NCBI GenBank assembly: GCA_019118645.1
Contig: DWYN01000079.1
Span: 1-51,894, forward strand
Origin: Candidatus Blautia excrementipullorum
GTDB taxonomy: Bacteria; Bacillota; Clostridia; Lachnospirales; Lachnospiraceae
DNA length: 51,894 nucleotides
Reading direction: 5' to 3'
Shown: positions 1 to 51,894 of the stretch, one piece after another
Numbering within the stretch: position 1 is the stretch's first letter
Layout of the letters: every line of letters starts with the position of its first letter
Translations under genes and position numbers: made by a program
The notes under the pieces: model-generated
Seen by the model: the letters and a program-made list of their open reading frames with translations, nothing else
What the model was told of the DNA's origin: nothing
Database searches by the model: none

Positions 1-89
1 ACGGAGATGCACCGCTTAATTTTCGAGTTGATAAAGGGAATTTTTTAAAGGAAAAAGAGGGAAGATAATCGGAATGTTGATAACTACAG

Positions 90-119
90 AAGAAAAGTCC
101 CGGCGTAAACCGGGACTTT
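90..119 (-). terminator. Intrinsic terminator downstream of the ABC-F gene
   Basis: A perfect 10-bp stem (AAAGTCCCGG at 94-103 against CCGGGACTTT at 110-119) closes on the 6-nt loop CGTAAA. Read on the minus strand it runs into ACTTTTCTTC, so it suits termination of the minus-strand ABC-F gene that ends at 146. The first 90 bases of the window show no convincing gene. Confidence 0.7.
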
Positions 120-131
120 GTCTACAGTCTG

Positions 132-166
132 AAATGGGAAGTCTCTCAAGCGAGAGCTTCCCATTT
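132..166. other. Hairpin spanning the ABC-F stop codon
   Basis: AAATGGGAAG (132-141) pairs with CTTCCCATTT (157-166), and CTCTC (143-147) pairs with GAGAG (152-156), leaving one bulged T and the loop AAGC. The stop codon of the minus-strand gene (146-148) lies inside the stem. It may act with the stronger hairpin at 94-119 as a double terminator or 3'-end stabiliser. Confidence 0.5.
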
Positions 167-2056
167 TTCATATAATTCTTCCAATTCCTTCTGGATAGCT
201 TCTTTTTCTCTGCTGAGCTCCGCGCAGCGCGCAGCATTGGTGCAGACATCGGGAAGAACAAGGGTTTCATCTATTTCCTTATCCCTTGCTTCCAGTTCCT
301 CAATACGTTTTTCCGTCTTTTTCAGCTCATTTTCCTGCTTCCTTTTCAGCGCCTGCTCCTCTTTCTGCTGCTGCCAGGTAAGTTTGTTTTCAGAAATGGT
401 CTCCGCGGGAGCTTCTTTTTCCGCCTGAATGGGGGCATACTTTTCTGTGAGCTCTTCTCTTTTCTCCAGATAGTAATCGTAATCACCGATATAATTGACT
501 ACGGAGCAGTTGGTAAGTTCCAGAATACGTGTGGCTGTCTGGTTGATAAAGTACCGGTCATGAGATACATAAAGAACCGTTCCGGTGTAACTGTTCAGCG
601 CTTCCTCCAGAATTTCCTTGGAGGCAATGTCCAGATGGTTGGTAGGCTCGTCCAGGATCAGGAAGTTGGCCTCTGAGAGCATCAGTTTGGCAAGAGAGAC
701 ACGACCTCTTTCCCCTCCGGAAAGAGAGGAGATTTCCTGGAAGACTTCGTCCCCGGTGAAGAGGAATGCTGCAAGCATATTACGGATTTCCGTCTCTGTC
801 AGGGAGGGGTAGGCGTCGGAAATTTCCTGGAAAATGGTTTTGTCGCTGTGAAGTACATGGTGCTCCTGATCATAGTAACCAATCTGTACTTTCGCCCCAA
901 GAGAGAAATTTCCTCTGTCAGCTTCAAGAAGACCGTTCAGTATCTTCAGCATAGTTGTTTTGCCTGTGCCGTTGCTGCCGATCAGGGCAACGCGTTCCCC
1001 GCGTTTTAACTGAAAAGAAACGTCGCGGAACAATGGCTGCCCGGGAAAGCTTTTGGCGAGTCCTTCCACGGTGAGGACGTCGTTTCCGCTGACTGTGCGG
1101 GGCTCCAGGGAAAGACGCATCTGCGTCCGTATCTCGGCCGGCTTTTCAATCCTCTGAATTTTGTTCAGCATTTTCTCGCGGCTTTCCGCGCGGCGGATGG
1201 ATTTTTCGCGGTTAAAAGATTTGAGCTTGACGATTACCGCCTCCTGATGCTTGATCTCTCTCTGCTGATTCAGGTAGGCTTTATACTGCGCATCCCGGAG
1301 CTGCGCCTTTTTCTCTGCATATACCGAATAGTTTCCCTGATAGCTGGAGAGATGCCCGCCTTCGATTTCTATGATTTTTGTGACAACCTTATCAAGAAAA
1401 TAGCGGTCATGGGATACAATAAATACGGCGCCGGGATAATTAAGAAGGTAATTTTCCAGCCAGGCAATACTTTCCATATCCAGATGGTTGGTGGGCTCGT
1501 CGAGGAGCAGAATATCCGGACGGGAAAGGAGAAGCTTTCCCAGAGCCACTCTGGTTTTCTGCCCTCCTGAGAGTGTTTCCACAGCCTGCCCGAAATCGTC
1601 TTCTGTAAAGCCCAATCCCTTCAGTACTCCGGTGAGCTCACTTTTGTATGCATATCCGTTTTCCAGCTCGAATTCATGAGTCAGCCTTGTGTAGGCATTC
1701 ATCAGCCGTTCCAGTTCTTCTCCTTTAGCATGTTTCATCTCCTGCTCCATGGAGCGCATTCTCTGCTCCATGTCCAGAATGTGCTGCTTCGTCGTAAGAA
1801 GCTCCTCGTAAATTGTGAGATGTCCCTGTATATCCTGATACTGTGCCAGGTACCCGATGCGTCTGTCCTTTGCAAGAACTACATTTCCGGAATCAGCGGG
1901 GAGTTCATTCATGATAATGCGGAGAAGCGTTGTCTTTCCGGCTCCGTTGCTGCCGATCAAAGCTGCTTTCTCCCGTTCTTCTATGTGAAAAGAGGCATCC
2001 TTCAGAATCACTTTGTCACCAAAGGATTTGCAGATGCCCTGACAAGCTAAAATCAT
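146..2056 (-). CDS. ydiF: ABC-F family ATPase (YdiF-like)
   Basis: A soluble protein of 636 residues with two ABC ATPase domains on one chain and no membrane segment, which defines the ABC-F family that acts on ribosomes. Walker A motifs are GSNGAGKT (35-42) and GSNGTGKT near 358. Both halves carry LSGGQ or LSGGE signatures followed by LDEPTNHLD Walker B boxes, so both sites look competent. A charged linker separates them, and the last 100 residues form a Glu/Lys-rich coiled coil as in Uup and YdiF. Divergence from rex matches Bacillus subtilis ydiF and ydiH (rex), which supports the YdiF assignment over antibiotic-resistance ABC-F types. The ATG follows a CCGGAGGAATAC ribosome site. Which ribosomal state it acts on cannot be told from sequence. 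Confidence 0.9.
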   Translation of the reverse strand: MILACQGICKSFGDKVILKDASFHIEEREKAALIGSNGAGKTTLLRIIMNELPADSGNVVLAKDRRIGYLAQYQDIQGHLTIYEELLTTKQHILDMEQRMRSMEQEMKHAKGEELERLMNAYTRLTHEFELENGYAYKSELTGVLKGLGFTEDDFGQAVETLSGGQKTRVALGKLLLSRPDILLLDEPTNHLDMESIAWLENYLLNYPGAVFIVSHDRYFLDKVVTKIIEIEGGHLSSYQGNYSVYAEKKAQLRDAQYKAYLNQQREIKHQEAVIVKLKSFNREKSIRRAESREKMLNKIQRIEKPAEIRTQMRLSLEPRTVSGNDVLTVEGLAKSFPGQPLFRDVSFQLKRGERVALIGSNGTGKTTMLKILNGLLEADRGNFSLGAKVQIGYYDQEHHVLHSDKTIFQEISDAYPSLTETEIRNMLAAFLFTGDEVFQEISSLSGGERGRVSLAKLMLSEANFLILDEPTNHLDIASKEILEEALNSYTGTVLYVSHDRYFINQTATRILELTNCSVVNYIGDYDYYLEKREELTEKYAPIQAEKEAPAETISENKLTWQQQKEEQALKRKQENELKKTEKRIEELEARDKEIDETLVLPDVCTNAARCAELSREKEAIQKELEELYEKWEALA

Positions 2057-2098
2057 TTGTATTCCTCCGGCAAAATAGTTATCGTGTTATTCTGTAAG

Positions 2099-2128
2099 AT
2101 TATATAGCTTTAAATGGTGATTTGTAAA
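2099..2128 (-). promoter_or_regulatory. Promoter of the ABC-F gene
   Basis: On the minus strand TTTACA (2128-2123) and TATAAT (2104-2099) are separated by 18 bp. The start codon is about 45 nt downstream. It lies back to back with the rex promoter. Confidence 0.6.
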
Positions 2129-2168
2129 GAAAAAAAGGGAAAAATATTGCGGTTCAGGTCAACTTTAA

Positions 2169-2197
2169 TTGACATTAAAATAACAATTCGTTATAAT
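2169..2197 (+). promoter_or_regulatory. Consensus rex promoter with candidate Rex operator
   Basis: TTGACA (2169-2174) and TATAAT (2192-2197) are both perfect and are spaced by 17 bp. Bases 2169-2186 (TTG...TAACAA) match 10 of the 14 defined positions of the Rex consensus TTGTTAA-N4-TTAACAA, as expected for autoregulation. A second element, ATAACAATTCGTTAT (2180-2194), is an inverted repeat of ATAAC overlapping the -10 box. GTCAA-N6-TTGAC at 2158-2173 is a third dyad. Promoter certain, operator inferred. Confidence 0.75.
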
Positions 2198-2225
2198 TAT
2201 GGGGAAATCGTAAGGAGGGACATCT

Positions 2226-2882
2226 GTGGAGGTAAAACAAATTTCTAAGGCGGTAATTAAAAGGCTGCCGCGTTATTATCGCTATCTGGGAGAACTGCTG
2301 GAAGAAAATGTAGAGCGGATCTCATCCAATGACCTCAGCAAAAAAATGCATGTCACGGCGTCCCAGATTCGTCAGGATCTGAATAATTTCGGCGGATTCG
2401 GACAACAGGGCTATGGATACAATGTGAAGTATTTGTATACGGAAATTGGAAAAATTCTCGGATTGGATACCGTACATCCTATGATTATTGTAGGAGCAGG
2501 TAATCTTGGTCAGGCGCTGGCCAATTACGCAGATTTTGAAAAGAGAGGCTTTAAGCTGGCGGGTATTTTTGATATAAATCCAGTGCTTGAGGGAATTGCA
2601 GTCAGGGGGATTGAGATTCAAATGATCAGCGACCTGCCCCTTTTTCTGAAAAATCATCACATTGAGATCGCCATTTTGACGCTGCCGAAGAACAAAGCTG
2701 GGGAAATGGCGGATATTCTAATTGAAAACGGCATTAAAGCGATCTGGAATTTTGCACATATCGATTTAAATACACCAGAGGATGTGATTGTGGAGAACGT
2801 CCATCTTTCAGAGAGTCTGATGCGGCTGTCGTATAATCTGACTCAGTATCAGCAAAAACAAAGCGAGAAACAGAACGCGTAA
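2226..2882 (+). CDS. rex: Redox-sensing transcriptional repressor Rex
   Basis: Rex represses fermentation and electron-transfer genes when the NADH/NAD+ ratio is low, and NADH binding releases it from DNA. The 218-residue length is usual. An N-terminal winged helix (about 1-75, with the Rex-typical SQIRQDLNNFG stretch) precedes a Rossmann domain with GAGNLG near residue 91 and a C-terminal helix for domain swapping. The start is GTG at 2226, 6 nt after TAAGGAGGG. It stands alone behind a perfect promoter, so it is probably autoregulated. The NAD-linked oxidoreductase operon at 9486-15279 is an obvious candidate target by function, although no clear Rex consensus was found in its leader. Confidence 0.95.
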   Translation: MEVKQISKAVIKRLPRYYRYLGELLEENVERISSNDLSKKMHVTASQIRQDLNNFGGFGQQGYGYNVKYLYTEIGKILGLDTVHPMIIVGAGNLGQALANYADFEKRGFKLAGIFDINPVLEGIAVRGIEIQMISDLPLFLKNHHIEIAILTLPKNKAGEMADILIENGIKAIWNFAHIDLNTPEDVIVENVHLSESLMRLSYNLTQYQQKQSEKQNA

Positions 2883-2896
2883 GCGAGACAGGACAG

Positions 2897-2953
2897 ACTG
2901 CTGCTCCGCCCCGGCCTTCGTACATAACACCGGGAGCTGGGCGGCAGTTTTTT
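2897..2953 (+). terminator. Probable rex terminator
   Basis: CAGT (2945-2948) and GGGCGG (2939-2944) pair with ACTG (2897-2900) and CCGCCC (2906-2911), leaving a 5-nt bulge, and a run of six T follows (2948-2953). The loop is long and itself GC-rich. Confidence 0.6.
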
Positions 2954-3024
2954 GCTTCATCATTGAATATGAGGCGAAGCGGCGGAAGCTGCGGAGATCA
3001 AACGACAGGAGGAAAGTCGGAGCC

Positions 3025-4554
3025 ATGAAGGAAATTGTCACAAGAGAAGAAATGAAGGCGCTTGACAGGAACACAATTGAAACAGCAGGGATTCCTTCCT
3101 GTGTGCTGATGGAACGTGCGGCCTTAAAAACAGCGCAGGAGATGGAAGATTTTTTTGCCCGAAAAGGGCAGAAGGAAAAAATACTTTTTGTCTGCGGGAG
3201 CGGGAATAATGGAGGAGACGGAATTGCCGCAGCCAGGATACTTTTCCTTCATGGCTATGAAACAGAAATATATCCTGTGGGAAAAAGGGATCATTTTACA
3301 GAAGAGACAGAACGGCAGTTCCGGATTGCAGAAAAATATCAGATTCCGATTGTGAATAACCCGAAATGGGATGAATATACTACTATAGTAGATGCCATTT
3401 TTGGCGTGGGACTGACAAGACCGGTGGAGGGGAGCTGGGCGGAGGTGATCCGGCATATGAACCAAGCCCGTGCATGGAAGGTGGCGGTGGACATTCCTTC
3501 CGGTGTTGACGGGGATACGGGAATGGAACTTGGAACAGCGTTCCGGGCGGATTTGACGGTAACTTTCGCATTCCGCAAGGCAGGGCTCTGCCTGTATCCA
3601 GGCAGGATGCTGGCCGGCAAAGTCGTTACGGCAGATATTGGCGTCTACCGTGAAGATACCATTATGAAGAGATGCTTCTGTCTGGAAAAAGAAGACTTTA
3701 AGAAACTCCCGGCAAGAATTTCCTATGGAAATAAAGGAACTTTTGGAAAAGTTCTGGCAGTGGCAGGGAGCTCCGGCATGTGCGGAGCGGCATATTTGTG
3801 CGGAGCCGCAGCCTTTGGAGCCGGGGCCGGAATGGTTCGTATATATACCTCTGAGGAGAACAGAATTCCTCTTCAGATGCTGCTTCCGGAGGCGATTCTT
3901 ACCTGTGAACCGGGAGAGGAGGCTATGAGAAAGGCTTTTGACTGGTGCGATGTGCTGATTATCGGCCCGGGTATTGGAGTTACCGAGGAGAGTGCAGGAA
4001 GAGTCCGCTGGTTCCTGGAAAATGCGGCGGAAAAAAGAAAACCGGTCATTCTGGATGCCGACGGCCTGAACCTCCTGTCCGTACATCCGGAGTGGAAAAC
4101 TTTTTTGTCGGGCCGTGTGATTGTCACTCCGCACATAATGGAAATGAGCCGGATTACCGGAAAAAAGACGGAGGATATTCAGAAGGACCGTATAGATGCG
4201 GCAATGTCTTACGCGAAAGAGACAGGGGCGGTCTGTGTACTGAAAGATGCCTGCACAGTTACGGCAGGACCGGAGGGATCTGTCTGGCTGAATCTTTCGG
4301 GAAATTCCGGAATGGCGACGGCAGGAAGCGGTGACGTACTTTCAGGTGTGCTGGCGGGAACGGCATGTATTTATCGCTCTGTATTGCCCCCGGATGCGGA
4401 TCTGTCACTGCCCGCCGCGATGGGAGTCTGCCTGCACGGGGCTGCAGGGGATTTGGCAGCGGAAAAGAAGGGACAGTATGGGATGAAAGCAGGAGATATC
4501 ATCCCGGAAATTTCATATATACTAAAGGATGGAGAACGTTATGAAAAACTATGA
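3025..4554 (+). CDS. nnr: Bifunctional NAD(P)H-hydrate repair enzyme (epimerase plus dehydratase)
   Basis: A fusion of two metabolite-repair activities that rescue damaged NAD(P)HX: an N-terminal epimerase (YjeF_N, about 1-215) with the GSGNNGGDG nucleotide loop at 58-66, and a C-terminal ADP-dependent dehydratase of the ribokinase-like fold (about 225-509). The latter carries the NSGMATAGSGDVLSG signature near 427-441, including the catalytic GSGD. The 509-residue size is usual for the fused form. AGGAGG lies 11 nt before the ATG. The end overlaps the alr start, so the two are translationally coupled. The nnr-alr order is common in Firmicutes. Both domains look intact. Confidence 0.92.
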   Translation: MKEIVTREEMKALDRNTIETAGIPSCVLMERAALKTAQEMEDFFARKGQKEKILFVCGSGNNGGDGIAAARILFLHGYETEIYPVGKRDHFTEETERQFRIAEKYQIPIVNNPKWDEYTTIVDAIFGVGLTRPVEGSWAEVIRHMNQARAWKVAVDIPSGVDGDTGMELGTAFRADLTVTFAFRKAGLCLYPGRMLAGKVVTADIGVYREDTIMKRCFCLEKEDFKKLPARISYGNKGTFGKVLAVAGSSGMCGAAYLCGAAAFGAGAGMVRIYTSEENRIPLQMLLPEAILTCEPGEEAMRKAFDWCDVLIIGPGIGVTEESAGRVRWFLENAAEKRKPVILDADGLNLLSVHPEWKTFLSGRVIVTPHIMEMSRITGKKTEDIQKDRIDAAMSYAKETGAVCVLKDACTVTAGPEGSVWLNLSGNSGMATAGSGDVLSGVLAGTACIYRSVLPPDADLSLPAAMGVCLHGAAGDLAAEKKGQYGMKAGDIIPEISYILKDGERYEKL

Positions 4555-5707
4555 CAGAATAAAGGCGGTAGTGTCACTGGATGCGGTTGCCCACAATTTT
4601 GAAGAAATGAAGAAGAATATAGCAGCGGACGCGAAGATTATTGCAGTGATTAAAGCGGATGGATACGGACATGGAGCACAGGCGATTGCGCGGCTGATTC
4701 ATGATTATGAATATATCTGGGGCTTTGCGGTGGCAACGCCGGAGGAAGCGCTGGAGCTTCAAAACAGCGGAGTGACAAAGCCGGTGCTGATTCTGGGCAT
4801 TGTTTTTGAAGAATACTTCCGCGAAATGATTGCCGGGGATATCCGCATGACAGTCTGCAGTTATGAGATGGCTGCCAAAATGTCTGAGGAGGCTGTGCGT
4901 CAGGGCAGAACGGTACATATTCATCTGGGGCTGGACACTGGCATGAGCAGGATCGGATTTGCGGATAATCCGGAAAGCATAAAGGAGATAAAAAAAATCT
5001 CCGATCTACCGAATGTGGATATGGAGGGGCTTTTTACGCATTTTGCAAGGGCGGATGAAACTGACAAAAGCCCGGCTCTTGTACAGTTTGACCGGTATAA
5101 AAAATTTGCAGAGCTTCTGGAGGAAGAAGGGATCCGGATTCCGCTGAAACACTGCTCCAACAGCGCGGGGATTATCCGCCTTCCTGAGGCGAATCTGAAT
5201 GCGGTGAGGGCAGGGATTACCATTTATGGAATTTATCCTTCCATGCAGGTGGAAAGAGAGATTGTGAAACTTCAGCCGGTCATGGAAGTGAAAAGCCATG
5301 TGAGCTTTGTAAAAGAAATTGCTCCGGGAACTGCTGTCAGCTACGGCGGAACCTTTGTGGCGGATAAAACCATGAAGACAGCTACCATTCCGGTCGGCTA
5401 TGCGGACGGCTATCCGCGAAGTCTTTCCAACCGGGGCTGGGTGCTTATTCATGGAAAAAAGGCAAAAATTCTGGGACGGGTCTGTATGGATCAGTTTATG
5501 GCAGATGTAACGGATATTCCGGACGTCCGTCCGGGAGATGAGGCAACGCTGATTGGAAAAGACGGGGAGGAATGTATCACTGCAGAAGAATTGGGCGATC
5601 TTTCCGGACGCTTCCCCTATGAACTGGTATGCTGTATTTCAAAGCGAGTGCCCAGAATTTATATGAAAAACGGAAGGGAGTGGGGCGAGCTGACCTTTTT
5701 TGAATAA
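4541..5707 (+). CDS. alr: Alanine racemase
   Basis: PLP enzyme that interconverts L- and D-alanine for peptidoglycan. The N-terminal TIM barrel carries the PLP lysine in VIKADGYGHG (Lys38 with the chosen start), and the C-terminal beta domain has the SYGGTF segment that holds the second catalytic base, Tyr, of the partner subunit. HLGLDTGMSRIG and CSNSAG match the family. I chose the ATG at 4541 because GGAG lies 6 nt upstream. A start at 4529 is possible but has almost no spacing to its AAAGG. The resulting 388 residues are normal. It overlaps nnr by 14 nt, and a mazF-type gene follows after 150 bp, the order seen in Bacillus alr-ndoAI-ndoA without the middle gene. Confidence 0.95.
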   Translation: MKNYDRIKAVVSLDAVAHNFEEMKKNIAADAKIIAVIKADGYGHGAQAIARLIHDYEYIWGFAVATPEEALELQNSGVTKPVLILGIVFEEYFREMIAGDIRMTVCSYEMAAKMSEEAVRQGRTVHIHLGLDTGMSRIGFADNPESIKEIKKISDLPNVDMEGLFTHFARADETDKSPALVQFDRYKKFAELLEEEGIRIPLKHCSNSAGIIRLPEANLNAVRAGITIYGIYPSMQVEREIVKLQPVMEVKSHVSFVKEIAPGTAVSYGGTFVADKTMKTATIPVGYADGYPRSLSNRGWVLIHGKKAKILGRVCMDQFMADVTDIPDVRPGDEATLIGKDGEECITAEELGDLSGRFPYELVCCISKRVPRIYMKNGREWGELTFFE

Positions 5708-5857
5708 ACAGCTTCGTCTGTCTCCCGCGCCGCTGCAGATGACCAGGAGTTCGTCCCTGGCAGACAGGGCGAAAATATCTGAAAAGACCACGCATGTATA
5801 CCCAAGAAAAATCTGGAAATACTGAAAAGGAGAAAACAGAATCGGAGTGTGAATTGT

Positions 5858-6205
5858 GTGGTAATTAAAAGAGGGGATATTTTTTATGCGGATTTAAGAC
5901 CTGTAGTCGGAAGCGAACAGGGAGGCATACGTCCAGTGCTGATTATTCAGAACGATGTAGGAAACCGTCACAGCCCTACGGTGATCTGCGCGGCAATCAC
6001 ATCGAAAATGAACAAGGCGAAACTTCCCACCCATATTGAGATTGACGCCTCTGAATACGGGATTGAAAAGGATTCCGTCATTTTGCTTGAACAGCTTCGG
6101 ACAATAGATAAAAGACGGCTGAAAGATAAGGTGTGCCATCTGGATCAGAGTATGCTGGACAGAGTAAATCATGCTCTTGAAATCAGCCTGGAACTTACTT
6201 TTTGA
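5858..6205 (+). CDS. ndoA: MazF/PemK-family endoribonuclease (EndoA/NdoA type)
   Basis: About 115 residues of the MazF fold, the toxin that cleaves mRNA at short specific sites. RGDIFYADL near the start, [15 protein letters not shown], the [12 protein letters not shown] segment and [14 protein letters not shown] match Bacillus subtilis NdoA almost throughout, including the loop Arg of GIRPV and the Thr and Ser of the active region. GTG at 5858 gives MVIKRGD, aligned with NdoA, with CGGAG 10 nt upstream. GTG at 5849 is the alternative. No antitoxin gene fits in the 150 bp after alr, and none follows. It is either neutralised in trans or not toxic at native level. Confidence 0.9.
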
Positions 6206-6215
6206 GCCGGAATTC

Positions 6216-6244
6216 TTGACGAATGAAGGGGAAAGTGCTATATT
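6216..6244 (+). promoter_or_regulatory. Promoter of the CBS-domain gene and yebC
   Basis: TTGACG (6216-6221) and TATATT (6239-6244) with a 17-bp spacer, immediately after the mazF stop codon and about 85 bp before the next start codon. Confidence 0.7.
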
Positions 6245-6329
6245 TTATCAGTAATTATGCAGATTCGCAGGGATTTCCTGCAATGGAACACTGTAAGACA
6301 GTAAACAGGAAGGAATAAGTGAGTACCAT

Positions 6330-7685
6330 ATGGATGACGGCAGTCAGATGCCCCTTTGGGGGCTGGTAATTCTGATAATTCTGATTTTGCTGAATGGCAT
6401 TTTGTATGGATTTGCCGCGGCGGTCAGAGATCTGAGTGAAAATGAAATACGGAAAATGACGGAAGAAGGCAGCAAAAAAGCCGCTCTTCTCAAAAAACTG
6501 ATAGAAGAGCCGGTAAGATATGTCAATGCCATTCCTCTGGTGGTAACGGCCTCGGGCATGCTGACGGGTATTCTGATACCGTCGCTGACAAGATTTCTTC
6601 ACCACTACATAGAGCATTTTCCGGTACTTGTGCCGGTGTATGTCCTCTGCGCAGTCTTTCTGGCTTCTTTCGGGATTCTGATGTTCCGGAGGATCGGTAC
6701 CTACCGTCCGAAAAAATATGCGTTCCGGTATGTCCGGCTTGTATATGGATTAGTGACGGTTCTCTATCCTGCCACACGGCTGATAACCTGGCTTGCGCGC
6801 CTTGCGGCCGGGATTTTCGGGGTGTCTGTGGGAGAACAGCAGGAGGCGGTGACGGAGGAGGAGATCATTTCCATTGTTGATGAAGCCCATGAACAGGGCG
6901 TGATTGAGAAAAACGAAGCGGAAATGATTCAGAATATCATCTCTTTCACAGACACGAAAGCAGGAGATATTATGACCCACAGAACCGGAGTAGTGGCTTT
7001 CGGCCAGGACGAGATACTCAAGGATGTGGTGGACCGTATGCTTGAGGAAGGCAATTCCCGGTATCCGGTTTACGGAGAGGATATGGACGATATCCGCGGA
7101 GTGATCCATTATAAGGATACGCTGAAGTTTATGACCCAGAACGCATGGGCCAGATATAAGCCGCTGGGAGAGCTTCCCGGTCTGATCCGCAAGGCCGCAT
7201 TTGTGCCGGAGACCGGAAGTATCAGCAGGCTGTTCCGCACAATGCAGAGCAGACATGATCATATTGCAGTTGTGGTGGATGAATATGGACAGACTGCCGG
7301 GATTGTCACGATGGAAGACATTCTGGAAGAGATTGTTGGAGACATCCTGGATGAATACGATGAAGATGAGGATGCGATCCGTACGCAGAAAGACAACAGT
7401 ATACTGATTGACGGCTTTGCAGATCTGGAAGATGTGGAGGAAGAGCTGGGAATTGATTTTGGCGATGTGGAGATGGAAACTCTGAACGGCTTTCTGACGG
7501 AATTACTGGGTCATATTCCTGCCGAGAGCGACCTGGATACAGAAATCACCGCATATGGCTATCGTTTTAAAATTCTTTCCCTGGGCAACAGAACCATTGG
7601 AAAGGTGCGGGCTGAAAAAATAAATGATAAGGACACAAAAGGAGAAAGGGAACAATGTCAGGACATTCAAAATTCGCAAATATAA
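6330..7685 (+). CDS. CorC/HlyC-type membrane protein with tandem CBS domains
   Basis: A 451-residue protein. The N-terminal third has hydrophobic segments near 8-30, 65-90, 95-120 and 130-165 and corresponds to a DUF21/CNNM-like membrane domain. It is followed by the [25 protein letters not shown] linker (split here: [10 protein letters not shown], then [11 protein letters not shown]), two CBS domains (about 205-330, ending [20 protein letters not shown]) and a C-terminal transporter-associated CorC_HlyC domain (about 355-435). This family is linked to Mg2+ or Co2+ transport, though many members are uncharacterised and the older name hemolysin is misleading. The membrane part is shorter and more divergent than usual. 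Its end overlaps yebC by 31 nt. Confidence 0.85.
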
Positions 7686-8383
7686 AACATAAGAAAGAAA
7701 AAAATGATGCCAAGAAGGGTAAAATTTTTACTGTAATCGGCCGTGAAATCGTTATGGCTGTAAAGGCCGGCGGACCTGATCCTAATAATAACAGCAAGCT
7801 CCGCGATGTGATTGCAAAGGCAAAGGCGAACAACATGCCCAACGATACAATCGAGAGAGGCATTAAAAAAGCTGCCGGAGCCGATTCTGCAGATAATTAT
7901 GAGCGGGCTACCTATGAAGGATACGGCCCCAACGGAGTGGCAATTATCGTTGAGACACTTACCGACAACAAAAACCGTACGGCCAGCAACGTGAGAAATG
8001 CATTTACAAAAGGATACGGAAGTATCGGAACCCAGGGATGCGTTTCCTTTATGTTCGACCAGAAGGGACAGATTATCATTGATAAAGAAGAGTGCGAGAT
8101 GGATTCTGATGAGCTGATGATGGCGGCTCTTGACGCAGGAGCGGAAGATTTTTCCGAGGAAGAGGACAGCTATGAGGTGCTGACTGCGCCGGATGATTTC
8201 AGCGCGGTTCGCGAAGCCCTGGAAGCGGCGGGCGTTCCTATGGCAGAGGCCCAGGTAGCCATGGTTCCGCAGACCTATGTGCAGCTGACAGACGAAAAGG
8301 ACATCAAAAACCTTCAGAAAACCCTGGATCTTCTTGAAGAAGACGACGACGTAACCGACGTATGGCATAATTGGGAGGAATAA
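7655..8383 (+). CDS. yebC: YebC/PmpR-family regulator or translation factor
   Basis: 242 residues, beginning [18 protein letters not shown], the hallmark of the YebC family, followed by the [19 protein letters not shown] and YEGYGPNG segments. Members are cytosolic; some have been reported as DNA-binding regulators, others as factors that help ribosomes through polyproline stretches. Which applies here cannot be told. GGAG lies 8 nt before the ATG, inside the preceding gene, so the two are probably coupled. The last codons and the TAA form the left arm of a 17-bp hairpin (8373-8412). Confidence 0.93.
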
Positions 8384-8412
8384 TCAAGCCGAAGAGCTTG
8401 ATTATTCCTCCC
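8373..8412 (+). other. 17-bp hairpin overlapping the yebC stop codon
   Basis: GGGAGGAATAATCAAGC (8373-8389) is perfectly complementary to 8396-8412, with loop CGAAGA. No T-run follows, so it is not a classical terminator. The right arm belongs to the first 61-bp repeat and recurs in the second. Confidence 0.8.
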
Positions 8413-8509
8413 CAGATTGACCCTGGTCAATCTGATTCCAAAAGGAGAGCCGAAGAGCTTGATTATTCCTCCCCAGATTGACCCTGGTCAATCTGATTCC
8501 GAAAGGAAA
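8388..8509 (+). repeat. Two tandem 61-bp repeats, each with a 22-bp palindrome
   Basis: Copy 1 (8388-8448) and copy 2 (8449-8509) differ at only two positions, near their ends. Each contains arms CAGATTGACC and GGTCAATCTG around CT (8413-8434 and 8474-8495). The repeat does not code in any convincing frame. It lies between yebC and the tepA leader. Confidence 0.9.
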
Positions 8510-8516
8510 GAAGGAA

Positions 8517-8534
8517 AGCCGTGGGGAAACGGCT
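8517..8534 (+). other. Small hairpin upstream of tepA
   Basis: AGCCGT (8517-8522) and ACGGCT (8529-8534) enclose GGGGAA. No T-run; function unknown. Confidence 0.4.
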
Positions 8535-8556
8535 GAAGAGTTCTGTATGAAAAATT

Positions 8557-8604
8557 TATAATATGTACATAATACCTCCATGAACGAAAAATGGAGGTAT
8601 TTTT
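8557..8604 (+). promoter_or_regulatory. tepA -10 box and ribosome-site-sequestering hairpin
   Basis: TATAAT at 8557-8562 predicts a transcript starting near 8569; the -35 region is weak (TGAAGA at 8534-8539). The leader then consists almost wholly of an 11-bp hairpin, AATACCTCCAT (8571-8581) with ATGGAGGTATT (8591-8601). Its right arm contains the tepA Shine-Dalgarno GGAGG (8593-8597), 7 nt before the ATG. A short T-run (8600-8604) also gives it a terminator-like look. Confidence 0.65.
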
Positions 8605-9321
8605 ATGTCCGAAGACAGAAACGAAGAAGAAAAGCAGCAGATAGAAAAAGAAGACCGCCAGAACGACCAGATTAAAGAGATGGGACAGGTGATTCTTGAT
8701 AAAAATTCCGGAAAACGAAGAGTGGAGCTGCTGACAATTATCGGAGAGGTGGAAGGACATGATTCCGCACCGGCACAGAGCAAGACGACAAAATACGAGC
8801 ACGTGCTTCCAAAACTGGCGCTGGTGGAGGATGACGAGGACATTGAAGGACTTCTGATTCTTCTGAATACCGTAGGCGGAGATGTGGAGGCCGGCCTTGC
8901 CATCGCGGAAATGATAGCTTCTCTCAGTATTCCCACAGTTTCCCTGGTGCTGGGAGGAGGCCACTCTATCGGGGTTCCCATGGCTGTATCGGCGGATTAC
9001 TCTTTCGTAGTTCCCAGCGCTACAATGGTTATCCATCCTGTTCGCAGCAGCGGTATGTTTATTGGGGTTGCCCAGACCTACCGGAATATGGAAAAGATAC
9101 AGGACCGCATCACCACTTTTATTTCCAGGCATTCTCATACAAGCCAGAAACGGCTGGAGGAGCTGATGCTGGATACCACTCAGCTTGTGAAGGATGTGGG
9201 TACTATGCTGGAAGGAGAAGAGGCAGTCCGGGAGGGCCTGATCGACGAGGTGGGCGGCATTAAAGAGGCACTGGCAAAATTATATGAACTGATTGAAGAA
9301 AGAAAAAGGAAAAATAAGTAA
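8605..9321 (+). CDS. tepA: TepA-like ClpP-fold serine protease
   Basis: A 238-residue member of the ClpP/crotonase superfamily most like Bacillus TepA (YmfB), once called translocation-enhancing protein. The first 30 residues are highly charged (EDRNEEEKQQIEKEDRQ) with no signal peptide. The catalytic Ser lies in GGGHSIG (Ser121) and the His in MVIHPV (His144), so the dyad is present. It shows the NTVGGDVEAGLAIAEMI segment of the family. In Bacillus tepA is beside spoIIIE. Here ftsK/spoIIIE lies 7 kb downstream, with a redox operon and uppP between. Its ribosome site is buried in a hairpin. Confidence 0.85.
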   Translation: MSEDRNEEEKQQIEKEDRQNDQIKEMGQVILDKNSGKRRVELLTIIGEVEGHDSAPAQSKTTKYEHVLPKLALVEDDEDIEGLLILLNTVGGDVEAGLAIAEMIASLSIPTVSLVLGGGHSIGVPMAVSADYSFVVPSATMVIHPVRSSGMFIGVAQTYRNMEKIQDRITTFISRHSHTSQKRLEELMLDTTQLVKDVGTMLEGEEAVREGLIDEVGGIKEALAKLYELIEERKRKNK

Positions 9322-9380
9322 AATAAGGAAAAGATAGTCGAATTTTTAACGATTTTCTATAAAATCCCCCACTTTTTTCT

Positions 9381-9408
9381 TTGACTGTCCCTCCATTTGT
9401 GGTATAAT
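9381..9408 (+). promoter_or_regulatory. Promoter of the NuoE/NuoF/GltD-fusion operon
   Basis: TTGACT (9381-9386) and TATAAT (9403-9408) with a 16-bp spacer. The expected start is near 9415, giving a leader of about 70 nt that contains the palindrome at 9437-9452. Confidence 0.75.
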
Positions 9409-9436
9409 CTTATAGAATGAGCGGTCATGTTCAAAA

Positions 9437-9452
9437 ATAACTGTTCAGTTAT
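9437..9452 (+). promoter_or_regulatory. Palindromic candidate operator in the redox-operon leader
   Basis: ATAACTGTTCAGTTAT has perfect 7-bp arms around TT. The hexamer TGTTCA/TGTTTA occurs three times across it (9428, 9442, 9452). It lies downstream of the promoter, where a bound repressor would block elongation, or it may fold as RNA. The arms do not match the Rex half-site. Confidence 0.45.
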
Positions 9453-9485
9453 GTTTAAAATTATTATACAGGAGGGACAAAACAT

Positions 9486-9998
9486 ATGAGCAATACGTGT
9501 GGATGTCAGAACAGCGGAAACGCAGAGTTCGCTGAATTGGCTCCGGTACTGGACAAATATGCGAAAGTGCCGGGAAGCCTGATTACCATTCTTCAGCAGA
9601 CCCAGGATATCTACGGGTACCTTTCTCTGGATGCCATTAACTACATCTCAGAAAGAACCGGAATCATGCCGGCAAAGATTTATGGTGTCGCAACATTTTA
9701 CGCCCAGTTCCGTTTGCAGCCGGTGGGCAAATACCTGATCATGCTCTGCAAGGGCACAGCCTGTCATGTAAATGGTTCTGATATGATTGAGGAAGCTGTC
9801 TGTGAGCATCTTGGAATTAAAGACGGAGAGACAACAGAGGACGGACTGTTTACACTAAACAACGTAGCCTGTCTTGGATGCTGCTCCCTGGCTCCCGTAA
9901 TGATGGTAAAATCAGCGGACGGAGAGGAAACATACGGAAACCTGACGAAATCTTCCGTTACGAAGATTCTTGACGATTATAAAGCAAAGAACGCATAG
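9486..9998 (+). CDS. NuoE-like thioredoxin-fold [2Fe-2S] subunit
   Basis: 170 residues of the complex-I 24-kDa/NuoE family, homologous to HydC/HndA of electron-bifurcating hydrogenases and to the small subunit of NAD-dependent formate dehydrogenases. The helical N-terminus (about 20-75) precedes a thioredoxin fold with four cluster ligands, Cys88, Cys93, Cys129 and Cys133 (CKGTAC and CLGCC). In such complexes this subunit sits on the NuoF protein beside the FMN. First gene of a tight three-gene operon, 11 bp before the NuoF-like gene, with AGGAGGG 8 nt before its ATG. The Cys-rich extreme N-terminus (CGCQ) is unusual but short. Function follows from the operon and is inferred. Confidence 0.88.
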   Translation: MSNTCGCQNSGNAEFAELAPVLDKYAKVPGSLITILQQTQDIYGYLSLDAINYISERTGIMPAKIYGVATFYAQFRLQPVGKYLIMLCKGTACHVNGSDMIEEAVCEHLGIKDGETTEDGLFTLNNVACLGCCSLAPVMMVKSADGEETYGNLTKSSVTKILDDYKAKNA

Positions 9999-10009
9999 GA
10001 GGCAGAGAT

Positions 10010-11764
10010 ATGAAGGTTGTTGTAGGACAGGGCAGCTGTGGTATTGCTACCGGAGCGAAAAAGACCTCTAATGAGTTTGAGCGCATCACAGCAGAAAAGA
10101 ATCTGACAAATGTTGTCATTGACAAAACAGGATGTATCGGAACCTGTTATCTGGAGCCTATCGTTGACGTATATAATGACGAAGGAAATCTGGAAGCAAG
10201 ATACGTCAAATGTACTACGGATAAAGTAGAAGAAATTGTAAACGAGCATCTGATCGGCGGGAAGCCTGTTGAAAAGTATATGATTCCGGAAGAGGATCAG
10301 GCGTTCCTTTCCCAGCAGCAGAGAATCGTTCTCCGTCACTGCGGACAGATCAATCCTGAGAGAATTGAAGAGTACATAGCAGTGGGCGGATATGAAGCCG
10401 CAAGAAAGGTTGTCACATCCATGACACCGGACGAGGTTATTGAGGAAATCAAAATTTCCGGACTCCGCGGACGCGGCGGCGCCGGATTTCCTACCTGGTT
10501 CAAATGGAATGCAATCAAATCCAATAAAGGCGCGCAGAAATACATGGTCTGCAATGCGGATGAAGGCGATCCCGGCGCATTTATGGACCGTTCCGTACTG
10601 GAGGGCGATCCTCATTCCGTACTGGAAGGTATGATCATCGGCGGATTCGCCGCAGGCGCTACTGAGGGAATTATTTACTGCCGTGCAGAGTATCCTCTGG
10701 CCATTGCCCGTCTGGAAATCGCCATGGAGCAGGCAAGAGAAAAAGGATTCCTTGGAAAGAACCTTTTTGGGACAGACTTTAATTTTGACATCCGCATCAA
10801 GGCAGGCGCAGGCGCTTTTGTCTGTGGTGAGGAAACTGCTCTTATCGCTTCCCTGGAGGGAGAGAGAGGCATGCCTCGTCTGAAACCTCCGTTCCCGGCA
10901 GCAAAAGGATACTGGAAGCTTCCAACCAATATCAATAACGTGGAAACTTATGCAAATGTGGCCTGGATCATTTCCAACGGCGGCGAGGCGTTTGCAGCAA
11001 GAGGATCTGAGAAGTCAAATGGATCCAAGGTATTCGCTCTGGCAGGAAAGATCAAGAAGGGCGGCCTTGTGGAAGTTCCTATGGGTATGACTCTCCGTCA
11101 GGTTATCTATGATATCGGCGGCGGCATCAAAAATGATAAAAAATTCAAGGCAGTGCAGATGGGCGGTCCTTCCGGCGGATGTATTCCGGCAGACCTGATC
11201 GACACACCGGTTACTTATGAAGATATTAACAAGACTGGCGCGATCGTGGGTTCCGGCGGTATGATCGTTATGGACGAAGACACCTGTATGGTAGACATGG
11301 CCCGCTTCTTCCTGGATTTCACCAAGAAGGAATCCTGCGGAAAGTGCAACTACTGCCGTATCGGTACCAAGAGAATGCTTGAGATTCTGGAGAGAATCAC
11401 AAGAGGAGAAGGAAAAGACGGAGACATTGAACTCCTGGAGGAACTGGCGGCTAAAATCAAGGACGGCGCTATGTGCGGTCTGGGACAGACAGCCCCCAAC
11501 CCGGTACTTACTACCCTCCGCTATTTCCGCAATGAATATGAAGATCATATTTACAACCATAAATGTACTGCTAAATCCTGTAAGGCTCTCATCCACTATG
11601 AGATTACAGAGGACTGCAAGGGCTGTACGGCCTGCGCAAGACACTGTCCGGTGGGCGCGATCAGCGGTGAAAAGAAAAAACAGCATAAGATTGATCCTGC
11701 GCTCTGCATTAAATGTGGCAAGTGTGAAGAATCCTGTAAATTTGGCGCAGTAAAGAGAGTTTAA
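10010..11764 (+). CDS. NuoF-like NADH-binding flavoprotein subunit with ferredoxin tail
   Basis: 584 residues in the order seen in HydB/HndC: an N-terminal thioredoxin-like segment (Cys10, Cys42, Cys46), the NuoF FMN/NADH domain (GLRGRGGAGFPT from 151, NADEGDPGAFMD near 181), a [4Fe-4S] site (Cys443, Cys446, Cys449, Cys489) and a C-terminal 2[4Fe-4S] ferredoxin (CKGCTACARHC from 536, then CIKCGKCEESC). This is the NAD(H) entry or exit module; in HydABC it is also the bifurcation site. It begins 11 nt after the NuoE-like stop, with AGGAGG upstream, and ends 14 bp before the large fusion. All expected ligands except one N-terminal Cys are present. Confidence 0.9.
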   Translation: MKVVVGQGSCGIATGAKKTSNEFERITAEKNLTNVVIDKTGCIGTCYLEPIVDVYNDEGNLEARYVKCTTDKVEEIVNEHLIGGKPVEKYMIPEEDQAFLSQQQRIVLRHCGQINPERIEEYIAVGGYEAARKVVTSMTPDEVIEEIKISGLRGRGGAGFPTWFKWNAIKSNKGAQKYMVCNADEGDPGAFMDRSVLEGDPHSVLEGMIIGGFAAGATEGIIYCRAEYPLAIARLEIAMEQAREKGFLGKNLFGTDFNFDIRIKAGAGAFVCGEETALIASLEGERGMPRLKPPFPAAKGYWKLPTNINNVETYANVAWIISNGGEAFAARGSEKSNGSKVFALAGKIKKGGLVEVPMGMTLRQVIYDIGGGIKNDKKFKAVQMGGPSGGCIPADLIDTPVTYEDINKTGAIVGSGGMIVMDEDTCMVDMARFFLDFTKKESCGKCNYCRIGTKRMLEILERITRGEGKDGDIELLEELAAKIKDGAMCGLGQTAPNPVLTTLRYFRNEYEDHIYNHKCTAKSCKALIHYEITEDCKGCTACARHCPVGAISGEKKKQHKIDPALCIKCGKCEESCKFGAVKRV

Positions 11765-11778
11765 TAGGAGGTGTAGAC

Positions 11779-14700
11779 GTGAATAAATACAGATTAAACA
11801 TCGACGGAAAAGAGGTCTACGGGCTTCCGGGCCAGACCATTCTTGAAGTCTGCAGAGAGAACGACATCTTTATTCCTACTCTCTGCTATGATGAAAGAAC
11901 AGAAATCTACGGCGCGTGCGGCCTGTGTGTGGTAGAGCAGGAGGGCAATCCGAAGCTTTGGAAAGCCTGTGCAACAGAGATTGCTCCAAACATGATCATA
12001 CATACCAATACGCCCCGTGTAATTGAATCCAGAAAGACAAATCTGGAGCTTCTTCTTTCCAACCATAAGGGTGACTGCCGCCCGCCGTGCATGCTGGCAT
12101 GTCCTGCAGGCACAGACTGCCAGGGCTATGTGGGCCTGATCGCAAACGGACAGTATGAGGAAGCAATTAAACTGATCAGAGAGAATATTCCGCTGCCGGG
12201 TTCCATCGGCCGTGTCTGCCCGCATCCCTGCGAGACAGCCTGCCGCCGCGGAATGGTGGATGAGCCCATTGCAATTGCGAACCTGAAGAGATTTGCCGCA
12301 GATACTGATGAATTCGGAGAGGATCCGTTTGTTCCGGAGTGCGAGCCGGATACAGGAAAGAACGTTGCCATCATCGGCGGCGGTCCTTACGGTATCTCCA
12401 TGGCATATTTCCTCCGTCAGCTCGGACACGATGTGACGATTTACGAGGCAATGCCGAAGCTCGGCGGTATGCTCCGCTACGGTATTCCGGAGTACCGTCT
12501 TCCGAAAGAAGTGCTGGACGAGGAAATCGCTGTTCTTGAAAAAATGGGCGTGACTATGATCACCAATACCAAGATTGGCGAGGATATTTCCTTTGAGACA
12601 ATCCGCAGAGATTTTGACGCTGTCTGCGTTGGTATCGGCGCATGGGTTTCCACCGGCGTTCGCTGCAAGGGCGAGGATGCCAAGGGCGTGATCGGCGGTA
12701 TTGATTTCCTGCGCAAGGTAGTCCGCAACGAGCCCATTGACCTTGGAAAGAAGGTTGCCATTGTCGGCGGCGGAAACACCGCTATGGATGCCTGCCGTAC
12801 AGCAGTGCGCCTGGGAGCCGACAAAGTTTACAATATTTACAGAAGAACAAAAGATGAGATGCCTGCAGATATGCTTGAGATTGAAGAGGCAGAGGAGGAA
12901 GGCGTTATCTTTCTGAATCTGACGAATCCTCTTGAGATCATTTCCGATGAGGACGGCCACTGCCGCCAGATGGTTCTCCAGGTAATGGAACTCGGCGAGC
13001 CGGATGCATCCGGACGGCGTGCACCGATTCCCGTAGAAGGAAAAACAGAAACCATCGATGTGGATACTGTGATCCTTGCCATCGGACAGAGAGTCAACGC
13101 AGAAGGCATGGAAGGCGTAGAGCTTACCAGAAAAGGCGGCCTTGTATATGACAAGGATACCTATATGACAGCGATTCCGGGCGTATTTGCCGGCGGCGAC
13201 TGCGGTAATGACAAGATCTCCATCGCAGTGGAATCCATCGGAGACGCCAAGAAGAGCTATCTGATCGTAGACGCTTATCTCCGCGGCGAAGAGATCAAAT
13301 ACGAGCCGAATTACTATGTAACCAAGAAGGACGTGACTCCGGCTACCTTTGAAGACCGCGAGAGAATGTGCCGTCCGACAATGGAACAGCTTAACGCAGA
13401 AGAAAGAAAAGACAACTTTACAGAAGTGGTATTCGGATACGATGAAGAGCAGGCAGTTGAGGAAGCTCACCGCTGTCTGGAATGCGGATGTAAAGATTAC
13501 TTCGAGTGCAAACTGATTGCATATTCCAATATGTATCATGTAGATCCGGATCGCTTTGCGGGAGACATCAATGAAGTGGAATTCCACGATGAGCATCCGT
13601 TTATCCTGAGAGATCCCAACAAGTGTATTCTCTGCGGACTCTGCGTTCGTGCCTGCGATGAGGTTATGGGCGTAGGCGCTCTTGGCCTGGTAAAACGTGG
13701 ATTTGACACAGTAGTTATGCCGGCTCTTGAGCAGCCGCTTGCTGAGACCGGATGTATCTCCTGCGGTCAGTGCGTAAGTGTCTGCCCGACAGGCGCTCTT
13801 CAGGAAAACCTGACCCTGGAGAAATCTGTTCCGCTTGACACAGAAGTAACCGATACTACCTGCGCTTACTGTTCTGTGGGATGTTCCATGCATCTGGAAA
13901 CATACGGAGATATGCTTGTGAAGGCTGTTCCTGACAGAGAAGGAGCTGTGAACAAGGGACTTCTCTGCGGCAGAGGAAAATTCGGCTTTGACTGTTCCGT
14001 AATGGAAGGAAAACTTCTGGAGCCTATGGCAAGAAAAGAGGGACAGCTTACAGAGGTTGACTATCACGAGGCATTTATGCTTACCGCTAAGAAGGCGGAG
14101 GCTCTTGCTGCAAAATACGGCAAGGACGCAGTGGCAGTGGCAATCTCTGACAGATATACAAACGAAGAAGCTTATGTGATCAAGAAATTTGCAGACTCCA
14201 TCGGAGCCAAGACGCTTTGCTTCAACAACAGAGAGAACGGACTGGAAAAAGTTCTGGGAGTAAACGCTTCTCCGAACACCATCGATGAACTGCTTTCTGC
14301 TGAGGTGATTCTCTGTGCAGGATTTGTCGCAAAGGAGAATCAGGTAATTCGTCTGAAGCTGAAAGAAGCTGCAAAGAACGGCGCGAAAGTAGTCTTGATC
14401 AATCCGGAGGGATATGCGCAGGATCATATGAGCTTTGTATACCAGACAGTAGAGACAGACAATACTCTCGGATTCCTGAAGGGTGTTGCCAAAGCACTTG
14501 TGGATATGGGCAAGGGCGCAGGAACAGAAGGTTATGAGGAGTTTAAGGCTTCTGTAGAAGGCGCTTCCGTATCTGATGAGGCAAAAGCTGTAGCTGAGCT
14601 GTATGCAAATGCAAAGAAGGCTATGATCGTATTCCAGCAGAATGTGGTGAGCACAGAGACTGCGGTTCTTCTGGGCGATATTGCAGTCGTTTCCGGCCAT

Positions 14701-15279
14701 ATCGGAAAGGCCCGCGATGGTATCCTGATGCTGAAGGCTAAAAATAACAGCCAGGGTCTTATTGATCTGGGCGTTACAGCAGGCGCAGAGGCTATGGAAG
14801 GCGTGAAGGCTCTTCTGGTATTCGGAGAGGATCCGGACGCAGATCTTCTTAAGAATCTGGTATTCCTGATGGTTTGCGATACCCATATGACAGAGACCGC
14901 CAAACTCGCGGACGTAGTCATTCCGGGAACAGGATTTGCATCTACCTATGGTACCTTTACCAATACAGAGCGCAGGCTTCAGACAGTAGAGCAGGCAATT
15001 GAAGAAGATGTGGTATTCTCCAATTGGGAAGTTGCTGCTGAACTTGCTCATGTATATGAAGTGGAAATGCCTTTCGATGATGTAGAAGACATTTCTGATG
15101 AGATGAATGATAAGCTTCCTGTTTACCGCTATGCGGAAATGGGAGAGATCTCCGGAGGAGTTCTGGAATGCAATGGAGCGAAGCTTGCAGCTGTTTCTGA
15201 CGCTGCATTTATTGCGCCGCTTCACTGCACAGATCATCTGATGAACATAATTGACGAGAGACTTCCGCAGGCAAAATAG
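11779..15279 (+). CDS. Ferredoxin/GltD/molybdopterin-fold fusion, probable Stn-type transhydrogenase subunit
   Basis: 1166 residues. Order: plant-type [2Fe-2S] (Cys36, 47, 50, 64); GltD/NfnB-like part with N-terminal cysteines (100, 104, 108, 114, 147, 151, 155), an FAD loop (GGGPYG near 200) and an NADPH loop (GGGNTAMDA at 330-338); 2[4Fe-4S] ferredoxin (Cys616, 619, 622, 626 and 659, 662, 665, 669); then a molybdopterin-oxidoreductase fold with CAYCSVGC at 695-702 and Cys730. Where formate dehydrogenases have Cys/Sec-His, the text reads LCFNNRENG (from 813), so no Mo catalysis is expected, as in NuoG. No hydrogenase H-cluster motif is present. With the two preceding genes it suggests a soluble NAD/NADP/ferredoxin transhydrogenase like the Sporomusa-type Nfn (Stn). 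GTG start, AGGAGG about 9 nt upstream. Confidence 0.85.
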   Translation: MNKYRLNIDGKEVYGLPGQTILEVCRENDIFIPTLCYDERTEIYGACGLCVVEQEGNPKLWKACATEIAPNMIIHTNTPRVIESRKTNLELLLSNHKGDCRPPCMLACPAGTDCQGYVGLIANGQYEEAIKLIRENIPLPGSIGRVCPHPCETACRRGMVDEPIAIANLKRFAADTDEFGEDPFVPECEPDTGKNVAIIGGGPYGISMAYFLRQLGHDVTIYEAMPKLGGMLRYGIPEYRLPKEVLDEEIAVLEKMGVTMITNTKIGEDISFETIRRDFDAVCVGIGAWVSTGVRCKGEDAKGVIGGIDFLRKVVRNEPIDLGKKVAIVGGGNTAMDACRTAVRLGADKVYNIYRRTKDEMPADMLEIEEAEEEGVIFLNLTNPLEIISDEDGHCRQMVLQVMELGEPDASGRRAPIPVEGKTETIDVDTVILAIGQRVNAEGMEGVELTRKGGLVYDKDTYMTAIPGVFAGGDCGNDKISIAVESIGDAKKSYLIVDAYLRGEEIKYEPNYYVTKKDVTPATFEDRERMCRPTMEQLNAEERKDNFTEVVFGYDEEQAVEEAHRCLECGCKDYFECKLIAYSNMYHVDPDRFAGDINEVEFHDEHPFILRDPNKCILCGLCVRACDEVMGVGALGLVKRGFDTVVMPALEQPLAETGCISCGQCVSVCPTGALQENLTLEKSVPLDTEVTDTTCAYCSVGCSMHLETYGDMLVKAVPDREGAVNKGLLCGRGKFGFDCSVMEGKLLEPMARKEGQLTEVDYHEAFMLTAKKAEALAAKYGKDAVAVAISDRYTNEEAYVIKKFADSIGAKTLCFNNRENGLEKVLGVNASPNTIDELLSAEVILCAGFVAKENQVIRLKLKEAAKNGAKVVLINPEGYAQDHMSFVYQTVETDNTLGFLKGVAKALVDMGKGAGTEGYEEFKASVEGASVSDEAKAVAELYANAKKAMIVFQQNVVSTETAVLLGDIAVVSGHIGKARDGILMLKAKNNSQGLIDLGVTAGAEAMEGVKALLVFGEDPDADLLKNLVFLMVCDTHMTETAKLADVVIPGTGFASTYGTFTNTERRLQTVEQAIEEDVVFSNWEVAAELAHVYEVEMPFDDVEDISDEMNDKLPVYRYAEMGEISGGVLECNGAKLAAVSDAAFIAPLHCTDHLMNIIDERLPQAK

Positions 15280-15346
15280 GAGAATCATTTGTCTGAAAAA
15301 AGAAAATAAAAAAGAAAGACCTGTATAAAAGAGGTCGTCTCAAAGG

Positions 15347-15399
15347 AACCGGCTTTCGCAAGCAGAAGAAAGACTCTGTCTGCGGAAAGCCGGTTTTTT
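15347..15399 (+). terminator. Terminator of the redox operon
   Basis: AACCGGCTTTC (15347-15357) pairs perfectly with GAAAGCCGGTT (15385-15395), and T15394-15399 follows. The gap from 15280 to 15636 otherwise holds the uppP promoter and a leader hairpin; no gene was seen in it. Confidence 0.88.
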
Positions 15400-15497
15400 G
15401 CGGGACTGAAGCTTTATTCCACACCGCTGCAGCTGCGGACCGTTTTGCCGGAATAGATCAAAAAACGCTCACATGTTCGATTTTTGGAAGGGATTGC

Positions 15498-15526
15498 TTG
15501 TAACTTGGCTCTAAATATGATATACT
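15498..15526 (+). promoter_or_regulatory. uppP promoter
   Basis: TTGTAA (15498-15503) and TATACT (15521-15526) are spaced by 17 bp, which gives a leader of about 100 nt before uppP. Confidence 0.6.
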
Positions 15527-15562
15527 GATTAAGATTCAGGGAAAAATCCTGGGGAACAGTTG

Positions 15563-15595
15563 CGGTACAGCAAAGAATCGGCACTGCTCTGTACC
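15563..15595 (+). other. Hairpin in the uppP leader
   Basis: CGGTACAG (15563-15570) and CTGTACCG (15588-15595) form a perfect 8-bp stem with a 17-nt loop inside the predicted leader. I do not recognise a riboswitch class. Confidence 0.4.
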
Positions 15596-15636
15596 GGCAT
15601 CTGAGTTTGAAAATATACAGGGAAAAGGGATTAACC

Positions 15637-16518
15637 ATGTTTGTTTTGTATGTGATTTTGTTGGCGATTGTCCAGGGAATTCTGGAATTTCTTCCGGTGA
15701 GCAGCTTCGGACATCTGTGTGTAATTCAGGAGTTCCTGGGAATGGAACGGGGGCCGGGAGTGCTGTTGGAAGTGATGCTTCATTTTGGCACCCTTGCGGC
15801 CATTATTCTGACTTTCTGGAAAGACCTTGTGCATCTATTTGTAGAGACGCTGGAGATGGCTTTGGACCTGGTGGGAAATTTATCTCTCTATATTCATAAC
15901 CGGAGAACCGGAGATAAGCTTCACTACAGCAAAATAGTGAGCAGTACATACCGAAAGTTTTCTGTACTTCTCCTGCTGTCGATGATCCCGACGATTGCCA
16001 TTGGCTTTACCGCGCGGCGGCTTGTCCCGCTGGCGGCGGCTTCCCGTCTGCTGCCTGGAGCGGGAATTCTGATTACGGGCATTATTCTTCTGGTGGTGGA
16101 TCTCAGCAGGCTGGGAGGCAAAAAGGCTGCCAGAGATGCAAATTATGGAAATGCCATGTGGATTGGGATCTGCCAGGGTCTGTCTGTTTTTCCGGGGCTG
16201 TCCAGAAGCGGGCTGACAATTTCGGCGGGCCTTCTGGGAGGCTTCAGCCGTACTTTTGCAGTGAAATATTCTTATATTCTTTCCATTCCGGCAGTTACAG
16301 GAGCTCTGATAATGGAACTTGGAGAATTTGCATCTCCGGAGATGACAGTGGGCATGGGATTTGCCTATGTTTTCGGAATGATTGTTTCGGGAGCAGTGGG
16401 ATGCTTTGTGATCCGTTTTCTCCTGAGAATCGTCCAGAAGGGAAAATTCCGCCATTTTGCATATTATTGTTTTTTTGCCGGATTTGTGTCGCTGGCGGTA
16501 AGCTTTCTTGTTTTGTGA
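15637..16518 (+). CDS. uppP: Undecaprenyl-diphosphatase
   Basis: Integral membrane enzyme that dephosphorylates undecaprenyl diphosphate to recycle the lipid carrier for cell-wall synthesis. The family motifs are LPVSSFGHL near residue 20 (usually LPVSSSGH, so Ser to Phe here) and PGLSRSGLTIS near 190, which carry the catalytic Glu, His and Arg residues. Several hydrophobic helices fill the remaining 293 residues. I moved the start to the ATG at 15637, which has AAAGGGA 9 nt upstream and begins directly at the first membrane helix. A longer frame from TTG at 15607 has no ribosome site. It has its own promoter and precedes ftsK by 59 bp. Confidence 0.92.
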   Translation: MFVLYVILLAIVQGILEFLPVSSFGHLCVIQEFLGMERGPGVLLEVMLHFGTLAAIILTFWKDLVHLFVETLEMALDLVGNLSLYIHNRRTGDKLHYSKIVSSTYRKFSVLLLLSMIPTIAIGFTARRLVPLAAASRLLPGAGILITGIILLVVDLSRLGGKKAARDANYGNAMWIGICQGLSVFPGLSRSGLTISAGLLGGFSRTFAVKYSYILSIPAVTGALIMELGEFASPEMTVGMGFAYVFGMIVSGAVGCFVIRFLLRIVQKGKFRHFAYYCFFAGFVSLAVSFLVL

Positions 16519-16577
16519 AAAGACGACAGCAATATATAATCAGATGGCAGTAAAAGTAGTAGGAGGGACGCCTGAAT

Positions 16578-19250
16578 ATGGCAGCATCAAAAAATCAGAG
16601 AAGCAAAAAGGGAACCACAAGAAGTACATCGAAAAATACATCATCAAAAAGAAATACATCTTCGAAAAAAAAGAGCGTTTCCAGTGGATTCCAGACAGAA
16701 ATTATTCTGCTGATTATTCTGGCGGCATCCATGATTCTGGTGATCAGCAATCTCGGAATGGGAGGAGTAGTGGGAGACACCATCAGCCAGGTATCCTTTG
16801 GAGTTATCGGCCTTCTGGCGTATATTTTTCCTGTGCTGCTCTTTCTTGGAACAGTATTTCTGGTGTCAAATAAAAAAAATCCTCTGGCATACAAAAAGCT
16901 TCTTGCAGCTATCGTTTTTTTCGCATTTCTGTGCGGACTTGTTCAGCTGCTGACAGAGGGCTATATGAAGAGCACAACGCTGTTGGATTACTATACGCTC
17001 TGCTCTGATTACAGAACGGGAGGAGGAGTGGTGGGAGGAGCGGTCTGCATTTCCTCCACTTCTGCTTTCGGGGTGGCCGGAGGATACATTATCATTATTC
17101 TGGTACTGCTGATTACCCTGATTTTAATTACACAGCGCTCCTTTTTTGGATTTATCTTCAAAATCTGGGATGGGATTCTGGGCGCTGCCCGGAATGGACA
17201 TGACCGCTATATGGAGGGACAGCCGGAGCGCAAATTGAAAAAGGAACTCAGGCAGAAAGAACGGCGGCAGAAAAGGGAAGCGCGGCAGGCACAGCGTATA
17301 CAGGAACTGGAGGCTGCTCTGGCGGAGGAAAAGAAGGAAGACAGCCAGAGTTCTGATGAAACAGAAACGCCTAAACATGGTTTTCTGGAAGGGACAAAGC
17401 TTACCCGCCCAAAGCAGAAACCAGACGCAGCTACAGGGAAAAACCCGAGAAAAGAAGACGGGGTTTCAGTGGAGACAAGCGAGAACAGTCAGGGACAGCT
17501 GGAATTCCAGATCTACAGATCTGATCCCGCGGTGAATCTTGAGGATGGTCCTGACCTGTCGGAGGACATTCTTTTTGGAGATCCTGCGCCGGAGGAGATG
17601 GAAACTATTCCGGCAGCGGAGGAAAGAAATCCGGACACCGCCTTTTCCGGGATGAGTGCCCAGCCGCCGGCAGATGAAAAAATTCCGCCGAACCGGAAAA
17701 AAATCCCCCGGTCTTCTCAGGGGGAAATAGAAAACGGAATTCAGAACATTCAGAGAGAAATTGGGAATCAGGAGGAAAAACCGCAGAAACAATATCATTT
17801 TCCGCCCATTAAGCTCCTGAAAAGAGGAAATGTTCAGTCCAAGGGAGACTCAGACGCCCATCTTAGAAAGACAGCGCAGAAGCTGCAGGAAACACTGCAC
17901 AATTTCGGCGTAAATGTAACGGTGACAAATGTAAGCTGCGGCCCGACTGTAACCCGATATGAACTTCAGCCGGAAATGGGAGTTAAGGTCAGCCGTATTG
18001 TTGGACTGGCGGACGACATCAAACTGAACCTGGCGACTCCGGATATCCGTATCGAGGCGCCGATCCCGGGAAAGGCTGCTGTGGGGATTGAGGTTCCCAA
18101 TAAGGAAAATCACCCTGTAATGCTGAGGGAACTGATTCAGTCCCAGGAATTTCAGAGTGCGAAATCCAAGCTTTCCTTTGCGGTTGGAAAAGATATAGGA
18201 GGAAAACCGGTGGTGGCGGATATTGCCAAGATGCCTCATCTTTTGATTGCAGGGGCTACAGGATCCGGTAAATCTGTATGCATTAATACTCTGATTGTAA
18301 GTATTCTTTATAAAGCCTCGCCTGAGGATGTGAAACTGATCATGATTGACCCCAAAGTAGTGGAGCTGAGCGTATACAATGGGATTCCGCATCTGTTCAT
18401 TCCTGTGGTCACAGATCCGAAGAAGGCGGCGGGGGCGCTGAATTGGGCGGTTTCTGAAATGATGAGCCGCTATAATACTTTTGCGGAGTATAATGTGCGC
18501 AACCTGGAGGAGTATAATAAAAAAATTGAAGGTATGAGCGTTCCGGAAGGAGAGACTGCTCCGGAGCGTATTCCTCAGATTGTGATTATTGTAGATGAGC
18601 TTGCGGACCTTATGATGGTGGCGCCCGGCGAAGTGGAGGATGCAATCTGCCGTCTGGCCCAGCTGGCCAGAGCAGCGGGGATTCATTTGATTATTGCTAC
18701 ACAGAGACCTTCTGTAAATGTCATTACCGGTCTGATCAAGGCAAACATGCCATCGCGGATTGCGTTTTCGGTCTCTTCCGGTGTGGATTCCCGAACGATT
18801 TTGGATATGAACGGGGCGGAGAAGCTTCTTGGAAAAGGGGATATGCTTTTCTATCCTCAGGGATACCAGAAGCCGGCCAGACTGCAGGGCGCCTTTGTGT
18901 CGGATGAGGAGGTCAGCAGCATTGTGAACTTCCTGGCGGACAAAAACCCTGGTACGCAGTACAATGCGCAGATTGAACAGCAGGTAAATACGGCTGCTTC
19001 CATTGGAGGAAATTCCGGAAAAGAGGAAAGAGACGTCTACTTTGAAGAAGCAGGGAAATTTATCATTGATAAAGATAAGGCTTCTATTGGAATGCTTCAG
19101 CGTATGTTTAAGATTGGCTTTAACAGAGCGGCCCGTATTATGGATCAGCTCTGCGATGCAGGAGTGGTAGGGCCGGAGGAGGGCACAAAGCCCAGGAAGG
19201 TTCTGATGTCAATGGAGGAATTCCAGAATTATATCGAAGAAACTTTGTAG
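16578..19250 (+). CDS. ftsK: DNA translocase FtsK/SpoIIIE
   Basis: 890 residues. A Lys/Ser-rich N-terminus (1-36) precedes about four membrane helices (38-190), then a charged, low-complexity linker (about 205-420), then the motor: alpha/beta RecA-like domains with Walker A GATGSGKS (559-566) and Walker [11 protein letters not shown] near 672, and a C-terminal gamma winged helix (about 815-885, [17 protein letters not shown]) that reads orienting DNA motifs. It pumps chromosomal DNA through the division or sporulation septum. With sporulation genes nearby it is likely the SpoIIIE-type protein. AGGAGGG lies 9 nt before the ATG. Confidence 0.94.
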
Positions 19251-19281
19251 AGTAAGAGAATAATTGTAAGGAGATAGAAAA

Positions 19282-19587
19282 ATGGTAAAGCATATTGTAA
19301 TGTGGTCTTTTCAGGATGACTTAAGTGAGGGGGCAAAAGCAGAAGCTGTTTTGAAAATCAAGGAAGATCTGAAACGGCTTGTAGGAATTGTCCCTGGTCT
19401 GATTTCCCTTGAGGTAGTAACAGACGTTCTTCCCTCCAGCTCCCATAATCTGGGGCTTTTCTGTGATCTGGAATCCAAGGAGGCTCTTGATGGTTATCAG
19501 GTGCATCCGGAGCATGTAAAGGCTGCCAGCTTCATTAAATCTGTAACCTGCAACCGTATCTGTATGGATTATGAGATTCAGAAGTAA
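19282..19587 (+). CDS. Dabb (stress-responsive alpha/beta barrel) domain protein
   Basis: 101 residues forming one complete Dabb domain, a ferredoxin-like dimeric barrel. MVKHIVMWSF at the start and the GLISLEV...LGLFCDLESKEALDGYQVHPEH pattern (split: LGLFCDLES, then YQVHPEH) are typical. Small stand-alone Dabb proteins are widespread; most have no proven reaction. GGAG lies 8 nt before the ATG. It follows ftsK by 31 bp and could be cotranscribed with it and with rlmH. Confidence 0.85.
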   Translation: MVKHIVMWSFQDDLSEGAKAEAVLKIKEDLKRLVGIVPGLISLEVVTDVLPSSSHNLGLFCDLESKEALDGYQVHPEHVKAASFIKSVTCNRICMDYEIQK

Positions 19588-19667
19588 AAAGGTACAGACA
19601 AGCTAATTATTTCAGAATAGTGTAAGTCCGGAACATATGTTATGAAAACGGTTCCGTTGGGGAAATT

Positions 19668-20147
19668 ATGGAAATTCGTATTTTATCAGTGGGAAAGATC
19701 AAGGAGAAGTATTTAAACGCCGGGATTCAGGAATATGCAAAACGGCTGAGCAGATACTGCAGACTTACTTTCTGCCAAGTAGCAGACGAGAAGACGCCGG
19801 ATAAGGCGTCGGATGCTCTGAATGAGCAGATCAAAGATTTGGAAGGCAGACGTCTCATGAAGCATATCCGTGAACAGGACTACGTTATTGCACTGGCAAT
19901 TGACGGAAAAATGCTGGATTCGGTTGAGCTGTCGCAGATGCTCGGCCGTCTTGGCGTGGAGGGGAAAAGCTCCGTTGCTTTTGTGATCGGAGGATCGCTT
20001 GGACTGAGCCGGGAAGTCCTCAGCCGCGCAGACTGCCGCCTGAGTTTTTCCAGAATGACATTTCCTCATCAGCTGATGCAGATGATTCTCCTGGAGCAGA
20101 TTTACCGCGGATACCGGATCTTAAACCATGAGCCGTATCACAAGTAA
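19668..20147 (+). CDS. rlmH: 23S rRNA (pseudouridine1915-N3)-methyltransferase
   Basis: 159 residues of the SPOUT family, which methylates pseudouridine 1915 in helix 69 of 23S rRNA. Diagnostic features are MEIRILSVGKIKEKYL at the start, FVIGGSLGLS for the SAM-binding knot near 105-115, and the C-terminal LLEQIYRGYRILNHEPYHK end (split: LLEQIYRGYR, ILNHEPYHK). Complete and of exactly the normal length. A GGGGAAATT sequence serves as a weak ribosome site. It converges on the minus-strand DUF2284 gene. Confidence 0.96.
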   Translation: MEIRILSVGKIKEKYLNAGIQEYAKRLSRYCRLTFCQVADEKTPDKASDALNEQIKDLEGRRLMKHIREQDYVIALAIDGKMLDSVELSQMLGRLGVEGKSSVAFVIGGSLGLSREVLSRADCRLSFSRMTFPHQLMQMILLEQIYRGYRILNHEPYHK

Positions 20148-20174
20148 GTGCGGTTTTTTCGCAAGTTTTCCTTT

Positions 20175-20197
20175 GCGCCAGTTAACCGATTTGGCGC
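20175..20197. other. Short dyad between rlmH and the convergent gene
   Basis: GCGCCA (20175-20180) and TGGCGC (20192-20197) make a 6-bp stem. A T-run (20204-20208) follows on the plus strand after a few bases, so it may weakly terminate rlmH. Confidence 0.35.
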
Positions 20198-20199
20198 TT

Positions 20200-20766
20200 T
20201 CAGTTTTTCGGAAACTTTTTTCCTGTCTTTCCGAAAAGCAATCCTCCGAAAAATGTTACTGTATTTTTTCCGTTGTTGTACTTTATCCCGGCAGCTTTCG
20301 CAAGTTCATAGACATTAAAACCATAACCTTCTATGGAGTGATGCAGATATGCCGGGAAACGGCACGGAAAATCGGGGTAGGTGCATTTAGTACATTTTTT
20401 GCACCCTTCGTTGGAAAGCAGCAGGTAATCCGATAAAAACGTTTTGAGTTTTTCATCGAAAATATCCACGCTTCCCTTGAAAGAAGATAGGGCATTTTGT
20501 ATGCCCTCAATGTCATATGAATCTTCCAAATTATATTTTATAGAAAATAAGAGCATTTTCTCATATTGCATAACTCTTTTTTTACAGACATCTATCGTAC
20601 CGACAGCAGGCGGACAAGCCCAAGTTGTGTCGTAATTGCGACAAGTATTTTCTTTGCAGATTTCCCGTATTTCCGGGTAAAACAACAACTCCTGTGTGCT
20701 GATAAAATCTGCCTGCCATATACCGCTTTGCATGGCAGTTTCTTTGACTTTTTCATAAATGTCCAT
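20200..20766 (-). CDS. DUF2284 metal-binding protein, copy 1
   Basis: 188 residues of the Cys-rich DUF2284 family, of unknown function. Counting from the ATG at 20766, eight cysteines fall in two groups: Cys37, 42, 51 and 61 around DTTWACPPAVGT, and Cys122, 125, 128 and 135 in CKKCTKCTYPDFPC. Two iron-sulfur or zinc sites are plausible. TTG at 20772 would add two residues; AGGGGG lies 10 nt before the ATG. The gene is visibly more AT-rich than its neighbours, which may reflect transfer. A second, diverged member lies at 27832. It sits 36 bp after the ABC exporter genes on the same strand and may be read with them. Confidence 0.85.
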   Translation of the reverse strand: MDIYEKVKETAMQSGIWQADFISTQELLFYPEIREICKENTCRNYDTTWACPPAVGTIDVCKKRVMQYEKMLLFSIKYNLEDSYDIEGIQNALSSFKGSVDIFDEKLKTFLSDYLLLSNEGCKKCTKCTYPDFPCRFPAYLHHSIEGYGFNVYELAKAAGIKYNNGKNTVTFFGGLLFGKTGKKFPKN

Positions 20767-20801
20767 TTTCAATTTTCCCCCTACGCCGCTGGGTCAGAAA
20801 C

Positions 20802-22658
20802 TTACGAAAGCTCAAACATCCCATTATAAAGCTGATAATATTCCCCTTTCTGGGCCAGAAGCTCTTCATGATTTCCGCGCTCCATAATTTTTCCGTGTTC
20901 CAGAACGATAATCGCATCTGCGTTTCGTACCGTGGAGAGGCGATGGGCGATGACAAAGACGGTACGTCCTTCCATCAGACGGTCCATTCCCTTTTCGATG
21001 AGAGACTCTGTACGGGTATCAATAGAGGACGTGGCCTCATCCAGGATCAGAACAGGAGGATCGGCCACAGCCGCCCGGGCAATGGCCAGAAGCTGGCGCT
21101 GCCCCTGAGAGAGATTGGCCCCATCGCTGGCAACTATGGTCTCGTAGCCCTTAGGAAGGCGGCGGATAAAGGAATCTGCATTAGCAATTTTTGCTGCGTT
21201 TTCAATCTCCTCCATGGTAGCGTCCAGCTTGCCGAAACGGATATTGTCGGCAATGGTTCCGGTAAAAAGATGCGTATCCTGGAGAACAATGCCGAGACTT
21301 CTCCGCAGGTCGTCTTTGCGTATTTTCTGCACGTTGATGCCGTCATAAGTGATTTCTCCGCTGGTTACGTCATAAAAGCGGTTAATAAGATTTGTGATCG
21401 TTGTTTTTCCTGCTCCGGTGGATCCCACAAAGGCGATTTTCTGTCCGGGTTTGGCATAGAGAGAAATATCCTTCAGAATTTCCTGTCCGGGAAGATAGCC
21501 AAAAGTAACGTGATGGAAACGTACGTCGCCTTTTAAAGGAATCAGAGGAAGATCAGGGCGGGCACTGTCGCGCCAGGCCCAAAGCTTGGAGTGCTCTTTG
21601 CAGGGAATCAGACTGCCGCTGCTGCTTCTGCGGACATTTACCAGCTCAATAGTCCCCTCGTCTGTTTCCGGACAAATTTCCATGGTATGGAAGACCCGCT
21701 CCGCACCTGCAAGGGCTGCCAGGAGAAAATTTCCCTGCTGCGTAAACTGGTTGATCGGCATTGCAGACTGACGGACAAAGACAAGATAGCTTGCCAGGCT
21801 TCCGATATCTGACCATCCGAGGATGACCATAATGCCGCCTACAACGGCGATGACTGCGTAATTGATGTATGAGATGCTGACAACAGCGGGGATCATGGTT
21901 GCAGCGTATCCCTGGGCGCTTTGTCCGGCCTTCTGAAGGTTTCTATTCTTTTCCCTGAATTTATCCAGATTTTCTTTTTCATGGTTGAAGACCTTTACCA
22001 CCTTCTGCCCGGCGACCATTTCCTCCACATAAGCGTCCAGCTCTCCAAGGTATGTCTGATGGCGGTTAAAGTAAAATTTGCTCTTCTTCGTGCTGTAGCG
22101 AATATAGAGAAACATAGCCGCATATCCCACAATCACAAGAAGCGACAGCCGCCAGTTCAGAAGGAACAAAAGAGCAAGGGTGCCGGCAATCTGAACAAAG
22201 CTCTGAATAATCATGGCGAAACTGTTGTTCAGAGCGTCAGAAATGGTGTCCACGTCATTGGTAAAAAGACTCATCAGATCGCCTTTGCGCTGAGAATCAA
22301 AAAATCCCAGGGAAAGCTTCTGAAGATGCCCGTAAAGATCCCGGCGGATGTCACATAATACTTTCTGGGCCGCCCGAACCATAATCTGTGTATATCCCAG
22401 GGTGGAAAGAGCACCTGTTCCAAAAATCACAGCAGCTGTGACCACATCATGAATCAGCATGGAAACATCTCTGCTCTCTGTTACCTGGTTTACAATGGGT
22501 TTGATCATATAAGTTCCCAGAAGATTTGCGGAGGCGCTTACAGCGGCAAGAACCCCTACCAGTATCAGAAGAAATTTATGTCTGCCAAGATAGGCAAAAA
22601 GCCTGCCCAGCGTCTGCCGAAGATTTTCCGGGCGCTTTCCGCTAAATGTTTTTGCCAT
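20802..22658 (-). CDS. ABC exporter half-transporter, catalytic-site subunit
   Basis: 618 residues: a six-helix type IV exporter membrane domain (about 20-320) followed by an ATPase domain (about 375-618) with Walker A STGAGKTT, signature LSQGQRQL, Walker B VLILDEATSSID with an intact catalytic Glu, and a switch His (IAHRLS). An insert of about 30 residues (near 340-365, SSSGSLIPCKEHSKLWAW) between the two domains is unusual. GGAG lies 9 nt before the ATG. Its start overlaps the partner gene by 17 nt, so the two form a heterodimeric exporter like BmrCD, LmrCD or TM287/288. Substrate unknown: drugs, lipids or peptides are all possible. Confidence 0.9.
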   Translation of the reverse strand: MAKTFSGKRPENLRQTLGRLFAYLGRHKFLLILVGVLAAVSASANLLGTYMIKPIVNQVTESRDVSMLIHDVVTAAVIFGTGALSTLGYTQIMVRAAQKVLCDIRRDLYGHLQKLSLGFFDSQRKGDLMSLFTNDVDTISDALNNSFAMIIQSFVQIAGTLALLFLLNWRLSLLVIVGYAAMFLYIRYSTKKSKFYFNRHQTYLGELDAYVEEMVAGQKVVKVFNHEKENLDKFREKNRNLQKAGQSAQGYAATMIPAVVSISYINYAVIAVVGGIMVILGWSDIGSLASYLVFVRQSAMPINQFTQQGNFLLAALAGAERVFHTMEICPETDEGTIELVNVRRSSSGSLIPCKEHSKLWAWRDSARPDLPLIPLKGDVRFHHVTFGYLPGQEILKDISLYAKPGQKIAFVGSTGAGKTTITNLINRFYDVTSGEITYDGINVQKIRKDDLRRSLGIVLQDTHLFTGTIADNIRFGKLDATMEEIENAAKIANADSFIRRLPKGYETIVASDGANLSQGQRQLLAIARAAVADPPVLILDEATSSIDTRTESLIEKGMDRLMEGRTVFVIAHRLSTVRNADAIIVLEHGKIMERGNHEELLAQKGEYYQLYNGMFELS

Positions 22659-24429
22659 GACCGTCTTCTCCTTTCACTTCTGATTTTTCTGTGAATCCGC
22701 TGCTTTTTTGCGCTTTCATCTGAGACTCATAAATTTCCTGATATATAGAATCTGAAGAAAGCAGCTCTCTGTGTGTGCCTGAGGCATGTATCCGTCCATC
22801 TTCCAGGATGATGATCCTGTCAGCGTTCATAACAGAGGTAACCCTCTGCGCGATGATAATTTTTGTGACATCTGTCAGAGATTTCAGCGCGTGCCGGATT
22901 TTACTTTCTGTGGCAGTATCCACAGCGCTGGTGGAATCGTCAAAGATCAGAACCTTAGGCTTTTTCAGGAGAGTGCGGGCAATACACAGCCGCTGTTTCT
23001 GGCCGCCGGAGACGTTTACACCGCCCTGGCCAAGATCCGTATCCAGTCCTTTGGGCATCTGACCCAGAAATTCGTCAGCGCAGGCTTTCCGGCAGGCATC
23101 CCACAGAGCTTCATCGTCAGCTCCGGAATTTCCCCAGAGCAGATTTTCCCGGACAGTTCCGGAAAAAAGGACATTTTTCTGCAGAACAATTCCTACTGCG
23201 TCACGAAGCACGGCAAGGTCATACTCCCGGACATTATGGCCGCCAACAAAAACATTTCCCTCAGTGGCATCGTACAGGCGGGGAATCAGCTGCACTAAAG
23301 TAGACTTGGCGGAGCCTGTTCCGCCGATAATACCTACAGTTTCTCCGGGCCGGATATTCAGATTGACATGGGAGAGCGCGTCTTTCCGGGCTCCTTTATC
23401 ATATTTGAAAGAAACATTTTCAAACCGGATTCCTCCATGGGGCACAGACAATACCGGATCTGCAGGAGACTTCAGATCTACCGGTTCCTCCAGAATTTCC
23501 GAGATACGCTTTGCGCTTGCAAGGGACCGGGTAAGCATCAGAAACACATTTGAGATCAACATCAGGGAATTCATGACCTGCAGCACATAACTTAAAAATG
23601 CGGTGAGTTCTCCAACGCTCATGGAACCCTGCAGGATATAATTTCCGCCGTTCCACATCAGAAGAACAACCGCAGTGTACATAACTGCCTGGAAAGCAGG
23701 AAGGTTCAGGACGGCATGGCGGAAGGTGTTCCGGCTGGCTTCTGCCAGCTCGTTATTGACCTCTTCAAACTGCTCCGTTTCATAGTCTCCTCTCACAAAA
23801 GCTTTGACTGCCCGGATAGCCGTAAAAGTTTCCTGGACATGGCCGTTCACGTGATCCACAGCCGTTTGCTGACGATTATACAGAGGGCTGACTTTATGTA
23901 CGATCAGAGCCAGAATTAATCCAAGAACAGGAGCGGTAAAAACAAATACAAAGGCAAGTTTTGCATTCAGCATGAAAGCCATGGCTATACCAAGACCGAG
24001 CATGATAGGGCTGCGCACCAGAGGACGCAGTCCGCCGCTGACCGCATTCTGCATTACAGTCACATCTGTGGTCATACGCGTTACCAGGGAAGGGGCGGAG
24101 AAATGATCCAGATTTGAAAATGCGTAGTCCTGCAGTTTTTCATACTGAGCCATGCGAAGCTCCGCTCCGAAACCGTAGGCCGCCGCTGCGGCAAAACGGG
24201 CATACAAAAGACCGGAGATCAGAGAGAGGGCAGCACATATGGCCATTTTTCCGCCCTGAAACATCAGAACGCCAATGTCACGGGAGGGAACCCCGACATC
24301 TACAATATCTGTCATGAGAAGCGGAATGATCATTTCGAAGACTGTTTCAATACAGATCAGAATCACGGCCATGAGGAAATCTTTTCGGTAAGGCTTAGCA
24401 TAGGAAAAAATCTTTTTCAGATCACGCAT
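22642..24429 (-). CDS. ABC exporter half-transporter, degenerate-site subunit
   Basis: 595 residues with an N-terminal exporter membrane domain (about 15-310) and an ATPase domain (from about 330). The Walker A reads GGTGSAKS, with Ala for the usual third Gly. Walker B ends in FDDSTSAVD with Asp for the catalytic Glu, and the switch region reads IAQRVT, lacking His. The signature VSGGQKQR is intact. Such asymmetry is the rule in heterodimeric exporters, where one of two ATP sites is silent. I chose the ATG at 24429 because GGAGG lies 6 nt upstream; an upstream start would add 11 residues. First gene of the operon. Confidence 0.9.
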   Translation of the reverse strand: MRDLKKIFSYAKPYRKDFLMAVILICIETVFEMIIPLLMTDIVDVGVPSRDIGVLMFQGGKMAICAALSLISGLLYARFAAAAAYGFGAELRMAQYEKLQDYAFSNLDHFSAPSLVTRMTTDVTVMQNAVSGGLRPLVRSPIMLGLGIAMAFMLNAKLAFVFVFTAPVLGLILALIVHKVSPLYNRQQTAVDHVNGHVQETFTAIRAVKAFVRGDYETEQFEEVNNELAEASRNTFRHAVLNLPAFQAVMYTAVVLLMWNGGNYILQGSMSVGELTAFLSYVLQVMNSLMLISNVFLMLTRSLASAKRISEILEEPVDLKSPADPVLSVPHGGIRFENVSFKYDKGARKDALSHVNLNIRPGETVGIIGGTGSAKSTLVQLIPRLYDATEGNVFVGGHNVREYDLAVLRDAVGIVLQKNVLFSGTVRENLLWGNSGADDEALWDACRKACADEFLGQMPKGLDTDLGQGGVNVSGGQKQRLCIARTLLKKPKVLIFDDSTSAVDTATESKIRHALKSLTDVTKIIIAQRVTSVMNADRIIILEDGRIHASGTHRELLSSDSIYQEIYESQMKAQKSSGFTEKSEVKGEDGHGKNI

Positions 24430-24463
24430 CAGAATCCTCCTCAAAGCAGATGCCTTTGGCAAC

Positions 24464-24480
24464 TGTTGATAAAATCAACA
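24464..24480 (-). promoter_or_regulatory. 17-bp palindrome in the ABC exporter leader
   Basis: TGTTGAT-AAA-ATCAACA has perfect 7-bp arms. It lies about 25 nt downstream of the predicted transcription start and 35 nt before the gene. The size and symmetry suit a MarR- or TetR-type operator. No such regulator is nearby. Confidence 0.5.
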
Positions 24481-24511
24481 TTCGACAAAGACAATAATTG
24501 ACATATCCTCT

Positions 24512-24540
24512 ATTATATGCGCTTTTTTTATGAATTACAA
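24512..24540 (-). promoter_or_regulatory. Promoter of the ABC exporter operon
   Basis: On the minus strand TTGTAA (24540-24535) and TATAAT (24517-24512) have a 17-bp spacer. Confidence 0.75.
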
Positions 24541-24571
24541 TATGCGGGAAAAGATTGTGGGGAAGACAGAA

Positions 24572-24598
24572 GAAAAACCGGGGAATACCCGGTTTTTC
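24572..24598 (-). terminator. Terminator of the ATP-grasp gene
   Basis: GAAAAACCGGG (24572-24582) and CCCGGTTTTTC (24588-24598) form a perfect 11-bp stem with loop GAATA. It ends in T-runs on both strands and lies 20 bp after the ATP-grasp gene stop codon. Confidence 0.88.
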
Positions 24599-24617
24599 AG
24601 AAAATTAATCGATTTTA

Positions 24618-27197
24618 TCAGTCGGATTCTTCCGGTATCCCGCAGACCGCGCGGTTGGATACGGCATCCAGCCAGTAATACAGGCTGCTGACGGGATGCA
24701 CCTGTATGATTCCGGACAGCTCCGGCATATCCGGACAGATTTCAGAAAACAGATCCCTGCAGGAGGAAAACAGTTCCGGATTGTAAACCAGGGTTTTATG
24801 GTTGTTAAAGATGGCGCCGTACAGAATTCGGGATTCCACTAAATCCTGAAACATATGGCTTCCATAACTTAACTCCGGCATATAGCCCACACGGCTTTCG
24901 GAAATTTCACATATGGCGGAAAAATTGGAAATATCTCCAAAACTTACCGGCACGCCCAATTCCGGGGAGGAGGTTCCGATCCTTCCGGGCGTCATCAAAA
25001 GAAGCCCAAGTCCTTTTCCCCTGTAGTAACGATTGATTTTTCCAAGAGCCGCCGCTGCTTCATACTTTCTGCGGTAAGGATACTGATAGTAGAGAACAGG
25101 ATCCACCTGGACGACGACATCAATTTTTCTTTTTCCGGAGGGCCCCATAGAGGAGTCGCGGATATCAAAAAACGTCTCTTTCAGGTGCAGGTTTTTCAGA
25201 TCCGTTTTTTCGCCGGCCTCGCCGATATACAAAGGGCGGCACTGCAGAAGGTTTACGACAAAGTTGCCGGATTCGTCAATATTTACTGTATATTCAATAT
25301 CTACAGGATTTTCGTATACCCGCTCCAGTGTTTTCAGGATTTTCTGCATGAGAGTTGTAAATTCTTCTTTTTCAAGAAGCTTCTGGCAGCTGATAAACCA
25401 GACATCCCGGCTGCGGCCGAGCTGCCGGAGCCTGTATTCAGCTTCATAGTCATGCTCCAGAACCATTTTTTTGTACCACAGGGGCAGAACCGGAAGAAGG
25501 GTTTCCAGGGGAACCTCCTTCAGCCGGTTTTCCCCGCAGTCGAGAACGTCAACGAATCTCTGGGAGAATTTGTGTTTCTGCTCCACTGTGGTAAGAACGG
25601 TAACTGCCGGACGATCCAGATTGGCCAGCCGGGGATAATCCTCCTTCGTCCTGTCAACGGCCTTTGTTCCCAGTCCCATGACAATACGGAGCATGCCGGC
25701 TTCCGGATCCATGTCGGGATACCATTTATAGGCGCTGTGGCTGTAGCCCACGCCGGCTGCACACGGAAGGAAATACTGGCCCTGATAGGATCCGGAAACC
25801 CGCTGAACCAGGACCGCCATCTGCTCATCCTTCTTTTCAAGCCCCCGCAGGAGCCGGTATTCCAAAGCGGAGTAATCCATGGTGCTGGCGTAGACAGTTC
25901 TCACGGCCTGCTCAAACTTTTCCAGCCGTTCCTGAGGACTTCCCTGATTGACACAGAAAACGGATTCGTACTTTCCGGCGAAAGCATTTCCGAAGCCGTC
26001 TTCCAGGAAGCTTGAGGAGCGGACGATAAAGGGGCTCTGGCCGAAATATTCGATGACGTTTAAGAACTGCTCTTTTATTTTTGCAGGAAATTCCCCGATA
26101 ACCAGATGCTCACGCAGTTCTTTTGCTGCTGTGAAATATTCCTCCTTTGTCCTCTGCCGGATTCTCAGGCGCCAGCACCCATTAGAGACAATATAGGTAT
26201 AAAAGACATCGGAGCCAATATAGAAGGAATCATGAGGTTCACTGTATGAAAGATATTCCGGAATTTCTTTTTCCGATATTTTCCGCGCCAGCAGCATACC
26301 GCATGCCTTCCCTCCGATGGCGCCGCTTCCGATCATCCTGTCCCGCAGCATAAAGTAGTCTACAGGCGTAAAATAGTGCTTTACCAGCGCTTTCAGCCGC
26401 TCATCCTTTGTCATGGTGCTGTCAATAATAAGGTTTTCCGTCTCTTCGGAAAAATATCCTCGGGAAAAATCAAGTTTTGCCTGGGCAAAAAAACGGTCAT
26501 GACTGTCATAATTCTGATCCTGCGAGCTGGATGAGACTCTCTGAGTAGTCTGATAATACCGGCTCATACTGACGCCGTCCTCCACAGCCCGGAAAGAATG
26601 ATCACAACGGCTGATGCAATGAGGAAGAAACATACGGGCAGAATAGCGGTTCCATACCTTCAGAGGATGGAGATATATCCCTTCTTCGCCTGAATACACG
26701 TCAAGAAGAAGCTGTGTGGTGTCGCGGATTCTGGCCACTGCGTCGAAAGAATGCCGGCCTCTCAGAAGGGGAAAATAGGCTACAGTATCCAATTCGAAAA
26801 GATAAGGACAGGTAACCCGGAAAAAATTTCCCATCATCAGATCCGTGTACCAGAGAGACTGTAGTTCAGAGAGACAGTCAAATACGTAAAAAGCGTCTCT
26901 GCCTTCCCGGGTGATCTGTTCATATATAGCGACGGTAAATGCTTCAAAGCCCTCGTCCGGATTGAATTCGTATACTTTTATGCCGCTTAAATCTTTCAGG
27001 ACAGGCTCATGCTGGGCAAAACGGATATATATTACATTCCGTCCGTCCTTTACTGCCTGCCGGGCAAAGGGTTCTGCGAAAAAACGAAATTCATCGATGC
27101 AGGATACCTGCCATACCACGTTGTCGCCCAGGCGGATATGATCCAGAATATCGTCCATCTGGGGAAAACCGCTGCTGATTTTATCAAATGCTGCCAT
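24618..27197 (-). CDS. RecA/KaiC-like plus PEP-synthase-type ATP-grasp fusion, unknown function
   Basis: 859 residues. The first 150 (FDKISSGFPQMDDILDHI, then GDNVVWQVS) look like a RecA/KaiC-type fold without a P-loop. A PPDK_N-type ATP-grasp domain follows, with GGKACGML near 293 and VRSSSFLEDGFGNAFAG (split after FLEDG) near 391, the nucleotide-binding signatures of PEP synthase and pyruvate phosphate dikinase. The swivelling phospho-His domain and the PEP/pyruvate TIM barrel are not visible. It cannot therefore run the usual PEP synthase cycle; phosphotransfer to another acceptor, as in glucan water dikinase or rifampin phosphotransferase, is one idea. The ATG at 27197 follows AAGGAGG. 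It stands alone, with its own promoter and an attenuator-like leader. Confidence 0.75.
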   Translation of the reverse strand: MAAFDKISSGFPQMDDILDHIRLGDNVVWQVSCIDEFRFFAEPFARQAVKDGRNVIYIRFAQHEPVLKDLSGIKVYEFNPDEGFEAFTVAIYEQITREGRDAFYVFDCLSELQSLWYTDLMMGNFFRVTCPYLFELDTVAYFPLLRGRHSFDAVARIRDTTQLLLDVYSGEEGIYLHPLKVWNRYSARMFLPHCISRCDHSFRAVEDGVSMSRYYQTTQRVSSSSQDQNYDSHDRFFAQAKLDFSRGYFSEETENLIIDSTMTKDERLKALVKHYFTPVDYFMLRDRMIGSGAIGGKACGMLLARKISEKEIPEYLSYSEPHDSFYIGSDVFYTYIVSNGCWRLRIRQRTKEEYFTAAKELREHLVIGEFPAKIKEQFLNVIEYFGQSPFIVRSSSFLEDGFGNAFAGKYESVFCVNQGSPQERLEKFEQAVRTVYASTMDYSALEYRLLRGLEKKDEQMAVLVQRVSGSYQGQYFLPCAAGVGYSHSAYKWYPDMDPEAGMLRIVMGLGTKAVDRTKEDYPRLANLDRPAVTVLTTVEQKHKFSQRFVDVLDCGENRLKEVPLETLLPVLPLWYKKMVLEHDYEAEYRLRQLGRSRDVWFISCQKLLEKEEFTTLMQKILKTLERVYENPVDIEYTVNIDESGNFVVNLLQCRPLYIGEAGEKTDLKNLHLKETFFDIRDSSMGPSGKRKIDVVVQVDPVLYYQYPYRRKYEAAAALGKINRYYRGKGLGLLLMTPGRIGTSSPELGVPVSFGDISNFSAICEISESRVGYMPELSYGSHMFQDLVESRILYGAIFNNHKTLVYNPELFSSCRDLFSEICPDMPELSGIIQVHPVSSLYYWLDAVSNRAVCGIPEESD

Positions 27198-27249
27198 GGA
27201 AACCTCCTTAAAATTTTTCTGCCAGCAGAGAGTGCAGAAGAAATGAAAC

Positions 27250-27307
27250 GGGGACAAAAGAAAAGCAGGACAAAAAGTCCCTTATGTAAGAACCTCTTTG
27301 TCCTGCT
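27250..27307 (-). terminator. Attenuator-like hairpin in the ATP-grasp gene leader
   Basis: On the minus strand AGCAGGACAAA (27307-27297) pairs perfectly with TTTGTCCTGCT (27274-27264) and runs into TTTTCTTTTG. It begins about 10 nt after the expected transcription start and lies 67 nt upstream of the start codon, so it would end transcription before the gene unless an alternative fold forms. Confidence 0.65.
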
Positions 27308-27317
27308 GTATAAATTA

Positions 27318-27346
27318 ACTATAGCATATTTTTCCGCCCTTATCAA
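27318..27346 (-). promoter_or_regulatory. Promoter of the ATP-grasp gene
   Basis: On the minus strand TTGATA (27346-27341) and TATAGT (27323-27318) have a 17-bp spacer. Confidence 0.7.
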
Positions 27347-27400
27347 TAAAAATCATTCGTTTTTGCAATATGCGAAAGAAGCGCGTCGGCGAAAAAAAAC

Positions 27401-27429
27401 TTCCAAAACAGACGGGGAGGGACTATAAT
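27401..27429 (+). promoter_or_regulatory. Possible cupin promoter
   Basis: TATAAT at 27424-27429 is perfect; the -35 region (TTCCAA at 27401-27406, 17-bp spacer) is poor. Confidence 0.4.
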
Positions 27430-27471
27430 AAAAAACAAGGAATAAATAAAACAGAATCGCGGGAGAAAACT

Positions 27472-27798
27472 ATGAAAACAGAAAGAATTGACAATATGTG
27501 CGGCGGAGAGGGACACGTAATTATACGCCGTGTGCTGGACGAGAGTCAGTTAAACGGAAAATGCGGGCTTTATGCGGAAGTAACTCTGGAACCGGGATGT
27601 TCCCTGGGATTTCACGAACATCATGGAGAAAGCGAGACCTATTACATTCTTTCGGGAAAGGGAATTTACAGCGACAACGGAAATCTCCGCATGGTACGGC
27701 CGGGAGATGTAACTTTTACCCCGGACGGAAAGGGTCATGCTCTGACGAACAGCGGAGATGAGGATCTTGTCTTTATGGCGCTGATTATTCTTGGATAA
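27472..27798 (+). CDS. Small single-domain cupin protein
   Basis: 108 residues forming one cupin_2 barrel. The metal-site motif HEHHGESETYYILSGKG (split: HEHHGESE, then YYILSGKG) supplies two or three His and a Glu near residues 47-53, and the second motif PGDVTFTPDGKGHAL gives the last His. A divalent metal site is therefore likely. Substrate unknown; related proteins include sugar isomerases and binding proteins. The ATG at 27472 has GGGAG 6 nt upstream. A longer frame from 27370 is rejected because it runs through the promoter region. It is followed after 33 bp by a DUF2284 gene. Confidence 0.85.
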   Translation: MKTERIDNMCGGEGHVIIRRVLDESQLNGKCGLYAEVTLEPGCSLGFHEHHGESETYYILSGKGIYSDNGNLRMVRPGDVTFTPDGKGHALTNSGDEDLVFMALIILG

Positions 27799-27831
27799 AA
27801 ATGAATTACAGGGCGGCGGGAGGATGTGAAT

Positions 27832-28407
27832 ATGGATTTAAAGCTGGACATTCAAAAATTTGAAGAATTTATTTCGCAGTATCCGGTTTATGAATACCGG
27901 ATTCTGGATACAAAAGAACTGAAAACAGAGGAAAGGGTGAGAATTATCTGCCGGCAGGAATGTGAAAGATACGGAACCACCTGGGCCTGTCCGCCGGCAG
28001 TGGGCACGCTAGAGGAATGCGGCGCAAGGATTCACAGCTATGAAAAGGCCGTGTTTTTTTCCAGCGTTGCGGAGGTTTCAGATGTACTGAATATGGAAGA
28101 GATGCTGACAACCAGAAGAGCCCATGAAGATCTGACAGCGGAAATCGCGTCCTTTCTGAAAAAGGAAGGATTCGAAACCTTTACCCTGTCTACGGAATCC
28201 TGTGACATCTGCGGACAGTGCACCTATCCGCAGGGAAAACCGTGCAGACATCCGGAACGGATGCATCCATGTCTGGAAAGCCATGGAATAGTGGCTTCGG
28301 AAATCGTAGAAGAAAAGAAGATGGAATATAATCTTGGCGGAAATACAATTCTCTGGTTTTCCATGATTCTATTCCGGCATAATCAAAAAAACTCCGGCAT
28401 AAATTAA
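27832..28407 (+). CDS. DUF2284 metal-binding protein, copy 2
   Basis: 191 residues of the same family as the protein at 20200-20766. Shared features are GTTWACPPAVGT and CDICGQCTYPQGKPC. Cysteines fall at 40, 44, 53, 63 and 124, 127, 130, 138, plus an extra one at 147. The two copies are clearly diverged. GGGAGG lies 8 nt before the ATG at 27832; the GTG at 27826 is too close to that site. Its last codons form the upstream part of a sigma-E-like promoter and of a hairpin that can hide the yqfC ribosome site. Role unknown; an iron-sulfur or zinc protein is the likeliest reading. Confidence 0.85.
   Translation: MDLKLDIQKFEEFISQYPVYEYRILDTKELKTEERVRIICRQECERYGTTWACPPAVGTLEECGARIHSYEKAVFFSSVAEVSDVLNMEEMLTTRRAHEDLTAEIASFLKKEGFETFTLSTESCDICGQCTYPQGKPCRHPERMHPCLESHGIVASEIVEEKKMEYNLGGNTILWFSMILFRHNQKNSGIN
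28377..28405 (+). promoter_or_regulatory. Sigma-E-like promoter of yqfC-yqfD
   Basis: GCATAAT (28377-28383) matches 6 of 7 bases of the Bacillus sigma-E -35 consensus KMATATT. CATAAATT (28398-28405) matches 7 of 8 bases of CATACAHT. The spacer is 14 bp. yqfC and yqfD are sigma-E genes in Bacillus. The expected start is near 28412. Confidence 0.6.
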
Positions 28408-28421
28408 CAGTAAAGCCGGAG
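28392..28421 (+). promoter_or_regulatory. Hairpin covering the yqfC ribosome site
   Basis: CTCCGGC (28392-28398) and GCCGGAG (28415-28421) pair perfectly. The right arm contains most of the yqfC Shine-Dalgarno GGAGGT. The left arm lies upstream of the predicted sigma-E start, so only read-through RNA would fold this way. Confidence 0.5.
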
Positions 28422-28428
28422 GTGGTTT

Positions 28429-28704
28429 ATGAAAAAAAGACAGCATCTGAGAGAACAGCTTGTAACAGCTCTGGAGGTTCCCAGAGACCTGGCCTGTAAA
28501 GAGACCATAGTGACCTTCACCGGCAAAAACCATGCAGTGATCGAAAACTACCGCAGCATTCTCCGCTATACGGAAGAAGAAATCGTGGTGCTTACTCATC
28601 AGGGAAGAATTACTGTATTTGGAAAAAGGCTGGAAATTCCATGGTATACTTCGGATGAAATGATGCTTACGGGAATTATTTCCGGCATGAATCTGGAACA
28701 GTAG
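28429..28704 (+). CDS. yqfC: YqfC/YabP-family sporulation protein
   Basis: 91 residues of the YabP/YqfC family. LEVPRDLACKETIVTFTGKN (20 residues) near 17 and the basic start are typical. Members are made in the mother cell under sigma E; the precise role of YqfC is not settled. GGAGG lies 6 nt before the ATG. It lies 9 bp before yqfD, the conserved neighbour, and a sigma-E-like promoter precedes it. Complete. Confidence 0.9.
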   Translation: MKKRQHLREQLVTALEVPRDLACKETIVTFTGKNHAVIENYRSILRYTEEEIVVLTHQGRITVFGKRLEIPWYTSDEMMLTGIISGMNLEQ

Positions 28705-28713
28705 GAGGTTCCT

Positions 28714-29937
28714 ATGGAAGGTTTTCTGCGGCTTTTGTCAGGCTATGTAAAAATCAGGATACAGGGAGATCAAGGGGAACGCTTTTTGAATCTCTGCAGG
28801 AGCAGAGGCATTGTCATGAGAGATCTTGCGCGGAGAGAGGATGGAAGCCTTGTCTGTTCTCTGTCTGTCCGTCATTTTTTTCTTCTTTCCTCTATACATA
28901 GAAAAACAAAGGTACAGATTCATATTTTGGAAAAGCATGGACTGCCCTTCTTTTTTGTCAGAAGCAAAAAAAGAAAGGCATTTTTTCTTGGCATACTTCT
29001 GTGCGCGGTTTTGCTTTTCCTGTTTTCCGGACGCATCTGGAACATTCACATTGAGGGGAATATCCAGAACAGCACACCTGAAATTCTGGCGTTTCTGGGA
29101 GAGCAGGGAGTATCTCACGGAATCCGAAAATCAAAAGTAAACTGCAGCGAAATCGCGGCGTCCGTCCGTCAGAATTATCCGGAGGTCACCTGGGTATCCG
29201 CCCGGATTGAGGGAACCAGACTGATTCTGACAATGAAAGAAGGCATTTTTGCGGAGGAGACCCGGGAACAGCAGGAACCCTGCAGCATCAAGGCAAATGA
29301 AGGCGGAACAATTGTAAAAATGGTGACCAGAGCCGGAGTTCCGCAGATGAAGCCGGGGGATGTGTGCAGAGAAGGCGATCTGCTTGTCCTTGGCCGGCTT
29401 GACCTGAGAAACGACAGCCAGGAGGTGATCCGATATGAATATGTCCATGCGGATGCGGACATTTATATTAAGAGAGATCTTCCCTATTACGCGGAACTGC
29501 CGATGGAATATGAGACAGAAATTCCTTCAGGGAAAGAGAAAAAAGGCTGGTTTCTGAAAGTCGGAACCTGGTATCTGGAATGGGGAGGGGAAGGAGGAGA
29601 AAACACGCGCCGTATCGTGGAGGAATATCCGTTTTACATTACGGGAAATTTTGCGCTCCCCGTTTCTGTGGGGAAAATTTCCGTAAGAGCTTTTGAAAAA
29701 AAGAAAGAAGTCTATACGGAGAGCGCGGCGAAAGCGGAAGCTTTCCGGATATTGCAGGAATATGAGGAAAAATTAATGGAAAAGGGGGTTCAAATATCTG
29801 CAAATAATGTTAAAATAGAGGTTGATCACAAAATCTGCGTAAGCAGCGGATCTTTGGAGATTATTCAGAAAATTGGAAAGGATACTCCGGTGGAAATACT
29901 GGAGCAGCCTGCAGAAAGGACAACAGAGGATGGCTAA
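28714..29937 (+). CDS. yqfD: Sporulation protein YqfD
   Basis: 407 residues. A cytoplasmic basic part (1-88), one strong membrane helix (about 89-107, GILLCAVLLFLFSGRIW), then a large outer domain beginning IHIEGN, in the manner of POTRA-like folds, with a DUF/YqfD core to the end. In Bacillus it is a mother-cell sigma-E gene needed for efficient sporulation; the mechanism is unclear. AGGAGG precedes the ATG. The stop codon overlaps the phoH start by 8 nt, showing translational coupling between a sporulation gene and a vegetative one. Confidence 0.9.
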   Translation: MEGFLRLLSGYVKIRIQGDQGERFLNLCRSRGIVMRDLARREDGSLVCSLSVRHFFLLSSIHRKTKVQIHILEKHGLPFFFVRSKKRKAFFLGILLCAVLLFLFSGRIWNIHIEGNIQNSTPEILAFLGEQGVSHGIRKSKVNCSEIAASVRQNYPEVTWVSARIEGTRLILTMKEGIFAEETREQQEPCSIKANEGGTIVKMVTRAGVPQMKPGDVCREGDLLVLGRLDLRNDSQEVIRYEYVHADADIYIKRDLPYYAELPMEYETEIPSGKEKKGWFLKVGTWYLEWGGEGGENTRRIVEEYPFYITGNFALPVSVGKISVRAFEKKKEVYTESAAKAEAFRILQEYEEKLMEKGVQISANNVKIEVDHKICVSSGSLEIIQKIGKDTPVEILEQPAERTTEDG

Positions 29938-30925
29938 CAGCATTATTGAGCTGCATGTCCAGATTCCGGCGGATCTGGAAGGAAATGTATTCGGACAGTT
30001 TGATGAACATTTAAAACTGATTGAACGGACACTGAATGTTACTCTGATTTCCAGAGACGGCATTTTGAAAATTCTTGGCACAGAGCAGAGCGCTTCTCAG
30101 ACGAAAAAACTGATTGAGGAGCTTGTTGCCCTGGCGAAAAGAGGAAACACGATTACAAAGCAGAATGTCACCTATGCGCTGTCTCTGGCGATGGAGCAGA
30201 GAAACCAGGTGCTTACGGAAATTGATAAGGATTTTATCTGCAATACCATACAGGGGCGACCGATTAAGCCGAAAACCCTTGGGCAGAAAGAATATGTGGA
30301 ACAGATACGAAAGAAAATGATCGTCTTCGGAATCGGACCTGCGGGAACGGGGAAAACTTATCTCGCCATGGCTATGGCGGTAACTGCTTTCCGCAATGAG
30401 GAAGTCAGCAGGATTATTCTGACCAGGCCCGCCATAGAGGCGGGGGAAAAGCTTGGATTTCTGCCGGGGGATCTTCAGAGCAAGGTGGATCCCTATCTTC
30501 GGCCGCTTTACGACGCCCTCTATCAGATTATGGGGGCCGACAGTTTTGCAAAAAATATGGAGAAAGGGCTGATCGAGGTGGCGCCTCTTGCTTATATGAG
30601 GGGCAGAACGCTTGACAACGCCTTTATCATTCTGGATGAGGCTCAGAATACTACGCCTGCGCAGATGAAAATGTTTCTTACCAGGATCGGATTCGGATCC
30701 AAAGTCATTATAACGGGAGACACTTCCCAGAAGGATCTTCCCAGGGACGCGGTATCAGGATTGGATGTAGCCATGAAGGTACTGAAAAAAATAGAAGATA
30801 TCGGCTTCTGCCAGCTTACCAGCAAGGATGTGGTACGGCATCCGCTGGTGCAGCAGATCGTACAGGCTTACGACGCATATGAAAAGAAGCAGAAGACCCC
30901 GAAAAGGCCTGGACGCAGAGGATAG
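29930..30925 (+). CDS. phoH: PhoH-family P-loop ATPase
   Basis: 331 residues. An N-terminal KH-like RNA-binding part (about 10-85, HLKLIERTLNVTLISRDG) precedes the PhoH ATPase domain with Walker A GPAGTGKT (136-143) and Walker B AFIILDEAQNTT near 230. PhoH proteins are usually next to ybeY and are linked to RNA metabolism; the helicase-like activity is an inference from relatives. The ATG at 29930 overlaps yqfD, and AAAGG lies 12 nt upstream. A longer frame from 29873 inside yqfD is rejected. ybeY follows after 25 bp. Confidence 0.92.
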   Translation: MANSIIELHVQIPADLEGNVFGQFDEHLKLIERTLNVTLISRDGILKILGTEQSASQTKKLIEELVALAKRGNTITKQNVTYALSLAMEQRNQVLTEIDKDFICNTIQGRPIKPKTLGQKEYVEQIRKKMIVFGIGPAGTGKTYLAMAMAVTAFRNEEVSRIILTRPAIEAGEKLGFLPGDLQSKVDPYLRPLYDALYQIMGADSFAKNMEKGLIEVAPLAYMRGRTLDNAFIILDEAQNTTPAQMKMFLTRIGFGSKVIITGDTSQKDLPRDAVSGLDVAMKVLKKIEDIGFCQLTSKDVVRHPLVQQIVQAYDAYEKKQKTPKRPGRRG

Positions 30926-30950
30926 GATTTCCGAAAAAGAAGGAGGACAT

Positions 30951-31445
30951 ATGACGATACTGATTGACTATGAAACAGAAAGGGAGCTGGATATTGACTA
31001 TACAAAGCTTGCGGACATGGTGGCAGGCCAGATCCTGAGGACAGAGAACTGTCCCTACGAGGTATCCGTAAACCTGATTCTGACGGACAATGAGGAGATA
31101 AAAAGTGTAAACTCCCAGTTCCGTTCCGTGGGTGCGCCCACAGATGTGCTTTCTTTTCCCATGATTCCCTTTCCGAGTCCGGCGGACTATTCTTTTGTGG
31201 AGGGAAAGGATATTTATTTTGACCTGGATACCGGGGAACTTCTGCTGGGAGACGTTATGATTTCTGTGGACAAAGTATATTCTCAGGCGGAGGAGTACGG
31301 ACACAGCACAGAAAGAGAATTCAGTTTCCTTTTTGCCCACAGTATGCTGCACCTTCTGGGATATGATCACATGGAGCCGGAGGAGGCCGCCGTGATGGAG
31401 AAAAAACAGTCAGAGGCTCTGAAGGCGCTTGGGATTAACCGATAG
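30951..31445 (+). CDS. ybeY: Endoribonuclease YbeY (rRNA maturation factor)
   Basis: 164 residues. The metal-site motif HSMLHLLGYDH supplies His130, His134 and His140. VSFPM-like SFPMIPFP and NSQFRSVGAPTDVLS are typical of the family, a metal-dependent enzyme in 16S rRNA 3'-end processing and ribosome quality control. GGAGG lies 4 nt before the ATG at 30951; the longer frame that begins inside phoH is rejected. In most Firmicutes dgkA, cdd and era follow. Here a broken lipoprotein-gene fragment begins directly after the stop. Confidence 0.95.
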   Translation: MTILIDYETERELDIDYTKLADMVAGQILRTENCPYEVSVNLILTDNEEIKSVNSQFRSVGAPTDVLSFPMIPFPSPADYSFVEGKDIYFDLDTGELLLGDVMISVDKVYSQAEEYGHSTEREFSFLFAHSMLHLLGYDHMEPEEAAVMEKKQSEALKALGINR

Positions 31446-31902
31446 GGGAGGAAGCGCTGCGGATGAAGTGCATTTTGACAATTTTACCAACAATCATCCA
31501 TGGTTTGTCTATGACCCTGCCACAAAGAAATACAGCCGTTTCCAGTTTGGAGAACCACAGACAGACGACCTGACAGGGGAGCAGCTCACCTGTGACAACA
31601 TACTCGTCCAGAATTCAGATGTGACGACTTATGACGGCACTACTTATAAAAAAATTGACACGATCACAGACGGGAACGGCAACTCCGGCGGAATGGGGAA
31701 GTATATTACCAGAGGAAAAGCCATTGACATCCGCTGGCAGAAGGATTCCCCCTGGGGAATTACACACCATATTACGATGGACAATCAGGAGGTAAAGCTG
31801 AATCCGGGAGTGACCTGGGTGGAAATTGTTCAGGATGACCGGATCACAGACATTACCTGCTGGGACAAAAACGAACAGCAGGACGCTGCTGCAAAGGAAT
31901 AG
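31446..31902 (+). pseudogene. C-terminal fragment of a DUF3048 (YerB-like) lipoprotein gene
   Basis: The open frame after ybeY encodes about 145 residues that match the C-terminal half of YerB/DUF3048 lipoproteins: FDNFTNNHPWFVYDPATKKY (20 residues), DNILVQNSDV, GNGNSGGMGKY and a final PGVTWVEIVQDD. A full gene has a signal peptide, lipobox and an N-terminal domain of roughly 150-200 residues, all missing here. The only in-frame starts are a TTG inside ybeY (31429) and a GTG at 31468 with GGGGAGG 16 nt upstream. I read it as the remnant of a recombination, perhaps still transcribed. The frame is uninterrupted, so the event may be recent. Confidence 0.7.
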
Positions 31903-31922
31903 ATTTGGAGAGATATACAACA

Positions 31923-32777
31923 ATGAATTACCGGGAATTACTGAAAGACAAAAAACGCATTGTGATCAAAGTGGGGTCTTCCTCTCTGATTCACAAAGAA
32001 ACTGGAAAACTGGATCTCAGAAAGATGGAAGTCCTTGTGAGAGAGCTCAGTGATCTTCACAATCAGGGGAAAAATGTAGTTCTTGTAACGTCAGGCGCTG
32101 TGGCGGTGGGATCCGCGGTTCTGGGACTTAAGGAGCGACCGAGGGAGCTGAAGATCAAACAGGCATGTTCGGCGGTGGGACAGGCAAGGCTGATGATGAT
32201 CTATCAGAAGCTTTTCGCTGAGTATAATCAGACGGCCGCCCAGATTCTCATGACAAAAAACACCATGGTCAACAATCTGAACAGAATGCACGCCAGAAAT
32301 ACTTTTGAAGAACTGCTGCAGCTGGACACAATTCCGGTGGTAAATGAGAATGACTCGATCTCCAGCTATGAGCTGGAGCTTATGGATGCTTTCGGAGACA
32401 ACGATACTCTTTCTGCTGTTATTGCAGCCCTGATCGGAGCGGACCTTCTGATTCTGCTTTCAGATATTGACGGACTTTTTACAGATGATCCAAATACGAA
32501 TCCTAACGCCAGGTTTATCGATACAGTGGAGACTCTGGATGACAAACTTCTCAGCATGGGCAAAGGTTCTGTCAGCAAGGTGGGAACCGGCGGAATGGCT
32601 ACAAAACTTACCGCAGCAGAGATTGCCACAGCGGCAGGAGCGGACATGGTGATTGCCAACGGGGCAGACTTCCATGTGATCCATAAAATCATGGAGGGCC
32701 GCAACTACGGAACTCTTTTTGTGCGGAATAAGAAAGAAGAGTTTTATCTGATTGATTATATTGAAAAACTGATGTAG
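31923..32777 (+). CDS. proB: Glutamate 5-kinase
   Basis: First enzyme of proline synthesis, phosphorylating glutamate on its gamma-carboxylate. 284 residues of the amino acid kinase fold: RIVIKVGSSSLI near the start, VTSGAVAVG, NENDSIS, GDNDTLSA and GTGGMATKL. The C-terminal PUA domain of the Escherichia coli enzyme is absent, a common short form. The ATG at 31923 is 12 nt after GGAG; a TTG at 31905 would add six residues. It forms a cluster with proA, interrupted by two small genes. Confidence 0.94.
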   Translation: MNYRELLKDKKRIVIKVGSSSLIHKETGKLDLRKMEVLVRELSDLHNQGKNVVLVTSGAVAVGSAVLGLKERPRELKIKQACSAVGQARLMMIYQKLFAEYNQTAAQILMTKNTMVNNLNRMHARNTFEELLQLDTIPVVNENDSISSYELELMDAFGDNDTLSAVIAALIGADLLILLSDIDGLFTDDPNTNPNARFIDTVETLDDKLLSMGKGSVSKVGTGGMATKLTAAEIATAAGADMVIANGADFHVIHKIMEGRNYGTLFVRNKKEEFYLIDYIEKLM

Positions 32778-32786
32778 GAGGAGTCT

Positions 32787-33008
32787 ATGGATAACATAAA
32801 AATCGACAGAATCAATACACTTGCCCACAAAGCCAAAAGTGTGGGACTTACGGAGGAAGAGAAAAAAGAACAGGCGGCGCTCAGGAAGGAGTACCTGGCC
32901 GCGATCCGCATGAACCTTCAGGCACAGCTTGACAATATAGACATAAAGGAAGCAGACGGAAGCATTACAAATTTAGGAGAGAAATATGGAAGAAAAAAGA
33001 GCCATTAG
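32787..33008 (+). CDS. DUF896 family small protein (YnzC-like)
   Basis: 73 residues of the DUF896 family. The pattern IDRINTLAHKAKSVGLTEEE (20 residues), then EQAALRKEYLAAIR, forms two helices, as in Bacillus YnzC. Function unknown. It overlaps the next gene by 23 nt and has GGAGG 7 nt before its ATG. Its position between proB and the folate gene is probably just operon packing. Confidence 0.9.
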   Translation: MDNIKIDRINTLAHKAKSVGLTEEEKKEQAALRKEYLAAIRMNLQAQLDNIDIKEADGSITNLGEKYGRKKSH

Positions 33009-33540
33009 AAAACAGGTATTTGCTCTGAGAAAAGCGCGCTCGGATGAAGAGATAGAAAAGCTGAGCCGGGAACTTACAGAACGTCTGATAAAGATACCGG
33101 AATTTCAGGATGCCGGGCAAATTCTTGTGTATGCGGACTATAACCATGAGGTTATGACCCGATTCCTGATAAAGGAGGCCTGGAGAGCGGGAAAAGAAAC
33201 CGCAGTCCCCAAGGTCGACGGAAAAGATATGATTTTTTACCGTCTTACAGATTTTGGACAGCTGGAGCCGGGATATTTCGGAATTCCGGAACCGACAGAA
33301 GGAGAGGCTGTCCAGTGGGAGAAGGCCCTGATGATTATGCCGGGAGTGGCTTTTGACAGAGGAGGACACCGTGTCGGATACGGCGGCGGGTTTTACGATC
33401 GTTTTCTGGAAAAACACCCGGGGATTAAAAAGATTGCCGTGGCTTTTGACTTTCAGATTTTTCCGGAAGTTCCCTGGGAGACTACAGACATATCACCGGA
33501 GATTCTTGTGACGGAAAAAGAGGTTATAAGATTTTTCTGA
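32986..33540 (+). CDS. 5-formyltetrahydrofolate cyclo-ligase
   Basis: 184 residues. It converts 5-formyl-THF to 5,10-methenyl-THF with ATP, clearing a stored or inhibitory folate. The start [16 protein letters not shown] carries the phosphate-binding basic cluster, [20 protein letters not shown] (20 residues) is the family signature near 122-141, and the C-terminus [11 protein letters not shown] is conserved. AGGAG lies 8 nt upstream, inside the DUF896 gene. Complete. It may serve one-carbon metabolism generally rather than proline synthesis. Confidence 0.93.
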
Positions 33541-33610
33541 TGCATCCGGCGGCAGAAAATTTTGCCTTAGGAGAAGCAGAACAGACAGTACAGGTAAGGG
33601 AGGATACTTC

Positions 33611-34861
33611 ATGAATGAGATGCTGATAAATATGGGAAAAAATGCGAAAGAGGCCGAGACGGTTCTGCGCGCGCTTTCTACAAACAAAAAGAACGAGGTG
33701 CTTTCTGCTGTAGCGGGACAGCTGGTAAAGCATACGGATATGCTTATAAAAGCAAATGAAACGGATGTGGAAAACGGAAGAAAAAACCATATGCCGGAAA
33801 GCCTGGTAGACCGTCTCATGTTGACAAAAGAACGGATAGACGGCATGGCTGAGGGACTTCGCCAGCTGGTAGAACTGGAGGATCCGGTAGGGGAAGTCAT
33901 CGGGATGAAAAAACGGCCCAACGGCCTTCTGATTGGACAGAAACGAGTTCCTCTGGGTGTGATCGGCATTATTTATGAGGCCCGCCCGAATGTTACCGCA
34001 GATGCATTCGGACTCTGCTTTAAGACAGGAAATGCTGTGATTCTGAAAGGGGGCAGCGATGCGATTTATTCAAATCAGGCTATTGTAGAGTGTATCCGGG
34101 AGTGCCTGAAGGAGCATGGGGTTACGGAAAATGCGGTGCAGCTGATTGAGGATACTTCCAGAGAGACTGCCGCCGAATTTATGAAAATGAACCAGTATGT
34201 GGATGTTTTGATTCCGAGAGGAGGGAAAGGCCTGATTCAGGCTGTGGTAAACCAGAGTACGATTCCTGTCATTGAGACAGGCACCGGAAACTGCCATATA
34301 TATGTGGATGAAACGGCAGATCTTTCTATGGCGGCAGACATTATCATGAATGCCAAGACGCAGAGGGTGGGTGTGTGCAATGCATGCGAATCCCTCCTTG
34401 TACATAGCAGCGTGAAAGATGATCTGCTCCCGGTGCTGGCGGAACGCCTGAAAGAAAAACATGTGGAAATGCGGGCGGATCAGGAGGCCATGGCTCTGAT
34501 GCCGGGGGCGGTACCTGCCACGGAAGAGGACTGGGGAACGGAATATCTGGATTACATTCTCTCAATAAAGATAGTGTATTCTGTAGACGAGGCGATCTCT
34601 CATATTAACCGTTATAATACCGGCCATTCGGAGGCGATTATTACCAATAACTACACCAATGCCCAGAAATTTCTGGATGAAGTAGACGCGGCGGCGGTGT
34701 ATGTGAATGCTTCCACTCGATTTACAGATGGGTATGAATTCGGATATGGGGCTGAAATAGGGATCAGTACCCAGAAGCTTCATGCCCGGGGCCCTATGGG
34801 GCTGCTGGCGCTGACCACTACAAAATATATTATCTATGGAAACGGACAGATACGGCCATAA
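33611..34861 (+). CDS. proA: Gamma-glutamyl phosphate reductase
   Basis: Second enzyme of proline synthesis, NADPH-dependent. 416 residues of the aldehyde dehydrogenase fold. [20 protein letters not shown] (20 residues) and [12 protein letters not shown] are signatures, and the catalytic Cys lies in [12 protein letters not shown] near residue 258. The end [11 protein letters not shown] is typical. GGGAGG is 8 nt before the ATG. Last gene of the proB-DUF896-folate-proA group; a new promoter lies 57 bp after its stop. Confidence 0.95.
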
Positions 34862-34917
34862 AACGGTTTTTGGAAAAAAAGAAAAGGCTGGAAAGGCTGA
34901 CTTTTCTGCCTTGAAAT

Positions 34918-34946
34918 TTGACTTTTCAGAGAACGCTGTGTATAAT
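34918..34946 (+). promoter_or_regulatory. Promoter of the surface-protein gene
   Basis: TTGACT (34918-34923) and TATAAT (34941-34946) with a 17-bp spacer, about 107 bp upstream of the TTG start. Confidence 0.8.
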
Positions 34947-35018
34947 GTACAATGAATTTGCGGCAGCTTGTAAAACGAGGGACAATTGCCAGCGTCAGCT
35001 GCTGAAAAGTATGTTTGT

Positions 35019-35036
35019 GACAATCCGTAGATTGTC
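35019..35036 (+). other. Hairpin in the surface-protein leader
   Basis: GACAATC (35019-35025) and GATTGTC (35030-35036) with loop CGTA, ending 4 nt before the AGGAGG ribosome site. It may act as an mRNA 5' stabiliser or a translation control. Confidence 0.5.
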
Positions 35037-35053
35037 ATACAGGAGGACTGAAA

Positions 35054-37315
35054 TTGAGAAAAAAACAATTATATGCAATTCTTTTGGCGGGAGCATTGGC
35101 TGCGGGAACTGTTCCTTCTGCCGTCTGGGCAGCTGAGGACACAGCGGCTGTTTCGGCTGCAGCGGAAAACGGCGCCGGAGCGCAGGCCGGACAGGAAACA
35201 GAGAATTCCGGGCAGCAGGCAGAAGAGACTCCGGCTGCTGACAATACAGTAACCGCGGCTCCGGCAGAGCCTACCCAGACTCCGGCGGAAGCCACCCAGG
35301 CACCTGTGGAAACTCCGGTGGCAGAAGAGACCCCGGCTGCCGACAATACAGTAACAGAGACTCCGGCCCAGCCGGAAGATGTTCCGGAAACGCAGCAGAC
35401 AGAGCCCCAGGCAGCAGGCGACCCTGCGGAGGATACCGGAATTTCCATTAAGAAGACTACCGATGCAGGTACGGAAACCATATATTACCAGAGCCTTCAG
35501 GAGGCTGTAGACGCTGTGCAGGCATCCACAGGCGCAGAGGGCGAAGCTGCTACAGTAATTGAGGTGACAAAACAGCTTGCCCTGTCAAACACAGTAAACA
35601 TTTCAGGCAAAAAGGTCTGCATTACGGCTGCGGCAAATGTGTCGGTGGGCCGGGGAGATTCCGGCGATGGAACTCTGTTTGGCGGAGATATGTTTTCTGT
35701 TTCCGGAGCAAACAGTGAACTGCAGCTTTCCGTGCGTGAGGGCTGCTCCATGACTGTTGACGGCGGAGGAACAGATTCCTCAGGCACAATTGTCCGTGTA
35801 GGCGAAGGCGGAGCTTTTGGACTTTTTCAGGGCGTCATTCTGACAAACAATAATTCTTCCGCTGCCGGGGGAGCCGTCACAAATGAAGGCGGAAGCGTAG
35901 TGATTCAGGGCGGAACGATTACAGGAAACAAGGGAGAAAAAGGCGCTGTCTATACAAACACCGACATTGCGGTCCAGGGCTCGGTTACAGTGAAGGACAA
36001 TAGCGGAGTCAATCTTTATCTGGACAATAATGCGGCAGTGGTGATAACAGGAGCGATGACTGGCTCGGCAGTTTCGCTGACGGCTGCGAACGCTGCGGAC
36101 CAGAGAGTTGTGCTTAAGGCGGGAACAGGTGAGGATCAGACGCCGGTCAGCCAGGAAGATTTCAAGGCGGCGGCGGAACAATTCACCTATGATACGGCGG
36201 ATTACACTATTGCTTTAGGTACAGACGGTACAACTGCGGCTCTGAAGGCGGCTGCTTCTGTGAGTGCGACACCGACGCCGACTGTGTCACCGGTACCTAC
36301 GACTACACCGGCGACAACTCCAGTGCCGACGCAGAGTCCTTCTGTGACACCGACAACTTCGCCGTCGTTTCTGTCTTACCAGAGCGGCAGTCTGAAATGG
36401 GTGAATCACAGTACAATATCTGTAGGAATGTCAACGACAAAGAATTGTAAATGGTATTACTTTTTTGTGAATGCAGATACCAGCGTTTCTCAGATACAGG
36501 AGATGTATGATTCCAGCAGGGCTGTAAATTCCGCGGCGGCAAATACGACATTTACAATAAATGTCGAAAACGTACCGGAAGAAGATTCCTGGCTGGTTGT
36601 GGCCGCGAAACCCGATTCAGGAAACGTGCAGATGCGGGTGCTGAAGCTGGACAGCGACTGGTTTAAAAAGAAACGTCCAGCCGCATCGTCTACAACATCC
36701 CGCGCGCCGAAAACCCATTCAGTAACAGAGAGCACAGTTACCGGACTGGAGGAACCGCTGAAGTTCTACCCGAGCACTTTCTACGAATTTCAGGTGACAG
36801 GAGCAGGACAGAACGACAGCGCGCCTTATGTGACTGGAGATGAGAGATGGATCCCTCTGTACTGGAGTACATCCCAGAATCCCACGGACAATCAGAAAAA
36901 CAGTACGTGGAGAATCGGCTCCGAAAGCGGAATCCGGCAGGCGGCAACCTATAATATGTATATCTTCTTCAAAAAACAGGCGTACAATGGTTCTGAGTGG
37001 GCAGACACCGATGTGATAGAGTATATTGTGACTCAGTTCCAGTCTGCGGAGATTACAGACGAGGAACTGAACGACTGGAAGGAAGCAAACAATATAACTA
37101 CCATCCCGGGCGAAGACGATGGCTACGGAACAGACGGCTATGGAGCGGATCTGACGGCGACGGCGGGAGCAAGTTCCAAAGACAGCGGATCATCCACGAA
37201 ATCGGCAGTATCCACAGCAGATGAATCTCCGATCGGTGAAATGACGGCTCTGGCAGCGCTGTCACTGGCAGCCGGCGGCTACATTTTCGTCAGAAAAAGA
37301 AAAAAAGATGCATAA
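35054..37315 (+). CDS. Secreted, membrane-anchored surface protein with Pro/Thr-rich and beta-helix-like regions
   Basis: 753 residues; function not recognised. The signal peptide (1-26) has cleavage after AVWA. Residues 30-130 are Ala/Pro/Thr/Glu-rich with a 34-residue-spaced repeat of EETPAADNTVT. From about 130 to 400 the pattern (GGGTDSSGTIVRVGEGGAF, then GGAVTNEGGSVVIQGGTITG) resembles parallel beta-helix proteins. A TPTP/SVTP linker (about 405-440) leads to a globular part (450-690). The end is SPIGEMTALAAL, a hydrophobic segment, then VRKRKKDA: shaped like a sorting tail but lacking LPXTG. The start is TTG, 7 nt after AGGAGG. Probably a cell-envelope adhesin or binding protein. Confidence 0.8.
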   Translation: MRKKQLYAILLAGALAAGTVPSAVWAAEDTAAVSAAAENGAGAQAGQETENSGQQAEETPAADNTVTAAPAEPTQTPAEATQAPVETPVAEETPAADNTVTETPAQPEDVPETQQTEPQAAGDPAEDTGISIKKTTDAGTETIYYQSLQEAVDAVQASTGAEGEAATVIEVTKQLALSNTVNISGKKVCITAAANVSVGRGDSGDGTLFGGDMFSVSGANSELQLSVREGCSMTVDGGGTDSSGTIVRVGEGGAFGLFQGVILTNNNSSAAGGAVTNEGGSVVIQGGTITGNKGEKGAVYTNTDIAVQGSVTVKDNSGVNLYLDNNAAVVITGAMTGSAVSLTAANAADQRVVLKAGTGEDQTPVSQEDFKAAAEQFTYDTADYTIALGTDGTTAALKAAASVSATPTPTVSPVPTTTPATTPVPTQSPSVTPTTSPSFLSYQSGSLKWVNHSTISVGMSTTKNCKWYYFFVNADTSVSQIQEMYDSSRAVNSAAANTTFTINVENVPEEDSWLVVAAKPDSGNVQMRVLKLDSDWFKKKRPAASSTTSRAPKTHSVTESTVTGLEEPLKFYPSTFYEFQVTGAGQNDSAPYVTGDERWIPLYWSTSQNPTDNQKNSTWRIGSESGIRQAATYNMYIFFKKQAYNGSEWADTDVIEYIVTQFQSAEITDEELNDWKEANNITTIPGEDDGYGTDGYGADLTATAGASSKDSGSSTKSAVSTADESPIGEMTALAALSLAAGGYIFVRKRKKDA

Positions 37316-37325
37316 TTGTTTATTT

Positions 37326-37355
37326 AAGAGACAGGTCTGAATGCCTGTCTCTTTT
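37326..37355 (+). terminator. Terminator of the surface-protein gene
   Basis: AAGAGACAGG (37326-37335) and CCTGTCTCTT (37344-37353) form a perfect 10-bp stem with loop TCTGAATG, then TTTTC. Confidence 0.88.
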
Positions 37356-37418
37356 CATATATTTACCCTGTAGATGATTATGAACTTATATTCTGAACGG
37401 GGATTGGAGGAATTCCGG

Positions 37419-38315
37419 ATGACAGAGACAATGGCCTGCACTTATGAAACAATTTACTATACACTTTGGGAGGCAGCGCAGAGATACGGGCAGGTTGCCC
37501 AGTTCCGTGTGATCGGGAAAAGCCATGATGACCGTATGATCCCTATGCTGGAGCTTGGGGGCGGTGAAGAGTGTATTTTCTGTCTGGCCGGATTATGCGG
37601 CACAGACAGACTGATGCCTACTTATCTTTTGTGGATGATTCAGGAATACACTAAGGCCTGGGAGTGCGGATGGAATCTGGAAGACATCTATGACGTCCGG
37701 CAGCTTCTTGCAGACTGGAAGATCTGCTTTATTCCTGTGCTGAATCCGGACGGGTACGAGATATATGAAAAAGATTATACCGTGATCCGCAATCCTATAT
37801 ACAGACAGATGCTCAGAATGCAGGAAACGCCCTGCCGGGAATATGTCTGCAATGCCAGAGGAATGGATATCCAGAAGAATTTTCCTACCAATTATTACAG
37901 CAGAAAGAGAATACATCAGCAGCCGGCCAGCGAAAATGAGACGAAGGCTCTTGTGCGTGTTTTTCAGGAATATACAGGGAGAGGCCTTTTGTCTTTCGGC
38001 CATTCGTCCCGCCGGATTATTTATTTTCGCCAGCCGCAGTCGTTCTGCACCAACCAAAAAAGCTACCGGCTGGCGCGGCACCTGCAGAGAAGGGCAGGAT
38101 TCCGCATGGAAAAATATAATCTTGAGACGGAAAAACAGGATGCTTCGGGTTTATCAGGAGGCGGGTCGCCGGAGAGGTTTTACGCGGAGATCTGCAGACA
38201 GCCCTCTTTCCGAATTGAGATACCGCCGGTTCCGGATGAGGAGGAAGATGTGTGCAGCTTAGAAGAATACCAGGAAATCCATACGCTCCCGTTAGAATAT
38301 CTTTTTTCTCTGTAA
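37419..38315 (+). CDS. M14 carboxypeptidase-like protein with altered zinc ligands
   Basis: 298 residues of the M14 zinc carboxypeptidase fold: FIPVLNPDGYE near 105, NARGMDIQKNFP (Arg147) and the catalytic-Glu strand FRIEIPP (Glu267). The first zinc motif, normally H-x-x-E, reads C-G-T-D (Cys60, Asp63), while the third ligand His195 in GHSSRRIIYF remains. It may bind metal through Cys/Asp/His or have lost catalysis. No signal peptide, so a cytosolic role is likely. The ATG at 37419 has GGAGG 8 nt upstream. An ATG at 37374 would add 15 residues but lacks a ribosome site. Relatives include gamma-D-glutamyl-diaminopimelate peptidases. Confidence 0.75.
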   Translation: MTETMACTYETIYYTLWEAAQRYGQVAQFRVIGKSHDDRMIPMLELGGGEECIFCLAGLCGTDRLMPTYLLWMIQEYTKAWECGWNLEDIYDVRQLLADWKICFIPVLNPDGYEIYEKDYTVIRNPIYRQMLRMQETPCREYVCNARGMDIQKNFPTNYYSRKRIHQQPASENETKALVRVFQEYTGRGLLSFGHSSRRIIYFRQPQSFCTNQKSYRLARHLQRRAGFRMEKYNLETEKQDASGLSGGGSPERFYAEICRQPSFRIEIPPVPDEEEDVCSLEEYQEIHTLPLEYLFSL

Positions 38316-38323
38316 GATATTCT

Positions 38324-38352
38324 TTGACAGAAGAGGAAAATTCCTGTATGAT
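38324..38352 (+). promoter_or_regulatory. miaB promoter
   Basis: TTGACA (38324-38329) and TATGAT (38347-38352) with a 17-bp spacer. Confidence 0.8.
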
Positions 38353-38389
38353 ATTTTACGATACAGATCAGTAAGGAGCTTATACATTA

Positions 38390-39841
38390 ATGATAGAAGA
38401 AAGCAAAAAAGGAACAGAACGGAAAGAGGACGAAACAGAGATCCAGAAATCCTTTATAAAGCTGGCGGGCGCTCTGACGGAACAGAAGAGCCGTTCCCTT
38501 GGCCGGCCGCTGACATACTGCCTGGTAACCTTCGGGTGCCAGATGAATGAAAAACAGTCGGAAGCAGTTGCGGGAATTATGGATGAAATAGGATACCACA
38601 GGCAGGAAAGCGAAGAGGCTGATGTAGTGATCTATAATACATGTACAGTCAGAGAAAACGCCAATCTGAAAGTATATGGCCGCCTGGGGCATCTTCACAG
38701 CCTGAAGGATCAGAATCCGGATATGAAGATCGTTCTTTTCGGATGTATGATGCAGGAATCCCATGTTGTGGAAAAAATAAAAAAGTCCTATCCTTTTGTC
38801 AACCTGGTGTTCGGTACCCATAATATTTTTAAGTTTGCAGAACTTTTTTATGAGATGCTTCTTTCCGATATGCAGATTGTAGATATCTGGGAAGGAACAG
38901 ATCAGATTGTGGAGGATCTTCCCACAGAACGAAATTATACTTTCAAATCTGGAGTGAATATTATGTTCGGCTGCAATAATTTCTGCAGTTACTGCATTGT
39001 GCCCTATGTGAGGGGCCGTGAGAGAAGCCGCAGACCGGAAGCGATTGTGAAAGAAGTAAAAAGACTTGTAGCTGACGGAGTTTCAGAAATAATGCTTCTT
39101 GGACAGAATGTAAATTCCTACGGAAAAACCCTGGAGGAGCCGGTTACTTTTGCGCAGCTTCTGAAAATGCTGGAGCCGATCGAAGGATTAAGAAGAATCC
39201 GTTTTATGACTTCGCATCCGAAGGATCTTTCGGACGAGCTTATTCAGACTATGGCTGAGAGCAGAAAAATCTGCCATCACCTGCACCTTCCTCTTCAGTC
39301 CGGAAGCAGCCGCATCCTGAAGGAAATGAACAGGAAATATAATAAAGAACAGTATCTGGCACTGGTGGAAAAGATACGGAAGGCCATACCGGATATTTCT
39401 CTTACGACAGATATTATTGTGGGCTTTCCGGGAGAGACGGAGGAAGACTTCCGGGAAACGCTGGACGTGGTGGAGAGAGCAGGGTATGACACTGCCTTTA
39501 CTTTCTTATATTCCAAGAGAACGGGCACTCCTGCCGCATCCAAGGAAAATCAGGTTCCTCAGGAGACGGCAAAAGAGAGGTTCAACCGTCTTCTTGCCCT
39601 GGTTCAGGAGAAGGGCAGAGAACGCTCTTCCAGGTTTGCCGGCACAGTCCAGGAGGTGCTGGTAGAAGAAGAAAGCAAGGAAAAAGGAGTGTTTACCGGA
39701 AGAACACAGTATAATCTTCTGGTACATTTTCCGGCAGATGAAAGCCTTCTTGGCAGCTATGTCCAGGTGAAACTGGAGGAGTGCAGGGGCTTTTATTATC
39801 TGGGAACACTGGCGAAAGAGCAGGAATCCGGACTGGAATAA
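38390..39841 (+). CDS. miaB: tRNA-2-methylthio-N6-dimethylallyladenosine synthase
   Basis: Radical-SAM methylthiotransferase that adds the 2-methylthio group to i6A37 of tRNA. 483 residues. A charged extension of about 40 residues precedes the UPF0004 domain (LVTFGCQMNEKQSE, with further Cys in NTCTVREN and FGCMMQESH), then the radical SAM core with CNNFCSYC (Cys195, 199, 202) and a C-terminal TRAM domain for RNA binding. All six cluster cysteines are present. AAGGAGC lies about 13 nt before the ATG. It has its own promoter and ends at a hairpin; mutS or mutL, often next to it, are not here. Confidence 0.95.
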   Translation: MIEESKKGTERKEDETEIQKSFIKLAGALTEQKSRSLGRPLTYCLVTFGCQMNEKQSEAVAGIMDEIGYHRQESEEADVVIYNTCTVRENANLKVYGRLGHLHSLKDQNPDMKIVLFGCMMQESHVVEKIKKSYPFVNLVFGTHNIFKFAELFYEMLLSDMQIVDIWEGTDQIVEDLPTERNYTFKSGVNIMFGCNNFCSYCIVPYVRGRERSRRPEAIVKEVKRLVADGVSEIMLLGQNVNSYGKTLEEPVTFAQLLKMLEPIEGLRRIRFMTSHPKDLSDELIQTMAESRKICHHLHLPLQSGSSRILKEMNRKYNKEQYLALVEKIRKAIPDISLTTDIIVGFPGETEEDFRETLDVVERAGYDTAFTFLYSKRTGTPAASKENQVPQETAKERFNRLLALVQEKGRERSSRFAGTVQEVLVEEESKEKGVFTGRTQYNLLVHFPADESLLGSYVQVKLEECRGFYYLGTLAKEQESGLE

Positions 39842-39846
39842 ACAGA

Positions 39847-39867
39847 GTCCGGATTTCCTTTCCGGAC
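39847..39867 (+). other. Hairpin after miaB
   Basis: GTCCGGA (39847-39853) and TCCGGAC (39861-39867) with a 7-nt loop. No T-run follows directly; together with the next hairpin it probably ends miaB transcription. Confidence 0.45.
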
Positions 39868-39878
39868 AGCTTCCGGGC

Positions 39879-39911
39879 AAAAAAAATTCCCCCTCGCACA
39901 TGCGTGGGGGA
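39879..39911. terminator. Bidirectional terminator between miaB and rpmB
   Basis: TCCCCC (39888-39893) with GGGGGA (39906-39911) and CGCA with TGCG inside, one T-T mismatch. Eight T follow on the minus strand (39886-39879) and five T on the plus strand (39917-39921), so it serves both convergent genes. Confidence 0.85.
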
Positions 39912-39923
39912 TCTCGTTTTTCT

Positions 39924-40112
39924 TTATGCTCTTTCTACTTTGCCGGATCTGAGGCAAGAAGTGCAGACATACATCTTCTTAGCTCCGCCGTTAGCTGTCT
40001 TAACCTTTACGGATTTTACATTGGATTTCCACATTTTATTGGATCTTCTATGGGAATGACTTACATTATTTCCGAAATGAGCACCTTTTTCACAAATAGC
40101 ACACTTAGCCAT
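39924..40112 (-). CDS. rpmB: 50S ribosomal protein L28
   Basis: 62 residues: MAKCAICEKGAHFGNNVSHS (20 residues) and the C-terminal CTSCLRSGKV. The four Cys in two CxxC pairs mark the zinc-binding form. AAGGAGGTG lies 5 nt before the ATG at 40112; the longer frame upstream runs into the promoter. It is divergent from asp23, the same arrangement as Bacillus rpmB and yloU. Confidence 0.96.
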   Translation of the reverse strand: MAKCAICEKGAHFGNNVSHSHRRSNKMWKSNVKSVKVKTANGGAKKMYVCTSCLRSGKVERA

Positions 40113-40149
40113 GATAGCACCTCCTTGACGCTTTTTTTCAACAGGTTTT

Positions 40150-40178
40150 ATTGTAACAGAAGAATATTGCTTTTGCAA
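40150..40178 (-). promoter_or_regulatory. rpmB promoter
   Basis: On the minus strand TTGCAA (40178-40173) and TACAAT (40155-40150) have a 17-bp spacer. Confidence 0.75.
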
Positions 40179-40230
40179 GCAAAAAAAGGAAAAATGTAAA
40201 AATAATATTCCTTTTTTATTGAAAAAAGGT

Positions 40231-40236
40231 TATAAT
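40231..40236 (+). promoter_or_regulatory. -10 box of the asp23 operon
   Basis: TATAAT, with only a poor -35 (TTCCTT at 40208-40213). The start codon is 33 bp downstream. Confidence 0.5.
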
Positions 40237-40268
40237 ACATACATATTATAAATTTTGGAGGTACCTGT

Positions 40269-40628
40269 ATGAATGGACGTATAGATTCCGGACTTGGACA
40301 GATTGTCATTGATACTGATGTAATCGCTACCTATGCAGGAAGCGTGGCAGTGGAATGCTTCGGCATTGTCGGAATGGCGGCGGTCAGTATGAAGGACGGC
40401 CTTGTAAAGCTGCTGCGCAAAGACAGCCTGAAGCACGGCATCAGTGTGACAATCACCGAGGAAAATAAAATCCGTCTGAATTTCCACGTAATTGTAGCAT
40501 ACGGTGTCAATATCAGCACGATCGCAGATAATCTTGTCAGCAATGTTAAGTACAAAGTAGAGGCGTTTACAGGCATGGAAATTGAGAAGATCAATATCTA
40601 TGTAGAAGGCGTCCGTGCCATAGACTAA
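40269..40628 (+). CDS. Asp23/Gls24-family envelope stress protein
   Basis: 119 residues of the Asp23 family, like Bacillus YloU. GLGQIVIDTDVIATYAGSVA (20 residues), then ECFGIVGMA, are typical of the N-terminal half. In Staphylococcus Asp23 is a membrane-associated cell-envelope stress protein; short members like this one sit before fakA and their role is less clear. TTGGAGGTA lies 6 nt before the ATG. First gene of asp23-fakA-recG, an order conserved in Firmicutes. Confidence 0.93.
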   Translation: MNGRIDSGLGQIVIDTDVIATYAGSVAVECFGIVGMAAVSMKDGLVKLLRKDSLKHGISVTITEENKIRLNFHVIVAYGVNISTIADNLVSNVKYKVEAFTGMEIEKINIYVEGVRAID

Positions 40629-40647
40629 GTATGTAGAGGAGGAACTT

Positions 40648-42327
40648 GTGGTGAGCAGTAAAACCATAGATGCCAAAATACTTTCCAGGATGTTTCTGGC
40701 AGGAGCCAAAAATCTGGAAGCAAAAAAAGAATGGATCAACGAATTGAATGTATTTCCCGTTCCGGACGGCGATACAGGAACCAATATGACAATGACAATT
40801 ATGTCAGCCGCGTCCGAAGTAAGCGCGCTTGACAATCCGGATATGGAGACACTTGCAAAAGCGATTTCTTCCGGTTCTCTGCGCGGAGCAAGAGGAAATT
40901 CCGGCGTAATTCTTTCGCAGCTGCTGCGGGGATTTACAAGAAGCGTAAGAAAGTCTTCCGCTCTGGGTGCGCCTGCAATCGCGGCGGCAATGGAGAAGGC
41001 CGTGGAAACGGCGTATAAGGCTGTAATGAAGCCGAAAGAGGGAACAATCCTTACAGTAGCCAGGGAAGCTGCGCTAAAAGCAGGAGAAATTGCCGGAGAA
41101 GCGGATGATCTCCTTCCTTTTTTTCAGACGGTTTTTGCCCATGCGGAGGAAACCCTTTCCAGAACGCCGGAAATGCTTCCGGTCCTGAAAGAAGCCGGGG
41201 TTGTGGATTCCGGCGGACAGGGACTGCTTGAGGTGCTCCGAGGAGCCATTGACGGCTATCTGGGCAAAGAAGTGGATTACTCCGGCTTTGAGAAATCCGG
41301 AGGGGCTTCTGCTGTGACAAAGATTTCCCCTCAGGCGGAAGCAGACATTAAGTTTGGATACTGCACGGAGTTTATCATTCTTCTGGACAAGGAAATGCCG
41401 GAGGAGGAAGAGCACAGTTTTAAAGAATTCCTTACTTCTATCGGCGATTCTATCGTTCTGGTTGCGGATGATGAGATTGTGAAGGTGCACGTACACACCA
41501 ATCATCCGGGACAGGCCATTGAACGTGCGCTGACCTACGGAGCTTTGTCACGGATGAAAATTGACAACATGCGTGAGGAACATCAGGAAAAACTGATTAA
41601 AGACGCGGAAAAGCTTGCCCGGGAGCAGGCGGAGGCCGAGGCGAAAAAAGAAGCGGAGCTTCCTGAAAAGGAAGCCGGCTTTATTGCAGTCTCCGCAGGC
41701 CAGGGCCTGACAGAAATTTTTAAAGAGCTTGGCGTGGATTATCTGATTGAAGGCGGGCAGACCATGAATCCCAGTACGGAAGATATGCTGAACGCCATAG
41801 AGAAAGTAAAGGCAAAGACGATTTATATTTTCCCGAACAATAAGAACATTGTTCTTGCCGCCAATCAGGCGCGGGATCTTACCGAGGACAAAGAGATTAT
41901 TGTAATCCCCACCAAAACAGTCCCCCAGGGAATTACAGCGATGATCAGCTATGTTCCGGAGAAATCTCCTCAGGAAAATGAAGAGGTTATGACAGAAGCG
42001 ATCGCAAAGGTGAAAACCGGACAGATCACATATGCAGTCAGGGACACAAGAATTGATGACAAGGAGATCCATGAGGGCGATATTATGGGAATCGGTGATC
42101 ATGGCATTCTCGCGGTGGGAAGCGGCCGGGAAGAAGTGGCAGAGGCAACGGTTGAAGCCATGATGACGGAGGATGTGGAAGTCATCAGTATTTATTATGG
42201 AGCGGATACTTCAGCAGAGGATGCGGAAAAGCTGGCGGCTACTGTTGAAGAAAAGTATCCGGAGTGTGAAGTGGAAACCAGCAGAGGCGGTCAGCCTATC
42301 TATTATTATATTATTTCTGTAGAGTAG
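40648..42327 (+). CDS. fakA: FakA-like fatty acid kinase (DAK2/DegV-partner)
   Basis: 559 residues. The N-terminal DhaL/DAK2 kinase domain (about 1-200) has NVFPVPDGDTGTNM, whose Asp residues bind Mg-ATP, and GSLRGARGNSGVILSQLLRG (20 residues). The middle domain and a DegV-like C-terminal part follow, with HVHTNHPGQAIE near 275. FakA phosphorylates fatty acids held by FakB (DegV) proteins for phospholipid synthesis. Two successive GTG codons (40648 and 40651) could start it, after AGGAGG. It precedes recG by 6 bp. A FakB is expected elsewhere in the genome. Confidence 0.92.
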   Translation: MVSSKTIDAKILSRMFLAGAKNLEAKKEWINELNVFPVPDGDTGTNMTMTIMSAASEVSALDNPDMETLAKAISSGSLRGARGNSGVILSQLLRGFTRSVRKSSALGAPAIAAAMEKAVETAYKAVMKPKEGTILTVAREAALKAGEIAGEADDLLPFFQTVFAHAEETLSRTPEMLPVLKEAGVVDSGGQGLLEVLRGAIDGYLGKEVDYSGFEKSGGASAVTKISPQAEADIKFGYCTEFIILLDKEMPEEEEHSFKEFLTSIGDSIVLVADDEIVKVHVHTNHPGQAIERALTYGALSRMKIDNMREEHQEKLIKDAEKLAREQAEAEAKKEAELPEKEAGFIAVSAGQGLTEIFKELGVDYLIEGGQTMNPSTEDMLNAIEKVKAKTIYIFPNNKNIVLAANQARDLTEDKEIIVIPTKTVPQGITAMISYVPEKSPQENEEVMTEAIAKVKTGQITYAVRDTRIDDKEIHEGDIMGIGDHGILAVGSGREEVAEATVEAMMTEDVEVISIYYGADTSAEDAEKLAATVEEKYPECEVETSRGGQPIYYYIISVE

Positions 42328-42333
42328 GATAAA

Positions 42334-44385
42334 ATGGGAAGAAGCTTGAGAACCCTGAAAGGGGTAGGGGAAAAAACAGAGAAGCTTCTGGAAAAGGCCG
42401 GGATTTTTTCCGTAGAAGAACTTCTCCGCTATTATCCCAGAAATTATGATGTATATGAAACGCCGGTGCATATTGCAGAATTAGAGGAGGGGACGGTGAA
42501 AGCCGTCTCCGCTGCAGTGTGTTCCGGCGTTTATGTAAGCTCTGTTCGGAATAAACAGGTAATTACCGTAACCGCAAGCGACGGTGCGGACCGTCTGTCT
42601 GTAGTATGGTTCAATGCGCCGTATCTGAAAAGTGTTTTGAAAAAAGGCGGACAGTATGTTTTTCGCGGACGGGTAGTAAAAAAACAGGGAAAGCTGAAAA
42701 TGGAACACCCGGAGATTTTTACACCGGCTGCCTATGAGGAGATTCTGCACAGCATGCAGCCGGTTTATCATCTGACGGCCGGTCTTTCCAATAAAACAGT
42801 GACAAAACTGATGCATCAGGTTTTGGAGGACGGCACTCTTATGATGGAATATCTTCCGGAAGAGGTAAAGGAACAATATCATCTGGCGGATATCAACTAT
42901 GCGCTGAGAAAGATTCACTTTCCGGGGAAAATGGAAGAACTGCTCACTGCGAGAAAGCGGCTGGTTTTTGATGAATTTCTGATATTTATTTTATCAGTTC
43001 AGCTTCTGAAAGAGAAAACGGAGGAGGCGGAGAACCAGTTTCCCATGAAAGAAACATGGACAACAGAACGGATTATTGAAGAGCTTCCGTACAGGCTTAC
43101 AAATGCCCAGCTAAATACCTGGCATGAAATTGAACGGGATCTTTCAGGACGGGCTCTGATGTCCCGGCTGGTGCAGGGGGATGTTGGAAGCGGAAAAACA
43201 ATTATCGCTTTTCTTGCCATGATCCTTGCGGGGGAAAACGGTTTTCAGTCTGCCCTGATGGTTCCGACAGAGGTTCTTGCACGTCAGCATTTTGAGAGCT
43301 TTCAAAAGCTTTCGGAAGAGCATGGTCTTTCGGTGAAAGCGGTTCTCCTTACCGGTTCGAATACGGCAAAGGAAAAAAGAATCATATATGAACAGATCCG
43401 ACGGGGAGAAGTTTCTGTTATTATAGGAACCCATGCTCTGATTCAGGAAGCTGTGGAATACCACAGCCTGGGACTGGTTATTACAGATGAACAGCACCGC
43501 TTCGGCGTCAAACAGAGAGAAGCCCTTACTACACGGGGAGCGCCTCCAAATGTGCTGGTGATGAGCGCGACTCCTATTCCGCGGACACTGGCGATTATTC
43601 TCTACGGAGATCTTGATATTTCTGTGATAGATGAACTCCCGGCCAGGAGACTTCCGATTAAGAACTGCGTGGTAGATACCTCCTACCGTCCAAAGGCGTA
43701 CGCTTTTATAGAACGGCAGGTGAGAGAAGGACGCCAGGCTTATGTAATCTGCCCAATGGTGGAAGAGAGTGAGGGACTGGATGCAGAAAATGTAACAGAT
43801 TACACACGTAAACTGAAAGGCATTTTTCCAAGTGAAATACGAGTGGAGCTCCTTCACGGCAAAATGAAACCGAAGGAGAAAAACAGGATTATGGAAGAAT
43901 TTGCCCGGGGCGAAATTCAGGTTTTGGTATCTACTACGGTGGTAGAGGTGGGAGTGAATGTACCGAACGCCACAGTGATGATGGTGGAGAATGCGGAACG
44001 CTTCGGACTGGCCCAGCTTCATCAGCTGAGGGGACGGGTGGGACGTGGAGAACATCAGTCTTACTGCATTTTTATTCAGGGAAATAAGGAGGAATCCACG
44101 TCCAAACGCCTTGAAATCCTGAATAAATCGAACGACGGCTTTTATATTGCCGGGGAGGATTTGAAACTGAGAGGGCCGGGAGACCTGTTCGGGATCCGTC
44201 AGAGCGGATTGATGGAGTTTCGAATTGGTGATATCTACAACGATGCCGGCATCCTGAAAGAGGCCAGCGAAGCAGCGGGCGGAATTCTGGCGCTGGATCC
44301 GGACCTTTCTCTGGAACAGCACCGGAATTTGAAAACATTTTTGGAAAGTTCACAGAAAGATGCCCTTGACAATCTTGGAATATAA
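42334..44385 (+). CDS. recG: ATP-dependent DNA helicase RecG
   Basis: 683 residues. An OB-fold wedge domain (about 55-150) precedes two RecA-like helicase domains with Walker A GDVGSGKT (282-289), the DEQHRFG box (D-E-x-H variant) near 386, SATPIPRTL and the C-terminal QLRGRVGRG. It remodels stalled forks and recombination intermediates. The start ATG is 6 bp after fakA, with only a weak ribosome site (GTAGGATAAA), which suggests coupling. Complete and of usual length. Confidence 0.95.
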   Translation: MGRSLRTLKGVGEKTEKLLEKAGIFSVEELLRYYPRNYDVYETPVHIAELEEGTVKAVSAAVCSGVYVSSVRNKQVITVTASDGADRLSVVWFNAPYLKSVLKKGGQYVFRGRVVKKQGKLKMEHPEIFTPAAYEEILHSMQPVYHLTAGLSNKTVTKLMHQVLEDGTLMMEYLPEEVKEQYHLADINYALRKIHFPGKMEELLTARKRLVFDEFLIFILSVQLLKEKTEEAENQFPMKETWTTERIIEELPYRLTNAQLNTWHEIERDLSGRALMSRLVQGDVGSGKTIIAFLAMILAGENGFQSALMVPTEVLARQHFESFQKLSEEHGLSVKAVLLTGSNTAKEKRIIYEQIRRGEVSVIIGTHALIQEAVEYHSLGLVITDEQHRFGVKQREALTTRGAPPNVLVMSATPIPRTLAIILYGDLDISVIDELPARRLPIKNCVVDTSYRPKAYAFIERQVREGRQAYVICPMVEESEGLDAENVTDYTRKLKGIFPSEIRVELLHGKMKPKEKNRIMEEFARGEIQVLVSTTVVEVGVNVPNATVMMVENAERFGLAQLHQLRGRVGRGEHQSYCIFIQGNKEESTSKRLEILNKSNDGFYIAGEDLKLRGPGDLFGIRQSGLMEFRIGDIYNDAGILKEASEAAGGILALDPDLSLEQHRNLKTFLESSQKDALDNLGI

Positions 44386-44429
44386 GAAGAGCTTTTTCGC
44401 GGTAACGCACTATTGCATGAAACAAAATG

Positions 44430-44458
44430 TTGCAAAAAAAAAGAAAAAGTAGTATCCT
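44430..44458 (+). promoter_or_regulatory. Promoter of the DUF6465-type gene
   Basis: TTGCAA (44430-44435) and TATCCT (44453-44458) with a 17-bp spacer, 43 bp before the start codon. Confidence 0.55.
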
Positions 44459-44500
44459 AGTACCGTAATTATTTTTATTTTACCTTGTAAGGAGGCTATT

Positions 44501-44944
44501 ATGGCTACAAAAACAACTACAAAAAAAGCAGAACCTAAGACAACAACTGCAAATACGGCTATCGAAAAAGAGGCTCCTGCAAAGGCTGCTGCCGAACCGG
44601 CAAAAACAGCGGCTGATAATACTACCGAAAAAGCACCTGCAAAAAAGACAGCAGCTGCCAGGAAGACTGCTGAAAAAGCCACTGTAAAGAAGACGGCCGA
44701 AAAGAAGCCGGCTGCCAGAAGAACAGCGAAGAAAGCTGCTCCGGCTAATACAGAGGTTTATGTACAGTTCTGGGGCAAAGAGGTATATGCGAAAGACGTA
44801 GTGGAAAGCATCAAAAAAATATGGACAGATGAGATGGGCAAGAAGGAAGAAGAGCTTACAGACCTGAAAGTATATATCAAACCAGAAGACAATGGCGCCC
44901 ATTATGTAATTAATGGCGAAATCACAGGCTTCCTCGGCTTATAA
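44501..44944 (+). CDS. Lys/Ala-rich protein with a C-terminal DUF6465-like domain
   Basis: 147 residues. The first 83 are an Ala/Lys/Thr-rich tail with repeated KKTA, EKAP and RRTAKKAA, resembling the histone-H1-like tails of bacterial nucleoid proteins. The last 60 ([20 protein letters not shown], 20 residues, then [18 protein letters not shown]) form a small folded domain that I believe corresponds to DUF6465, common in Lachnospiraceae. AAGGAGG lies 7 nt before the ATG. It has its own promoter and terminator. Nucleic-acid binding is inferred only from the tail; no function is known to me. Confidence 0.75.
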
Positions 44945-44991
44945 TCTGCTTACGCGGCCGGCGGCAAAGGAGCCCGGGAAGAAACGGAAAA

Positions 44992-45030
44992 AACTCAGGC
45001 AGCAGAGATTCTGATGCCTGAGTTTTTTTT
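44992..45030. terminator. Bidirectional terminator between the DUF6465-type and SASP genes
   Basis: AACTCAGGCA (44992-45001) and TGCCTGAGTT (45015-45024) form a perfect 10-bp stem; eight T (45023-45030) follow on the plus strand and a T-run on the minus strand. Confidence 0.9.
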
Positions 45031-45066
45031 CGCCTGAAGATTCTTTAATATATTTTCAGGACGAGA

Positions 45067-45294
45067 TTACATCTGTCCGCTCTGAGAACCGGTGGACATC
45101 TGTCTTTCCTGGGCCTCGATCATTTTCTTTACCATATAGCCGCCGACAGAGCCGTTCTGCTTGGAAGTAAGATTTCCGTTGTATCCGTCTGTAAGAGGTA
45201 CGCCCAGTTCGTTTGCCACTTCATATTTAAAACGGTTCAGAGCGCTTTTTGCTTCCGGAACTACTGCCTTGTTAGAAGAATTTGTGTTTGACAT
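45067..45294 (-). CDS. Alpha/beta-type small acid-soluble spore protein
   Basis: 75 residues. SASPs coat and protect spore DNA and are degraded by the protease GPR at germination. The GPR-site region FKYEVANELGV and the second conserved stretch NGSVGGYMVKKMIE are present. Gln-rich ends are usual. AAGGAGG lies 8 nt before the ATG. A sigma-G-like -10 lies upstream. This is direct evidence of a spore-former. Confidence 0.95.
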   Translation of the reverse strand: MSNTNSSNKAVVPEAKSALNRFKYEVANELGVPLTDGYNGNLTSKQNGSVGGYMVKKMIEAQERQMSTGSQSGQM

Positions 45295-45336
45295 TTTCGT
45301 TTCCTCCTTGGTTGTTTTGTTTTGGTGTTACACTGC

Positions 45337-45343
45337 TAGTATG
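45337..45343 (-). promoter_or_regulatory. Sigma-G-like -10 box of the SASP gene
   Basis: CATACTA on the minus strand fits the forespore sigma-G -10 consensus CATNNTA. The -35 match is weak, so this rests on the -10 and the gene identity. Confidence 0.45.
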
Positions 45344-45442
45344 TGAAATAAAAAGAATAATACACTAGAAGTTCTTTCTTGTTCTGCCAGAAACTTGAAA
45401 TTATTAACTTTCTATGAATTTTGTATATTTTGTAAGATATTA

Positions 45443-45471
45443 TTGCGCTTTTTTTGGTGAGTTGTTATAAT
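45443..45471 (+). promoter_or_regulatory. mgsA promoter
   Basis: TTGCGC (45443-45448) and TATAAT (45466-45471) with a 17-bp spacer. Confidence 0.6.
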
Positions 45472-45529
45472 ATCAAAGAAATGTAGAGTGTGGCAACAAT
45501 AATGTATGGGTGAAATGGAGAGATGGAGC

Positions 45530-45925
45530 ATGAATTTAGGAATCATCGCACACAACAGTAAGAAAGTACTTATCGAAGATTTTTGTATTGCCTATAAAAA
45601 TATCCTGGCGAAACATGAGGTGTATGCAACAGGAACCACCGGACGCAGAATTGAGGAAGCTACGAATCTTCATGTGCACAAATTTCTTGCGGGAAGTCTT
45701 GGCGGAGATAAACAGTTTATGGAGATGATTGAGCGGCAGAATCTGGATCTTGTCATTTTGTTTTATAATCCATTGATGATCGACCCGAAAGAACCTGACA
45801 TCACGGCGATCGTGAAGCGCTGTGATCAGTACAATATACCTGTGGCTACAAACATTGCCACAGCTGAACTTTTGATCCTCGGCCTTGCCCGCGGTGATCT
45901 GGATTGGAGACTGAATCTGAAATGA
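45530..45925 (+). CDS. mgsA: Methylglyoxal synthase
   Basis: 131 residues. It turns dihydroxyacetone phosphate into methylglyoxal and phosphate, a bypass of lower glycolysis under phosphate limitation. IIAHNSKK at the start, YATGTTGRRI for the phosphate site, GSLGGDKQ with a catalytic Asp, and NPLMIDPKEPDITA match the family. Of three nearby ATG codons, 45530 is chosen: it gives MNLGIIAHN, aligned with known enzymes, with GGAG 9 nt upstream. The stop overlaps the rsmD start (ATGA), so they are coupled. Confidence 0.94.
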   Translation: MNLGIIAHNSKKVLIEDFCIAYKNILAKHEVYATGTTGRRIEEATNLHVHKFLAGSLGGDKQFMEMIERQNLDLVILFYNPLMIDPKEPDITAIVKRCDQYNIPVATNIATAELLILGLARGDLDWRLNLK

Positions 45926-46476
45926 GAGTAATTGCAGGAAAAGCCAGGAGACTTCCGCTGAAGACACTCCCCGGAAGAGATACCAGGCCAACAACGGATC
46001 GTATTAAAGAAACCTTATTTAATATTCTGCAGCCGGAGCTTGCGGACTGCCGATTTCTTGATCTGTTCAGCGGGAGCGGGGCCATCGGAATTGAAGCCCT
46101 CAGCAGAGGCGCGTCCTCTGCTGTATTTGTGGAAAAAAATCCAAAGGCCTGCGCTGTTATACGTGAGAATCTGGCGTTTACAAAACTGGAGGAAGATGGT
46201 AAACTGTTGAACATGGATGTTCTTCAGGGACTTCGCTCTCTGGAGGGACAGGAGGCGTTTGACTGTATTTTTATGGATCCGCCTTATGGCCAGGAACTGG
46301 AAAAACAGGCATTGGAGTATCTTGCCTCCAGCTCTTTGGCGGACGGAAACACCACCATTATTATAGAAGCAGATCTGCATACGGATTTTTCCTATGTGGA
46401 GGAGCTGGGATATCAGCTCGAACGTTCAAAAGAGTACAAAACAAACAAGCATATTTTTTTGCATAAAAGAAAGTGA
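45922..46476 (+). CDS. rsmD: 16S rRNA (guanine966-N2)-methyltransferase
   Basis: 184 residues of a SAM-dependent methyltransferase. [13 protein letters not shown] opens the family pattern, [15 protein letters not shown] follows, [16 protein letters not shown] is the SAM site, and FMDPPY is the N-methyltransferase catalytic motif near 117-122. ATG at 45922 overlaps mgsA by 4 nt. rsmD-coaD-ylbJ matches Bacillus ylbH-ylbI-ylbJ. Confidence 0.95.
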
Positions 46477-46484
46477 GAATACAC

Positions 46485-46967
46485 ATGGTAACAGCAGTCT
46501 ATCCGGGAAGCTTTGATCCGGCCACTTATGGTCATCTGGATATTATCAGAAGGGCAAGTCTATCTTTCGACAAAGTTGTAGTGGGAGTTTTGCATAATTC
46601 TGCAAAAAGTCCGTTGTTTTCTGTAGAAGAACGTGTTAATATATTAGAGAAGGCTACAAAAGACATCCCAAATGTTGTAATTAAGCCTTTTGACGGGCTT
46701 TCTGTAAATTTTGCAAAGGAAAATGGCGCCCAGGTTATTGTACGGGGACTGCGTGCCGTTACTGATTTTGAGTATGAACTTCAGATGGCTCAGACCAATC
46801 GGGTGCTGGCCCCTGATGTTGACACCGTGTTTTTGACTACAAGTCTGGAATATGCGTATGTAAGTTCCACAATCATGAAGGAAGTTGCCCGCTTTGGCGG
46901 GGATTTGTCGAAATTTGCACCGCCTGAAATTATTCAGGTCCTGCGCATGAAAATGCAGAAAGAATAG
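46485..46967 (+). CDS. coaD: Phosphopantetheine adenylyltransferase
   Basis: 160 residues. It makes dephospho-CoA from phosphopantetheine and ATP in coenzyme A synthesis. [17 protein letters not shown] carries the TxGH nucleotide motif, [16 protein letters not shown] lines the active site, and [16 protein letters not shown] is the SSTIxR-type C-terminal motif (Lys where Arg is usual). The ATG at 46485 gives the conserved short start, but no good ribosome site precedes it. A GTG at 46473, overlapping the rsmD stop, would add four residues and is a real alternative. Confidence 0.94.
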
Positions 46968-46987
46968 ATAAATAAGGAGAGTGTAAA

Positions 46988-47617
46988 ATGAGCAGCAGAA
47001 TTGAACAGATTATTGATGATATTGATGAGTTTATTGACAGCTGTAAATTTCAGCCGTTATCTACCACAAAAATCATCGTAAATAAAGAGGAAATTGATGA
47101 ATTGCTGAGGGAACTTCGGCTGAAGACTCCGGATGAGATTAAACGTTACCAGAAAATTATCAGCAACAAGGACGCAATCCTGGAAGATGCCCAGTCAAAG
47201 GCAGATGCTATTATTGCCGATGCCCAGGCGAAGGCTCAGGAGCTTGTTACTCAGCACGAGATTATGCAGAAGGCGTATGCCCAGGCGAATGATACCATTA
47301 ACGCGGCAAATAAGCAGGCCCAGGAAATCCTTGATTCCGCCACACAGGATGCAAACAGTATCCGCTTAAGCGCAATCACTTATACGGATGATATGATGGC
47401 GAACATCGGATCTGTACTGAATCAGACTTTGGAAGATGCCGGCGGCAAGTATAAAGGATTTATTGAAGCGCTTCAGAGCTGTCTGGAAGTGGTGAATCAT
47501 AACCGTCAGGAGCTTGCTCCTCAGACTGCCCAGGCGGCGGCTATCACAGGGTCTTACCATGAAAACACGGAAGATCATGACGATGATGCTCTCTTAGATG
47601 ATTTGGAAGAAAATTAA
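46988..47617 (+). CDS. Coiled-coil protein, DivIVA- or ATPase-stalk-like
   Basis: 209 residues, no membrane helix. Residues 10-50 form a short helical head (FQPLSTTKIIVNKEEIDELL, 20 residues); about 50-125 is a long Ala/Gln-rich coiled coil with regular AQ/AD heptads (EDAQSKADAIIADAQAKAQE, 20 residues); the end is acidic (EDHDDDALLDDLEEN). This composition is often labelled vacuolar H+-ATPase subunit H or DivIVA-like, and neither is proven. GGAGAG lies about 5 nt before the ATG. Its 3' end overlaps the convergent ylbJ by 24 nt. Confidence 0.75.
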   Translation: MSSRIEQIIDDIDEFIDSCKFQPLSTTKIIVNKEEIDELLRELRLKTPDEIKRYQKIISNKDAILEDAQSKADAIIADAQAKAQELVTQHEIMQKAYAQANDTINAANKQAQEILDSATQDANSIRLSAITYTDDMMANIGSVLNQTLEDAGGKYKGFIEALQSCLEVVNHNRQELAPQTAQAAAITGSYHENTEDHDDDALLDDLEEN

Positions 47618-48532
47618 TACGAGAACTGCGGCGATCATGGCATTCAGGCATTTTGCGCAGAGATAGGGCAGGATGGACAGACCAGGATGGAGGACGCTTT
47701 TCGTCTGGGCGAGAATACAAATTCCCCCAAAGGCGGCTGCAGACACTGCCATCACATATTTTACAGGGTAGCACAGTGCGGATTCCGCAAGAAAATGGAG
47801 CCCTGTGGTAAGTTCCAGGCTGCTCAGGAAAAGGCATTCTGCCAGTGTGCCGAATTTCCAGTAATGTCTTATCAATGCAGATAAGATGGAAAACAGGAGA
47901 ATATAACCGCCCAGCCGGGCGATTGTCTCAAAACCATTCATAATGGAGGTATCCAGCAGCGTTCCAAGGGAATCGGTGGCGGATGGCTCCATTTTTGAGG
48001 TGGAAAAATTTTCTGCTGTCAAAGTCTGGTTTTTATAGACGACAAAACGAAAAAAAAGCATAGTGATTATGCCTGATAGGAAAAAAATCAGATAAATGAT
48101 CAGAGGATTTGCATAATTGTTCAGGCAAATGTGGATTAAATAAGTGTTGATGAACACCGGGCTGGCATGATTGGTGAAGGTAAGAAGATACTGAGCCTCT
48201 CTTCGCCCGATTTTTCCATGCCGGTACATATCGGAAGCGATTTTTGCTCCCATAGGATATCCGCAGAGCATGCCAAGTATCACGGCATAGGCGCCGGAGG
48301 GAGAAATTCCCAGGCAGATATTCCAGAAGGATCTGAAAGGATCTGTGAGGGCTTCGGCAATTTCCGTTTTTATCAGCAGACCTGTCAGAATGAGAAAGGG
48401 AAGAAGCGTTGGCAGAAGGGTATTCAGCCACAGATTCAGGCCGTCTCTGGAAGCAGCCAGGGCCTCCTGAGGATTCCGCAGCAGAAAAATCAGCAGCAGG
48501 AAAATTCCTGCTGTAAAAAAAATCCGTTTCAT
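47594..48532 (-). CDS. ylbJ: Sporulation integral membrane protein YlbJ
   Basis: 312 residues with about eight hydrophobic helices of the Gate/nucleoside-recognition fold: LPTLLPFLILTGLLI, SPSGAYAVILGMLCGYPMGA (20 residues) and FTNHASPVFI are family marks. In Bacillus ylbJ is a sigma-E gene needed for spore cortex formation. A sigma-E-like promoter lies 23-51 bp upstream. In Bacillus it follows coaD; here it is inverted and one gene further away. The ribosome site before the ATG is not obvious. It ends inside the coiled-coil gene on the other strand. Confidence 0.9.
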   Translation of the reverse strand: MKRIFFTAGIFLLLIFLLRNPQEALAASRDGLNLWLNTLLPTLLPFLILTGLLIKTEIAEALTDPFRSFWNICLGISPSGAYAVILGMLCGYPMGAKIASDMYRHGKIGRREAQYLLTFTNHASPVFINTYLIHICLNNYANPLIIYLIFFLSGIITMLFFRFVVYKNQTLTAENFSTSKMEPSATDSLGTLLDTSIMNGFETIARLGGYILLFSILSALIRHYWKFGTLAECLFLSSLELTTGLHFLAESALCYPVKYVMAVSAAAFGGICILAQTKSVLHPGLSILPYLCAKCLNAMIAAVLVLIFFQII

Positions 48533-48554
48533 ATATATTTACCATTTTTTCTTT

Positions 48555-48583
48555 AATATATGGTAAAAATAAAATAAATATGA
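48555..48583 (-). promoter_or_regulatory. Sigma-E-like promoter of ylbJ
   Basis: On the minus strand TCATATT (48583-48577) matches all 7 bases of the Bacillus sigma-E -35 consensus KMATATT, and CATATATT (48562-48555) matches 7 of 8 bases of CATACAHT, with a 14-bp spacer. Overlapping it, TTTACCAT (48538-48545) and ATGGTAAA (48560-48567) form an inverted repeat. Confidence 0.75.
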
Positions 48584-48607
48584 AAGCAATAATGGAGGAA
48601 ACCGATC

Positions 48608-50059
48608 ATGAGAGTATTGGAAAATTGTGAACCAAAACGAGTATTTTACTATTTTGAGGAAATCTGCAAAATTCCCCATGGCTCAGGAAACACAAAGCAG
48701 ATCAGTGATTACCTGGTAAGTTTTGCTAAGGAACACGGTCTGGAGTATGTGCAGGACGAGCTGAATAATGTAGTTATTTATAAACCGGCAACAGCGGGCT
48801 ATGAGAATGCGCCTACGGTAATTATCCAGGGCCATATGGACATGGTATGCGAAAAAAGACCGGATGTGGACCATGATTTTACAAAAGACGGCCTGAATCT
48901 TTCTGTAAAAGATGGTTTTATTACCGCCAACGGCACGACTCTTGGAGGGGATGACGGAATTGCGGTGGCATATGGCCTTGCTCTTCTGGAAAGCAAAGAG
49001 ATTGAGCATCCGGCTCTTGAAGTACTGATTACCGTAGATGAGGAGATTGGACTTCTTGGTGCAGTCGGCCTTGACTGCAGCGTTTTAAAAGGCAGGAGAC
49101 TGATTAATCTTGATTCGGAAGCAGAGGGAAGCCTCTGGATCAGCTGCGCAGGAGGGCTTTCCGGAGTCAGCAGAATTCCCGTACAGCGTGTGCAGGCAGA
49201 GGGCGAAAAAATCCAGATTAAAATCTGTGGGCTCATGGGCGGCCATTCCGGATCAGAAATTGATAAAAAACGTGCGAATGCCAATATTCTTATGGGAAGA
49301 TTCCTTTATGGTCTGAGAAAAAATGCGGATTATGAGATTGTCTCCATGGAAGGCGGTCAGAAGGACAATGCGATCACAAGAGAGGCTTTGGCAGTGATTC
49401 TTGCTGATTCCAAGGCTCTGGAAGCGGTAAAGGCTTATGGAGAAAAAGTTCAGAAGGAGCTTCGTGAGGAGTATGCCGGCACAGATGACGGTATTACAAT
49501 CCAGATTACAGAAATGGGCTCCTCTTCAGAAATGGTTCTTCATCCCACAAGCAGAGAAAAAGTTTTGTTCTACCTGATGGAGATTCCTTTTGGCATCCAG
49601 AAGATGAGCGGAAGCATTGAGGGCCTGGTGGAGACATCTACGAATATCGGTATTGTAAAACTCTCAGAAAATGAATTCTTTGGAAGTTCCGGTGTGAGAA
49701 GCTCCGTGGAAGCTGCCAGAGACGCTCTGTCTGACAAAATTGAGTATCTGACGGAATTCCTTGGAGGAACTTATGAAATTCAGGGCGCTTACCCGGCATG
49801 GGAGTACCGCAAGGAATCCCCGCTCAGGGACAAGATGGTAGAAGTTTATGAAGAGATGTACGGCAGAAAACCGGAGGTTGTGGCAATTCACGCAGGTTTG
49901 GAATGCGGTCTTTTCTATAAAAAAATCGAAGGTCTTGACTGTGTATCTCTCGGGCCGGATATGAAGGATATTCATACCTCGGAAGAAGTTCTGGATATTG
50001 CGTCTGCTGGCCGGGTATGGGAATATCTGGTAAAAGTTCTGGCAAATCTGAAAAACTAA
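48608..50059 (+). CDS. pepD: Aminoacyl-histidine dipeptidase (PepD, M20 family)
   Basis: 483 residues of the M20 zinc peptidases, PepD/carnosinase type. The first metal motif is IQGHMDMV near 75, followed by LGGDDGIAVA and TVDEEIGLLGA with the catalytic Glu; a dimerisation domain with LMGGHSGSEIDK (about 205-360) is inserted. The end HAGLECG and SLGPDMKDIHTSEE supply the remaining ligands. It splits dipeptides, especially Xaa-His, in the cytosol. GGAGG lies 9 nt before the ATG. It ends at a strong terminator. Confidence 0.94.
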   Translation: MRVLENCEPKRVFYYFEEICKIPHGSGNTKQISDYLVSFAKEHGLEYVQDELNNVVIYKPATAGYENAPTVIIQGHMDMVCEKRPDVDHDFTKDGLNLSVKDGFITANGTTLGGDDGIAVAYGLALLESKEIEHPALEVLITVDEEIGLLGAVGLDCSVLKGRRLINLDSEAEGSLWISCAGGLSGVSRIPVQRVQAEGEKIQIKICGLMGGHSGSEIDKKRANANILMGRFLYGLRKNADYEIVSMEGGQKDNAITREALAVILADSKALEAVKAYGEKVQKELREEYAGTDDGITIQITEMGSSSEMVLHPTSREKVLFYLMEIPFGIQKMSGSIEGLVETSTNIGIVKLSENEFFGSSGVRSSVEAARDALSDKIEYLTEFLGGTYEIQGAYPAWEYRKESPLRDKMVEVYEEMYGRKPEVVAIHAGLECGLFYKKIEGLDCVSLGPDMKDIHTSEEVLDIASAGRVWEYLVKVLANLKN

Positions 50060-50092
50060 ATTTTCAAAAATAATTTTGGAACTTCAGGGACG

Positions 50093-50107
50093 GCGGCCTG
50101 AGGCCGC
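50093..50107 (+). other. GC-rich hairpin after pepD
   Basis: GCGGCC (50093-50098) and GGCCGC (50102-50107) with loop TGA, extended by GGAAC (50078-50082) and GTTCC (50108-50112) outside. No T-run. Confidence 0.45.
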
Positions 50108-50121
50108 GTTCCGGAAAACAT

Positions 50122-50164
50122 AAGGGTTCAGAATCTGGGTTCAGAGGATTCTGAATCCTTTTTT
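50122..50164 (+). terminator. pepD terminator
   Basis: A 14-bp stem with one G-U pair, AAGGGTTCAGAATC (50122-50135) against GATTCTGAATCCTT (50147-50160), then T50159-50164. Confidence 0.88.
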
Positions 50165-50237
50165 AAATAATAACATACGGTTCCCTCATATATTAAGTAA
50201 AGAGGGGGCGGTTATCATACGCAGACGGATCTGGATT

Positions 50238-51017
50238 TTGCTGCTGGGAATACTCTGGCTGAATTTGATTATTTCTTTGGAAACACTGATCAGGGAGAGA
50301 AGCCTTGCGTCCGGGCTTTCCGCATATTCCTGTATGGAGCCTGGCTTCCGGGAGCAGAGACTGACTGCAAACTTATACCGGAGCCTTACAGAGACAGACG
50401 GAGACTGGATCGGTCTTCTTACTGCCTCCATGCTGGATCAGAACTTTGCACCTTCCCGGATCTCTCAGAACCGGGAAATCTATCTGAGATATAAGGAGAA
50501 AGCGTTTTTTCTTTTGGAAGAAAGCTACAGAGCTGTCTGGGCGGACGTAAAATATTTTCCAGTAGCAAGCGAAGAAATTTTTTTTGAAAATACCTGGATG
50601 GCTCCAAGGGAATATGGAGGAGAGCGGCTTCACGAAGGAACGGATCTTTTCGGGAAAGAAAAGGAGCCAGGGTATTATCCGATCGTCAGTATGACGGACG
50701 GGACAGTGGAAGAGAAAGGGTGGCTGCCTCTTGGCGGCAACCGGATTGGAATACGTTCTCCGGAGGGAGGATATTTTTATTATGCGCATCTTGCTTCCTA
50801 TGAAAAAGAGTTCCGGAAAGGTGACCAGGTAAATGCCGGAGATATCCTGGGATATATGGGAAATACAGGATACGGAGAGGAAGGAACGGCTGGAAAATTT
50901 CCTGTACATCTTCATCTTGGAATTTATATAGAGACCCCTTTTCAAAAGGAAATGAGTGTAAATCCGTACTGGCTTCTGAAAATTTTTGAAAAAAAAACCA
51001 GAAACTATGTATATTAA
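50238..51017 (+). CDS. M23-family metallopeptidase, membrane-anchored
   Basis: About 260 residues. An N-terminal hydrophobic helix precedes a helical region (25-110) and a LytM/M23 peptidase domain. Zinc ligands are visible: His132 and Asp136 in HEGTD, and His226 in VHLHLG with His224 as catalytic base. It probably cuts peptidoglycan cross-links outside the membrane. The only canonical start in frame is TTG at 50238, with a poor ribosome site, and it would drop the positive residues before the helix. The frame is open upstream, where AGAGGGGG is followed by ATC at 50214 and codons for IRRRIW; that is the more natural N-terminus (8 residues longer). Confidence 0.8.
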   Translation: MLLGILWLNLIISLETLIRERSLASGLSAYSCMEPGFREQRLTANLYRSLTETDGDWIGLLTASMLDQNFAPSRISQNREIYLRYKEKAFFLLEESYRAVWADVKYFPVASEEIFFENTWMAPREYGGERLHEGTDLFGKEKEPGYYPIVSMTDGTVEEKGWLPLGGNRIGIRSPEGGYFYYAHLASYEKEFRKGDQVNAGDILGYMGNTGYGEEGTAGKFPVHLHLGIYIETPFQKEMSVNPYWLLKIFEKKTRNYVY

Positions 51018-51019
51018 AG

Positions 51020-51048
51020 TTAATATCTGTTTAAAAGTATGCTATAAT
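51020..51048 (+). promoter_or_regulatory. Promoter of the alarmone synthetase gene
   Basis: TTAATA (51020-51025) and TATAAT (51043-51048) with a 17-bp spacer. Confidence 0.6.
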
Positions 51049-51050
51049 GA

Positions 51051-51098
51051 GCAGGAAGTACAAGAATCATCATTGTACGAAGCTTTAAAACTTCCTGC
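51051..51098 (+). other. Nested hairpin leader before the alarmone synthetase
   Basis: GCAGGAAGT (51051-51059) pairs with ACTTCCTGC (51090-51098), and inside it GTACAA (51058-51063) can pair with TTGTAC (51073-51078). The structure fills the leader from the expected start to the AAGGAG ribosome site (51099-51104). Confidence 0.55.
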
Positions 51099-51113
51099 AA
51101 GGAGTGATTGATT

Positions 51114-51894
51114 ATGGAAATACAGTTATGGAGAAGGATTTTATGCCCATACGAACTTGCGGTCAGAGAGCTGACGGTAAAGTTTGAACATATTATTGAA
51201 GAACACAGGCAAAATGATTTATATTCGCCCATAGAACAGGTGCGGGGAAGGGTAAAAAGTGTGTCCAGCATCCTGGAAAAAATGCAGAGGAAACATATCC
51301 CCATGGAACGAATGGAAGAAGAAGTGGAGGATATCGCGGGTATACGGATCATATGCCAGTTTGAGGAGGATATTGATACGATAGCGGCTCTGATCCAGAA
51401 CCGGAAAGATATGACGATAAAAAGTGAAAAAAATTACCTGAAGCATATCAAACAGAGCGGCTACAGAAGCTATCATCTGATTATTTATTATACAGTGGAA
51501 ACCATTCAGGGGCCAAAACAGATCCAGGCGGAAATTCAGATCCGGACAATGGCGATGAATTTTTGGGCGACAATCGAGCATTCTCTTCAATATAAATATA
51601 AAGGAGAAATGCCGCTCCATGTGGCTGAAAGGCTCAGCAATGCGGCAGATGCCATTATTGCCCTTGACCAGGAAATGTCGTCTGTGCGCAATGAAATCAT
51701 GGACGCTCAGAATTCATCGAAAACGCAGTCAAATCTTGTAAAGGATATTCTGCTGAGTATTGAAAATTTGTACAAGGTTTCCAATAAGAGGGAAGTGGAA
51801 AAAATTCAAAACGAATTTCTGCGGGTTTTTCAGACGAAGGATCTGCAGCAGCTGGAGAGATTTCACAGACAGCTTGATATTATAGCGGAAGGCT
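51114..51894 (+). CDS. Small alarmone synthetase (RelA/SpoT synthetase domain), partial
   Basis: 260 codons are visible and the frame is open at the window edge, so the 3' end is missing. The protein has a (p)ppGpp synthetase domain without the hydrolase, TGS or ACT regions: EDIAGIRIICQF (the ExDxxGxR box) near 73, GYRSYHLII near 121, and EIQIRTMAMNFWATIEH near 142-158 are all intact. It transfers pyrophosphate from ATP to GTP or GDP. The type resembles YjbM/RelQ or YwaC, with a longer coiled C-terminus (from about 185). AAGGAG lies 9 nt before the ATG at 51114. A structured leader precedes it. Confidence 0.9.
   Translation, partial: MEIQLWRRILCPYELAVRELTVKFEHIIEEHRQNDLYSPIEQVRGRVKSVSSILEKMQRKHIPMERMEEEVEDIAGIRIICQFEEDIDTIAALIQNRKDMTIKSEKNYLKHIKQSGYRSYHLIIYYTVETIQGPKQIQAEIQIRTMAMNFWATIEHSLQYKYKGEMPLHVAERLSNAADAIIALDQEMSSVRNEIMDAQNSSKTQSNLVKDILLSIENLYKVSNKREVEKIQNEFLRVFQTKDLQQLERFHRQLDIIAEG

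Follow-up and report, generated by a model that had tools for sequence, protein, structure and literature searches.

A probable Sporomusa-type StnABC transhydrogenase operon in Blautia at a chromosomal site also used by nfnAB

Introduction

In anaerobes, Stn enzymes keep the NADH, NADPH and ferredoxin pools in balance. The electron-bifurcating transhydrogenase Stn of Sporomusa ovata (8OH5/8OH9; PMC7483475, PMC10482914) is encoded by three genes for subunits of 178, 584 and 1172 aa, the largest of which, StnC, is composed of four parts. Within the genus Blautia, a protein of Blautia schinkii was listed as Stn by Kremp 2020 (PMC7483475), and this StnC is 45% identical to that of S. ovata. Table 1 of the same study names a potential StnC in Caldicellulosiruptor saccharolyticus, Csac_0621, of 1178 aa (PMC7483475). 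The solved complex of that organism (9BOV/9BP5) is termed the Bfu family member NfnABC in PMC12954380. Since its chain 9bov_A is also 1178 aa, equal in length to Csac_0621, NfnABC and Stn are most likely the same enzyme and differ in name and in mechanistic framing.

Two other systems are close to Stn. NfnAB performs the same overall reaction with two subunits, and NfnB resembles StnC residues ~101-504; in contrast to Stn, it has neither NuoE/NuoF-like subunits nor the NuoG part. Lys170 is strictly conserved in StnC, whereas NfnB carries Glu at that position (Kumar 2023, PMC10482914). In HydABC, HydC and HydB are homologous to StnA and StnB, and the H-cluster-bearing HydA is replaced by StnC in Stn.

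Here, we compare these systems with an operon in the window, i.e., the whole stretch of 51,894 nucleotides that was analysed. A first-pass annotation had described it as a three-gene redox complex, either a Stn-type transhydrogenase or a new variant.

Operon and subunits

The open reading frames and Pfam domains agree with the three-gene operon of the annotation, in which NuoE-like and NuoF-like subunits accompany a 1166-residue fusion (Table 1). The annotated span, 9381-15399, also takes in flanking DNA outside the three genes. Spacers of 11 and 14 bases separate stnA from stnB and stnB from stnC. The order stnA-stnB-stnC is kept in 72 of the 80 related loci; the remaining 8 have less than 1.9 kb upstream of stnC and are cut by the contig start.

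Table 1. Genes, site boundaries and proposed StnC iron-sulfur ligands in the window
Feature	Position	Strand	Description	Conserved in related loci
clpP-like gene	8605-9321	+	Pfam CLP_protease; synteny; upstream boundary of site	
stnA	9486-9998	+	170 aa, ATG start; HydC/NuoE-like	
stnB	10010-11764	+	584 aa, ATG start; HydB/NuoF-like	
stnC	11779-15279	+	1166 aa, GTG start; four-part fusion	
uppP/bacA-like gene	15607-16518	+	Pfam BacA; synteny; downstream boundary of site	
ftsK-like gene	16578-19250	+	named from translation; synteny anchor; second downstream neighbour	
StnC ligands, N-terminal part	C36/47/50/64, H96, C100/104/108, C147/151/155			80/80 each
StnC ligands, later part	C566/569/571/577, C616/619/622/626, C659/662/665/669, C695/698/702/730			80/80 each

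StnA carries one thioredoxin-like [2Fe-2S] domain (Pfam); its proposed ligands C88, C93, C129 and C133 are all conserved in every locus with an identified stnA (72/72). The Pfam domains of StnB are Complex1_51K, SLBB, NADH_4Fe-4S and a C-terminal ferredoxin. An N-terminal thioredoxin-like domain with C10/C42/C46 is followed by the GRGGAGF and NADEGDPG motifs of the FMN/NAD site, a NuoF-type [4Fe-4S] and the C-terminal 2[4Fe-4S] ferredoxin. Glu185 and Asp187, which correspond to E184/D186 of the Stn FMN/NAD loop, are kept in 74/74 aligned sequences, with 4 gaps, and the eight C-terminal cysteines in 78/78.

StnC matches the Pfam families Fer2_4, Fer4_20, Pyr_redox_2, Fer4_Nqo3/Fer4_7, Molybdop_Fe4S4 and Molybdopterin, giving a [2Fe-2S] domain, a GltD/NfnB-like domain for FAD and NADPH, a NuoG-like FeS domain and an inactive FdhF-like domain. 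The 26 cysteines and H96 proposed as its FeS ligands, an assignment made from motifs and homology, are joined by C114, K170 and R240 in being present in every one of the 80 loci. Lys170, at cluster C7, and Cys114 both served as markers of Stn. After a one-residue shift in the alignment, Arg240 corresponds to the FAD-site residue R239, which is required for activity in S. ovata StnC (Kumar 2023, PMC10482914).

Assignment to Stn

The three subunits match the solved S. ovata subunits with E values of 0 (StnC), 1.9e-272 (StnB) and 1.5e-53 (StnA), which excludes a chance match. For all three, the best two solved matches are the complexes 8OH5 and 9BOV. StnC aligns with its counterparts in S. ovata (8OH5) and in 9BOV/9BP5 over nearly the whole length, and all three subunits match C. 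saccharolyticus NfnABC near full length. We also note, and count against the assignment, that the top-scoring solved chain for StnC and StnA is that of 9BOV and not of S. ovata. StnC scores 330 bits with the NfnB family model TIGR01316, whose cut-off is 471.75. A search of the window's genome (89% complete), as the first-pass annotation had suggested, returned no TIGR01316 match over the cut-off; hydrogenases are encoded elsewhere in that genome.

The sequence comparisons thus point to StnABC, a Sporomusa-type electron-bifurcating transhydrogenase, with a probability of roughly 0.96. The Stn-type reading, which joins NADH, NADPH and ferredoxin, holds on all the sequence tests made; the new-variant option is not supported. 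Every defining feature tested is as in the solved Stn, including the FeS ligands, K170, the FAD-site Arg and the inactive FdhF-like domain, and among these features sequence divergence is the sole difference from S. ovata. The operon is an already described system, because its B. schinkii orthologue (StnC T506DRAFT_02634, locus L018), 89% identical to the window StnC, already figures as Stn in the founding paper. In genome G014, which probably holds the B. schinkii locus, clpP and stnA are ~10 kb apart, with an open frame of 2952 residues in the interval.

FdhF-like domain

An NADPH-linked formate dehydrogenase or hydrogenase, with StnC catalytic for formate or H2, is the reading that the molybdopterin-oxidoreductase fold and its [4Fe-4S] would call to mind; the positions previously given for the cysteines of this cluster (695, 698, 702 and 730) are correct. 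LCFNNRENG had been noted as lacking Cys/Sec-His, and no Cys-His pair occurs in the catalytic region of 81/81 sequences (the window and 80 relatives). That observation is refined in one respect: Cys814 of the motif falls in the catalytic column, where 7qv7 and 6TG9 have the Cys of their Cys-His pair, but the column holds Ser or Thr in 31/80 relatives. The C-terminal pterin-binding domain, for which we take PF01568 to be the marker, is absent from the Pfam matches of StnC. A molybdenum formate dehydrogenase was rejected on the lack of both the catalytic Cys/Sec-His and this domain.

The claim that no H-cluster motif exists is borne out by the 19 Pfam families listed for StnC, which do not include the Fe-hydrogenase catalytic family. 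NCBIfam [FeFe]-hydrogenase models score far under their cut-offs, with the best stretches in the FeS parts (195/765 bits at 564-682; 119/900 bits at 6-102). HydABC hydrogenase was likewise rejected, the third subunit being devoid of an H-cluster domain. The S. ovata domain is reported to be catalytically inactive (Kumar 2023, PMC10482914) and is required for tetramer assembly, which for S. ovata largely answers the question of what the dead Mo-fold domain does. StnC thus appears from its sequence to be without catalytic residues in this domain, and formate or H2 chemistry here is improbable in the extreme.

Proposed mechanism

From the homology with the S. ovata complex of known structure, we infer the reversible reaction (protons omitted) 2 NADPH + NAD+ + oxidised ferredoxin <-> 2 NADP+ + NADH + reduced ferredoxin. 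NADPH would donate a hydride to the FAD of the GltD-like region in StnC, and the StnC FeS clusters would relay electrons to FMN in StnB. StnA and StnB would form the bifurcating module, like HydC and HydB in HydABC: one branch would pass electrons to NAD+ at FMN, and the other, through the StnA [2Fe-2S], would reach the ferredoxin domain at the C terminus of StnB. For the FdhF-like end of StnC, a structural role is proposed. Gene order, domains, ligands, conservation and genomic distribution are direct observations; activity, in vivo direction and cofactors of the window complex we infer.

Architecture alone does not fix the substrate, because the archaeal relative Nso was originally reported to be a sulfur reductase. 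In Thermococcus litoralis, Nso shows this fusion too, with 40.6% identity to StnC, S. ovata Stn also performs uncoupled NADPH:NAD+ transfer, and coupling cannot be proved from sequence alone. A complex that keeps this architecture but has shifted in function, either a Nso-like NADPH:sulfur oxidoreductase or a non-bifurcating NADPH:NAD transhydrogenase, nevertheless seems very unlikely. The StnA [2Fe-2S], the loss of which abolishes coupling in S. ovata, is present, its ligands kept in 72/72. NsoC is predicted to lack the C2 cysteines (Kumar, PMC10482914), whereas the window StnC keeps all dicluster and Mo-type FeS cysteines. Site and distribution, moreover, fit a replacement of NfnAB.

A site shared by stnABC and nfnAB

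Exclusivity of Stn and Nfn was already known more broadly. In the window's genus, 64 genomes were compared: 25 have StnC, 33 have NfnB, 6 have neither and none has both (Fisher p 1.8e-12, genome relatedness ignored); the best 34 genomes each have exactly one of the two. Either operon directly follows a clpP-like gene and usually precedes uppP-ftsK. Where clpP shares a contig with the operon, StnC follows it in 19 of 20 cases, the Stn genome G052 departing from the pattern, and NfnB in 16 of 16; a clpP match is lacking in 14 Nfn genomes. Pfam confirmed the NfnA and NfnB domains in locus L139. A prior report of stnABC and nfnAB at the same site was not found in the literature. It seems that one locus accommodates either of the two operons, and stnABC presumably fills the nfnAB role in the genus; the six genomes with neither complex, and G052, count against this. 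The shared site therefore supports the operon performing the NfnAB reaction.

Nfn may be the older system in this neighbourhood. In a family sample of 298 genomes, at least 194 have a clpP match. Of stretches from 40 of these, hand-picked chiefly for their strong similarity and the length of their contigs, 23 contain nfnAB, 1 contains stnABC and 16 contain neither operon; in the 23, nfnAB lies past ftsK, outside the clpP-ftsK interval. On a 50-taxon ClpP+YebC protein tree the distribution takes 6 changes, but a tree restricted to the 41 taxa having both genes requires only 3. Collapsing weak branches of the 50-taxon tree gives 6 to 7 changes, which, with hard polytomies, are not minima. Both are short markers with linkage to the site, so recombination could mislead. 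Two Nfn genomes, G023 and G045, fall among 15 Stn genomes within one clade (support 0.98), and several other mixed nodes have support <0.5. In nine genomes, G008 among them, NfnB shares 97-100% identity with the G008 protein. Recent transfer of nfnAB was first suspected, but strong constraint could explain this identity, since DNA identities are 88-98% for nfnB and 86-99% for nfnA against 71-96% for clpP.

It is reasonably probable that the Blautia clpP-uppP/ftsK interval is a swap site that holds nfnAB or stnABC, never both, and has switched several times, the machines being interchangeable in vivo.

Implications

StnABC is the likely link of the NADH, ferredoxin and NADPH pools in this gut acetogen-like bacterium, and its in-place exclusivity with nfnAB adds a genomic argument, besides the resemblance to S. 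ovata, for Stn doing the NfnAB reaction in cells. If the swap site is real, two differently built bifurcation machines, the FAD-centred Nfn and the FMN/HydBC-type Stn, would be interchangeable in vivo, and the physiological difference between them would be testable in closely related gut acetogens. Matched pairs of close relatives would allow the two designs to be compared for what they cost, which way they run and how sensitive they are to redox state.

Identity of the operon

ORF analysis places three adjoining genes on the + strand, which fill positions 9486-15279 of the window; the last encodes a fusion of 1166 aa with a GTG start codon. The first-pass annotation described NuoE-like and NuoF-like subunits and a fusion of [2Fe-2S] ferredoxin, GltD/NfnB-like flavoprotein, 2[4Fe-4S] ferredoxin and molybdopterin-oxidoreductase modules, and this domain content was confirmed by Pfam. 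In the PDB sequence search, the best match of the fusion is 9bov_A (1123 bits, residues 3-1099), followed by 8oh5_C (1055 bits, residues 1-1107), and the rest score far lower. The NuoF-like protein matches 8oh5_B best (908 bits) and then 9bov_B, and the NuoE-like protein matches 9bov_C and then 8oh5_A. 8OH5 is the S. ovata StnABC structure, the entry of Kumar 2023. With the 8OH5 and 9BOV chains far ahead for the fusion, the proposed Stn-type transhydrogenase holds, and the operon is the already known StnABC.

Stn was defined in Kremp 2020 (PMC7483475) and its structure was solved in Kumar 2023 (PMC10482914). The latter gives S. ovata StnC 1172 residues, equal to 8oh5_C, places bifurcation at the FMN of StnAB, describes the StnC FAD as non-bifurcating, and shows that assembly requires the FdhF-like domain and its clusters. 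The chain sequences of 9BP5 and 9BOV are identical, and 9BP5 is named NfnABC of Caldicellulosiruptor saccharolyticus, a member of the Bfu family, in PMC12954380. The names Stn and NfnABC (9BOV/9BP5) most probably refer to a single enzyme type, because a 1178-aa C. saccharolyticus protein given as potential StnC in Table 1 of Kremp 2020 (PMC7483475) matches the length of 9bov_A, 1178 residues.

Conservation among related loci

Relatives were the best 80 of 128 related loci from genome contigs, among which the closest named loci to the window operon are from Blautia, including Blautia schinkii DSM 10518 (L018). The order stnA-stnB-stnC is kept in 72/80; in the remaining eight, where at most 1.9 kb of contig lies upstream of stnC, stnA, stnB or both went undetected. 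The proposed ligands, K170, C114 and R240 of StnC are invariant (80/80), as are the proposed ligands of StnA (72/72) and the eight C-terminal cysteines of StnB (78/78). StnB C446 is replaced by Ser in one of 77 aligned rows, in an alignment with gaps at N-terminal positions in up to 5 of 78 rows. The formate dehydrogenase Cys-His pair, noted as missing at first pass, is found in none of 81 sequences in the corresponding StnC region; yet Cys814 occupies the alignment column of the catalytic Cys.

Distribution of Stn and Nfn in the genus

The window's own genome (G000; 184 contigs, 89% complete, 4% contamination) has an acetogen-like gene set, with matches over cut-off for RnfC (3), AcsB/CdhC (2), Fe-hydrogenase (3) and FTHFS (1). 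NfnAB, Rnf and HydABC had been named earlier as genes to look for: RnfC, Fe-hydrogenase and HydB-like pieces are present, and TIGR01316, the NfnB profile, gave no match over cut-off in the 184 contigs, so that no NfnB is recognisable, an absence that is weak on its own because the genome is incomplete. The HydB-like pieces sit on two contigs, and we infer that they fit together as one split gene. The RnfC matches lie on three contigs (C174, C139 and C33) and may stem from several Rnf operons or from the contamination. The two AcsB/CdhC-type genes, on C98 and C86, have frames of 716 and 722 residues.

Protein searches of 64 genomes of the genus found StnC, among the matches listed, in 25 (23 full length, one contig-cut in G031 and one split in G052). 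With TIGR01316 at E ≤ 1e-90, NfnB was identified in 33 (32 over cut-off and a contig-cut piece in G048). Among the matches listed for StnC, no genome has both and six have neither (G012, G017, G018, G020, G024 and G049). Of these, G020 (93% complete) and G049 (91%), each with 6% contamination, may make NADPH by a third route or have an assembly gap. The 34 genomes with completeness of 90% or more and contamination of 5% or less divide into 12 with Stn and 22 with NfnB, none with both or neither. Several of the 64 genomes, judged by contigs of equal length (for example 279123, 182676, 40571 and 22761 bases), are apparently the same records as loci among the 80, and the two sets are therefore not independent.

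Kremp 2020 (PMC7483475) reports Stn and Nfn as almost mutually exclusive across 48 acetogen genomes, with Clostridium carboxidivorans and C. magnum having both. It lists Stn in B. schinkii and B. hydrogenotrophica, Nfn in B. coccoides and B. producta, and, within Sporomusa, Stn in two species and Nfn in three; alternation within a genus was thus already visible in print.

A shared chromosomal site

The site was marked by a match to the window's clpP-like gene at E ≤ 1e-50, present in 44/64 genomes. All 25 Stn genomes have it, 20 on the StnC contig. In 19 of these, StnC follows clpP on the same strand, 2.43-2.50 kb downstream in 16, 3.3 kb in G006 and 12.5 kb in G014 and G037; G052, with the split StnC, departs from the pattern. 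In the other five, clpP and StnC are on separate contigs; downstream of the gene, the clpP contig runs for no more than 0.7 kb in four and for 2.5 kb in G007. Among the 33 Nfn genomes, clpP was matched in 19, 16 of them on the listed NfnB contig, and in 16/16 NfnB is on the clpP strand, 1.03-1.24 kb downstream. In G029, G035 and G046 clpP is on another contig than the listed NfnB; in G035 a second, contig-cut NfnB piece shares the contig with clpP. The match was not found in 14/33 Nfn genomes, and the site was judged by clpP only in the others.

Among 15 Nfn genomes whose regions were retrieved, nfnA adjoins nfnB in 15/15, clpP is directly upstream in 14/15 and uppP and ftsK are downstream in 13/15. 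The exceptions are G019, which has no clpP match and carries nfnAB followed by uppP and ftsK, and G062 and G001, where uppP/ftsK were not found. In the Stn regions compared (G009, G034, G002, G014 and the window), stnC is followed by uppP and ftsK in 5/5 and clpP is directly upstream in 4/5.

An open frame of 2952 residues separates clpP from stnA in two genomes. In the L245 frame, Pfam identifies F5/8 type C, malectin and FIVAR domains, together with weak matches of fn3-like type.

Coordinates of the shared site and of the large open frame
Feature	Location	Remark
Shared stnABC/nfnAB site	window 8605-19250; loci L162-L181	after clpP-like gene, usually before uppP-ftsK
2952-residue frame, G014	L245 3222-12077, - strand	
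2952-residue frame, G037	L246 3297-12152, - strand	

No description of a shared stn/nfn site was found in the titles and abstract starts of the papers that searches of an open-licence library listed, and the available parts of PMC7483475, PMC10482914, PMC12773636, PMC12954380, PMC11253131 and PMC9124964 do not mention it. The exclusivity across acetogens has been known since 2020; the shared site is an addition of the present analysis. Given the clpP/uppP/ftsK synteny in Stn and Nfn regions, one site is occupied by two operons of different build that serve the same reaction.
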